From: Tyto alba
Lineage: Eukaryota > Chordata > Aves > Strigiformes > Tytonidae
Direction of reading: 5' to 3'
Assembly (NCBI RefSeq): GCF_018691265.1
Contig: NW_024881313.1
Span: 13,279,001 to 13,343,000 of the forward strand
DNA: 64,000 nucleotides
Position 1 is the stretch's first letter; each line of letters begins with the position of its first letter. Of the stretch, positions 1 through 64,000 are shown piece by piece. Made by a program: the position numbers and the translations under genes. The notes below the pieces were generated by a model. The model was not told the DNA's origin and made no database searches. It was given only the letters and a program-made list of their open reading frames with translations.

Positions 1-3000
1 GCCCTCTAGAACCATCACATTCCCACCAATGAACTTTTCCTGATGAATATGTAAGTACATATGCCTCTCATTGCCTGAAGTGTTTTACAGGTCAGGAGGT
101 TAAAAACTTTCCATGGGCAATAGAAATGTAGGTGCAAATTTAGGGAATGTAAAATACGTGAGCAAAATTGAGTCAGGGACCTGTCCAGCTAGCTGAACTT
201 TAGCCTGAATCAACAGGCTAGCGAAGTCACAGCTCCACCTGTTGAGCTAAAGCAAATCATCCACCTAAAACGGCATGCAGCACAGATTCTTTTTTTTTTT
301 TTTTTTTTGCCAGACATAGATGACTAACACTGTGCCACTTGGATAAAACAAAACATAAAAGTTTAGGGACAAATCATGTAGTCATTACTCTAGGTGAAGG
401 AGTACTGTAGCCATTGAGCCATTCTGCCAAAGATCAAAGGACTGGGATCTAAAGGAAGGGTCTCATGGCAGACTAAAACCAGGATGACACTCTTCTGGGT
501 ACATTTACAACAGAAACAATGCTGGAAACTAAAGTGTATAGACCCCACTCAGCTCTTTTTAACTTCACAGGAGACTAAGTAGCTCAGACCAAATGCTATG
601 AATACCACATAGCCATACATACATATTCTTTCACGTTTATTAGAAATGCTTACTTCTTCCTTCCTATGCTAGCTATGAATAGCCAATTCACACAGAGCAA
701 CTCAAGCTAAAATATAATGAAATATCATTCCCAACCACCTTATAAAAATGGAAATACTTATCAAGCTAAGGACATCATTTTATGGCCAGATAAATCAATG
801 GCAAAGTGCTCATAGGTCTGAATGGTCTTGAATGAACATAGAGGTTTCTTGTGGAAGAATAAATAAGGGTCAATTTTTTGCCTTACATGGTCATCATTCA
901 AGTACCTTTTTCTTCTGAAAGGAAAAAATATTCTGCAGTGGTCTGCAAAAATTGTACATCAGTAGCAGTTAGATTTCAAATCTAGACCACAGATATAATA
1001 CTGCATATGGGCCACACATAACTTTCTCATATACGCCACCATTTGCATCTCTTTGTAATTCTAGAAAAAAAAAGTAAGTGGTGGTGCCTGGATACAAGGT
1101 ATAGATGTGTGATCTTTTTTGACATGGAATAAGAAAATTTTATATCCTAAAAACAGAAATGCAAAAAACACACTGCATTCACTTTCTTTCAGTCCTAGTT
1201 CAGTAAAGTACTGAAGCACATGTGAGTGAGCCTCCTGACTTCACTTGTATTTTGCTTCTAAAAAGTAGTTACACATCATTGGCATCTACTCTGAAGTGTC
1301 TGCTACAACCCCACAATTTCAGAATATTCTATAAATTGTGAAGAATAAAAGCAGCACTCGCACCTCCTCTAATGTACTTAGTCACACATTTCCATATTCA
1401 TTTGGATTGCATTACACTGAAAGACTGAACCATATCATTACAATCTGCTAATCCACCCAATAACTTTTCCAAGACTCACGCTCTGCTCTAGTTAGCAAAT
1501 ATTCTGTGCGTTTAAGATGCAAACACAAACTACATTCTGATATATTTATAATTCTGTAAGATAGTATCTTATTGCAATGACTTGTGCTAGTAGAGCCAGC
1601 AGAGCTGCTCACAGAGGAAGGAGATACACAGAAAGAGCTGCCACCATTTTATTCAGTAGGAAGAAGCTGAAGATACAGGAGACGATTTGCACAGAGTATT
1701 GTCTTATCAAGGACCAGATGATGTTGTCCCTTACTCACTCCAAGTGTCCACTCATGGAAGTGGATCCAGTGAAGTTAAGGGTATCTTTTGTGCAAGTAAC
1801 TACTCAAAATCCCAGTGTTTTATTACTCAGACACTACAAGTAGTGTTACTAGGGAGTCATAGGCTTGCACCTCTGTTTTCAACATGTACTACACTACCAT
1901 CTACTACAAGCAAGCCAATTAAGTAAACGGGATTGTTTGTGGAAGCAGGGAGAACAAATAAGTAAGAATATAAAACTGTTAAGCTAATACCCATTACAGA
2001 CAAAGGCAGCAGGATGGAGCCCATCTTTTTTAATGGTGAAAGTTTTGATGTACTATTTATTATGCACATCTTTTATGTCACATCTCTCTATTTGTACTCC
2101 TTATTTCCCTGCTCCTTAAAGATCTGTTCACTCAGCAATTGTCCTCCATAAAGCTACAGTATTATTGCTATGTTTTACCTAGCAATATTGCATCCAAAAT
2201 CTTCTCAGGGTGCAAAGCATTCCCCACATAAACATTAAGAAAAATCTCTGTATGTAATACAGAGTAGCTGCAGAAAGTGATGACAGAAATTACTCTAAAG
2301 TTAAATTATGGAGTAACATTCTGATTTCAAGTAGACCAATATTTTACAATATTGCTATTGACAAAGCAACAGCCATGAGGACACAGCATTAATATTATTC
2401 CTATTTTAAGTCCATGCCTTCTTTTGCAAGACCTCAAATGCTATGGATGAGATTGTAAATATAAAAAGCAGTCCATTAATTTTATATAAGCAGTTTTATA
2501 CACCTGAAGGCCTGCGACAACATTTCTTCACAAAAATAGCCTAGCAGAAGAACTGTTTTTCTAAAGTTCAATCAAGAATGGCTTGTAAAAATGACTGTGC
2601 AGATAAATATTATAGTACAGGTGGTCTGAACTATCCATAATAGAAATTCCATTAGTTAAAATTTTTTAAGAGCTGCCAATTACACTTTCAATTTAAAGTG
2701 GCATCTGAATAATGACAAGCAATTCTCGGTGATAGAAATGGTCTACTTAATCTTCAACAGGAGACAGAATCTGTCCTCGCACAAGTAGACTATTGGTTTA
2801 CATAGGAATCTTATCTTGTATAACACTGCAGGGTCAGGCCATAGGATCTGCTGTGTAGAAGCCTTTGTTTTTCCATAGTGCTCTCAATATATGGCTGGAA
2901 TGTGTCTTCTTGATTCCTTTTTCCTTTTCCCCAGTGGTTCATATGCACCTCCAGCTGAAAATTAACTCTGACATAATGCAAGGCTGACAGAGGGGGGAGG

Positions 3001-5019
3001 AGGGTGGAAGGGGCATAAGTCATGCTAGTCACTAATCATTGGTAATATTACTTGTGTTATTTCATACATAAGTTTGCAGTATCAGGCAGAAGCAGTATAC
3101 TCATAGAGCCAGATCCAAAACTACTGGAATCATTAGAAATCATCACTGAGTTCAGGGATTTCTGGATCAAAGCATCAGATGTTCTAACTAGGAAAGTAAA
3201 TAACATCTGGTTTTCAATCAAGGATGCTGTGTTGGTTATATTTTAAGTAAGTGACTCTTTACTTTTCTTTCTAAATAAATAATATAATTGTAATATATAT
3301 ATTATATGCATATATATATTTTTTTTATTTACAGGTGGTTCCAAGAACTGAGGCTACTAGATCACTTCTTTCCTCGTATTATTTTGGCTGTCAGCTCTGC
3401 TGGTAAAAGATGTTTTCTGAGCCTAGGGATCTTGTCCCACTATCACCAAAGTTTAAGGAAATATAAAGCAAAATAACATAAGCATATTTTACTTATCAGC
3501 TCTTCAAAAGTTCAGCAAAAAACAAGAACAATCACAAGCACACACAATAAGAAACAACCAGACTACACACACACAAAGAAGCAACAAAGGTCTTCATACT
3601 TTAGTTTTTTCATCAAGTCTGATTTAGAAAATGAAATTTGAGGAAAATAGGGCACTAGTATCATTTTTATCTGGTAGGATCCCAGAAAGTAAAAACGCCT
3701 AATTTCTCCCTCTTCAACAGTCTGCAGATGTGGAAAGAGCAGATCATCTTTCCATGTACTGGCCAAGCTGTCACTGAAGTGATGAAACTGATTCACAGGA
3801 GAGGTGATACGCCAGAGGTCACTGGCAGAAGTAACGCATGAACAGACAGGACAGAGACCAACTAGTGGACAAATCATTTCACAGCAGACTCAGGGGGCAA
3901 GGAAGCAAACATCACTAAACCAGTTCTTAGAGGGGAAAGACAGGGCACCTGGAGAGATGGATGCACTGTGCAAGGCAGATGAACGTCCCTGAGACATTTG
4001 TCACTAGTTGGACTGCGAGACACTGACATTAATGAGGGTGGCATTTGGAAGATAAAAGCAATATCTCTGAAGCAGACAATACAGTTTCCAGGCACCGCAC
4101 ATGGGGACATGTTGTAATCAAAAGGGAATGGAAAATGTTCACGTCTAGCAAAAGCATCACCATCGCTACTGATATTCATGGGAGAATATGGATCAGGAAT
4201 AAATGGCTCATGGTTTTGTCTAGAGGATTGGTGGGGATTGTGGGTTGTTTTTCTTCTCAGTCCAGTCAATTCCCATCACATTCCTTTACTGAAGGACTCT
4301 CCATCAGTCATCCACTTACACCTGCCTTGTCAAAAGTCAGTGTTTCATTGACAAGTGCTTTTCAGGCAGCAGACCTCTAGAAGACAGCTCAGTCAATAGT
4401 GAGTGGGGATTTACAGTGGTGGAGGCACTTGGCTGTGATTATCTCCTCTTGAAAACAAGGAGGAAGCTGGGAGATACCCTGAGCTTTGGCTATCGAGACA
4501 CAAGCAAGTGGAGGGAGCAAGATCTGGCTGCCTCTCAGAGGTGTCTCAGAGTGCCACTACTCCAAAAATGCCATCAACTATGTATGAGAGCCACTCCTGC
4601 CATGACCCATGGGATAAGAAGTGTCATTATTAATTAATCACTGCCTCTTCTCACATCTCAGTGTCAGCCGTGTCCCACAGCCCATTTTGACTCCAATGCT
4701 CTCAGGTGTCTCTCTCCAAAAGGAGAGGATGGTGTGCAACTGGGATAGAATTAGACAAACCCAAGCATCCTGGAACAGCCTTCCTGATCCCCATGCTCAC
4801 CCTGCCAAGGATCTTAGATTATTAAATCCAAGATCCCACCCCTGTTGCCCTCCACACTCATGTATTACCCCTCTGGTCAGTTTTTGCCCAGAAGATAAAA
4901 CAGCTGCTTCGCCATTGAAAGAAAACCAGTCAGCAGCAACAGTAAATACATCGATCTGCTGGTCCACACACCTACTTCTTCCTTCAGGAAAACTAACGCA
5001 GGCAGCCAAACCGCAAGTC
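1..5019. other. AT-rich noncoding DNA, first part seen of the NXPH1 intron
   Basis: No coding exon could be supported on either strand. On the minus strand this lies downstream of the NXPH1 signal-peptide exon and so is inferred to be intron. I looked for the large second coding exon, which should appear as a minus-strand frame of about 250 codons with the conserved neurexophilin core, and it is absent. Simple sequence includes a T run at 290-308 and an AT-alternating patch around 3280-3330. Open frames such as 1577-1843 and 4045-4380 have no recognisable domain. Confidence 0.6.
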
Positions 5020-5180
5020 CGGATAGGGTTGCGGGTGAGGTCTGAGCAGCCGTGGCCCGAAACGCGGACCAGCCCGGGGCCGGGAGCCGGGGAAAGAAGC
5101 GGGGAAATAAAGAAGCGGGGAAGGCGGGAAAGTGGGGATCCCAAGGGCCGGTGCGGGGGCGGGAGCGGGAGCGGGCCCGG

Positions 5181-5223
5181 GCGCTGTCCGCGGTGCTGGC
5201 GCCGGGCGCTGTCCGCGGTGCTG
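5181..5223. repeat. Direct repeat of an 18-bp GC-rich unit
   Basis: An identical 18-base unit beginning GCGCTGTCCGCGG occurs at 5181-5198 and again at 5206-5223, a 25-bp period. It lies just before the 15-bp array in the same island and probably arose by local slippage. Confidence 0.9.
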
Positions 5224-5244
5224 CAGGGCGCTGCCGCGGGGTCG

Positions 5245-5319
5245 GCCGAAGCGGGGGGCGCCGAAGCGGGGCCCGCCGAAGCGGGGGGCGCCGAAGCGGG
5301 GGGCGCCAGCTCGGGGGGT
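5245..5319. repeat. Minisatellite, 15-bp unit, about five copies
   Basis: Units of the form GCCGAAGCGGGGGGC start at 5245, 5260, 5275, 5290 and 5305. The second copy has a CCC variant at its end and the fifth is diverged. Because 15 is a multiple of three, every frame stays open, which explains the Ala/Gly/Glu-type and Arg/Pro-type repetitive frames seen on both strands. Confidence 0.9.
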
Positions 5320-5439
5320 GCGCCGGCGGCCGGGAGCCCCTCAAAGGCAGCCTTGTCCCAGCCCCTGGCCGCTGTCCCCGCAGAGCCCGCACTAGCCTTC
5401 CGCGGCTCGGAACATTCAGCGTCCCCGAAGGGGTGGGGC

Positions 5440-5484
5440 GGGGGGGGGGGGGGGGGGGGGGGGGGCGGGCGGAAAAACACACTT

Positions 5485-5524
<40 letters not shown>
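5440..5524. repeat. Adjacent homopolymers: G run (26) and A run (32)
   Basis: Positions 5440-5465 are an uninterrupted run of 26 G. A short spacer containing a small T run follows, and 5493-5524 is an uninterrupted run of 32 A. Exact lengths of such tracts are unreliable in any assembly and likely vary between individuals. Confidence 0.95.
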
Positions 5525-5527
<3 letters not shown>

Positions 5528-7260
5528 CGTGGACTAACCGTGCGCTGAGGAAAGTTTTAGACGCGGATCCAGTAATCAACAGGAAAATGGGAACCCAGAC
5601 TAACCGGACATGTAATAAGGACAAGTTCTTTCTGCTCCCTCTTTAATGCTGCATACAGAGTGCAGCTCCACGTGTGAAGGTGCCCACGTCCCCGTCCTGC
5701 TGCAGAGTACCGAGCGTCTGCCCGCTGTCCTTCAGTGGCGCCTCTCTCTCTTCTTCCATTTAAACATTGAAAGAGAACGGGGAAGTGATAGAAGAAAGCT
5801 GACTGAATCCCTCCTTTAATCACAAACAAGCACAGCAAGATGGATTCTGGGAAAAGAAGCTGTATTCCTAAACAGCGACCGGTGTCACAGTAGTTAAAAT
5901 AGAACAGAAAAGCCTCTCACAACGTCAATTCTTATGTAGATGAGGCGACATAAGAGCTTTTCTCTCTCTTTGCCGGTTTAGTGAATTTCTAATTTGCCCA
6001 AAGAAGCCCTAGAGGAATGAGGAAGAAAAGGCGGGAATTGGGATTGCTAGTCGTAACAAACATTACCCTGCTCTGGATTGTCGCCTAGAAATATACTGAA
6101 AATGAGGGGATCCAGCGTCACTGTCTCAGCCGAGTTATTTCTCTTGACCTTCGGCTTTGTCCATCCAGGCTGAACAAACTTTCTGTAATGAGCATCGCCC
6201 CTGCTGTCTGCCAGACACACAACTTTGGTCTCTCTAGGTCGCAGAAAGGGAAGGAGAATGAGAGGCGGTTTCCCCTCCAAAAGAAGGGCACTCACAGGAG
6301 TTTAAACAACAGGCAGAAAAACGTAGGGTTAAACAATAAACTAGGAAATATGCTGTCCTGTTGAGCAGAGAGCAGTTTCCACAGCATTGAGAATCCGCCA
6401 ATATATATCATATCAATAAAAAGGAGCTCTTCGAAAGCTTGCATAGTAATTGAGATTGGAGATCTTTTTTGATATGGGTTGGCATTTCCTCATATCAATC
6501 TGACAGAGCCAACTCAGGAAATTGCTGGTAATATTCATCTGGGGAGCACTTTCATTAAACGTAATTCATTCGACTTTCACAATAAATTGAGTGACATCCT
6601 TACAGCAGAACCTTTTTATCCTTGATGAAGTGCTTGCCAGCCTTTGGTTTTCCACTTTATTGTCACATTCCTTAAAGCAGAATTGTCAACATGTCAATCT
6701 GCTGCATGAAAAAAAATGCTAAAGCTGTATTTACAAAGCACCCAGGAGGTGGTTTAATGCTGACTTACAAGAAGAGCGAGCTGGGTGTTAAACTATCTGA
6801 TAAATCACAGCATAACTTCACCCAAACCCAGTCGGGAGAACAGAAGCCAATCCTAGGGAGGGAAGGATGGCTCACACATTCATTTTCTCCAAGTGCTGGC
6901 TATTCCAACCAATTGGTTTCTTAACCTGCTTCACCGCACTTTCCAAGACGACTGGGAAATTGGCTTTTTGTTAATTAAAATGGCGGTTTAGAGACGCAGG
7001 GAAATATTAAAGAGCTTAAAATGGATACCCCTAGGTACCGACTTGGAAGATTTGGCTAGTCAAAGAGAGGCGGGGATATTGGATTATATTCAGGTGCATC
7101 CCTAAAAGGTGAAATCTGTTCCAGAGTGCTTTCTCCAGCGATTTAAGAAATTAAAATAGTGTGTATTAAGCACCGGGGAAAAGATATTTCAGTGCGAGGA
7201 AACCCCTTCTTAAACTCCTAAAACAGGTCCCTGGTGGTTAGGAAGGAAGGAAGAAGGAAG
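5525..7260. other. AT-rich noncoding intronic stretch, possible conserved element
   Basis: No gene was found. The portion around 6340-6620 is free of simple repeats and recognisable transposon sequence and is rich in TAAT, CAAT and ATTA-type homeodomain-like cores, the look of a conserved noncoding element near a developmental gene. That is an impression from composition only; conservation cannot be seen from one sequence. Confidence 0.4.
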
Positions 7261-7292
7261 CCCGGAAAAGAATGCACCATCCTCCGCTAAAC

Positions 7293-7320
7293 AAAAAAAA
7301 AAAAAAAAAAAAAAAAAAAA
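7293..7320. repeat. Poly(A) tract, 28 A
   Basis: An uninterrupted run of 28 A on the plus strand, followed by a second A-rich patch to about 7338. No target-site duplication or retrogene body is visible upstream, so it is not an obvious retrotransposon tail. Confidence 0.95.
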
Positions 7321-7339
7321 CACCAACAAAAAAAAAAAC

Positions 7340-7640
7340 GCCTAGAGCGCAGATAAGTTTGTTTCGCTTACACCAGATGCAAGTTCGGTTGCTCTTCCCG
7401 TGCCTTACCTTCCGAAAGGGAATTACTGCCCCTACACCACCGCGAAAGCGTCTCTCAAACTCCTTTAGAAAGAGGGAGCGGGGTCGTCTCAAGGCTACGT
7501 AAACTCTCTCACACAAAAAGCCACTTCTCTCCCTCCGCGTCAAGCGCTCCCCCCCCCCCCTCGCCGCCTTCGACGTCAAATTGAAAATTGCAAGAAATCG
7601 CTTATTTGGGGGGGGGGAAAGCAATACCCGAATGCTTTCA
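7340..7640. promoter_or_regulatory. GC-richer patch with minus-strand splice-donor-like site
   Basis: A moderately CpG-rich stretch holding a run of 12 C at 7549-7560 and a G run near 7609-7617. On the minus strand the sequence AAG|GTAAGG has its exon-side boundary at 7409, a good match to a donor consensus. It could end an alternative first exon or noncoding exon transcribed in the NXPH1 direction; no paired acceptor can be assigned. Confidence 0.3.
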
Positions 7641-7746
7641 GCACCAAATGCCTCGGAGGAAATACGGTGGGTGGTGATTATGACAGGACAATGCCTTCTG
7701 TCTCTTTTGTTTTTTGTTTCTTTTATCTTCGCTGCCTCTAGAGGTT

Positions 7747-7793
7747 TGGGGTTTGGTTTTTGTTTGGTTTGTTTTGTTTTGTTTTGTTTTTTT
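7747..7793. repeat. GTTTT-type simple repeat
   Basis: T-rich low-complexity sequence with about three perfect GTTTT pentamers at 7771-7785 and degenerate copies before them, ending in a T run. Confidence 0.85.
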
Positions 7794-8099
7794 CCTCCCA
7801 CGACAAAGTAGGACACAGTCAGCAACTATCTTTAGAAAAAAAAGAAAGAATGAAAAAAAAATCAACTTATCTTCGCCGGCACGTCATATCTCTTCACGTT
7901 CTCCATAGCTTTCATTAACCGGGGTGAAATGACCGCAAACAGTGCGACACAGAGAGAAATTAAATGTACACAAACTCTGGAGCCACTAACCCGCTGTTTA
8001 CTCCCTCAGCAAATACCGTACCACTTGGTACCGCTGAGGACAATTTTAAACCTCTATTATTCAAAACATTTTTTCAGGAAAGCTCCGCTCAGCTGTCAG

Positions 8100-8950
8100 A
8101 AGGCCTCCAAACTGCCGTGACGGTGTGGAACAGACCTTAAAATCCCCGGTCAGCACGGGGAGGAGGTTAGCAGGCTGTTTCCACGACTCTCTGCCAAATG
8201 CCATCGCCCTGTAAAACAGGGGCACCGGGACCCCCGCAGTTGTGGACACTCGCCAGACAAAGCTCCCCCCGCGAAACACCCTGCTCGCATCCCTCGTCGG
8301 GGGGTGAAAAATCACCCCCCCTCCATTTGCTCTTGCGCTGCTTGAATTCTGCACGGAGTTAAAACTGGCTCTGCCAGTCAGCTCTGCTGTATATCCTAAT
8401 TTACAAAGCCACCGGTGAAGAAACACTTTGCTGGGAAAGGACGACAAGCCGGGGCGGGGGGGAGGGGAGGGAGGGAAGGGAAGGGGCTGACGGAGGAGGG
8501 CTCCTTACCCTAGCAGCATGCAACGCAAAACTGCGACTGGTTTTAAGTCCGTACCCGCTACTCCGGGAAAGAAGTACCTAAGTAGTGAGCTGAAGTCTCT
8601 CCAAACCGGGGCGATCCCAGCGGAAGAGGGGCATGTTCTCATTCCTTGCTTGTGCCCGGAGGGAAGTTCCCCCTGGAACATGCAAAGGCAAAGCCTGTGA
8701 ACACGGAGGGAGGGGGATGGAGGGGAGGGGGGGGTGTTAAAATCCTGCAATCTGGAAGGCATTGTGCCGCCCGGCGCCCTGGGCTTGCCCGAGGGGTGAG
8801 CGGGGTCCGGGCGGGGAGCGGCAGGACGGGGCGAGCGCCCGCCGCCGCCGGGAGCCCGCCGGTCCCCTCCCGCCCCACGCGTGCCCTCAGCAGCCGGCAC
8901 GGAAAGGATCTGCCTCCTCCTTTGGGACCATCCTGGACCTGTCCCGGTGA
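8100..8950. promoter_or_regulatory. CpG-rich island in the NXPH1 intron
   Basis: GC- and CpG-rich by eye, densest at about 8700-8890. A purine-rich G/A stretch lies at 8450-8500. On the minus strand a donor-like CTAGG|GTAAGG has its exon-side boundary at 8509. Frames open on both strands have Arg/Pro/Ala-rich composition typical of CpG-island artefacts, and I see no protein domain. Function as an alternative promoter or enhancer is inference. Confidence 0.5.
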
Positions 8951-9037
8951 GAAATAACCAGTTAGGATCTTTGCCGGCTCTGCCAGCAGCCCGCGCGTTT
9001 TGTAGTCGCTTGTACACCATGCTGCTCCCACCCAGGG

Positions 9038-9069
<32 letters not shown>

Positions 9070-9080
9070 TACATATATAT
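9038..9080. repeat. Poly(A) tract followed by (TA)n microsatellite
   Basis: About 16 A at 9038-9053 run directly into alternating TA/AT dinucleotides up to 9080, with a single C interruption at 9072. Confidence 0.95.
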
Positions 9081-9752
9081 GAAAAGAAACAGCCTGGCGT
9101 TTTATTGTCCTGTGGTATAAGACTGGAAATTCACCGGTAACTAGGCAGGAATTAAACGAGAAAGTTTCCATTAAGGGAATGGTGTAAAAACCTGGTGTCC
9201 TTATAAAAAGACAGAGCTCAAACCTGAAAGAATCTACGATCTCCGAGTTGTTCTTCTTTCTTAATATTTACGTGTTTCCTTAATGGCGATTTTGAGCTCT
9301 GCACAGTGCTGTTAGTTAAGAAAACATTATCCATTAGAATAGGACTAAGGTGCTTTTGAAAGAACAGCGGTGAAGTGGAGTCTCGTGGTAAATAAGACCG
9401 AGTGTAGCTGTTTGAACACTTTCGGCAGCTCTCTAATGTAAAGAAAGAAAATAACTGCAAGCCTTTAAAGATTAACTCCTAATTCTACCAAGTAAATACT
9501 AAGTTATCCGTTTAGGCCAAAGGAAATGCAGTTCCACCGCAAATCAAATATAACGTTTTCAAAACACTGCACAGCTCGAAACAAGGAGAAAATGCGTGTC
9601 TCACCGAGGCTAACTAATGTTCTTATCAATAAACCATCTCTACCCCAGCAAAATTCCTACTCGTTCTGGTCGGCCGTGACCTCTATAAATTTCAGGCAAT
9701 AAGGCTGGATGGCACATGGCTCTATTAAAAAGGGGGAGAAAAGCAGAAGCAC

Positions 9753-9837
9753 TTTTTTTTTTTTTTTCCCGAAGATTTCATTAGGAAGATTTCATTAAAG
9801 GTGGGAAGAAGAAAAAAAAAAAAAAAAAAAAAAAAAA
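9753..9837. repeat. T run (15), 14-bp-period duplication and A run (26)
   Basis: Positions 9753-9767 are 15 T. The 13-base unit GAAGATTTCATTA occurs at 9771-9783 and 9785-9797. Positions 9812-9837 are 26 A. Opposed T and A tracts flanking a short duplication could form a hairpin, but the loop side shows no further complementarity. Confidence 0.9.
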
Positions 9838-10451
9838 GAAAAGAGCAGTGGTTTGCTGGGTGAAGAGAAATTACAAGCCAGCGACTGTCTGTAAATGAGG
9901 AACTTCGAGGCAGCTTCGCTGCGGCTCTTCCACTATCACTCAACACCGCCTGGTTCAGGAGGAGGGGAAACATGCTATTTTCCCTCTCCCCTGTATTATT
10001 AACCCCTCTCAAAGTAAAAGAATTTTTTAACAAACTCGATAGGAAGCTGGGTTTGCCCCCATTTCATTTACCCTTCCTCACAGGTTGGGTACTCAAAATC
10101 TAATTCCAAATTGAAACTGCTTCTCATCCACCCAGAGCGAGGCGTAGACACGGGTGGGCACAGCGAAGTGCTGCACCTTGCTGGTTTGTGGCACCGCTTT
10201 AATCAAAATTTCATTCTTCGATGCTAATAAACAGTTTATTGCCAGGCAGTGGCCTAATAAAAACTTTCAGAGTCACTCTCGAAATACAGAGAATAGGGAA
10301 AGATTGGCATAAACGTGGAAGTATCGACTCTGAAAGAAGAATCGGGTTAGACAGGGAAATCCTTTGGATCGCCCCCGAGTGTTTTGGCAGAACGCACAGC
10401 CCAGCCGAAGAGGGCGTCCCCTCCCCCTAGCTTGTCTTTTATTCCCGATTC

Positions 10452-10559
10452 TTTTTTTTTTTTTTTTCTTCGTATCATATTTCGCATTGTTTCGAGGATG
10501 ACTGGAATTTACTCTGCAATGACAAGCCTTCGGAATAAAAAAAAAAAAAAAAAAAAAAA
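10452..10559. repeat. T run (16) and A run (23) pair
   Basis: Positions 10452-10467 are T and 10537-10559 are A on the plus strand, separated by about 70 bp of ordinary sequence. This repeats the T-then-A arrangement seen 700 bp earlier. Confidence 0.95.
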
Positions 10560-10876
10560 GCGCAAGCATTCAGGTAATGAAGTCTGTAACTAAACGGTAA
10601 TTGAATCAGCATAATTTGCACACTGAATGGTTTTCAAATGCTCCCAGTTTACAATTAAAGGAGAATTAATGCGCTTGTTGTTCAGACTGCAGCGCATTAG
10701 AATAAATCCAGCACTGTTGTTGTAATGAGTCGAGAGCAGTTTAACTGCCAGCAAACACATTTAAAATTTAACACGACGTATCGATCCCGCTCCGGCTTTT
10801 TGATAGATTATTTGCCACGCACTTTTTCTCCCCGCTCCCCCCCCCCCCCATCCCACCCACCCTCCCCACCTCCGGC

Positions 10877-10883
10877 TATAAAA
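10877..10883 (+). promoter_or_regulatory. Plus-strand TATA box (possible antisense promoter)
   Basis: A canonical TATAAAA sits in GC-rich DNA directly after a C-rich tract, with GC-rich purine sequence where a start site would fall, about 28-32 bp further on (near 10905-10912). This resembles a focused TATA promoter firing on the plus strand, antisense to NXPH1 and within its intron. No ATG-initiated protein follows closely, so a product would more likely be a noncoding RNA. Expression cannot be judged from sequence. Confidence 0.4.
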
Positions 10884-11190
10884 CTCGCGGGGAGAAGAGA
10901 CGCCCGCCGCAGACGTGGCACCGCCCGGCGAGGGCAGGGGCCCCCAGCCGGGAGCCCCGTCGGCCGGGCCGGGCGGGACCCCCCCACCCCGGCGCTGCGC
11001 GGGTGCGCTGGGAGCTGAGCGGCCGCGGGAGGAGCGCGCCGCCCGGTCGGCCCCCCCCCCGCCGCCCCCCCCTCCGCTCACCCCCCCCCGGCCGGGCCCG
11101 CTCGGGATTGGCTGCCCCGCGCTCCGCCGCGCTGCCCCGCAGCGCCCCCAGGCGGCACGGCCGCCACAGCGCAGGGAGCGGCGGCGCCCG

Positions 11191-11262
<72 letters not shown>
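11191..11262. repeat. (CGGAGC)12 hexanucleotide array
   Basis: Twelve perfect tandem copies of CGGAGC occupy 72 bp inside the CpG island. Being a multiple of three it stays open in all frames: Arg-Ser, Gly-Ala and Pro-Glu type dipeptides on the plus strand, and Arg-Leu and Gly-Ser types on the minus strand. It lies about 0.8 kb into the NXPH1 intron from the signal-peptide exon and would be transcribed as a GCTCCG repeat in NXPH1 pre-mRNA. Length is probably polymorphic. Confidence 0.97.
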
Positions 11263-11264
<2 letters not shown>

Positions 11265-12077
11265 CAACCGGGCCGTCGTTTCCCCCCGTGCCGGGCTCCT
11301 CTAGGCCGCCCTCCTGGAAAAAAAGGCTTTTCCCTCCCCCGCCGCCACGGGGTCGAGCTCCCGCCAGGCGTTTGCCTGCTTAACGCGTCGCAGGCGACCG
11401 AGGGTACGGGCTGCAAAGGAGCAGCCTTGCCTTGTTTTTGTTCTTTGCGGTTGTAGAGGGAATAAAGTGTGTGTGTGTGTTAAAGGAGATAACGCCGCTG
11501 TTTACTCGTGTTCCTCCGGTAATCTTAAAGGAGATTTGCAACGAAAGTCAATGACACTTCACCCGGAAAATACCAGCTGTGCTCGTCACCGAGTGCCTGC
11601 ACGCCTGTGCTGCGCCGCCCGTAGTGGCACAGTGGAGGGGGGTGTCCCTTCAGGAGGGGCTCCCACCCTCAGGAGGGAGCAAGAAGGCAAGAAGTTGCCT
11701 CTATCCCACAGCCTGGGCGGCGGCGCGCCGGTGGCCCCGCAGGTACCGGGGGACCCGGCCCGGGAGGTGGCACCGGGGGACCCGGCCCGGGAGCCCCCGA
11801 CCTTCCCCTCTCCCGGTGGCGCGCCCCTTCCCCGCGGAGAAGTTACGGGTGTCCTCCTTGCACCCCCACCCCCACCCCGCCCGCGCCGCGCCCCGCCGAG
11901 AGCTCCCGGCCGAACCCCGCGTCTCCCCGGCCCGACCCCGGCCCGACCCCGGGAGGACGGGGCAGGGCTGGCTGCGGGGCGCCGGTAGTTGCCGTGAGTT
12001 TGTTCATTCTCCGCCAGGCTGGTGCCCTCCTCCCCGCCGAGCTCCCCCCTCCCCGAGCCGTGCGAGGGGTCGGGGGC

Positions 12078-12083
12078 ACTCAC
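12078..12083 (-). other. NXPH1 exon splice donor GTGAGT
   Basis: Read on the minus strand, the exon sequence ...TACCTG is followed at once by GTGAGT, a full match to the intron side of the donor consensus with the favoured G as last exon base. The break falls in phase 0 after Leu18. The human NXPH1 N-terminus continues with Val-Thr-Cys at the equivalent point, which would begin the next exon outside the window. Confidence 0.85.
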
Positions 12084-12137
12084 CAGGTAAAGGGTGGGCT
12101 GCAGCAGAAGGACCGCGTACCAGTACACAGCCTGCAT
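12084..12137 (-). CDS. NXPH1: Neurexophilin 1, first coding exon (signal peptide), partial
   Basis: This exon encodes 18 residues, MQAVYWYAVLLLQPTLYL, then ends at a GTGAGT donor in phase 0. The peptide matches the start of vertebrate neurexophilin 1; from memory the human protein begins MQAACWYVLFLLQPTVYLV, identical at 12 of 18 positions. Neurexophilin 1 is a secreted, N-glycosylated, proteolytically processed protein that binds the LNS2 domain of alpha-neurexins at synapses. Only the signal peptide is here: a short n-region and a hydrophobic core (residues 8-12). The propeptide, glycosylated core and C-terminal Cys-rich domain belong to a later exon beyond position 1, so the following intron exceeds 12 kb. 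The start is supported by A at -3 and by an in-frame TGA at 12147-12149. The exon is too short for a standalone search to be decisive, but residue identity, donor position and CpG-island setting agree. NXPH2, as I recall it, starts quite differently. Confidence 0.85.
12087..12092 (+). other. Plus-strand donor-like site opposite the NXPH1 donor
   Basis: The plus strand reads CCAG|GTAAAG, with the exon-side boundary at 12086. This is a fair donor match that sits within the NXPH1 exon, a few bases from the minus-strand GTGAGT. If a plus-strand transcript starts at the TATA box near 10877, this could be its first donor. It may equally be chance. Confidence 0.2.
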
Positions 12138-12245
12138 CCTCGCCGCTCAAACTTCCCCCGCGCTGCCTTCGCTGCCTCTTTGTTCCTTCCAGAACATAGA
12201 TCCACCTGACATCCACTTTACAGAACCAGCAGAGCTCTCACCAGC
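12138..12245 (-). other. Inferred 5' UTR part of the NXPH1 signal-peptide exon
   Basis: Upstream of the ATG on the minus strand the best 3' splice site is a pyrimidine-rich TTTCATTTTGTCTAG followed by G, giving an exon start at 12245 and a total exon of 162 bp (12084-12245). A weaker alternative AG (ATGTCAG) lies about 40 bp nearer the ATG. The acceptor call is inference; the exon could also be the transcript's first exon, with no acceptor. Confidence 0.4.
12147..12212 (-). CDS. Upstream ORF (21 codons) in the NXPH1 leader
   Basis: An ATG at 12212 opens a 21-codon frame (MSGGSMFWKEQRG at its N-terminal end) ending at TGA 12149-12147, nine nucleotides before the NXPH1 ATG and in the same frame. 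A second ATG at 12197 lies inside it in frame. If the leader includes this stretch, scanning ribosomes meet two AUGs before the signal peptide, and efficient use of the main start would need leaky scanning or reinitiation over a very short gap. The frame also rules out an N-terminal extension of NXPH1 from these AUGs. Whether it is translated is unknown; its peptide resembles nothing I recognise. Confidence 0.5.
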   Translation of the reverse strand: MSGGSMFWKEQRGSEGSAGEV

Positions 12246-12326
12246 CTAGACAAAATGAAATTATAGACCCCATGACCACAAGACAAGGTTAGGCTTGAGA
12301 CAAGGGGGGAAGAGGTGTGTAGGGAA

Positions 12327-12342
12327 GGGGGGGGGGGGGGGG
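12327..12342. repeat. G run (16) in a purine-rich stretch
   Basis: Sixteen G inside G/A-rich sequence from about 12301 to 12380, followed by an A run of about 14 near 12385-12398. On the minus strand this is a C/T-rich tract just upstream of the inferred acceptor. Confidence 0.9.
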
Positions 12343-13207
12343 AGAGAAGGAGGAGATGGGGTGTGTGGATGGGGGTGGGGAAACAAAAAAAAAAAAAACG
12401 ATTAAAATCGAGTTAATCCAGCGTCAGAGCAAAGTGATCGCACGGTCCGGGCTGGCTGCAGAGCGCCTGTAGGCAGCGCTCCCCGGCGTTCAGTCCTTTT
12501 ACTGGGCGTGAGAGCCCCGTGGTGTGGGCTGGGACGGCCCGGGGGTGCCACCGCCAGCCCTGCCCTGCCCGCCCTGCCCGCCCGCCTGCCTGCGCGACCT
12601 CGGCGGGGACCGGGCGGCAGCCGCCCGGCAGTCGGTGGCCGCGGAGCCCCGGCAGCGCGCTGGGGAGCGGAGCGGCGCTGGCGCGGAGAGAAGGGTCAGG
12701 AGGAGACGCCGCGATCGGATGCTCCTGGGCGCTTCAAGCCGAGGCTCCGGGACGCCCGAGCAGGCTCTGCCTTACCCCCACAGGCGCCCACCTCCCTCCG
12801 CCGCTCCTAAGGCTCCCCGTGCCTTGCTCCGGGCCGGGACCGCGCCCCGGGGGCGCCCCGACGGGCGCGGACCCCCATCCCCGGCCCCCAGCCCTCCTCC
12901 GCCCCCGCGCCCCGCGGACAGCCCCGCCGCCGCGGGGGGGCCGCGGCGGGGATACGTACGGCGTGGGGGGTCCGACGGCGGCCGGGGCTCCGCGGGGCGC
13001 TCCATGGGCGAGCCTAGAGGGGCTGAGCGCCGCGGTGCAGCCCGCCGACCCTGCGCATCTCCTCGCCGCGCTCCGCACCGAGGTGTCCCGCGGCCGCTGG
13101 GCATCCGGCGCAGGCACTGTCGGGGCGGCGGGGCGGCTGGCAGGCTCTCCCCCCCCTCGCCTCCCCTTCTCCGCACACGGCCGCGCTCCGGCTCCGCCGA
13201 GCAGGAC

Positions 13208-13213
13208 ACTTAC
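13208..13213 (-). other. Candidate donor of a noncoding NXPH1 first exon
   Basis: The minus strand reads CCC|GTAAGT, a perfect intron-side donor consensus though without G as last exon base. Paired with the acceptor at 12246 it would define a short (about 1-kb) 5' UTR intron upstream of the signal-peptide exon. Other minus-strand donor-like sites in the block are GTAAGG with first base at 12775 and GTACGT near 12955, so the choice is uncertain. Confidence 0.35.
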
Positions 13214-13313
13214 GGGAGGAGGGAGCTGCCCGGGCTGCCCGCTCGCCTTCGGCGGGGGGCGCGGGCAGGAGCGGCGGCACCGGCGCTCCGGGGCGTCCAG
13301 GGCGATTTGTCTC

Positions 13314-13333
13314 TATTAAAAATGACTTATTGG
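13314..13333 (-). promoter_or_regulatory. Candidate NXPH1 core promoter (CCAAT and AT-rich box)
   Basis: On the minus strand a CCAAT pentamer (13333-13329) is followed closely by an AT-rich TTTTTAATA (13323-13314) standing out from GC-rich flanks. A start site about 25-30 bp further on, near 13290, would give a short first exon ending at the GTAAGT donor at 13213. The spacing between CCAAT and the AT box is tighter than usual, and CpG-island promoters often start diffusely, so this is tentative. Confidence 0.3.
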
Positions 13334-13483
13334 CGAGGGAGCGGCGAGCGCCTGCTATTTAACTTCAGATAAAATCTATCTGCAAAGACCTTGGCCGATC
13401 ATCTTAAAATAAAGCGCTGGAGCCGAGCACTGTCCGAGCCTCACTGCTTGGGGAGAGAGAAAGAGCGGTGGAGGGGAGGGAGC

Positions 13484-13500
13484 GGGGGGGGGGGGGGGGG
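13484..13500. repeat. G run (17) in a G-rich purine tract
   Basis: Seventeen G, with additional G-rich sequence (AGGGGAGGGG type) continuing to about 13514. G-quadruplex potential on the plus strand is obvious from the repeated G blocks. Confidence 0.9.
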
Positions 13501-13640
13501 AGGGGAGGGGGGGGCTTGCTTGGCGAGGGTGGAAGGGAGGAGGGAGAAAGGGGAGTTTAGAGGCGTCCCATCCTCTCCTCTGAACGGGGTGATGAATCAG
13601 AGCCCTCCCCGGGCGGCGCGTGCTGCCTGCGCTGTCTGCG

Positions 13641-13715
13641 CTGCCTTGCGCTGCCTTGCGCTGCCTTGCGCTGCCCGCCCTGCCCGCCCTGCCCGCCCTG
13701 CCCGCCCTGCCCGCC
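13641..13715. repeat. Compound minisatellite: 10-bp units then 9-bp units
   Basis: Three copies of CTGCCTTGCG (13641-13670) pass directly into five copies of CTGCCCGCC (13671-13715); degenerate CTGCC-rich copies continue to about 13800. A related CTGCCCGCC-like stretch occurs at about 12558-12590. The 9-bp array keeps frames open and generates the spurious Ala-Leu-Pro and Cys-Pro-Pro frames seen here. Confidence 0.9.
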
Positions 13716-14936
13716 CTGCCTGCCTTCTTGCCTGCCCTGTCTGTGCTGCCTTCTCTGCGCGCCCTGCCCGTCCCGCTGCCCGCGCTGCCGGCTGGGGCAC
13801 AGCTCCTTTCCCTCTCCGCCAGCCCGCCGGAGCCGTCTGCCTGCCCAGCGCCTGGAAGGAGCCTGGGACAGCGCCTCTTCCCCCCTTCTCTCCTTTCATT
13901 TTAGTTTTTCCACCTCCCCCAGGGGTGTCCCGTGCAGCGACGGTGCTGCTGAAGCCTGTGGGGGCAGCGGGCGCCCGCCAGCCGGGCACTGAGGTGGTGG
14001 GAGCGAGGAGCGGAGCTGGGCGACGGCTGCGGGAGCCAAACTCTGAGATTAAAGGGTTGCTTCCCCCCCGCAAGCAGGAACCTGTAGCTGGACAGCCCCT
14101 CGGAGTGAAGCGAGCAAACTCATCCCTGCCCGGTGCTGTGGTTAATCCCGCCAGCTGTCACGCAAAGGGAAAGGTCTCGTCGACCTTGTTTTCCTCCTTC
14201 TAGGAGTCCGATGGGGTTTTTCCTGCCCTCCAAACCGTATCATTACCAGTGTGACATCGGGACAGGGTGAAGGGGAGGATACCAAGAGCACAGGGCAGCC
14301 TCACCAGGTGCCCAGCCTCGATAGCAAAACTCAGATTTATGGCCTCCCAAAGGGGAACCAAGAAGCAAGCCAGCATGCTGTACAGAGCGGGAAATGAGAG
14401 AGAAAAAGAGGACTTCAGTTGTCCTGCCAAATCCTTGTTTCCCTTAGAACACGTCCTGGTAATTAATATCTGCAATCTGAGGCTTCAGAACCAAGCTGTA
14501 AAATACTGTTTTAATTTGGGGGTCTGAGTTTAGAACACTGTAATAAAAGAGGAGCGTGGAAAGGAGGGGGAAGGTAATGAGTACTCTTTGAAAGGGCTGC
14601 ACCAGAGCCCCACACACAGTAATTTCTGGTCCAAACACCTGGAAGATGGACACCTCCATATGTCTCCAGCACCATGACTCTGCTAGGCATGTGGGATGCT
14701 CACGTCACAGCTTTGAACAGAAGTGTGCAGCCTGCAAGGAATCATATTGTCATCCTGCCCCTCCAGACAGCCTCTGCATTACAGCTCAGGCTAAAGCTGC
14801 CTAGGGACTGCGTTTCAAATGGGTAACAAAAAATCACAGCTAACTTTCCCCTTTCACCTCTCTCCTTCCTATCTATTCCACTGTTAATTCCCCATGAGGG
14901 GCTTTGTCCACACTTAGTAATTAATCTATAGACAGT

Positions 14937-14960
14937 TACATACATACATACATACATACA
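14937..14960. repeat. (TACA)6 microsatellite
   Basis: Six perfect TACA tetramers, followed by GGAT-type degenerate tetramers. Confidence 0.95.
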
Positions 14961-15774
14961 TGGATGGATAGATGTTGTTCTTTTTGCATAGAACAAACTT
15001 GCCATAAACTGCATGGAGCATACTGCTAATCTTTGCAATAAGCTGCTGTTATATAGTTAGAGCCAGCATGGTTACTCTTACCTTAGATACGAGATTGCCA
15101 GGTTAATATGGAGCAGGGAAAGCAACACAAAGTCTGCTAGATTTCAGTGGGTCATATGCCTGATGAAGACACCACCTTTTCAGGAAGGAATAATTCAACT
15201 CTGCAGTCTGTGTGAGTTGTTTCAGCTTCTCCAAGGTCTGACCATTAATGTCTTTATATTGGACGTGACAAGGAAGTAGTCCTTGGAGAAGAATTACTCC
15301 TTCAGCTGGTCAGATAGAAGGTCCTCGCAGTCTTTCTCATTCAGATCATTGTATCTCATTTAGGGGACCATTGCAGAGGAACTCCTGGATCTTTTGGAAT
15401 CACAAGCATGGCTCCTTTTTGCTTCAGCCCACTAAAATTTCCTACCCCTGTGAATTCAGCAAGATATTCTACGAACAGCACGATCTTCTTGGTATGTATT
15501 TGAGTTGTCAGCAGGCTCCTGACACAAAGTTCTCAGGTACAGACGAACCTGTTTTTTGTCAGGTTGTGACTGATCCAAGGTCCCACTGGCTTCACTGAGG
15601 GTTTCTTTGCTTTTCAGCTGACCTCCTCAGACAAAGGCCACCGGGACAAACTCTTTAATTACAGTGAAACTGAGTTTTCCTTCAGAATTGCTGTTTGGAG
15701 TGCTCCTTCCCTCCACTGTCACTCCAGAAGAAAGGAGCAAGGAGCATATGGGAATCTGGATTGATCTTTTTCAT

Positions 15775-15858
15775 TAAAAAAAAAAAGACAAAACACCAAC
15801 AAAACAAAAAAAAACCAAACAACAACAAAACAAAACAAACAAACAAACAAACACAAAA
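15775..15858. repeat. A/C-rich low-complexity repeat with (AAAC)n
   Basis: Begins with a 12-base A run and passes through CAAAA and CAA units into about six AAAC tetramers at about 15830-15853. Confidence 0.9.
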
Positions 15859-18800
15859 GAACAGGCTCTAAAGTATTCCAGCTGTGAGCATGTGATACTT
15901 TTTCAAAGAGAATGCAATGCTTATGAAAATCTGACATTTAGGATTTCTGGACACAGTCTTTTGACTTTTATCTGGTTCTATAATGTTGGTACAGCAGCTT
16001 AAGTGGAATATTAGATTTTTAAAGTGAATTTTAATTTCAACCATTTGGATGCTGCTTGTAATCTTAGCAATAAGGTCCCCAGCAAGGTACTGTCAGCTTG
16101 TGGGGTTTTAAAGAATCACAATTTACTAATGGGCTTTTAAAAAGACCAATTAGACTTTAAAATGCAATTGGACTATTTTTAAAGCTTTGAAATACATTCT
16201 AACCTTTAGACTTCTTCCCTGTTACTGCAAAGATAGTTTCCTGGCTTGCAGAACTGAAAGGGTCACAAGCAGAAAAAACAGAGACAATGGCAAGTGATTA
16301 ATAATTGCCACAGGTTCCAATGGAAGATGGGCACATGGTCTAATTGCTCGAGGCACAAGAAGAAAATACAATGCTGTAATGACAAATATCAAATGACTGT
16401 GCTAGACTTACAACACAATGTAGCTAACTCGCCTAAACATGGACAGTTATGTATGAAACAAAAATACTAAACAGAAGTGAATTCCATGCAATACTATTCA
16501 TATAGGCCATGTTTCTTATTTTGGAAATACTGCTCGTAAAAAAATAAAATAAAGCAAAGATGGCAAAGGCAGTCCAGAGTACTAAGGGCTGAAGCAAGTC
16601 TAAGAAGATGAAAAAACGATGCAGCTTAAACACCATTTTTCAGTCTACTCTTAACCAGATATTTTTCTTGGTGTTTCAGGGTTACAGCCAATGCCTTGGT
16701 TTGAAATTTTGTCTTTGTTAAAGTCAGTGGAAGTTTTTCCCCATCTCTGTAAAGGATATATTAAAATGTTAACAATGTCTGTCTTGAAATAAAAAATCAG
16801 TCTGTGCTATAAGCAAATATCATCTCATCTATATGCATGTTGAAGTACTATTGAATTCAACTGGAGTTACGTATGCACTACAATGGCAGATTATGGCCTC
16901 CACAGCTTTTCTATATTTATACTATACAGTGTACAGGCCAGATGCCTCATATCACTCATGTAAATAATCTTACTGAAATGTTCTTCATATTGCCAACCAT
17001 TAATTCATCAGACCTTCTCTTCTTATTCCTTCCCCTCTTCACATTTTAAATAGATTTCTTTTGTTTCAAGGAAATCTTCATGTTTGAACAGAGTATTTTT
17101 ATGGTTAGTATAAATACTACAAACAGAGACCCGTGTCACATTTTATTTCAGTTCTTTCAAGGTCAGAATATGACTGTATGTACCATTCATATTTCTAAAT
17201 ATAAAAATATTTCCGAGAGACTTTTATTTTTATTACATTGATTTCTGCCTACTTACAGTCAAAGACATACCATGAAGTGGTGTTACTCTGTATTCCATAT
17301 GGAAAAATACAGGAATACTCCAACCACTTCAAGAGAAATGCCTTGAATTCATGGTGTTCTTGATTATTTCTCCTGTTGCTGTGTCATGAAGACTCACACA
17401 ATGCTGGAGTGAGATGTGACATTCAGCATCAAAGAGGACTAAAAAGTAATGTACAGACAGCAGTGTCTGGATCACTCAGTGCTTCTGTGATACAAATACG
17501 AGCAAGCCTACATGCTTCACTACTTAATCCAGGTGACACTCAGCATGCACATATATACTCGGGATTTTTCCCAAAATACTTGAGATGAGGTGAGACATAA
17601 ATTATTGTCTACATGAATAAAATCTACAGCCAAGTTTATCTGCAGGATTTTCTCATTAATATTGCCTTCAAATCCAAAGGGGGTAAAAAATCTCAAGACC
17701 ATGAATATAATAAGTAAAAAAGCTTTCTAACCATCTTTGCACAAGGACCATATTTTCTAACATAATGTGTATTATAGAAATTTGTATTTGCATTCTGCAT
17801 TTATTTAATCCATTAGGTCTTGACAATTTTCTGCAGTGGCAATATAGGAAATTGAAGAGTTTTAATAATACTCATAGGAAAAGAAAAAAAATTAAAAAAG
17901 AACTTAAAGTAATGGAAGGAGTCTGTACATTGTCCAGAAAATACCACAACTTGGGTGAGTTTCCTGAAGACATAATTAGATTTCAAAAATAGTGTAGGAC
18001 TAAGTGAATTTCTTAATTAAAATCCAATTATTGGAATACTCCACAATGGCCACTCTAGGGTTTATTAGCTGACAGCAACACTTGTTGAAATAATAAAACT
18101 TGATAACAAAAGTTTTATTAAACAGTGTATGTGTATGGTTTTTAATTGCAAAATAACACCATGTATAAGATGTCAGCTGGGAAGGCTTTCTACTAGATAG
18201 CTAAAATATGAGAATTAAGTTGTCTTGAAGTAAGAATCAATGTGGGAGAGAGACTGCAAGTTGTCTTTATGTGTGATGGCGAGAAAGCAAGCAGGGAAGT
18301 CCCTGAAGGCTCTTTGGACTGCCTGTAGGGTGGATGAAGGAGGGATGCTCACAACCCAGGACACTGTAGAAGCAGCTGCTCCCAGGCTCCTGGGAGCACA
18401 CCGCTTTTCAAAGCTTCAGCCAGAAAGCTGCACAAGCCTTGCCTGAGTGTTCAGAGCAGAAGGCCACTCCAGGGAGAATGAGGAAGAGTGGCAAAACTTC
18501 TCCCTGAAAGCCTGGCAGGGTAGGATATCCTGGCTCTACATCACCATTGTGCCAAAATGATACCACATAGCCACACCTTCTGAAGCAGCATAGTCAACTG
18601 TTCGTGTTATAAGCCAGAATAAACTCCCCGACACGGCGCTACTGTTGCCAAAAGGAGATTTCTTAGTGTCTTTCCTTCTGCCATTTTTTCTTGTTCACAC
18701 TGCACCAGTGATGTACACTCCACAGCAGTGCTGGGCTGATAGTGCTGCAGACAGAATTTACTTGTTCCTCTACAGAGCGGCGGCAGCAGGAGGCAGGCGG

Positions 18801-21800
18801 GGCGGGACAGCGGGCTGCACCCCAGATCGGCCTCTCCCGGCTGCCGGAGCGGGCACATCGAGGGCTCTGCAGGCAGCTCCTTCCACACACCCCTCCACCC
18901 CTTGGGTTTTGTGCCAAGCACGTTAGAGCCAGGCCAAGAGGCAGTGGTGCTGGGTCTTCTGCTACACGTTCACCCGTTTGCGGGGAGCCAGGCTGGGGCT
19001 ACAGTTTTTGTGAGTTGCTATGAAGAGCCTCAGAGCTCCACTGACATCAGGAAGGAAAGCACAGGTGGTAAGGGACTGGAATTGCTGGTGTCCAAAAGGA
19101 AGCCTATTCTCTTCTGAGAAAGCAGCTGATAAAGGGATAAATGATCTCAGTTAGAGCAGCCTGAGAGCTGAGCTGAGACACTGGACTCCTCATGGCAAAT
19201 ACTGTTGCCACTGGCAGTAGCTAAGATGAAACAGGGTCCTGAGTGAGTCTCCAGTGCAATATGTGGATCTCTGCATCTTTCCAGATTGTTTTTGCTTCGT
19301 GGTGGGTTTGTAAGCTACCTATCACACTGATTTTGCTAGGAGATCAGTGAATAGCAGAACCTGAGTGAAGGGGATATTTTACATTTCATAATGACATAAT
19401 TTAGTACTGTTTTTCCTACAAAGCAAAATGAGCTATTGGGAAACAATGCAGAAAGAACTCTGCCTTTTGTGTTTTAGACCCACAAATTTGGTTAGCTAGA
19501 CTGTTCTTCTTCAGATAAATGAAAGTTTTGAGACTTCCTCCAAACGAGGTGGAGTTGAGCCTTTTTGAAACGTCTCATTTGGGCATCTTTTGCAATTACA
19601 AGAATTTTTAAAGACAGGTTTTTTCTAAGTCCCTCATCTAGTAAATTGTTTCATGTGGCCAGGTGTTAAAGTCAGCAAGGAATATCTTTAACACCATTCA
19701 AGGCTGTTTGCACTTCAGGATCAGGATTTTACATTGCAACTACAGTAATTAGGGCTAAAAAGGCCCCAGTAGAGTTTATTTTTTTTATTATCTAGAGAGG
19801 ATTCTCTTAGTCATAGGTGTAAAGGACAATCTTCAGTTAGACATCAGCCTACTCAAATAAAAGACATCTTGTTACTTTAACTGACTATGAATCAGCTTCA
19901 GTATTTTCAGTATTTAAAGGATAAAAAAGAAACATAAGAATATGGGAAGGCGATATATATTTTGTAAAACCATGTAAAAGTGTATCCATTTTCTCCTGTA
20001 ATAACAATACAATAATTAACTGCTTTTGCTTACCCAAGCCTACATTTGGTATTAAATCAAAGTGAGTTTTTTTGAACCAGAATATTATGAAATCTTTGCT
20101 AGAAATGGACAAACCTTGGAAGAAATTTCACCTTTGATGAAAACCTGAAATAGGTTTTCATCTTTTCTTTACAAGGGAAGAGAAAGCTTCAGGCAAAATA
20201 TCAAAGAAATTACAGAGGAAATGAAATTCCTACTTTTGCATGCAGTTGGTGCTGAGGTATGAATACCTGGCTACAGAAAGAAAGACAGATGTCAGGATCA
20301 CCAGTATTAATGATTACGTGTTTAAAAACAAAGGGATGTTGATTCATCAAGTTAATTTGTTGTGCTGCTGCAATAGCTGCACTGCACACATGCATTTCCA
20401 TTTTACTCTTGAGAAAACTTTACCAAAAAATTGCTGGGAAGTGAAGCCAAAAATCAGAAGAAATAGAAATAACCAATTCCCAAGGTTTACATCATTTAAT
20501 GTAAAAATTCATGCTTTCTCTGTCAAAATTGAGGTGGGTTATGGGGAGGGGGGGTGCTTAATTACACTGGATTATTACAATCTTCCAGTGCCACCTTGTG
20601 GCTTAACATAATACTGCAAAATACATCCAACATTAAACCACATTTGCGAAGCATACACAGCCAATTATGCATGCAGCCGTCCATAAAGTTAAGATAATAC
20701 ACTGAGAGCACAAAGGGAGTTTTTCATCTTATATATTGAACAACCTTGTGCCCGCACCACAACAAAATTCCAGCTTTTGATGGTACAGAGTTGGACTCAT
20801 TGCACCTGATGCTAACATTTGGGTGTTACTCAAAGGATGTGCCCCAAAGCAGTACGCAGAAAGACTCCCAGGGAAGTTTTGCAACAGGCCATGTCAAAGT
20901 ACATTAACATTGCTTTATGTCTACACCATGTAATCTAGCACCAAGGATATACTTTTTGGTTTAATCTTCTTATTTCACAACGTAACAGAGTCCAACACCA
21001 TAGGAAGGCATCATCACATGCAGGCACCTATTTCAGTGCTGGACCACTCTCACTGTGAAGATTGTTTTCCTGAGCCTACCAGGATTTCCCTTGCTGCAGT
21101 CTGAGGCTATGTTATCCCATCACACCCACAGCAATGGGATCATGGCTCCTGAGCAGAGCCCTTCCACATTGCTACAAGAGCACCACCTTGCCCACATACA
21201 GGTAGTAACTTTTCACCAACAGATAAGTGGACTTCTTAAAGCTGGACGTTGAGAGATATATATCACCCAGAAAGAAAACTGATCCATTTCTTTGACACAT
21301 ATCCCCAAGGATATAACCTTTTTGAACAGGAAAGGCATATCTTTGAGAAGGAAAACTGTACCAGGCAAAGGGATGTCAGCGGCAATGGCAGTGACAGTGG
21401 CAATAGCTGCAGATGAGCTTATGCTCAGACTGGTATTGTGAACTGTGATTCATGGATGAGACAGCCCAGTTCCCCAGGCTGGCTCAGCCCGCACCCCACT
21501 GTGAAACTGCCAGTCTCAGCTATACAAGACTGCAGTGATAGAAAAGACATTTGGAGGACATCAAAAATTAAACCGAGGGAAATCCAGTGGCTTGATTTCC
21601 ATGAGTCTGAAAATACATGAAACCCACAAATGACACATGTACGAAAATAATCTCCAGGTTGCTAAGGCAGAATTTACTAATAAGATCAAAATCAATCCTG
21701 TATAATTACATCTCAGATGATTATGCAGTGCCAGTCAAGGATTATACAGCAGGCCTTAGATTGGGATTCCTGCTTTGGAAAATCAACCATTTACCCTACT

Positions 21801-22622
21801 CACAGATCCATCTTTTATTTTTCAGTCTATACTCCTTACAGATCTGTGCTGACAAATCTGTTGTTTCATGTCATCTGTCGATAGTATATATTACGCCGTT
21901 TTCAAAGGTGCTGAGCTTACGTAGTGTACCACTCATAAGGTAATAGGATCATAAAACATAATTGTAAGAAGCACATTTTCAGAAGATTCATCTTCCTCTT
22001 GAGGACATAAGATGTGTCCATGGTTTTATATCCACACATAGATTTAAGGAGACTATCAGATGCTGACAGAGGCCTGATTTAAACAGCAATGGTGTTTAAA
22101 TCTAGCAAGGTGGCCATGATCACTCCAGCTCCCCAGGTAGATTGAGGCTTGCAAAAAGTCTTTACAGATCTGGAGGACAATCTCAGGATGAATGACAGTA
22201 CTCTTAGCCAAGCACATACTAACTAAATAGGCACCTATGTACGCATCAGAACTTGGATGCACTATTTTTTTAAAGTCTGGATATTTCCAGAATCAGATAT
22301 GTAGTATATATTCTGCAATAATAACAGACTGTTTAGAATAAAACCTGTTTTTCGGAGCTGACTAGTTTCAAACACTGAAGTAAAACACATTAAGTAAATT
22401 TGGACTGTAGAGATCAGCTAGTCTTAAGGGGGCATTACATTTAAATTTAAGGCGGGGATTGGTTAGTTCAATTAGATTTTAAGCTCAGCTAAATTTAAAA
22501 CATAGCCAGCATGGTAGAGTGTACTTAGATAAAACGGACTTACAGTTTTAGAATTTGTTCAGTTTAAGACCCTGCTGACTAAAATTTAGTAAATCCTTGA
22601 GCATGGTAGTTTAAACTCCTAG

Positions 22623-22688
22623 TTTGAATTAAATCCACAGATTTAACAATGTTTATTTGAATTAAATCCACAGATTTAACAATGTTTA
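22623..22688. repeat. Exact tandem duplication, 33-bp unit
   Basis: The 33-base unit at 22623-22655 (beginning TTTGAATTAAATCCACAG) is repeated without a mismatch at 22656-22688. Perfect identity in otherwise unique AT-rich DNA points to a recent duplication. Confidence 0.97.
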
Positions 22689-25129
22689 GCTGGATTCAGT
22701 ATAAAGCTGGTCTGAGAGAATGATAAATAGGTAGCTGTTTGGTTTCAATTTGAGTGCTGGGCACTGTAACGGTAGATTAATTACCCTTAATTAACTATCT
22801 TCTTTGTAGAAGCTTGGAGCAAACTATCTAATGAGACCAGAAGGAGAGCGGAAGCTACTTGATTCACTTAATGCACAGGTATCATCTGTACAATTATCTG
22901 CCCTCTGAGCAGATGGGGTACGCTCACAGCAAACAAGCTCCTGGCCCTGGTAAATGTGACAAATTGAAGGAACTTAGGGAGACAAAAGAGCATTACCAAT
23001 ATTCACAGAGGCATCACAGTGCAGTCTCAGCTGAGAGCTAACAGCACCTGTGCTACTAAATAGTCCTACAGCAGGGCAGCATCCATCTGAAGAGGACTGA
23101 ACATCTCCAGTAAATGGGTAGGATGCCCATATATTCTTTTGCACCAAGGCTATCAGTCAGAGGACAACGAATCTAGCTTACATTGCAAAGAAGATACACT
23201 GCAGAAAGATTAAATCATTGGGCACACAGATAATTCAATTTCTGATGCCACGGAAAAGTGGCCAGTGGTTTAGATGCCAAATGTAACAGTATTGGACCTC
23301 TGAAGGATTCTAGACAGTTCCTTATAGAGCATCAAAGAGAATATGGTATCTGTGGACCATGACAGTATCAATGTCAAAGGGAGAAAATGTAATCTTTTTA
23401 GTCTGGGGTCTTAAGTGTACTCTGAGATACCCCCAGTAACATGCTCAGATCCAGAGAAAAGATACACTTAAAATCATGGTTAAGAAAACAGCAAAGGCAA
23501 AAAGTTTAATTTTTGAAACTCTGTGGAATAGCTGAAATCTATATAAGCAAAACCAAAGTAGAACCAAGTCATTGATTCATCTAAACAGTTAAAGAGAACT
23601 TCTAAAATAAAACTCAAAGAAAGTCAACACTTGTGAAAAAGCACATACTCTTTCCAACCCTCTGTAATGTTATACCTCTCTTTCTATTCAAAGAAGAGGA
23701 CACTCCTCTTCACCAAGTCCATATCTCTGGCAAGGCACTTGAGCCTCTCACTGCATGGGGTACCTGACTGACATGCTATCTGAAGGGATGCCCTCTCCCC
23801 TCTGTCCCTCAGAGGACTTATAAATTCTCATTAAGAAAGGACTATATGCATGACAGCCCCTGGAGGCAGAGCTGCCTCACCTTCATGATGACATGCCAAG
23901 GTGATTCAAACACCCAGAGTACCTGTAATTTCCCAGTCCTTTCACAGGCAGCTGATACCCCTGTTTGTGACATAAGGCCCAGCTCCAGAACTGACAGCTG
24001 AGAGCAAACTGGTAAGTCCCTGGCTTCAAAGTATCCTGAGATGGGCTGGGAGCTGGAGCATCCAAAGCCTTGGGACGTTCTTGATAAACACAAGGCCTGA
24101 AAGCACAGGGCTCTTGAGGACTAACTGGGAGGAACTGTTCTTTGCTCACGACCACAGCTAGGCAAATAAAAAACAAGGATTCCTTCTAAGCAAGGAATTG
24201 TAAGGAATAAATGTGTGGCATTTGATGACAACTCTCTCCTCATTGGACTAAATACCTTGGAGGAAGACTTCTGCTCCTGAATTTCCATTCACTTCAGACA
24301 TTCCCTCCTTCTGCTGCAAATGTTGGGGGACAAATCAAGCAGGACCCTATCAGTACGGTGGCAGGATGAGATCATATAATGTGTGTGATAAAGCCAGGTC
24401 AGTGAGCTGTTAAGAGTTTGAAGAACCTTCTTAAAGGTGCCCAAAGGTCCTGGGGAACCACTGCTGTGCAGAAGGGTGTCAGAGGTACCTGCTGTGTCCC
24501 ATCCTCAAGACTGCCTTAGAAAACAGTGTAGACATTCCCCACTTATGATTGCATAGCATATCAGCTTGGAAAGCCCATGCAAGAAAAAGCCATTATTAAC
24601 TCAGCTCCAAGCAGAGGCCTGTTTCGAAGTGGCTTGCAAAAGGGCTGTAATATATCCTTATATTACATGCACAGTGACTATGCCTATAGAGGCAAAAGAG
24701 TTGAAAGAATTAACATGAACAGTGTTTGACTTCAAAAAGGGAACTACCTAAAAAAGAGAAAGCTAGGGAAGAGGAATATAAATGTAACAGGCAAATGGCT
24801 AAAAATTTTTGTATGATGTGGAAATTGTTCTAAGATATCTTGTTAGAGGCTCTTAGTAAGCTGGTAACAACTATCAAAAAACTTTAAAAGGAACAAAATC
24901 ACCAGTCAGTTATAGTAAACAACAGGATGAAGAAAAATTTTAGAAGTAGAAAAGAAGTTTCATCCGGGTAAGAAAAAGAGAAGAGGATCATAAAAACTGG
25001 CAAGTTTAAAGAAAACCACAAGGAAGCCCAAAATATTTTTAGGAGCAATTCACTGAAGGCATGAAAATGTTTCATAAAAGACTCTTTTTAAACACTTTAG
25101 AAGTAGGAATCCTGCCAGTTAGTTAGTCA

Positions 25130-25599
25130 GGTAGATATATGATCAAGATGTAAAAGGAATGCTCATGGAAGATAAGGCTAAAAATGTTTAATGAATTTTT
25201 CTACTATGGTTCATGGCAGAGGATCTGAGGGAGGCTCAGACACCACAGTGTTTTTTATGGGGGAAGAATATCATGATCTGTCTCAAACTGAAACACAAGA
25301 AAAGATTTCAAAACAAATTTAAAAAGAAGTTGCAACAAATCAGGTTCCAGGACTAAATAATGTTCACTTGGGACTCTTAAAGGAATTTATGTATGAAACT
25401 GCTGAATAGCCAACTCCATTTCATAACTTAAAACATACGCTGATCTCAGTGCAAGAGATGTTAAGTGTGATGCCAATTTTTTTAAACAGTTGTTGACATG
25501 AACCTAGGAAATCTGTTTTCCATAGTGGGCAAATTCGTAGAAACTGTATTAAAGAACAGAATATATAGACTCAGAAATAAACATGATATGATGGAGAAG
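25130..25599 (+). mobile_element. Decayed CR1/L3-like LINE reverse-transcriptase region, 5' half
   Basis: Conceptual translation shows scattered but ordered similarity to the region before and at the start of the CR1/L3-type reverse transcriptase. A stretch like LNEFF lies near 25190. A QVPGLNNVHLGLLKEF segment (about 25341-25390) corresponds to the family's 'APGPDGIHPRVLKEL' motif. VGKFVETVLKNRIYRLRNK near 25530-25580 corresponds to 'PGKVMEKII'. Stops and frameshifts are frequent, so it is an old, dead copy. It is cut at 25599 by the LTR and resumes at 26673 in the same reading frame once one copy of the 5-bp duplication is removed. The family name is inferred from remembered motifs. Confidence 0.65.
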
Positions 25600-26672
25600 T
25601 GTTGTGGTTTAGGCCTTATTGGCAGCCAACCACACTGCAGCAGCTCTCTCTCCCTTCCCCTCCGGCAATGAGAAGGGACAGAGAGCCAAGTTTGGGGTTC
25701 AAGATAGGACTGGGATGGGGAAAAATTCCCCTTTTATGATCATGAGCAAAAGGCAGACTCGTTAGGGGAAGAAAAAAAGAACATACATTTATTACAGACA
25801 CTAACAACACATAACAGAGTAGGACAGTGAGAAGCATTGCCACATCTTGAGAACACCTTCCCCCCACCCCTCCCTTCTTCCCGGGCTCAGCTCTGCTCCC
25901 GATATCTCTACCTCCTCCCTGCAGCGGTGCAGGGGCAGGGAATGGGGGGTGCAGTCAGCACTGCCTCTTTCTCCATCTTCGGTGGGTGGAGTTTCTAGAA
26001 CTTGTTCCTCCTGCTCCATCGTGGTCCCCCTCTCACAGGAGACAGTCCTCCACAAACTTTCTCCGACTTGAATTCCTCCCACAGGCCGCAGCGTTCCCCA
26101 CACTGCTCTGTCATGGGTCACTAACTTCCTCCGACTGGATTCTCTCCCACGGCTGCAGCCCTTCCCGAGCTGCTCTGGTGTGGGACACCCCCGCATGCTG
26201 CAATCCTCCCAGCGCTGAATTACAGCAGCGGGGCTGCCTTTTCCCATGAGACCCCAGCCTTCTTCGGGCACAGAACCTTGATCATCCGAACAGGAACAAC
26301 AGGCCATAAATCAATGTCTGCTCCACTGTAGATCTTCATGGGTGGCAGAGGGGGGCCGCCCTGCCGTCTCCCCACAGGATACAGGGGGGTCTCTGCTCCG
26401 GCACACCTCCCCCCTCCTTTCTTCCTCCGTTCCTCCACTGACCTTGGTGTTCATGCAGCTGCAGCAACTCCTCCTCACAAGTCCCACTGCTCGTCACCAC
26501 GTCCCTTCTTAAATACATTATAGCAGAGGCGCAGCCGATTGGCTCAATTTCCCAAACAGAAGTGGAGATGACTTGGAGCTGGGGGAGCTTCGAGAAGCTT
26601 CTCACAGGGGTCCGCCCCGATAGCCCCCTCCCCTGCCACCAAAAAACTCCACCACTCACTCAACCCAGGACA
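25600..26672 (-). mobile_element. Solo LTR of an avian endogenous retrovirus, 1073 bp
   Basis: In minus orientation the element begins TGTCCTGGGTTGAGTGAG and ends CCTAAACCACAACA, so it has TG...CA termini. It is flanked by a perfect 5-bp target-site duplication AGAAG (25595-25599 and 26673-26677). Read in that orientation it carries CCAAT (26542-26538), a TATA-like TATTTAAG (26515-26508) and an AATAAA polyadenylation signal (25793-25788), the order expected of a functional LTR. No internal retroviral genes or second LTR are present, so it is a solo LTR left by recombination. The end sequences resemble an LTR group I know as common in neoavian birds; the exact family and class (ERVL- or ERVK-like) cannot be fixed here. 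Confidence 0.88.
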
Positions 26673-27230
26673 AGAAGGGCCAGTATTACTTCTGTGGTGG
26701 GAAGACATGCTTCTTAAATCTACTACATTTCTTTGAAGAGTCAATTAATATGGAAACAAGGATACTGCAGTGCAGTAGGAGTATGTGGATTTCTTAAAAA
26801 GTCTTGACAAATTCTCTCCACAAGGGCTTTAAAAACACTAAGCTTGCCTGGAGGAAGGTGGAGGTCCTGCAATGAATTCAAAATTTTCATAATGGAAGGA
26901 TTTAGCCATGGGGCTCATAGGGATCTGTGCAGGCATTTTCAGTGCTCAACAGATTTGGAAATGGTCTGGAAGGATCATCATAGTGGTGTGCCAAGATTTG
27001 CACACCATGATGATACAGAATTATTCAAGATAGGAAAAAATTAAGATGGCAGTAGAGTTGCAAAGGGATCTCATTTACAAGGTGGCTTGCATATAAAGTG
27101 GTAATAAAATGTAAAGTGAAGTTCAATGTCAGTAAATTAGGAGGTAGACCCTTATTTAAACATGTGGGCTAAACTAGCTATTTCCACTCAGGAAAGAGGC
27201 ATGTGGAAAATTCAGCTTAACAGTCAGTGG
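26673..27230 (+). mobile_element. Decayed CR1/L3-like LINE, continuation after the LTR
   Basis: Continues the LINE interrupted by the LTR. GQYYFCGGKTCFLNLLHFF (about 26678-26735) corresponds to the reverse-transcriptase segment 'SQHGFRKGRSCLTNLLEFF'. DFLKSLDKFSPQGL (about 26788-26830) corresponds to 'YLDFSKAFDTVPHKGL'. FAHHDDTELFKI near 26990-27025 corresponds to the 'FADDTKL' catalytic motif, broken by an insertion-like HH. VELQRDL near 27055 corresponds to the following 'LQRDLDRL' helix. Multiple stops and frameshifts separate these. The 3' limit is a guess because similarity fades. Confidence 0.7.
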
Positions 27231-30200
27231 AAATTATGTAGACAAATAGATCTTAAGCATTTTTTTTTTTAAATAAAGAGCAAATAAGTCAGAAAACAAG
27301 AGTACATCACTCACAAATGGTTACTACATTCCCATCGTTGACTGTGCACAGGTCTGCACACTTTATCTGCAAATAGCTTTAACAGAAGGAGGAAAGCTGC
27401 AGAGAAAGATAAGATCATTACTGTGTTACAAATTCCACATAAGGAAAGCCTCTACAAACCACCTCCTCTGCTAGTAAAACCAATGGCAGAGGAACAAAAC
27501 AATGTGGAAAAGGTAAGTAGGCAATGATTTTGCACTCCTCTCAATACAAGGAGAAATGTTCACCCAGTGAACTGAGAAGGTAGTATTTTTACAGGCAAGT
27601 GAAGGTCAAGATGTAAGTGAATTCTGGCCCTCATGACCAAAGGATATGCAGGTTGCAGATCTGAAAGTACTGAAAAAGAGACAATTTTATGGAAGATAGA
27701 GCCATCGGGTACTATTAAATAGTGACAATAGCCTAGCTGCACCCTTCTAGGACAGTCAGTGTTTAAATGGCTACATGAAGCTGGGAAACTTTGTTCTTAT
27801 ATACTTTCCTTCAGTATTTACTGTCAAAGGCAGACTTTCAGGCTAAACAGAACTTTTATCTATCCATCCATCCCTATATTACAGTAGCACAGGTGCACAA
27901 AACATGACTAGAAGAAACCATTTGAATCACCGAGTCCAGTCCTTAGAAGGACAGAGGAGGCCAAAAAAACCCCAGTAATTTTTGCTGAACTACTGTGGCT
28001 GAAAAAAAATCCCCTTTGCAAGCAAATGCATCAATTTGTTTGTTCTTATATTCCTAAAAATACAGATGCCTAAGAGCCACTGTTAAAAAGTCTGATGCCA
28101 CTTTTTCCTCTCTCTGTTGCAATTTTTGTTTAGGTGCATCTGGGTGACTAAGGCCCTCCAAAGGCAAAAGAGATGCCAGTTTTTGTAAAAGGAAATGGAA
28201 GAGCTGTTATTCAATTCTGCTATACGATCACTAAATCTTAAAGCTTGTCTCATAGTGGAGGAGCAGTGAAGCAGGAAATTGCTAATGCAAAGTGTATAAG
28301 GGAAGATCCACTACAGCAGGACTCAGGCCTCATTCCAAAAGCCACTGTTGCAAAGAAAAAAAAGAAGAAATACGTGAGCAGAGGAGAGCACTATGAAAAT
28401 AAAACCGCTTTCCAGAACAGAAAAAAAAAAAGCAAAACCAAAACAGACTAATCATTTTAGTACTGCATTCAAAGTTTAATTGTGTGCTATAATTTTGTGT
28501 GTAGTGATTAGTTTTTAGTAATGTACACAGCTGACACACAGCTCAGCTCCCTGGAACCAAATCCATATCAGTCCATTTTCAGAGAGCTGGAAAAGTAATA
28601 TAATTTATTTTAAAATTAGTGATAATCTATCTGAGGAGACAGGCTGATAGCAGCACTTTGGTTTTGGACATTTCTACATAAGAGTTTCTCACTGTCTCTG
28701 TGCGGTCTGTTGTGACCCTGCAGACAATGCTGGTGGGCTGTTCTGGGATGTTTCTGCAGACTGACTCAGAACATGTAATTCTTTAGTTCAACTCTGCGTG
28801 AAGAGGTAAGTTTTTTAGATCCCTGTTCACTCTAGGGCCTTTAAACACCTGCTTTAATTCTGTTCACTTAAGCAGTACCCTGTATCAATGATACTATTAG
28901 AACTCTTTAAATTAGGCATGCATTTAAATGTTCTCAGAGTCACAGCTTATATTCCTGCAGGTATGTGACCAGCTGTGACTGGCAGGTATAGGCATGTACA
29001 ACTGTGTAAGATGACTGATAACTGAAACCGTGTGTTTGCAGAAGTCTTCACTACAAAACAGTCTATGTGTGGACAAATCACATCATCTTTTCCTGAGGTG
29101 CTGTAAAACGTAAAATTCGCAACCAAAATGGATTTCACACTATTTGCTCTACCCAACTGTTGCAGTTTCTGTAGTGAATATTTTCACCTCTTCATGACAC
29201 TGCATGGACCACTCTGTAAACCCAAAAGGGAATCTTCGGGAATACATCAGGTTGTCTCTGGTGTCTCCTCACCAAAGGAAGGCTGAGCATCCTTCTAGAA
29301 CCCTGCTGACTGGGCAAACGTGCTACGAACAAAAATTGTATCTACACTTTGGATTAACTATAGTATCACATGGGTTTTATTTATTTTCCTATTTATGGAA
29401 AACATGGAATCCTCTGCAGAAGTAATTTGCTGAAAAATACAGCCTTTAGGAGGCAGCTGCAGCCACAACTGACAGAGTTTTAAGTGTATTTATGTCTGTG
29501 ATATGACAGTACTTTAACAGACCTTAAATATAGAATTATATAATGCACAGTGCTTCACTCTCAACTGAGGTGTTCATATGTTTTAATATTCAGCATGTAC
29601 AGAGCTTCACAAATATTAAACATCTCATTCTCACAACTATAACTGAAGCAAAGAAGTTTGGTTATGCAAAGCAATTGCAAGTTGGAAAATATAGGAGCTT
29701 GAATATACTCTAACCTTAATAGAAAACCAAACCCTAGTTTATCCAACATAAAGCTATGACTAGCTACAGCCTTAAGGTTAAACCATGGCTGGTACTTGTT
29801 GAAAGCAACTAACCTGGTGCCTCATTACACCAACAGATGCTGCTACAGATGAAATTTCCAAAGGTTTTGCTAAACTTGTGATACAAAGCAAAATACTTCA
29901 GATTCTTCGCATCCTCCTATGCACTTTGGGCATGAACCAGGAGCTTTTACTCTCAGAGGGACTGTTCAGTTGATCCTTCACACTTAAATATCGTTATCAG
30001 CATGGAGAGCCAAACAGACAAAGCAGATGTAGTTTGGGCAGTATTTTCATAATTTCTGGTGGGGATTCATCACACTTAAGAGTAACCACCAAAAATTTGG
30101 CCTGTAGACTTAGCTAGCTGCCTCGGCTTCACAGTCAAAGGACCAGGGCAGGAAACCCCAGAGGGTAATTCACCTTGCCTAACTCAAACATAAAGCTTTA

Positions 30201-33200
30201 GAGTAGTTTGACATTTGATTTAGCTTCTTGGCACCAATCAGGCACCTACTTTAGTCAGAGCATATTGCGTTTTGAAGATGCTGTCTTTCTCCATTGGCTG
30301 AAGAAGGAGGGCCAACATAGATAAGATTCTATTTTTCAGACAGCTAAAGTTAGAGAGAATGAAACACATTTCTTGTGTCCTCTAACTCACTGGAATCATT
30401 AACTGTGGATTTTAATTATAATATCTAGGCAACCCTTTGCATGACTTTGCCTTCAGATACATCATCCAGACACTAAAATCCTAACCTTAAATTCCAAATT
30501 ATTTAGTGGTCAAAATCAGAAGCTGTTCTATAAAAATTAAAGTGGCCTGACATACAAATCTGAAATTACTTTGAAGGTCAAACTTCAAAGCCTCTTACTT
30601 TTTCTCCAGAATTAATGTTAAGCAGTCACTGGCTAAGGAATATTGTAAAGCTCTTGCTCAGATTCAGGCATTTACATAATATCACCACGTGTATATATGG
30701 AATGAATCAGGAACATTTACTGTTAGGGAGAAGTTATTTTCAAACACTGCCTAGGTGCTTTCAGCAGTGGAAATGTTCACATGCTGCTTTATGTAAACAA
30801 GAAGCTTTTTTATAAGCTCCCTGGGATGGTGATCTATTCTGCTGAGAAGCCCACCTCAGCCACCCAGTTAAAAATAAATGAACCATATAATGTACAAAGA
30901 CTTCAGAGATCCCTCTGCCACTCTAATTCCAGGCAAAATAATTTCCTATTCCGCATTTAACAAATATTTAAACGGATGAGTAGTGTACTCATACACCTAC
31001 TCTAGATGCCACCTTTGTGCAGCAAACCAGTACCAAGAAGTCCCCAACCTCTGGATTTCTGTCTTAGGTCCTTCTCTCTTAGACTGAGATGACCTAATAG
31101 GCATCAAAAGAAATGGATGTCATGACAAACAGTCTGAATATGGCAAAAATCAGTGTGGTGGAGCAGCAACTCAAATTCATGTAGCAGTTAGCCTCTTCTA
31201 GAAAAGGAATAATAGATCAATAGCTAAATAGATTAACATTCACTGTGTAGCTCTGCTGGCAATGTTTCCTCCAAGTTTTACTGCTGCCAATAAGCACACT
31301 TATAAATAAAAGACCCATGTACCATTTGGCTGAGTTATATGCTGACTTGTTCACTCATCCATTGTGCTCATTAGCAGAGACCTGAAGAAAAATTACTCCA
31401 TTTGTATCTATTTCTTATCCAAAATTCCCACTGGATACCCAGCTGTCAGAACGTCCCTGTGTTTGAAGGCATTCAAGCATTTCTGAACCAAGATTTGAGT
31501 TTTCTCCTGTGTTAATTACAGGAACAACCTGCTGAGCCACTCTTCAATCAGAAATCTTTTTGTCACACCAGAATGTGTGGCATACAGCTTATGACTGAAA
31601 GGAAAAGTAAGAAGTCACAGCTGTATTTAGTAGTTACATAAAATGGAACTTGCATGTTTGAGAGACCATTGCAAAAGTATTTGAAAGAATCTCACTGGAT
31701 CAAATACTGTAACAATAATCTGCAACAGTAGCATGATGTTGGCTGAGCTTCACTTGTCCTAACTCTGTGCCTTCTTCTACCGGCAGGAGAAGTGTGAAAA
31801 TTCTGAATTTCCCAGTGATCCAACTGTAGGTACCACTGTGTAGGGTTGAGAGGAAAAGAAAAAAGAGATACAAGACCAGTTCCAAATAAAAAGATAACAG
31901 CACAGCGATGTGATGTGATGTGACACTGTCCTTGCAGGCGAAGAGATTGGAAATGGACGAGGCAAGTGAGATGAAAGCAAGAAATAGTTTAGGATTGTAA
32001 ACAGGCTCATTGTGAAGGGAAGTGAAAAGGTCGCTGGACTGGAATCAGTGACTGACAAAGATGAAAGAGAATGCTGCGTGATGAAAGGATTCCTATTACG
32101 TACAGCAACAGGATCTTGAAAATAGAAATACTGTACTGTGTGTCAGCTGATACTAGACAAGCTGCTAGTGAAAGACTGTATCAAAGTGATATTACTCAAG
32201 GAGAAATGGGGGAAAAGAGTGAATGAAAAGACTAAAGCATGTATGGAATTACTGCCAACCTGCTTAGCGAACTAGTGAGTGGTAGGAAAGCATCTGCCAC
32301 TGTATGCCTTCATAAAAATGATACCTGTTCATCAGAGCACACTGCAAAAGCAGCTATTGAGAAAGAGCTGCAAGAAATCAAGGGGCAAGAGTTTGTTCAA
32401 TGTTTCCAAGAAAACAAGTTACTCAATCCACCACTACTGGTAGGCCAGCCTGTGAGAGGATGTTCATGGCTTAGCAAAAGATGTGGCTGGGTGTGTGCAG
32501 TATGTCTCCAATGGTGCTGGTAGTGATGAGAGATGCTGGCTTGGAGTCGGTCATTCTGCAAAACCATGGAAAGAAGGTGCATCAGGCTACTGAAGGAAGT
32601 CTTAGGGAGCTGGCAGGTGACTGCATAGGTTCAGATGTAGTCCAAAATATTGTTACTGAGGTGTCTGCCCGAATTTCACTTCAGTTCTAATCAAAGAGAA
32701 GTGCAAGAGTAGTAAGCAGTAAGAGAGTAAGAGTAAGAAAGAACAAGAGTAAAAAGGAGTAGTAAGCAGTAAGAGAAAAACACTGTAAATGTCTTAGGAA
32801 TAAGCAAAGTTGTGCAAATGGCAGTATTGCCTCCTAGATAGCACGGTGGTAAAAAATGTGAGGCATTGGTAGGTAAGCTCAATGAAGCAGCTGCGTGAGC
32901 AGATGAGTGGGGAAGGGACATGGGAGAGGAACTGCCAGCAAGAGAAATGTTGACTGGGGACGAAGATACACAGACCATCTAGGAGAGCCTGAAGATTGCC
33001 CTCTTGCCTTCCTCTACTCATATCATAGAGCTTCAAAGTCCAACCAAAACAACCCTCTCTCCTTTTTCATCCCACAGGAGGGGTTTCCAGAACAGCAGGT
33101 GCTTCAATGTGTGCAGATCCTGTCACTTAGTCATGTAGCATTTTGTGAGTCTAAGTTTTCCTGCATGTTCCTGACCACATAAAACAGGGGAGCCAGACTC

Positions 33201-36200
33201 CGAAGACAGTCCTTTGTCTTAGCTAAGCTAAAAGAATGAGAGATGCTAGCTAAAGCGATGCCTGAAGGTACAGTGAGATTAGTTCATCGTGCTGAGCCTC
33301 AGCTGGACTCTCTGGAAGTGGCAGCTGCTGGGTAGTGTGGCTCTGAATAATAATAGGAAGAAAACACAGAAATGTCACTAGTATTTGCACCTTATAGAAA
33401 AATGTGTTAATTGTATCAGCTAGCTACTTCTGTGCTGTACTGAAAGGATGGTGAGATTCCCTCAGTCCTTCACAAGACTGAAACCTCTGTGCTTTTTTTT
33501 CATCCCTTAACTTCCTATGGTGTTTCCAGTTCAGAAATGATCTGAAATACCCCTTAGTTATCTTTGTACGTATGTCATATGTTCTGTCCTGAATGCACTG
33601 AGTGTGCCTCTGCTGAGTCTTTTCCCTTTGGGTCCAGACTACCACATCACAGCATCCTTCCATATTACACTTTCTGATGATGACACCTGTTTGGCTTCCC
33701 TGAACAGGTGTGTGATTACCTGGGAACAACTAAGTAGCAACAAGTGACCTATAAAACTCCTAAATAAGCTAGTATTTGGTCAATATGCTTCAAAAGACTT
33801 GTTTTAGAAGGGAGCCCTAGTTATCTCAAGTAAGTGATACTCGTATGAAATTACATCTCAGGTTATCGACAGTTCTATTTTAACTTTTTAATTTTTTTAT
33901 TGATCTTAGTCTGAAATTCCTTTTGCCTTTGCAGTACTTCTTTCTGCATTCTTCACTGAGCATATAATAAAATATGCATGGCTATAAACTCTTCATCTGT
34001 TAAGTACCATAATGATTTCAGGATGATTGGTTGTGACAAATGCAAGATGCTCAGTGCTACAACTATCTTGAGAGACTGTGAGCATTAGCTGGCATTCCCT
34101 GAGTGTATTTCTCATTACATCCCATCATTTTACTGTCTTTCAACAATGATGTCCCTTGTCTTCATTCCAGTGTTGCCTTGGGGAAAAAAGTAATGAGTCC
34201 TCAGACCATTTTCCTCTTTCTCTCTCTAAAGAGAAAGAAAACAAAGTACCAGACAGGGTAGAAGATAAAGAAGTTCACATAGTAGGAAAGCAGAGAAGGA
34301 GATGGGACTATACATCAAAGAAATTGTGAAAAGATTTGATTCACGCTGGGTCCAGGCATCACTTGACTAATCTGTACGAGACAGTAGCTTGGTCTATTCT
34401 GCAAAACTCCACTGAAATCATTTTAAGTTTCTCATGCAAACTGACTGATTTCTCACTGTTTCGGCTGCTGGATTTCGAGTATCCCCTCCGAGCATTAGAT
34501 CACAGACTCAGAACAACTCTTCTATCTATTAGAGAATGGTATGATAGACTTTGGCATTTATGAAATAAAAGGAAAGACAGCTAAGTTAAATTTCTTACAC
34601 TGCCAGTTGCTGGAGACCCTTCCATGGCTATTGTATCATCACTAATTTCCAGTTTATAATACTGAAATTGAGTTACAGATAACACACATAATTTTATACA
34701 TCTTTAGCTTTCATCTCTTGGCAGTCCTGTGAAAACTGTACATCTTGAACTCTCCACCATTTCAAACATGGTATCATCTCTGCTTCAAGGCCACATTTCT
34801 GTTCCTTCCTGTGCAGAGATTAGCAGAACCATTCCCTTTCTTCCCCTTCTCCTGGCACATCTCCATCTGCTTCTGACTTCGTAGGCAAGGTGAAGGCATT
34901 CCCTTCTGACCACTGTGAGGCAAGCTGGCCATTTCTTCTCCCAGTTCTGCTTGCTTTACTGAAGTGGGGTCAGATCTAGCCCTCCCCACTTTCTGTTGCA
35001 GGTCTGACCCTGGGTCAGGGCAGCTGACAGTGCTGTGCCAGGCTCTGCTGCCATGGCCTCCAGCTGAATGTTCCTTCACAGCACAGACACTGACTTGGTC
35101 AACATCTTTGTGCCTGGATCCTCGGGGGTTTCTATTTTCATCACCCAATCGGTACTTCAGTTCCCACTTCTTTTAACCAGGAAATAAATAACACTGGCTC
35201 TTCTCTATATAACTCAGAAATCAATATCTATTTGAAATCGCCACAGTTATCAGGGAGGTTGTCCTCTTTAAACTGCAGAACATTTCACAGCTTTATGCCC
35301 TAGCAACACAAAGCAAGGCAGACTATGACGTTTAAAATAATTTCCTCTCACTGGGGATGCAAAGAAACTGCATGTGTGATACAACACACACCTTCTCGCC
35401 GTGGTCTCCCACTGCCCCGCAGACTCCTTAACCTAAGAAGAACATCCTGGGGAGGCTTGGAAATAGCTGTAACTTGACATGGGAGGCATAAAGGCCACTC
35501 ATAAACAGTACAGTAGATTGCTTGGGTTTACCCAGGGAAGTCAGAAATAAGTGTACGATTTATGGAACGGGTGTGCAGAAAAAGAGGTCATTTGAGCTCT
35601 GAACGTAGCTGTTGTGGCTCCTGATGAATCGTTTACAGAAAAGACACTTGGTTACCTTTCAAACTTACTCGTAAAGAAAAGGTATAAAAAAGAGTTTCTA
35701 TAAGTGAGTTTCATCCTTCTCTTTATGCTTGCAAAACACTGCTTTAACCACTTAATGAAGTGCTATAACATTCAAAGCTAAAGAAGCCACATGCACATCC
35801 AGAGGAAGAAAAGTATACAAGCATACAAATAAGAATAAAATACCCTGTCTTCTCATTTCCCCTTCACAAAAATACATCTGGAGTGAAATCCCGATTTTCT
35901 TGAAATCAAACACCTGTGACTGTAACAGGGGCAGGGTTTCTTTGGTTGTTTCTGCTCCCCTGCCCCATCCCACCCCATTGCCACCAGTCTGGCCCTCACT
36001 GTCAGACAGGCTCTGCTCTGCAGCTGCACCTTCACAGCAACTCTCAAAAAACACAAGCACAGAACGCAGGAAGCGTTTACTCTTTGTCCTCACCTTCTTT
36101 CTGTCACATTTCTTCCATTTCAATCAAACATGAACAAACTATACATTTTTTGTCCCTGTTGCTGCTACATTTACTTTTGTTTACACCTTCAGGCCTCTTT

Positions 36201-39200
36201 GGGGTTGTAAAGTGTAATTTCTCATTTCTCCATCCTCAGCTGGTTCTTTGAGTGCAAAAGCCCATTCTCAGATGGGGATAATTATCCAAATGATCCTAAG
36301 ACATCTAAACATTTCCAGTCACTACAGAACTACGGATAAACAGGCAGATATGCGTTGTGAGTCTCTAGGGAAAAGGAATAAACATTTTTGGTTGATAACC
36401 TTTCCTCTGGCATCTTTCTGCAATGGCACTTTCAAACATCTGCTGTATCCTGCCACCTTGCACTGTGATACCATCATAACTCATCAGTGATGCCTGGGTG
36501 GTATTTGCATAGCAAACCTCTAAGGAATATCTAGCTTCCTCAAAATGGTAATTTGGTAGCTTGCATTTTCCCCTCTAACTCTAATTCTCAGGTTGATATT
36601 GCAGGACGATGTGAGGAGCAATAACCTGCAGAGGGTTTTGTCTTCCAGATAAGGTGTAAAACCAAGAGTCTGATACTTGCAGTCACTAAAGATACTGTGC
36701 CACTTTTCTCTAAGGTATATTATTTCCTCTACTCTGGTGAAATCCCAGCTGTGAACCTTACATTCTGCCTATCTATTTTCTCCTTAAAATTAAATTGGAT
36801 AGGATGGTTTTCATTTCCTGTCCCCTCACTTGTGTTGTGTGGCTACATGCAGTTAAACAACCACAGTGTTTCACCCTGAAGGTGCCTGTATCTCAGTAAA
36901 GGGTGAAATAATCCTTTTATGAAAAGAATTACCTGCCTCACAGGAAAGTTGTGAAGTTTAAGCCTTTTCTTTTTTTTTTTTTTTTAAGAGGATTGTGATA
37001 AAAAGCACCATGGGTATTTACAAGCATATTTGACCTGCGTATTTACAAGGAATTGACAAATTTTTAATGTAATTAATTAAGATCATCATTTTTTGAGCTT
37101 TCAGTTTCCTTCATCATTTTTTGAGAGGAGAAAGTTGGTTTTGATTAAGCAAAATAGAAGCAATTGAAAGATAATCCAGACAGGAGAGAAAAACCAACCA
37201 CGGTGCTTCTCTCTAAAGGAAATAGCGCTCTCTGCCAGGCATGATCTCTACAGGATGTATAAAACCTATTGTGAGGGATGGCTGTCATATTAATGCATTT
37301 TCAAGTCTTTTCCTGCAGCCACTTTGAAGACATGTGACTCAGCTGTATTTCTTTCTATTCAGAAAAACTAGTGCTTGCTTTGAATACCAAAGGAAAAAAA
37401 AAAGAAAGAAACACAGAGAGATCTCTGTCAGCAGTCACACAGCCAGTGCAATTCGTGATGAAAACGATGGCAGATGCCTAGTTTGCATTGGTACCTTGCA
37501 CTTTCATTCCTATTTCATTGAGTCTTGCAGATATGGACACTTGCCATCCAAGAGAAATTAACAAGGGAGTGTGCTTAAAATTGGGTATTAACACTGATTT
37601 TAACAAATTTAGCAAAAGCAGAGCATGGTTAGATGTTATTTCATCCAGTCCTGGCAGAGGGAGACATCAGAAACATCTCTAGTTATTACACTGGAGGTTC
37701 ATTTACCTTGGAAGGATAATGGCCATTAGTAATCCTTGTTTCTGGCAGCACCCAACATGACTGAGAGACTTTTAAGTAGTAACAAAGACCAGCCCCTAAC
37801 CCTATAGTCCTAAATTAAATACAGTGTCAGTGGTAAAGGAAAGCAGTACAACGCATAGAATGCTCCTTAGTATGGTCTGAACTAGATGCTGTAAATGAGC
37901 CAGGCAGTCTCATAAGTAAGGTTAGGGATTACCTTGAGAATCCGCAAGTCTATTTTAGTCACAGAGTGTTTGTAGAATGTAGAAGCTGACTGCTTTATTC
38001 TTGATGGGTTTTGTCAGGTACCTCCTGTGAAAGTAGGTATACACACTGCAAGGAGAAAATTAAGTGCAGTCTATTCTCATTTATTTTCAGGAGAATTTTC
38101 CAACTTGCAGTTTAATGAGACTTCATAGAAGAAACCCGAATTCTTCCTGTTTAAACGCTCCTTTTAAAGTCTTATTTTTTTAAAAATTTCTTTCCCAAAA
38201 GTAAATATACTAACTGTGGGCTGGCCTCAAATGCTAATTTACAAATGTTTTATATTAACCAGATGTTTATTTTGTTTGCATTATCTCATCCCCTTCTTCC
38301 CTAGATATTTGAGGATTAGCATATGTTGTGGACAAGATCAAAGAGATCAATTTACAGTTTGTGAGCTTTTTAAGGGAATCATTTGATTTTTGCAAACACA
38401 AAACAGCTGTTGTATATGCAAAAATCTACTTACTTAATGGTATGTAAAGAAAGGATTTCTAAAACCTCTTTTGTTCAACAGAATTCACTCCTCCATCTCA
38501 TAAAAAAATCAATTAAGATGAAAATGCAACCGGACTGTGTATATTTGGGTTTTTTTTTTTAATCGGTAGAGACCCATGTCTCCAGATTCTATTGAAGTAG
38601 ATATTCAAAGCTTTTTTGTTCTCACCTGTCTACAAAAAATCATTCACGGCATCCTGGATCTCAGATCACAGTGACTGCCTGAATCCAAAAGGTAAAGCAG
38701 TCCATCCCCAGGGAGGGAGCCAGCTGTCCCATTGATTCTGCATGGCTCTTGGCTGATGCTGAAGTAGCACTGGCATAATTTCCAGAGAGGTGTATAATGA
38801 GGTAGTGTCATGTTAACCCTTACCAGGGAGAAGTAGTCTGGTCTGGAAGAAAAGAGGAGTCCAGAGCTGAAATATCAGCATCAAAGCATGCATTTGTGGG
38901 GCAGCATATGCCAGGATTCACTGCTTAGAAGCAACAGATTTAGGGATGTAAATAACAGGGATTTAGAATAGGGATGTAAAAATAAGAGTAAAAATATTAT
39001 GAAGAAAACTCCTTTTCCAGTGTATTTCTTTTCTAGGAGTTATGTTCTTGCTGATTTAAAAACAGCACTGTTAAAATTCTTCTATTCTGATGAAAGAAAG
39101 AATACTCAGAATAATCTTCACTTTGTATAAATGCACAGTTATTTCATCAATATTTTATTTTTTATCTATTTGTCTCTATTCCTTTCACAGACCAAGCTGC

Positions 39201-40769
39201 CACTTTGATGTAATCCCACTAAAACCCCAGCTTGGTGAAATTGCAGGTTACAATCCTACAGCAGGAGTTTGCAAATGTCATGGAGCACCCAGTCTGTGGG
39301 CTGGGAGCAATCTCCTCCTGCACCTCTCCCACAGTCTGGAGGAATTAGGATGTAAATAGTGAAAATTCTTCATCAACAGTTGGTAGAGATGGTGAGGAGT
39401 GTTTTAAAAACAGAGACAGAGGGATAGAAAAAGAAGGAACTCATCCCAGGCAGCCCTTGCTAGCAGGTGCATTCACACCAGGTGCTGGCTCTGTTCTCCA
39501 CTGACTCAATAAAATCCCTGTCTATAGCAGCAGGACGGTAGCAGTTTTTGCAGTGGTATGCAAATGCCTGGGTATATTTCAGCTTTATTTTTGTAGGGTT
39601 GATACTTGGGTGTATATCAACAAGACAAAAGGTGGGAAGAAGTGTCTTCCTGTTGTTTGCAAGGGATAAAACAGTCTGCACCAGCTTCCTGAGTACAGCT
39701 TTCTCACCGGCTGTACTGTCAGGTACCTGAGTGAGTGTATGGTACCTTCGCAGCTCTCTCATCGTCATTCTGGACATCTTCCTTGCTGGGCAGAGTTGCT
39801 TCCTAGAGGACTGATACTAGGGCATCTGGTCAAGTACCTGTGGTGCCAAGTCCTTGTGGCAGGCATTTCACCATTAAATTCTTTGTTCTCTCTGACAGCC
39901 ATGGTGGGGGCGGCTCACTGTCCAAAGTTTTGCTGTTTGCTTTGGCAGGGTAAGGATTCCCAGCACTGCTCTGTTTTATGACTCTTTTAGGATTAAGTGT
40001 CTGACTAACACAGCTTGCTACTTGTGCACCAAGACTTTTGTCCTTTTGCCTGTTCATTCCGGTACTGGTATATTTGCAAAGCATTATGAGGTTGATTGCA
40101 ATTTTCTTACAATGATAAATATGGAATAGTTAAATCTGCCATGGACCTTTTAATCAATATCTCTGCCAATTTTCCTGCTGTCCCATCAGGCTGTTCATAG
40201 TATGGATTTGATGTAATATGCTTTAACTAATATAGCAAAGAAAAGCATTGTTGGAACATAAGACTCCCATGACCTCTCTCAACCCCAATCAGGACTCCCC
40301 AAACTCCCTTATTTCACACTGCAAGGAGTCAGATGCACAATAGTAAGTTATCAGCTCCTAAAACAGAATACTAATCCTTCACACTCACTCATTTTCTCCC
40401 CTTTTATTCACAAACCACTCCAGGTAGTTTTCTACTCTGAACTGCCCACTGTTCTTTTTCTACTCCCCCATCTGCATTCTCAGAGCAATACATCATTTCC
40501 TTTCCTAATCATCTTTTCTTATCCAACTTTTGAACTCAAAAATATTCTGTGCATTTTTGGATTTGCTAGTCCATCTTTTTCTATTAGTCCACCCTGCTCA
40601 CTGGCACTTTTAGGTCCTCACATCTTTATAAATACCAGGAAAACTGAGGGGTTTAGCATATATGCTTTATTCCCCAACTTAGTGTTAGGAGTCTATATCT
40701 GTATTACTAGGGATGTGAACTCTGCAAAACACCTTCTTTCCTCATCTCCTCATTGTTTAGATTAGATTA
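27231..40769. other. Gene-poor 5' flank, middle part
   Basis: No exon, RNA gene or recognisable transposon was found in about 13.5 kb. Open frames such as 32239-32523, 34774-35148, 35752-36123 and 39460-39777 lack domains, conserved motifs or good splice context. Repeats noted are a 50-bp-period duplication at 32707-32776, a GATGT-type short repeat near 31903-31920, T runs near 36970-36985 and a short ATCATTTTTTGAG duplication near 37085-37125. Confidence 0.5.
32707..32776. repeat. 50-bp-period duplication in an AGTAAG-rich tract
   Basis: The same 20 bases, GAGTAGTAAGCAGTAAGAGA, occur at 32707-32726 and 32757-32776. The sequence between them is also made of degenerate GAGTAA/AAGAG units. Confidence 0.92.
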
Positions 40770-41957
40770 TTCAGATGACTAACATCATCTGCCTGGACTT
40801 GTGCAAAGCTTTTGACACTGTCTCACATGACATCCTTGTCTCTAAATTGGAAAGACATGGATTTGATGGGTGGAGCACTTGGTGGATAAGGAATTGGCTC
40901 AATGATCGCACTCAAAGAATTGCGGTCAATGGCTCAATGTCCAAGAGGAGAGCAGTGATGAGCGGCGATCCTCAGGGGTCGGTATTGGGACCAGCGCTGT
41001 TTAACATCTTTGTTGGCAGCATGGACAGTGAGACCGAGTGCACCCTCAGCGAGTCTGATGATGACACCGAGCTGTGTGTTGCAGTCGACACGCTGGAGGG
41101 CAGGGATGCCATCCAGAGGGACCTGGACAGGCTGGAGAGGTGGGCCCGTGTGAACCTCATGGAGTTCAACAAGGCCAAGTGCAAGGTCCTCCTGCACATG
41201 GGTCAGGGCAATCCCAAGCACAAATACAGGCTGGGCAAAGACTGGATTGAAAGCAGCCCTGCAGAGAAAGACTTGGGGGTATTAGTGCATGGAAAACTGA
41301 CTGTGAGCCAGCAATGTGCACTCGCAGCTCAGAAATCCAGCTGTGTCCTGGGCTGCATCAAGAGAAGTGTGTCCAGCAGGGCGAGGGAGGGGATTCTCCC
41401 CCTCTACTCTGCTCTCATGAGACCCCACCTGCAGTGCTGTGTCTACCTCTGGGACCTCCAACATCAGAAGTACATGGACCTGCTTGAGCAGGTCCAGAGG
41501 AGGACCACAAAGGTGATCAGGGTGTCGGAGCACCTCTACCATGAAGACAGAGTGAGTGAGTTGGGGTTGTTCAGCCTGGAGAAGAGAAGGCTCTGAGTAG
41601 ACCTTATAGCGGCCTTCTAGTACTTAAAGGAGGGCTAGAGAAAAGATGAGGAGGGACTCTTTATCAGGGAGTGTAGTGGTAGGATGAGGGGTACTGGTTT
41701 TAAACTGACAGAGGGTAGATTTAGATTAGATAGAAGGAAGAAATTCTTTACTGTGAAGGTGGTGAGACACTAGAAGAGGTTGCCCAGAGAAGCTGTGGCT
41801 GCCCCCTCCCTGGAAGGGTTCAAGGCCAGGTTGGACGGGGCTTTGAACAACCCGGTCTAGTGGAAGGTGTCCCTGCCTGTGGCAGGGGGGTTGGAACTAG
41901 ATGATCTTTAAAGGTCCCTTCCATCCCAAGCCATTCTATGTTCTTATGATTCTATGA
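40770..41957 (+). mobile_element. CR1 LINE copy, 5'-truncated
   Basis: A 5'-truncated chicken-repeat-1 retrotransposon. It begins inside the reverse-transcriptase domain and runs through the 3' end, with the typical C-terminal segment, the hairpin-like untranslated region (TTTAAAGGTCCCTTCCATCC) and an ATTCTATG-type octamer tail at about 41933-41957. As usual for CR1 there is no poly(A) tail and no obvious target-site duplication. It is the best-preserved transposon in the window. The copy cannot move, being truncated and mutated. Confidence 0.95.
40775..41596 (+). pseudogene. CR1 ORF2 remnant, reverse-transcriptase domain
   Basis: An open frame of 273 residues covers most of the CR1 reverse transcriptase: [12 protein letters not shown] (about residues 10-21), [12 protein letters not shown] (37-48), [17 protein letters not shown] (63-79), the catalytic region ESDDDTEL (93-100), then the thumb-like portion ending LFSLEKRRL. 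The family consensus at the active site, as I recall it, is FADD; here F is Ser and A is Asp, although the two catalytic aspartates remain. The usual SGVPQGS is SGDPQGS. The frame then stops at TGA, while further homologous sequence up to about 41870 contains additional stops. It lacks the N-terminal endonuclease. The enzyme is therefore inactive, and this is not a host gene. Confidence 0.9.
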
Positions 41958-42154
41958 CCTCTTGCTGTAAACTGTGTCCCCCATTTCTAGCCAGTGCATG
42001 TGAATATTTTTTTTGCATGGACACTGAGACACAAAGGGAGGGAGCTATTTCTCCTAAGTTTTAGCTCACAAGGTGCTGGGACACTGCTGGTCAGTGCCTC
42101 CACATCCAGGAGCAGCAAAATCTCCCAAATCCTAAGGTACAGATATAACCAGGG

Positions 42155-42254
42155 AAAAAAAAAAAAAAAAAAGGGGGGGGGGGGGGGGGGGCAACACACC
42201 CCCCGCCACACACACACACCCACACACACACACACCCACACCCCCACACACACC
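42155..42254. repeat. Compound simple repeat: A18, G19, then (CA)n/(CACAC)n
   Basis: An A run at 42155-42172 abuts a G run at 42173-42191, followed by CA- and CCACACA-type repeats up to about 42254. It lies about 200 bp beyond the CR1 3' end. Length accuracy of the homopolymers is doubtful. Confidence 0.95.
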
Positions 42255-45200
42255 TATTAGAACAGACCATATAGAAAGGTTCCTTACAGACCCATCTGTA
42301 TGAATGTAAGTGGCTGATCCATTTCCCTGTAACAATTCTGGTATCAGTCGCCTGACAAGTTACTAGGGGGGAAGATATAACATGTCATCAAAATGAACTC
42401 CTCGAGTATTTCCATTTTGGTGCAGAGAACATTTGATAAAAAGAGGCACTTGTCATCTCTTCTTTAAACATAGTCTTCTGCCTCTTTTGTTCAAACCACT
42501 AAAAGCCAGATAGCATATGCACAGGGAGTAAATTCTTCACAGGCGGGCATCTGGATCAGTATATTGAAATTGAGTCTATTTTTAGGCAACTGATGCTAGC
42601 TTCCCCATGAAACTGCATATTCGTAGTTTTCAGGCTTTCTGAAGTGGATTCTTGCCATAAATTGATTGTAAGTCATTTTGAGTGCATGGGAGGAAGGGCC
42701 TGCTCCAAAGTCTATTGAAAATACATTACAGCCTTTCTATTGATTTGAAAAGCTGAAGATCATGCCAGCAAGGATTCATTCTGTCCATGTAAAATATGGG
42801 CAATTTGCATTAGAAATGCAACATAAATGTATTTCTTATGCAAAACTCAGCTGAACAACACACTTCATTGCATATCTAGCAAATTCCACAGCTGGAAATA
42901 TTGTTTTCTTTTTTATATCCTTATTTTTCTTATTCAAGTAGTTAACCAGATATTTGGGGTTTTCTCAATTGTTTCGTTAGGAGAATAAATTGATGAAAGA
43001 GTCTGTGATTGGTCTGATACAATGCATTTTCTTTACCAGAAACAAGCACAAATCCCTGATACAGCCAGAACAAGCAGTAGAATGCCTTTTGGGTTTTGTT
43101 TTGTTTTGTTTTTTTCAGCATACTAAATGTATCTTTTTAACAATCATTCTGCCCCAAAAGCTGCTTTTTTCCCCTTTGCCTTTTTTTCAGTCATGCCACA
43201 CATATTTCTCTGTCTCCTGTTTTTCTAATCCTTTCTGCTCGTTTTTCTCATGGCCGCTGGTTCCCCGCTCTATCCATTAGCTCCTTAGGCTCTGAGACCG
43301 CTTTCCAGAAGTCTAGCACTGCTGGGATCTGCTGTCAGTGTTCACAGTAGCAATCCCATTGTGTCAGTTGCTGCTTAATACCTACTATCACTTAACTGTT
43401 CTCTTTTACCTTAAGAGACAGTGATTGTCACACCCTGTAATTTCAGTGAGGTCTGTGATTTTTTCCAAATCAAAAGGCTCAGGCCTACGATCAAGTTACA
43501 ACATGTAAGTAATTACCTTGCACTAGATGATCCACAGTAAGTGTCCAAAGATCCTTCCTCTTAGGACATGTCAAAAACATAGGAAATTCATTTAGCTAAG
43601 TCCCCAAAGAGTGTCATTCAAATCAAAATAAACTTAATACTGACTCACTTGATGTTCTCAGGCCACTGAGGCTCAAAGAAAGCTATATGTAGATCAGTAG
43701 GTTCACATGGGGTCAAATGAGAGGAGCATATGGTTTAAAACCTCTTCAGGAAAAATTTCAGCTACCAGTAAAGCCATTCCCCATTTTGTGAACTTGTATT
43801 ACCTTGAATGATCGCACATTGTGAAGCAATGGATATATATTAAATTATTACCTTCTGAGGACAGTGTACCTTGTCTAAGCCACACAGTGTTAGGACAAAA
43901 GAAATTCAGTGTCCAATGGAATTCTATGATATTATTTTTTCTCTCAAGCTCAAATATTTTTATTTCTTAAAGTTTTGAAACACGTGCAAAGTCAAGATGT
44001 ATTCATATCACTTACTGTAGCAAATAAGTGTGGTAGTTGATCTTGAAGGGAGCCAGTCATACAGATTTCTGGGGTTTATTCCATGATCAATCACCAATCT
44101 ACATAGTTTTGAAAGCTCTTCATATTGTAATTTTTGGTCTTGTGTGATGACCTGGAGAATATTTTTCATTAGACTTATGAAGTCTCATTAATTTATGAAC
44201 TCTGTTTATGACTGTTATTTTCAACATGGAATAAATTTATGCAAAAAGAGACCCTGTCTGAGAGACAGAAATGAGTCCTCAGGGTCTTGTGTGGCTTCTC
44301 CCCAGTAAAATAGTGGAAGTCACTGCCTAAGCCATTAACTCTTCAAAATTTCAAGCATCATATTAAAGAAGGGAAACAATACAGGGGAAGGACAGGAGGA
44401 TAGCAAAAAAAAAAAAAAAAAGAAAACCAAAAACAAAAACCCAAAACACCCTGAAACAGGAAATAGGGTCTGGCACAGAAAGACCCAGAAGTCCTGAGAA
44501 AACTTACCCATCATATTACTGATCTTTAAAAAAAATCCTAAAGGGTGAATTTTTTTTTAGATCCACAAATCTTCTTTGTTTTCCATTTCTTTCATTATTG
44601 GTATGCTTAAGCTCTTCTGCACAGGCTGAATGTGTTTAGCTTCAGCTGTCACAGAGCTCTGCAGAGCTAAATAGCCTGTCAGAGCTACCTCAGGAGAGCT
44701 CTTCTTCTGGGCCTTGATGAAACCAAAACTATTTCACAGAGTAAACGTGAGCACAGCAACATGCAAATGTTTCTGGAATCATATTAATATAAAAAGTAAT
44801 GCTTTTGTATGTAAGTTTTGTATGCTACTTCCCTCTTACTGATGAATAAAAAAAGTCTATTTACACCAAAAGCAATAAATTGTGACACTGTACTCACAGG
44901 AAAAGCTATTGAAATTAATGACAAGAAAACCACGATGTGCTCAGCCTTCTATATGAATTTTAATTTCCCACTTATTTTAGGTATTTGCTATGCTTTATCA
45001 AGACAAAAACTATAAACACCTACAAAATCTGTTCACCCAGATCTTCTACTTCCTTACGGAAGGCTTTCACCTCTCAACCACTATATAAAAGATGGGTGCT
45101 GTTGCTCTCCCTATCTTTTCTCTGTACCTTCAAAGAAGAAAAGGAATTAATTATCTGTTCTACATGAAGGCATAAACAAAAGGAATCCCTGGCTGAGGGG

Positions 45201-48200
45201 CTTAAATTTCCCCATACATTAGGCACCTCACTCAAATCTGTCAACTCCACTCCCAGAGCCAGTCTGATTTCATATCTGAGCCTGACTAGATGTGAAAAGC
45301 TAGGTATAAAAGATTTGACCAAGGTCATGTAGAAGTCTGGGATGGAGTGAGGGATTGAAATTCTTTCCCTCAAAAGGCTCGTTCCCTTCTAGTGCACCTG
45401 GAATGGCCCTGAGGACCAAAGCACTAGCTATTCATATAATGAATAACCCTTCCACTAAAAATTGCTCCAGGCACATTCGGCAGCAGGAGCAAGGATAAGT
45501 GGGAGGACTAAGCTAGCTGATAACACTTGGTAAACTATTAACCAGCCCACACATGGGCTTGAAAGGTTTGTATGTGTATATATTAATCTTTTCTGTAAAC
45601 ATAAAGGACAATGATGGACTCGGTGGCTTAAACTGCCAGTGTTAATAGATTGCTGACCCAACACAATTACTACTGCAAAACTCCCACAGGTATCTGTCCT
45701 TTCTGCTGAGAAGGACGTCCTAGTTGGGTCCTCACATAAGACAAAATCAGTTATGCAGGGGAAGAAAAAAAAAAAAAAAACCACACACAAACCCAAAATA
45801 AGGGAGTGTTTCTGAATATACACATGTATATAATTGGTGTTTGGTTCACACTGAAAATTAAAAAAAAAAATCACAGAAAAGGTCTTCATGACACCTAATA
45901 CAGAAGATCATCTTGAAGAGTGTGGGACTTGTCCTCACTCGAATCCAGTAACTCCAGCACAGAGAATGCATGGAGGCTGCAGTTTGTTGACAATGGTTGC
46001 AATAGGAGCTTCATGGTTCTGCTCAGTGGCCCTAGGTTGAAAAGCAGATTTGTCCTATGCAGACCAACCATATTCCATCCTCCTAAAGCCCAAATACTCA
46101 GGCTATAAAAGCAGAGCAGCTCTCAGTGAGGGTGTATAAGTATCAAGGATCAAAGTCCCTGAATATACATGAGTATTTATGCATCTGCATTTGAGTACAT
46201 GTCCTGTGTGTCCTGGAAACACCAAGATCCCAGCAAAACTATCACATCCCAATCCAGTTTCTCTGGGCATTCTGTTTTATTGGTTGCATAATATTGTTGG
46301 TGGCTGTGAAAAAGGTCTCTGTTCCACCACAGAAGTACATACATATCAACTCTGGGAAATGTCGCTCCTCTTTATATCAAAGCATCTGGCCTTCTTTTGC
46401 AATAAAAGGTGCAGTATAAGGCAAGATATGACAATCTGAGCAATAAAATTAGAAATCCTAATCTCTCCACGTTGTGCACAGAAAGAAGTTCATTGAGGCA
46501 TTGGTTTACTGTAGTATGTTATCAAATTGCGATAATGCAGATAAAAAGGTAATGGAAATGGCAAAGTTATTAAACTAATTGTATCTGCAAGAATATTAAT
46601 TTAATTTATCTCACTTGATTATTATTGCCATCAAGCTCAAATGCAAATCCTGAAGTGTGAGCTAAATAGATGGCTGAATTTAGTTAGGGGGAGGGGAAAT
46701 AAAGGATTATAATTATAAATGCCACTTCCTTACACAAATTTGGAAAATAAAACCTTTATTCTAAGTGATTTTTCAATATCCTTCTTGTTTGCCAGTATTC
46801 TTGTTAGGAATTTTAAAATCTCCCCCTTTAAAGAAACCCATAAAGACAACTAGTGTATACAATTTTGCTTTACTGGACATGAATATGTTTGCCTGATATT
46901 AAAATTTAATTCTCTGGTGTTTCAGTAGATGCTCAGAAGCATATTGAAATCAGAAGTCCTAGTGACCTCAAAGAGAAATGTGAATGGTTCTTCTTCTGCC
47001 TACAAATAAACAATATGCTCTAATTAGTTTTAAAATTTGTACTAGGTTATTGTGGTGCGAGCACACCCCGAAAAGAATTAAAATGTGAAATATATGGTTT
47101 CTTTTTATGTTTCCATTTCAGTGTATGGGAATCTTTCTTTACATATCACCTTTCTTCAGTTAGGTTTCTTATACTTTATGTATTTAAAAGCCTATATCCA
47201 AGGGATAGCACAATAAACCAGTGTGTTCTGATAGATTAAAAGTGAAATTTGGTCTTCTTTTAAAGAAATGGCAAAATTCCAAGGTGTAACCTAAGGTATA
47301 AATACTGGCATCAGAGATTATTATCCTCATCCTGACTGAGGATATATTTATAATATATACTACAGTTTCAAGTCACTTGCTGAGGGTAATTTAATCTTAG
47401 AAAGACCATTTTAATAGACTGACTGTGGCACTTCTGGTACCCAAGTAGGCATGTTCAGAGCACTGTGCTCTGGCAATATAAGCAGAGACCTGCAGCAGAA
47501 CCTTCAGTCATCTACTTAATCTCCCTACACTTTAGTTTTCTTGTTGACAGAGTGGAAGACAGGTTGGAAGTCAGAACTGGGGCATAAGATATGAGGTATA
47601 ATTAACCTTTGTAAAGTATTATGAAAATCTTAAATGAAAAGAACTAAGTTACAAACCCACACAGCAAGAAACAAAGCTCAAACTTCATTCTGTGAATTAA
47701 CTCTCCTAGACCACTTTTACCTTTGCCTCTTTTTATTCCTTGTCCTTATCACTTCTCATCCCTGGAAAAGTATTTACAGAAATTAGAGTATCATAGGCAC
47801 AGTCCACTGATATATTTCTTCATACTGGACTGAAATAAATTCAAATACTCTTGTTTTTATTGGGAGTCTCTAAGTGGAAAACACCTGCCATCACCACCCC
47901 AACACCTTCAAAAAGAAACTGTAGTCATCCCTAGAACCCAATTAAACAACAGAAAAAAACAACAGTATAGATGATTTCCTATGGATTTGGGTCCTACAAC
48001 GGGGTTCTCTAGTATCTTTTTGGGTACCAGGACTATGTTCACACTGCAGCCCTTCCTTGGGCCAATAGGAAGACATTTCTTTCTGTCTCCAGCAAGCTAC
48101 ATATTTCATAAAGTGTTTGGAAATTTATCTTTGAGATTACTGTTTTCCTCTCAGACTTGTTAGAATAGGCCAAGAAATTCAGTGGTTATAAGGAGATGAG

Positions 48201-51200
48201 AGAAGGGAACAGTGAAGCACACACGTATCCATACACACACTAATCCAGCAGTGATTTCATTAGCCTCCTTTCTTTAGAAAACTGAGCTGAACCTTTTTGA
48301 AATAACTTCAAATAATATAAGAAAAAGAATAAACATTCAGAATTGTAGGAAGGTTGATTCCCTTCTGATAAAAATCAGACTATAATATATTAGGTCAAGT
48401 CTTAGAACCTCAGTCCTGCAAAACATTCAACATTCATTCTTAAGGTAATATGCTGAAGATGGACTACATGCTTAAAAGTCCTGTTAAATTGCAGTCATAC
48501 TTTGTGCTGAAAGTTAGAATTCAGATCTTATGAATTTAAAATAATAGCTAAGCCAAGGGTAGCCAAGGTTTATTATTATAGCTGTGTGCAGCATGGTAAT
48601 CAAACCTGTGGAAATGTCTGCAACTGTACCCACAATACCCCTTCTGAAGTGCTTCCTTCACTAAGCTGAGCTCTTGAACTAAGTGGATTGTTGACTACCA
48701 TGCAATACACACAGTAAAAAACAGAGAATTGAAAGCAAAATATCATTTTGGCTGCCATATCCCTAAGTTAATGATCTTTGTAGGAGCACATGTTGAGTTT
48801 TAGTATTAAAATGAAGGGTTTCATATTACAAATTATAGGGAGACTCATGTGAACAAAGTGGCAGATATAGACAATCAAAGTGTCCATTGAGGCATGGAGC
48901 TGCAATACAAAAGCAATCATTGCAGAAAGCAAGGCAGTGACAATACAATTTTAAATCCATTTGACAGGCAAACTATATCTGTTGAAACTTCTCAGGGTGA
49001 ATGAGTATAAAACTCATTATCAGTATTGCAGCATGTCCCATGACACCACTTTATTTATTCAGATGAAGATTTGAAAATGTGAGTAAATACAGCATCCCTG
49101 CACTCTAAAAATTCTTTGCAGGTAAATCCTTTGCCTATATTTGTTCTTTGCGCACTTTTCATGAGTCTCTCATGCAATCTCTCTGCCCACTGTAGGAAAA
49201 CAAGCTTTATAGAAAGTACAGGGCATATACCTATGAAGTGTATTTACCATGTGGAGTGGTCAGTGAACACATTCAGGGTCTTAATGATACTGGAAAGTAC
49301 TGAATCCCTAATCTTGGCTTTTATCATTTAATGTTCTTGGTTGAGTATCTCAGATGTTTGTGAAGCCTCACAGACTGCTCAGTCATGCCTTTAAATGGTG
49401 AGAGGTATTTGGCTGGCAGAGTCCATTCAGTCACACTGTGTGGCAACATACTTTGCATCTTGACACAAATGTTTGGTTTTTACTAAGTACTTTGCACATA
49501 CCCATTTTCCCCCAGGGACTATGGATCCCAAGCATTCTGCAGCCCATTTCAAACCATATCACTGGCCAGCACCTTGAATCCTACTGTAGAAGGCTCTGTT
49601 CTCTCATTTGAATACAAAGAAGTATCATAAATTATCATTCCTGAAATATTTCAAATGAACACGACCAATAACATTTGTACATCTTTCAAGATGGCAAAAC
49701 TTTTAAAGATCATGGTGTCAGTGATTATCAGTGATTTGGACTGTGATTTTTTTACACTAAATCCAGAACTACCCCTGATTTGATAGTGTTTGAAGCCTGA
49801 ACAATCTCTTAGCACTGGTATGTGGGGATCTGTGATTTCCAGTGAGCTTTGAATCAGACTCACATACAGTAATTCCTATTGTTTGCTTTGCTTCATAGTG
49901 AAAAGCCAGTGAAGATTCAGACTATGCTTTTACTTTCTTTTTTTTTTTCCTCATCCTTGCTATAATCTCTGTAATTGTGATAATAGCAATCTGAACTACC
50001 TTGCCCTTTTCCTTGTTGAGTAATTTGATTTGAAAGCAACTCCTATTCTCAAGTACAGTAACCTTAGGGAAGATGTGAAACAGAGAGGTCATTCGAAATA
50101 CAGAGACTATCAAAAAGGTTTAAATAACCGAATCATTAAGATTCTATAACCTCCTCTCCATGACAAAGATGATAATGAGAAGAGGAAATAGCATACTATG
50201 CAATGTATTCATTGGGAAAATTACTGTAATGAAGCTTAAGCACAGGAAATAATACAAATGTAGCCTATTCTCATTATATTCTAAAGATTGACATTTCTCT
50301 ATCCCTTTCTTCCTGTCATTGGTACTCTTATATGAAAATCAAACCATGCTTTTATCTTAAAAGTCACATTTTGCTGAACATACAGAAAATACAAATGTAT
50401 CGCAGAAAATTGTAAGACCAGATATGTAGTCAAATGGTCAGAGTATTTCTTTACTGTTCATACAAACAGGGAAACAAATCTCATGCTTAAATCTAAATGA
50501 AGTATTTATCAATCATTACAACTATATTAAGATTTATAAGGTAAAGAACAGCCTTTAGAAATATTCAAAATAAGATTACGTGCAACCATGAACCAGTTGT
50601 ATCCTGCCAAGAACCAAAGTGAAATCACAAGTTCTCCTTAGGAGACTTCCATGCAGATGATTACTCCAGTCATCCACAATATTCACAGACCTGCCATCTG
50701 CAGTGCAAAATGAGTAAGATGGGACTGGTACTTCCATTGCTCGCTCTCCCTGTTGGCCTTAATCTAAACTTTTTAAATCTCCTATGATCACAAGCACAGA
50801 AAGGAGTCAGATGTAATGGAGCCCAGTGCTCCTTACCTCATAAAATCTGATGTGAACTCAATGCAATGAGCACATTGTGCATAAATTCTTAATAATCTTC
50901 ATCTGAAAATCAACTGAATGAACTACACTTTATCACGGGATTCCTTGTGCAGAGGCACTAATGGACTGGAAGAAGATGTTACTTCTTATTCTTTAGACTC
51001 ACCTTTAATGATGTGACACTTGACAGGTGAGGAATTCTATTCCCATTTGGCTTGCTTTCTTTGAGAAAAATTTCAGCACTCAGTGCCTGGTGCCTCCTTC
51101 ATCAATAACCAGTCTTATGGTTCTAGTGCTACATCTTCACTTGACATAACACCAAATGAAAGTGTTCTCCTGTATATCCTGTTCTGTTTCACATAGCTTT

Positions 51201-54200
51201 GGAACTGTCGGCTGGAATAGGAAAAGACGTTCTGATTTCATTAGTTGACAGAACTGTTATGCAGAGAAAGCCAACCAGTGACAACCGAAAAACAGAACAT
51301 TACAGAAAACCTGTATGTTAACACCAGAGTCCAAGGCCAGATCACTAGATAAGATTCAAACCTCACCCTTCACTGGCCCCAGCTGTCACCAGTTATCAGA
51401 CATAAACAATTCCTAAAAATATTATTTTCTTCACCAATTCATAGTAAGTGCTCCTATACAAGGATAGTTCAGTGGCTGTCAAGCACAGATCACACTTGAA
51501 TACATTCTAGAAAGAGAGGGGCAAAATGAGTGCAACTCAGCATGCATCTTCTTTCTGGAGACCAAGCTATAGGTGAACTTGGGAATCACTACACAGGCAA
51601 TCTGGGGTACTTAATGAACCAGTCACACACCTGAGACTTGTAATCCTTCATACAGCCTGATCTTCCAGCCACCTCCACGTGTCAGCTCTCTCAACCATTG
51701 CACTCTTCCAAGCACGGACCTGGTAGAAGAAGACAAGAGTGCAAGTTAGGTGAAAAGACCTGGATGCTGTTCATGGCTTCAGCTGTTCTTTTCTTCTATC
51801 CCAGAGATGAAGTCTGCTCCCAGTGAAGGGGGTGAAAAGGGAATGAAGCATACAAGGAAAACTTTAAGAAATGCTAGTAGAGTATACAGAGGACACACAA
51901 TAAAACATTTTCCTAGTGTAAAGCCTTGTGTTATATTGGAATACTGGTTTTGTCCCCATTTGAATTCATGGCCACCACTGTATACATGCATCTGTCCTTA
52001 GAAGGTGCAGATGTCACCTTATAGGTACATCTAAGGATCTAGGGAGTTGGGGCAAGGGCTGGGGACTTGTCATGGACATTCTTCCTACCAAAGTCACCCA
52101 TTTTGATCTGAGTGACATAAAAGGGCTCTGTGACTCCAATAAAACATGGAGAGTTTGCTGAAGATCTCACTTATATTAATTTCTCATTTCCTAAAACTTC
52201 AGTATAGCAAATTTCAGGGCAAGCTTGTCTAGAGAAGAATTTTAATGTGTACAGAAACTTCTTTCCAACACTTCACATGATATTACTAGGCACGTGACAA
52301 ACTCTGGATGGAGCATTTATGACACCTGACATCTAGAGCATTCACATGCCTTTTCAATGACAGCTGCTGAGAAGAAATAGCATCCTCCAGCTGCACAACT
52401 TTATCCTTCCCTCACTTGTGAATTGAGATGTTTGGCTTTAAAGTGGCACTCTGTACTGTACTCTTAAAACTGCAATTGTCACTTGATGAAAGGAAGCAAA
52501 ATGCTCCATCAGTGACATCTGACAGCAAATAAAAATCTCCTTCCTAAGGGCATAATGGGCAGGATGCAGCCATATCATTCTTTCCTCTTACTAAATCACA
52601 CTATCAGTGGGATTAACTATCAGACAGTAGACACATGGACTCCACAAAAATATACAAAACAGAAGCAGGGTACAAAAGGCAAGTACACGCTCCTCCTCAG
52701 AACTGAGCACCGTGACATTCCATGAATAAATCAATGTGATTACTCCTCCAAAGAAAGCCCAAGGAAAACAGCTGTCACTAATGCAAGGCCAGGTACCCTA
52801 TCACCTTAAGCGTGGCCTTCACACTGGTGTGAAACCATGGGGGAGGAAAGAAACAGTAGTTCCTCACTATGAGCGTTCACTTGCAGGATAAATTTTAAAG
52901 AACAATACAAGCATATGCACAATAATTGCCAGATAGTTAAACAAGGATGAAAAGCATGACCGGATGAATAAAAAGTCTGAGTTTGTTCATTCTTTCCTCC
53001 CACAGCTGCTGTCTGGCCACAATCTCCTTCTCAAGTCTAATTAGCTGGCCAAATTAAGCCCTCATGTTACTCTGTTCAGTGGAGTTTGCATGTGGCATAC
53101 ATTTGCACTAATGTGCTATGGTAGAGATTTTCTTAAGTAACTCTGCTAGTATTCAGATATTGAGGAATCTGATTTCAAAAAGGGCTGAGTGTCCTGACAC
53201 TCAGATAGTTTCTCTGTATAAGGACTAAGATGTCAAAGACAATCCAGAGTAAATTGTTGCAGCTCTAGACCGAGTAGATCCACTGTATGTCCCCGTATCA
53301 GACCTACCAGGCACATATTCCCTACAGCATCTTCAATGACACTAGACACCAATGGCTAGGAACCTGAAATGTGTCCCGTAAGTCAAACAAAGAGATTTTT
53401 GGCTTTTATGTATGCTGTATCCAGACACAATGACCCTGAGTTATTTCTCACATTTCTTCAGCCTAATATACAGAAAATAATGCTGTTAGTAAAAATCAGA
53501 TTAAATATTGATAATAGCTTTTTGTTACATTTTAATCTTTCCTTTATTTACTCCTATGATACTATTTTCAAATTACAGCTCAATTCCAAAGGAACCACAT
53601 GGGACTAGCAAAAAGATGCCCTCTTGAATACAAACATCTGCAAGGCCAAGGACAGAACTCCCTTCTACCCTTGGGTCAAAGAGGAGCAGCTTAGTTGGGA
53701 GATTCCCACTATAAAAAGAACCTCTCTCAAAGACTATTCCAGTCCCTGCTACATCCTCCCTAGAGAAAGGTTGACCATATCTCCTCTTCAGCATAAGCAC
53801 AAAAACATGGGAGTCAGCAGAATCCTTCTACTTTTATCTATCCTCACTTAGGAAGATAGGAGGAAGGGGTTTTCACTGTGAAAAGCTCCCTTTCCTTTAT
53901 TTGGTGATACAGCTTGGACCACTATGACACAATGCCTCTGTTTCTCTTTTGCAGAAGGAAAGCCAAATTCTGTGCTTCATGGGATAAGAGATGAGTGGAT
54001 TTGGGCTTTCCGAGGTAGATGTCTAGTGCAGACCTGAAACTAGAAGTGTCTTGCATAAGGACCTACATGCAAGGCGAGGAAAAAGAGCACACACACCAGT
54101 GCACTTATCTCTGACTGCACAGCAAGCCCAGACCATGGTGCTCTACTCAAAAGCACCATGAAAATTACCTTAACTGACCCTAGTTTATTCATAGAGCATT

Positions 54201-57200
54201 TTATTCTAGAATGTGCTTTCTGTGAATCCCCTTGGCAACTAGCTAACAGCCAGCAAAATATTCCCTGGCAAACGTCCATTAAACTTCACATAACGTCCCT
54301 ACACCAAAGCGGCTTTATCTCTATTTTGTAGCTTCATTTTTTTTAAGCATCCTGCAGTACCAGATAAGCTTTTTAAAAAGCTGTTCATTATTTGATGTAT
54401 CCTTTGTTCAGAAAAAATAACAACAAATAAATTTGGGGGAAAAAACCCAGACACCACTTTGGTATTTTCAGTGGTGCTATTCATCAGACAAAGAAAAAAT
54501 ACATTTTTAACATTCTTGCCCAGAATATTAAAGTCCTGGGTTTTGCCAGAGAGATGATTTGGGTATAGAAAGCTTCATTATCAAAGGTCTCGTCAGTTCT
54601 TCTTGTCTGTATCCTCCCCAACAGCATCCTGGATGTCACAATCACTTTCTGGGAAAGCAATTCTGATCTTCCACAGAAAGCTATTAAAAGTAACCTGGAT
54701 CTTACAGATATAGCACTTTAACCTGAGAATTTTAAAAAGCCAGCAGCCCTTCTTAATTACTTAATGAAGATTTAGCACAGGGTATTAGCTCCTGGGCAGA
54801 GCTGTAAGTCAAGTATATGTCACATAATTTGTTACTATAGGATGAACATTAATGTCTGTTGCCACCTTAGGAGACAGGCTCGACCCGGGCAATACTTTGC
54901 TAATAGTTTGCAGGGTGGGAGGATTTTGAATTTCCATCATTTTTAATGATTCATTTGTGTTTTAATGGTGATCCAGGTTCACTTCACATCCTTGGGCCAT
55001 TGGAGACATTTTACCCCCCTCTTGAGTTAATCCTGTGTTCATTCCCCAAAATGAATATTCATACCATTCAAATGCAATTTTTAATTAACAGCACCAGCAG
55101 CATTATCATTATTGCACCTGAAAGATTCAAAGCCAGATCATAGAAATGTTGCCACAATAGAATTCACTAAATTCTGCTCACATTCCCTTCTAAGGCTGAT
55201 CACCTTTAAAGTAATGAGAATAAACTGTGGGATAATATAAACCAGATCTAATTAAGATAATGAACTGGAGATTATGAACATTGCTACTCTGTGTCTGAGG
55301 AATTTTAATATATTAGTCTAACAGAAGGTTAAGGATTTACAAAAGGAAAGATATAGAAATATACAATGTCGTTTTTTTGGACAAAGCCTGAGATTCAGCA
55401 CCTAAAGTATATAAATAAAAGGGATAAAATTAAATAAAAGAGCACATTTCAGGAAAAACACATCATAATTTCTTTTAATTAATTTACTTAATACTTGCAT
55501 AGAACACAGGATGAGAGAATTCTCCCTACAAAGTGGGGAATAAAAAGAAAGCAGGCAGGGAAACATTATGACAAGCTGAGGGGCACTTATAAGGCTACAC
55601 TGTGGAGAGTTTTATCCTAGCTTCCATCTGATATGGCTATTATGGCCTTGGATGAATTTTTCTTGAGGGAGCAGCCTAATTAACTTGCCAGCAGCAGCAA
55701 GGAAAGGAAAGGGAGGGAGGGAGGCAGAGAGGAAGGGGGTAAATGAGCTGTTTGGTAAAACAGAGTCGATATCAATAAGACCTACTGTTCAGCTTCTGTG
55801 AAGCTTCACCTTCCAAAACAAGGCAGGAGAGACACAAATGTTTGAGGGTGAAACTAGAACTCAACAATTTTCTGCAATCAATAGCGGATTGTCAGAAATT
55901 GTCCTTCTCACATTTGCAGAGGTACTTTCTTCAAAGCAAGTGCTTGGGAACTGCTGCCTTGGAACGGTACCCCCAGATAATTCACTGTAATTATTCTGCT
56001 GCGGATAAAGTTTCACTCCAGAAAGAATCATTATTATCCTTCTAGAATAGAAACATCCGTTTACTAGCATATTTGTTAAGGAGTAAGTAAAATTAGGCCA
56101 GGCTGTGTTGGCTCAGCGCTGTGCACCGCATGCATACCAGCCTCCTCTGGCGAGAGGGGACACTGGGAAAACTGAAGTCTTGAGGGGTAAGTTAACACCG
56201 AGGCATGACTGCAGCTCAGGTAGGCATAACCTGCCCATCACTGGCAATGACAACAGCACGTCTGTGGTGGCACAGATTCTCTCAGACTGCACTGCCTTGC
56301 CTAATACTGTAGGTAAGTGCTGAGCTGTGAAGCCTCAGCTGCAGGAGAGGGACTGTTCCTCATACCTGAGCTAGCTAGTGTAACGCCCCGGCCCCTGCGA
56401 GCCAGGAGTCTTCCTGGTGTGAAGAGTGACACAGCTCCTGGAGATCATCTGCTTTGTGTTTCATGTTGTTACTGTAGACTAACAGGTCCTCTGATGTGCC
56501 CCAGTACCTGTGGAAGTATAAACACGTCAAAATGTCCATGGTATTATTCTGACTCATTACAGACTCCTTCACAGAGCTCAGCTAGCATTGCTAGGGGCGA
56601 CGGGGGGCAGCGGACCCTGCACCCAGGGGAGTGCACAGTCTGTAACGGTGGCTGGTCACTGGACGTGACGGGGGAAGCAGTTGGCAACAGGCAGCCCAAA
56701 ATGCCATTTCATGTTGTGTTGCCATAGCAATACAATATAAAGATAATGGAATCAAATTTTGCCTGATTAAAGACAAGATTTAGCTTAGAAAATACCCTTT
56801 GACAGAAAGAAGTATCTGAGAATCAAATGACAGTAATCTCATCCTGGTTCATTTCTTTTGCTCCAAACAGGATGCCATGTACAATACGTAATGGACCCCA
56901 AGTTCATTTCCAAAAGAACAGTTCTCACTGTTGCTTCCTGTCCAATTTTCATCTTGTTCCAGACACAGAGGTTGTATTATAGATAAGACTAATTGTCATT
57001 GGCTTCACTGAAATAGCAGCACTATTTCTCTGTATCTAGGAGCACTCACTTTCCCTGGAAAAATAGCCATCTTTGGATCTGGAGACAGAGAAATTCTTTT
57101 TTTTTTTTTTTGAGCTTTCCTTCAGATTATCCTACTAAAATAAAGCAAACAAACAACTGCTTTTTCTCCCTAGAGCAGCAAAGAGATAGTATCCATAACA

Positions 57201-60200
57201 TTCTCTACAAAGAGTAAAGCCTGTCTGTGAAGTAGGCAGGTATTTCCTGGAGGCTTGTTCAATGCTTGGGGTAAGCAAGAAATTAAGGACATAACCAGTC
57301 TCACTGCTTATACTCTGAACACAAAGCACATTGCTTTTACCCTCACTTCTCTCTTATTAGCACAGTATTAAAAATAATTCCAAAGGAAAACGTTTGGCTG
57401 CGCACACTCGTCCCTCCGAGGAGAGGGTGAGAAAACATACACCAGCTGTTTCTAGTGTTGCTCTGTGCTCTACTGCATGTCACTCTGGTGCTTTGGTCAT
57501 GAGCTCAATACAAAACCCCAAATGAATAAACTGGAAACCAAGACTGTCCTAATATCACTGAGAAAAGCCTGAAAAAATCAGAACGATAGCACTGAAGCAA
57601 TTGCTTATAGGTCTGCCAGCTGTGTACTACACACCAGCTCACCAGGAGGGGACAAATTAAATGAGGACTAATCTTCACTCCTTGAATTTTAAAATAGACT
57701 CTTAGGGCATGTCTTGAAAAAAAATCAATTGACTTCAGGATTGAGTAAGCCTGATCTTTTAGAAAAATCTAGTTTATCGGAATGACTTGTATTGACCAAA
57801 TTGACAATGCACTGTGATAAACTGTTAATACTGCCCTGATTCATACCCATTTAATATGGGCATTAAACACAAGACACTTCCATTGTGATTATGGGGGGTT
57901 GAAACAATATGGTGTTTGGACAACAAGCAAGGCAGACAGTCAGTGAGAAGACAAGGTACCTCTTGGTAAACACTTGGGTGACGGGAGTACACTACTCCTA
58001 GGAGGACTGTCTCAGCCTGCCAGTGAGCCCACAAATTGTCCTACATGAACACAGGAGATAAAGCAATTCTGAATACACAGAAAGTTAGTATCTCTTTACC
58101 AGGAAAAGGCAGCTAGAAATATGTAGGTATGTTTAAGCAGATTTTGGCTGGTGGGGGTTGAAGAAGGTAGGTCTGTCTGCTTTTAGGAAAAGGAAACATT
58201 ATTTTGGGAAGACTACGTGACTTGTTTTAAAACCTTTTTCTCTAACTGCTGTATTCTTATTGCTACCTTGGATTAGAAGTGATCTAGTCACTAAACTCAG
58301 TCTAGTCACTGTCCACTGGAGACAAGGACTTAGTCAAAGTGCAGGAGGATCACATGATTTTATCCTGAGTTAAAGGCACAAAAGCTAAAACATGAAATCT
58401 GAGAAAGGAGAGAGAACATGGGTAAAGTTGGCCTTCTATAATGTTACAGGCTAGTGAAAAATCTTAGTGAGGAAAGATGTTAAATAATCTTATTTTTCTA
58501 TATGATAATTCTGACAATTTTTCAGACAGGTAATATAATTACAGTTCTATCATTTTTGGTGTAGTTCACAATCAACATGGAGAGATGAGACAGCACTTGT
58601 CATCTCTGATTTGCAGAGCTGAAGTATTTTTACCAGTATTTACAAATTCTCCCATTTTGTTGAGGGTTAGGATTAAAAAAAAAAAAAAATTAAAAATCCA
58701 AAGTGGTCTTAGTTCACATAGATACTACCTTACTTCTTGAATTTTTCCTCCATCCTCAGGGAAGACAGAGAATTCCTTCATAGATGGAGAACCAAGACCT
58801 ATCTGCAGTGTCACTTAAGAAAATTATTTCTCCTGATTGAACTGGAAATGAATGAAATTATTTGTTGGAGATCACAATCTCAACTCCAAAATTATTGTGT
58901 TACCAATTATTTCTCTTTTGCTGTCAGTGTTTATTGTCTTTTTGACATCATTGGATTTCAAGGATACTTTAGTTTTTAAATATTTTCCTTTCCCAATGTA
59001 TAAATCAATAGTTCCAAATACTCTTTTACCCTCCATTATCTTTCCAACTCTTGTTGCTCTCAAGATAATATTTCTATTCCATGCATATGCATTGAGATGA
59101 AAAGATCAAGAGATATGAGCTCATTCAAATCTCATCATCTGTCTTATATCCAATGTACCGTACATTAATGGAGCATTAAAGTTTTTGAGTTAAATCAAGG
59201 TAAAAAAATCAGTTATGATGATAAAGGCTGTTATAATCCAGCAATCACAATTTTAGCTGCTGCATGAATACATGAGTAGGACATATGATTTGAATAACAA
59301 TGGGAATATTGACAAATATTGAGTAACTGTAAAAGTGCAACATTTAATACGGTAACTGTATCATTGTCAAAAAAGTGAAGGGGAACAGACATGTCACCAG
59401 GTCAAGGACAAATCCTGATTTTCTCACTACCTTTAATTATTATTATTGATCTTTAATTAGTTCTCATACAAGCAAAATCCAGGTGTTGAAGTGTACCACT
59501 TTACAAAAGTTTTAAAGTCCATTAGTATTGTGGTGTTCTGTTTAAAGTAAACCAACTTAAGGAACACTCATTTGGTAAAAAGACCAAAAAGTATCCCAAC
59601 GAGAAGAAGCTGAAAGCTACACAACTCTCTTATCACTCCTTTAACTCAGCAGCTGCCATCACAACCTGCAACAAAATTACCAGGATGATGAGATGAAACT
59701 CCAGTTTAGCACAGGGAGCATGGGGAAGGAAGCGTTACCACCCTGTGAAGAGTGGAGAGCTCTTAAGGAAAAGTTTTCAAAAGTCTGGGCTTACATTGCC
59801 ACTGTGGTGACACTTCTGGAAGGTGTCCTCACAACCAGAAGTCACCATAGCAAAAATGAGTCATTTGTTGGCCCCCTGATCCTTCCCCTCCCGAGAAATG
59901 ACCTAATACAAAGTCAGGTGTTGTGGTTTTGAATTATTTGTCCTAATTATTTACTCTCCAGTACTCAGAAAAAATTGGACTCCTCTCTGCTAGGACCAAT
60001 GCATGGAATAAAGTCCAAACCCAGCCCAAAATCCAAACCCAATCAAAAAAGCTTATAATTTAGGGACAAGTCTCAGTCATTTTATACCTGGAACTTGGAG
60101 GGATTAAACAGAAAAGCCTCATCTTCACTCTTATCCATGCAAAAGCAATGTGGAGGCCTACAGGGGCCCTAAAAATCCCTCACATCAGGTATGGTTTCTT

Positions 60201-60619
60201 TAGAAGAGGCACTATGAAAGAACACAATAAGCTTTGTTCCTAATATCTTTTCGAGGTCTTGTGTAAGGAGCATGTTAGAGTTTGGAGCAGGGACAAGAGG
60301 AACAGCATTACAGCTATTTCAGCCATGACATTTCTATTTCATGCAATCCTATTTCACATCCCCATAGGACACTGCAGAGGAACCACAGTTTGAACTGAGC
60401 AGATTATGCTAGAGCTTTCATCAGACCCCAGGACAATCCAAGGTTAAAGGAGCACAAAAGTATCTTGAAGCTACTTTAGCCTATCTTTCTTCTGGGTCAT
60501 GATTTCTATGCTTTTACTCTAGAGACAGGACACAGAATTTCACTCTGATTTGCTCAAAGTTGTCAGTTCCAGAACTGATTTCAGATGTCCTGAGTTCCAT
60601 CTGCCTGCTTTACACTTAA
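42255..60619. other. Gene-poor 5' flank, distal part
   Basis: About 18 kb with no exon, RNA gene or clear transposon. A runs occur near 44405-44421, 45765-45781 and 58677-58689, and a T run near 57098-57111. A GC-richer patch with some CpG lies at about 56100-56700 without a recognisable promoter or coding signal. Repeat-free, TAAT/CAAT-rich stretches at about 46500-46900 and 54750-55300 look like possible conserved noncoding elements, by appearance only. Confidence 0.5.
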
Positions 60620-60995
60620 AAAACTGGGGCTGATCAGCCTGGAAAAGAGGTGGCCTATTGGGAGCTTATCAATGTGCGTAAATACCTGACAGGGTGAGTA
60701 AAGAAGGCAGAGGCAGACTCTTCCCAGTAGTGCCCAGTGGCAGAATAAAAGATGATGGGACACAAACTGAAACAGAAGAAATTGCATTTTTAACACAACA
60801 AAACCTTATTTTCTGTGGTGAGGGTTGTCAAACACTGGAACAGAGAGGTCATGAAGTCTCCAGCCTTGGAGATACTCAAAACTCAACTGGACATGGCCTG
60901 AGCAATCTGCTCCAGCTGACCCTGATTTGAGCAGTAGCTTGGTTGAGACAGTGTCCAGAGGTTCCTCCCGACCTCGGCCACTGTGATGCTGTGAG
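60620..60995 (+). mobile_element. Old CR1 3'-end fragment
   Basis: Similar to the C-terminal end and 3' UTR of a different CR1 subfamily from the 40.8-kb copy. It reads in order as the landmarks 'GGGCTGATCAGCCTGGAAAAGAG', 'CTTCCCAGTAGTGCCCAGTG', 'GGGACACAAACTGAAAC', 'GAAGTCTCCAGCCTTGGAGATACTCAAAACTC' and 'CCAGAGGTTCCTCCCGACCTC', ending near GTGATGCTGTGAG, a degraded octamer tail. Substitutions and indels have destroyed the frame, so this is an older insertion. Confidence 0.88.
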
Positions 60996-61269
60996 TTCAG
61001 GAACCCCTCTAGACAATAACTTGGTAGGTACTTCACTGCATGTAACTGAAAGGTATCAGCATCTATAATGCTTGCTTCAAAATATTTGCTTCACCAAAGG
61101 AACACAAGATGTGCTGACATGGAGGTGCAAATTGAAAAATGGAACTATGAGCTGCTCTGGGATACACAATTCAAAACTATTAATTATGAACTGATAATGC
61201 AGAAGACAGTGCTGAATTAATTCCTTCAAAGTTAATACCATGGGATAAAGCCCTGGCGGGAAGAGGGGC

Positions 61270-61605
61270 CCAAGTTGGTTAAGATTCAAAGATCACCTCC
61301 TCCAAGCTCAGAAGCAATGAATCTCAACAAAGGGGAAGTTAGGCAAAAATGCCAGGAAGCCTATGTGGGTGAACAAGGAGCTCCTGGACAAATTCAAACA
61401 CAAAAAGGAAGCCTACAAAGGGTGAAAGCAAGAACAGAGAGCCTGGAGAAATACAAAGAAACTGTCTAAGCAGCCAGGGATCAGGTTAGGAAAGCTAAAG
61501 CCCTGATAGAATTAAATCTGGCCAGGGATGTCAAGGGCAACAAGGAAAGCTTCTATAGGTACATCAGGTATAAAAGGAAGACTAGAAATTGAGGATTGGG
61601 ACAAC
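61270..61605 (+). mobile_element. CR1 ORF2 fragment (endonuclease-RT linker region)
   Basis: The translation in the most similar frame contains ARKPMWVNKELLDKFKHKKE (about 61350-61408), corresponding to the CR1 ORF2 linker 'PPWMNKELLDKLKHKKE'. Frame-shifted matches to '[28 protein letters not shown]' follow at about 61480-61570. Because this is an upstream part of ORF2 lying downstream of the 60.6-kb 3' end, it must be a separate insertion or a rearranged piece. It is disabled by stops and frameshifts. Confidence 0.82.
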
Positions 61606-64000
61606 CTTTTATTTGGGCAGTGATGAAAATGCTTCCCAACATATTTATTCCTTGCTGTGTATGATTCCATGCAATGAAAAGTACAATTTCAGTGATGTAA
61701 GAGCATGTTAGCCTCAGATGCTCACACTCCTGTAACAGTAACAGCTTACTGTCGTTCTCATCACCTCAGATGCTTCTGTCCAAAAGCTCTCCACTTTAGG
61801 AGTCACAGACATCCAGGCTAGCAGCATGTATCAGGTAAGGAACAGAAATTTTTTCCAGATAATAATAAGCAACATGCTGAGGTTGTCAGGTGCCCTAAAC
61901 CAGTAGAGTTCTGCAATGGCAGATGATGAACTTATGGGGATTTTTGTACAGCACCAAGACTGACTTTCTTCTTGCCTTTTTTTTTTTTCACAGCCTCTGT
62001 AGCATCAGCCTGTACCACTACTGTTCCCTCACCCTGGTAAGCTGTCACAGAAAAGTACACGCATTAGGAACAATATGGAGGGCCACATATTTTGTATTTA
62101 GAAATAGGGTCAAATCTTCACAGTGGCTTGCCTCCACCCTAACAAAAAAATCTCACCTTTCACTTTCATCTCAAAGTCCCTGCCAGCAAAATGTGAATTA
62201 CATGTAGTACCTACATCCTGGACTCCTGAGCCCTAGAAGAGCACAACCCATAAGACCACTTATTTAGTCCTACTTTATCCTGACACTGGGATCTATGAAC
62301 CTCAAATGGAAGATGAGGCAGTAATAAAACCAGCAAAAACAATGCTGTCTGTCAGGCCTGCCTGTCACAGATAGGAGCTTCTTTGACACCACTGTAGAAC
62401 TAACAAATAGAAAGGACATTCATGGCCTGCACACACTTCTCAGGGTCACCCCCTCCTGCCTCTCCTCTCTTTGAAAAGCCAGAGCTCTTTGGGTCTCTAC
62501 TTCATGCACAGCTTCAATGATGCTCAGTTTCTTTGCTCCCACATTGGCATTTCACAGATTCTTAATAACCCCTTATTAAACCAAAAAGTGCACTTTCATA
62601 CATGCTAATGAGAAGAGCATAATGTTAGCTCAAGGAGTGGGAAGTACAGCCCTGCAATGAAGCACTTTTCCAAAATACCTCGGTATTCACATGGGCAGGT
62701 GAAATATATACTTGAGGACAGAGTAATAATAAAGTCATATTCATATGCAAGGACATCTGAGCATATATGGCATATAATGAATTTGTGTTTAAACATCTGA
62801 AAAGAGTCGTCTGCATAAAATGCTATGAAGGGATTAAGCCAAGAAGAGTCATGTGGCAGTGACTCAATAAGAAAGATAAAGCACAGTCATTTAGGCCCCT
62901 GTTTCCCCCAAACCTTAGCTTCAGCTGCTCAGGCTTCATTTACATTACCACATCTTGTGCTTCAGCTATTAACAGCATACTACATTGTGACTGGCCTTTT
63001 GTGGGGACACAAAAAGAGCGAGTGGTCACAAGGAAACCTTTGTGCCTCTTCCATGGTTGCATAGGAGAGCCGGTCCTTGCAGTCCACAGCTGTAGAGGGA
63101 GTTCCAGAGTTAATAATGTCAGCAGCAGAACACTTTTCAAAGGAAAGTGGAGCAGAAGGAAGGGCAGTTAAAGCTCCGCTCTCTTTCTCTCACATTAGTT
63201 ACCAAACTAAACAGAGGGAGTTTATGCTGTACCCCCACAAAGGAGACATACAAACTACTTGTGATTGGAGAAATCCTTTCCATGACACTGAGACTTTCCA
63301 TCTGCCCTTGAGAGCCGACAGGCACAATGCTTTCAGGAATTACCAGCGCTGCAGTGCACCTGCAGTTCCCCCGTGATGTTGCTGTGCCCTTGCTAGTGTC
63401 AGGAGAATAGGCATCATACGGGATTTATGCATGTCCTATTGCTGGATTTATTTATGGTATTTTTAAGCACTGCCCGCATGCATGGTGCTTAAAAAGACAT
63501 AAGCTCTGCCTGGAAGAGATTACTTGCTACATACTCATTCATTCTCCGTCTCAAAAAAATCACAAAAGGTATTTTAAAGGGAATATAAAAAGCCTTATTC
63601 ACCCTCTAATCAGAGAGTGCATCAGCATGCCTAACTAGCTAATTTGAGTCACTGAATTTGTCCTAAATATCAAACTTTATGAATGAGCAATCTGGGAAGT
63701 TAGAATTGGAAGCCCCAGTTCTGAGCATGTTTTTACGAAGGATATGCTTACGTTTTGTAAATTGAGCTATAAGCCCTATAGAAGAATTGTTCACAACCTG
63801 CATAAAAAAAAAAAAAAAAAAAGGTAAAATAAGAAATAAGGGATGATGCTAGAAAAACAAAATTCTCCTGATGCAAAGAGAATTAAAAAGACTCTTTCAA
63901 ATAAAGCTGGATGTGTCCCACATGTAGAAAACACACTTGTGTCTGAGAAGAGAGAGCCGGCAGGTGTCAGCCTTGCTTTATACAACCAGCCTCTCCCTGG
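61606..64000. other. Gene-poor 5' flank, end of window
   Basis: No gene or further transposon was recognised. An A run of about 19 lies near 63804-63822 and a T run of about 11 near 61979-61989. Confidence 0.5.

Follow-up and report, generated by a model that had tools for sequence, protein, structure and literature searches.

Neurexophilin-1 is described in two papers as a protein that loses its pro-domain by cleavage at a polybasic site and then, in its mature form, attaches to alpha-neurexins through their LNS2 domain (PMC6856630, PMC4183798). The brain gene that encodes it, NXPH1, has also been connected with the repressor REST: one table lists it with other genes that contain an NRSE and are repressed following seizures (PMC4129437), it is among the genes with REST sites in neural stem cells that go up when dominant-negative REST is present (PMC2573930), and an NRSE of human NXPH1 is placed at chr7:8,476,565-8,476,895 (PMC10257853). 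In chicken, a selection-sweep table contains a row (chr2:24.84-24.88 and 24.92-25.08) that lists ICA1/UMAD1/GLCCI1 together with NXPH1 (PMC13064311).

In the 64,000-nucleotide stretch of Tyto alba DNA analysed here (the window), positions 12137 to 12084 of the minus strand read MQAVYWYAVLLLQPTLYL, that is, 18 codons followed by the phase 0 donor CTG|GTGAGT, with the 5' splice site GTGAGT at 12078 to 12083. A human NXPH1 sequence served as the lead query of a database search, which returned 856 proteins; each of the 120 that were listed was scored by the ungapped placement of the 18 exon residues that gave most identities, and nine of the listed proteins were examined at full length. All 18 residues are identical in P0003 (Mergus octosetaceus, a cluster of 92) and in P0004 (Phaethornis superciliosus, a cluster of 23), both named neurexophilin-1 and both starting with these very residues. 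Identity is 16/18 in the lizard entry P0046 and in white shark P0030, 14/18 in opossum P0034, and 13/18 in Xenopus P0028 and in P0001. Among the 127,894 18-codon frames of the window, exactly one scores 18 and every other scores 7 or less. Furthermore, P0003 matches the exon by tblastn with an E value of 2.7e-8, obtained with composition correction off; the alignment is 33 columns long and extends beyond the donor. Judged by these matches, the segment is almost certainly the signal-peptide exon of an NXPH1 gene transcribed from the minus strand, and as such it is the ordinary start of NXPH1.

The affiliation with NXPH1, as opposed to its paralogues, is seen on 18 residues. Entries named NXPH2 or NXPH3 (P0109, P0110, P0112, P0113, P0114 and P0119) reach 4 to 5 of 18, which is a weak discriminator because 4 to 6 is likewise the score of NXPH1 entries whose N-termini differ, and no entry named NXPH4 occurs among the 120 listed. 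Two further bird NXPH1 models, from swan and sparrow and discussed below, have 5' exon matches that link the window to NXPH1 independently of the signal exon. The human sequence matches PDB 6pnp (Neurexophilin-1) over residues 117 to 271; NXPH1 turned up in solved structures as a single sequence (6pnp, 6pnq), and as its match begins at residue 117 it does not reach the exon. A solved-structure search with the exon peptide itself gave nothing meaningful (best E = 7, AlgM1), and Pfam assigned no family to the peptide or to its open frame, as expected for a signal peptide. The ten most hydrophobic residues of the peptide, AVYWYAVLLL, have a mean value of 1.99, and the segment encodes the bulk of the signal peptide; the cleavage site of mammalian NXPH1, which we take to be at about residue 21, would thus lie beyond the intron that follows the exon.

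The position of the exon boundary can be read from the database entries. The string VTCANL is present in 30 of the 120 listed proteins: in 6 of them it stands at residue 19, straight after the exon residues, as in P0003 and P0004; in P0002 the exon residues precede it after a longer lead; and in the other 23 it is preceded by other N-termini. Such other N-termini were found in seven of the nine proteins examined in full (P0009, P0020 and P0022 to P0026). Since NXPH1 entries switch sequence at this one residue, an exon boundary falls at the donor of the window, in phase 0. Among the eight bird-named clusters, six carry other N-termini and have one member sequence each, compared with 115 members in the two canonical clusters. 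In one of the variant entries, P0009, the stretch ...FFLLPFFLFQ before the boundary looks like a translated polypyrimidine tract followed by CAG. When the 120 listed proteins of the 856 were compared with the window by tblastn, no match to the neurexophilin core (PF06312) was found within it; 24 of the 847 resulting rows lie on the exon, and the best 12 of the 823 off-exon rows, with E values up to 0.001, come from the N-terminal parts of P0024 and P0025 and from short low-complexity matches of P0065 and P0053. We infer from this that the core exon beginning with VTCANL lies outside the window, across a long intron that runs past position 1.

Upstream of the start codon, the sequence has the appearance of a 5' untranslated leader (12138 to 12245, minus strand). 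Residues 89 to 113 of P0002 match 12222 to 12148 in a shifted frame with 46.2 bits, this being their best place in the whole window, and none of 500 shuffles of the exon reaches that score (the best gave 18.9). P0002 is judged to derive from a spliced transcript, since it holds the signal peptide and the core in one piece, and its sequence is of mammalian type; its residues before MQAACWY and after PYFPSG may be translated untranslated region, with W perhaps standing for a TGA codon. Three neurexophilin entries, P0002, P0014 and P0018, run on beyond the usual PYFPSG end with a W and unrelated tails, a TGA stop perhaps having been taken for tryptophan by the gene caller of the source. The leader match starts 23 nt below TTTTGTCTAG|G, which makes it likely that an acceptor stands at 12246, with the putative 3' splice site TTTCATTTTGTCTAG at 12246 to 12260; a longer gapped match of P0002, of low similarity, extends past TTTTGTCTAG|G to 12327. 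The exon would then probably span 12245 to 12084, or 162 nt, of which the leader takes up 108 nt and the coding part 54 nt, with the acceptor-like TTTCATTTTGTCTAG before it and GTGAGT after it. The sequence-only reading had proposed an 18-codon exon carrying the N-terminus, within the span 12084 to 12245; the 18 coding codons and their consensus donor hold as described, the VTCANL entries bearing out the phase 0 boundary. Lizard P0026 also aligns here, its residues 57 to 100 falling on 12222 to 12082 with the exon apparently in a shifted frame, but the E value of 3e-7 fades to 0.045 with composition correction, so this match is not relied on.

Within the leader, a possible upstream open reading frame of 21 codons (12212 to 12147, minus strand) reads MSGGSMFWKEQRGSEGSAGEV up to its stop codon; it shares the reading frame of the NXPH1 start, 9 nt short of which it ends, and any function is conjectural. 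Position -3 is occupied by T at the ATG of this frame (12212) and by A at the NXPH1 ATG. Further upstream, a candidate exon 1 at 12504 to 12665, collinear with residues 1 to 82 of P0002 (28.5 bits), was rejected, as 32 of 500 shuffles of 12246 to 14250 equal its score.

The signal exon lies within a CpG island of 3.7 kb (10551 to 14250; GC 0.68), where the observed/expected CpG ratio is 0.82 as against 0.33 for the whole window. The stop-to-stop frame of the exon measures 186 aa, and two frames on the plus strand, 194 and 214 aa long, overlap the exon, so that ORF calling would miss it. The description of an exon placed in a CpG island and swamped by longer frames thus proved accurate, as did the assignment to NXPH1 and the minus-strand orientation, on which the peptide, its donor and the swan and sparrow counterparts agree. 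An array of 14 copies of the hexamer CGGAGC occupies 11191 to 11275 of the same island.

We rechecked the off-exon matches of the 847-row tblastn table by using the N-termini of seven entries as queries (P0009, P0020 and P0022 to P0026). A 5' exon in the swan model of NXPH1 (P0025, residues 18 to 93) has its counterpart at 15309 to 15082, at 43% identity and E = 4e-13 (composition correction on); the match ends TCTAAG|GTAAGAG in phase 0. For the sparrow NXPH1 model P0024, residues 1 to 41 and 44 to 74 match 10487-10353 and 10342-10250, respectively (together 10250 to 10487; E = 1.3e-10 and 8e-9, composition correction on), and residues 191 to 217, the last piece of the 5' exon, match 8589 to 8509 (70% identity; E = 1e-5, composition correction on), ending GCTAGG|GTAAGG, again in phase 0. 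All these counterparts are on the strand of the gene and in order, and the swan and sparrow matches stop, at the donors of 15082 and 8509, exactly where P0025 and P0024 continue with VTCANL. The last sparrow piece is overlapped by a second CpG island (8351 to 9200; GC 0.57, CpG observed/expected 0.70). A tentative counterpart of residues 14 to 28 of the manakin NXPH1 model P0023 was found at 5650 to 5606 on the minus strand, followed by GTTAGT (E = 0.01 among the seven N-termini), whereas the N-termini of turkey P0020, Pitangus P0022 and ibis P0009 have no match in the window at E 0.05 by tblastn.

The frames of the window contain stops, one within the swan match and another where the last sparrow piece (8589-8509) begins, and database searches with the swan (1 to 93) and sparrow (1 to 217) N-termini returned each entry itself and no other. 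With stops in the window and N-termini that recur nowhere else, these are not conserved proteins; the swan and sparrow counterparts resemble either alternative 5' exons without coding function or artefacts of gene modelling, with models built on transcribed flank. Either way, since the 5' exons of P0025 and P0024 map inside the window, the earlier division of the sequence around the signal exon is too simple. The exon does fix the locus and its strand, as had been claimed; the plain intron below it and the upstream flank above it both need refining, with a putative acceptor just above 12245, the swan exon at 15309-15082, and the sparrow pieces at 10487-10250 and 8589-8509 inside the supposed intron.

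A pair of RE1/NRSE-like motifs, both on the minus strand, lies at 5180 to 5200 (2 mismatches in 19) and 5205 to 5225 (1 mismatch in 19), as scored against the 21-bp consensus, which they match closely. The two are 25 bp apart, 6.9 kb below the donor of the signal exon and inside the presumed intron, and they are surrounded by a CpG island (4751 to 5800; GC 0.60, CpG observed/expected 0.81) that also holds the tentative manakin counterpart. In 300 shuffles of this island, no site arose with 2 mismatches or fewer, and one shuffle of the 300 gave a site with 3. The human NRSE mentioned above presumably lies about 3 kb below the human NXPH1 start. A limited literature search on NXPH1 and REST/NRSE yielded no report of an NXPH1 RE1 site in birds.

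Elsewhere in the window, an open reverse-transcriptase frame of 276 aa (40766 to 41596, plus strand; RVT_1, E = 9e-18) is present, which we take to belong to a CR1 LINE of birds, and a two-copy tandem repeat of 68 bp (26051 to 26177) falls in a 1-kb stretch of higher GC. The reverse-transcriptase frame, the exact agreement of the exon with bird entries and the swan and sparrow matches all speak for bird DNA. Scans for tRNA genes and for Rfam families at the gathering threshold returned none across the window, and a human ICA1 sequence, used as an approximate query, gave nothing in the window (best E = 9.6).

Different explanations of the signal exon can be weighed against these data. That the peptide arose by chance within GC-rich spurious frames might be suggested by the shortness of the exon and by its place inside longer open frames; the agreement of 18/18 residues, against 7 or fewer in every other frame, refutes this idea, and we give it virtually no credence. 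It could also be supposed that a duplicated or orphaned copy of the first exon of NXPH1 is at hand, which is not part of a working gene, as the absence of the core exon from the window would allow. We regard this as very improbable, given that exon, donor, leader and acceptor are all intact and that the flanks of about 7 kb on either side hold counterparts of other bird NXPH1 5' exons, so that a large segmental copy would be needed. A simpler arrangement of the working gene itself deserves more attention, in which transcription starts in the CpG island and reads straight into the signal exon, without an upstream intron, the region above being plain flank. It fits with the continuation of the island to 14250, with the failure of the candidate exon 1 in the shuffle control, and with the swan model, which splices its upstream exon to the core and not to the signal exon. 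Nevertheless, the placement of TTTTGTCTAG|G just above the start of the P0002 match, and the lack of a significant match of P0002 residues 1 to 82 above it, make this arrangement unlikely in our judgment, and an upstream intron is preferred.

A further doubt concerns the swan and sparrow 5' exons, which might be artefacts of automated gene modelling with no promoter behind them. Each N-terminus was found solely in its own entry, and the window encodes no signal peptide in these frames, which contain stops; on the other side, both matches end exactly at conserved in-phase donors (GTAAGAG and GTAAGG), and the last sparrow piece sits in a CpG island. We consider the chances of such an artefact to be nearly even, falling slightly short of that. 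A bolder proposal, to which we attach a distinctly smaller although appreciable likelihood, is that several alternative 5' exons of bird NXPH1 follow one another along a single strand within about 10 kb (at 15.1-15.3 kb; the signal exon at 12.1-12.2 kb; at 8.5-8.6 kb in a CpG island of its own; and perhaps at 5.6 kb in the island of the tandem RE1 sites), each spliced to the same core, so that promoter choice would set the signal peptide and secretion, with REST gating the set.

Taking the working gene with an upstream intron as a basis, a sequence of events may be outlined. At least one non-coding exon would lie upstream and be spliced to 12245, and the signal exon would be spliced over the long intron past position 1 to the exon starting with VTCANL, while further 5' exons, non-coding here, might mark alternative promoters. 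The residues of the signal exon would direct the NXPH1 precursor into the secretory pathway, the pro-domain would be cut off at the polybasic site, and the mature form would bind the LNS2 domain of alpha-neurexins. REST acting on the putative RE1 pair at 5180-5225 probably helps to keep NXPH1 transcription neuronal, at least in part. These results leave the knowledge of the main NXPH1 product as it was before. Their value is rather that the signal exon names the locus and the strand of a window otherwise devoid of labels, so that intron and flank can be read correctly, and that the swan and sparrow counterparts and the paired RE1 sites provide specific, testable points on NXPH1 promoter choice and neuronal restriction outside mammals.

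Compared with the bird NXPH1 proteins P0003 and P0004, the window presents the same 18 residues, the same start codon and the same boundary before VTCANL, with no difference detectable in this exon. Mammalian P0001 shares 13/18 residues and the boundary, with substitutions at residues 4, 5, 8, 9 and 16; as the window agrees with white shark P0030 at all five of these positions, the changes probably occurred on the mammalian side. In mammalian-type P0002 the leader matches in a shifted frame, and the different relative frames of leader and start in P0002 and in the window imply an indel between them. With respect to white shark, identity amounts to 16/18 in the signal exon, 14/26 in residues 19 to 44, 43/61 in the pro-domain and 151/154 in the mature part, whereas with respect to P0001 it is 13/18 in the signal exon and 25/26 in residues 19 to 44; P0001 thus shows the opposite of white shark, and stronger conservation of the signal exon is not a general rule. 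In P0034 and P0046 the mature part scores 123/154, and both lack the usual PYFPSG end. The 5' exons of swan P0025 and sparrow P0024 have counterparts on the same strand of the window with phase 0 donors, yet the N-termini of these models are not encoded in it. Finally, a near-consensus RE1 near the 5' part of the gene is common to mammalian NXPH1 and to the window, where such motifs form a pair at a distance of 25 bp.
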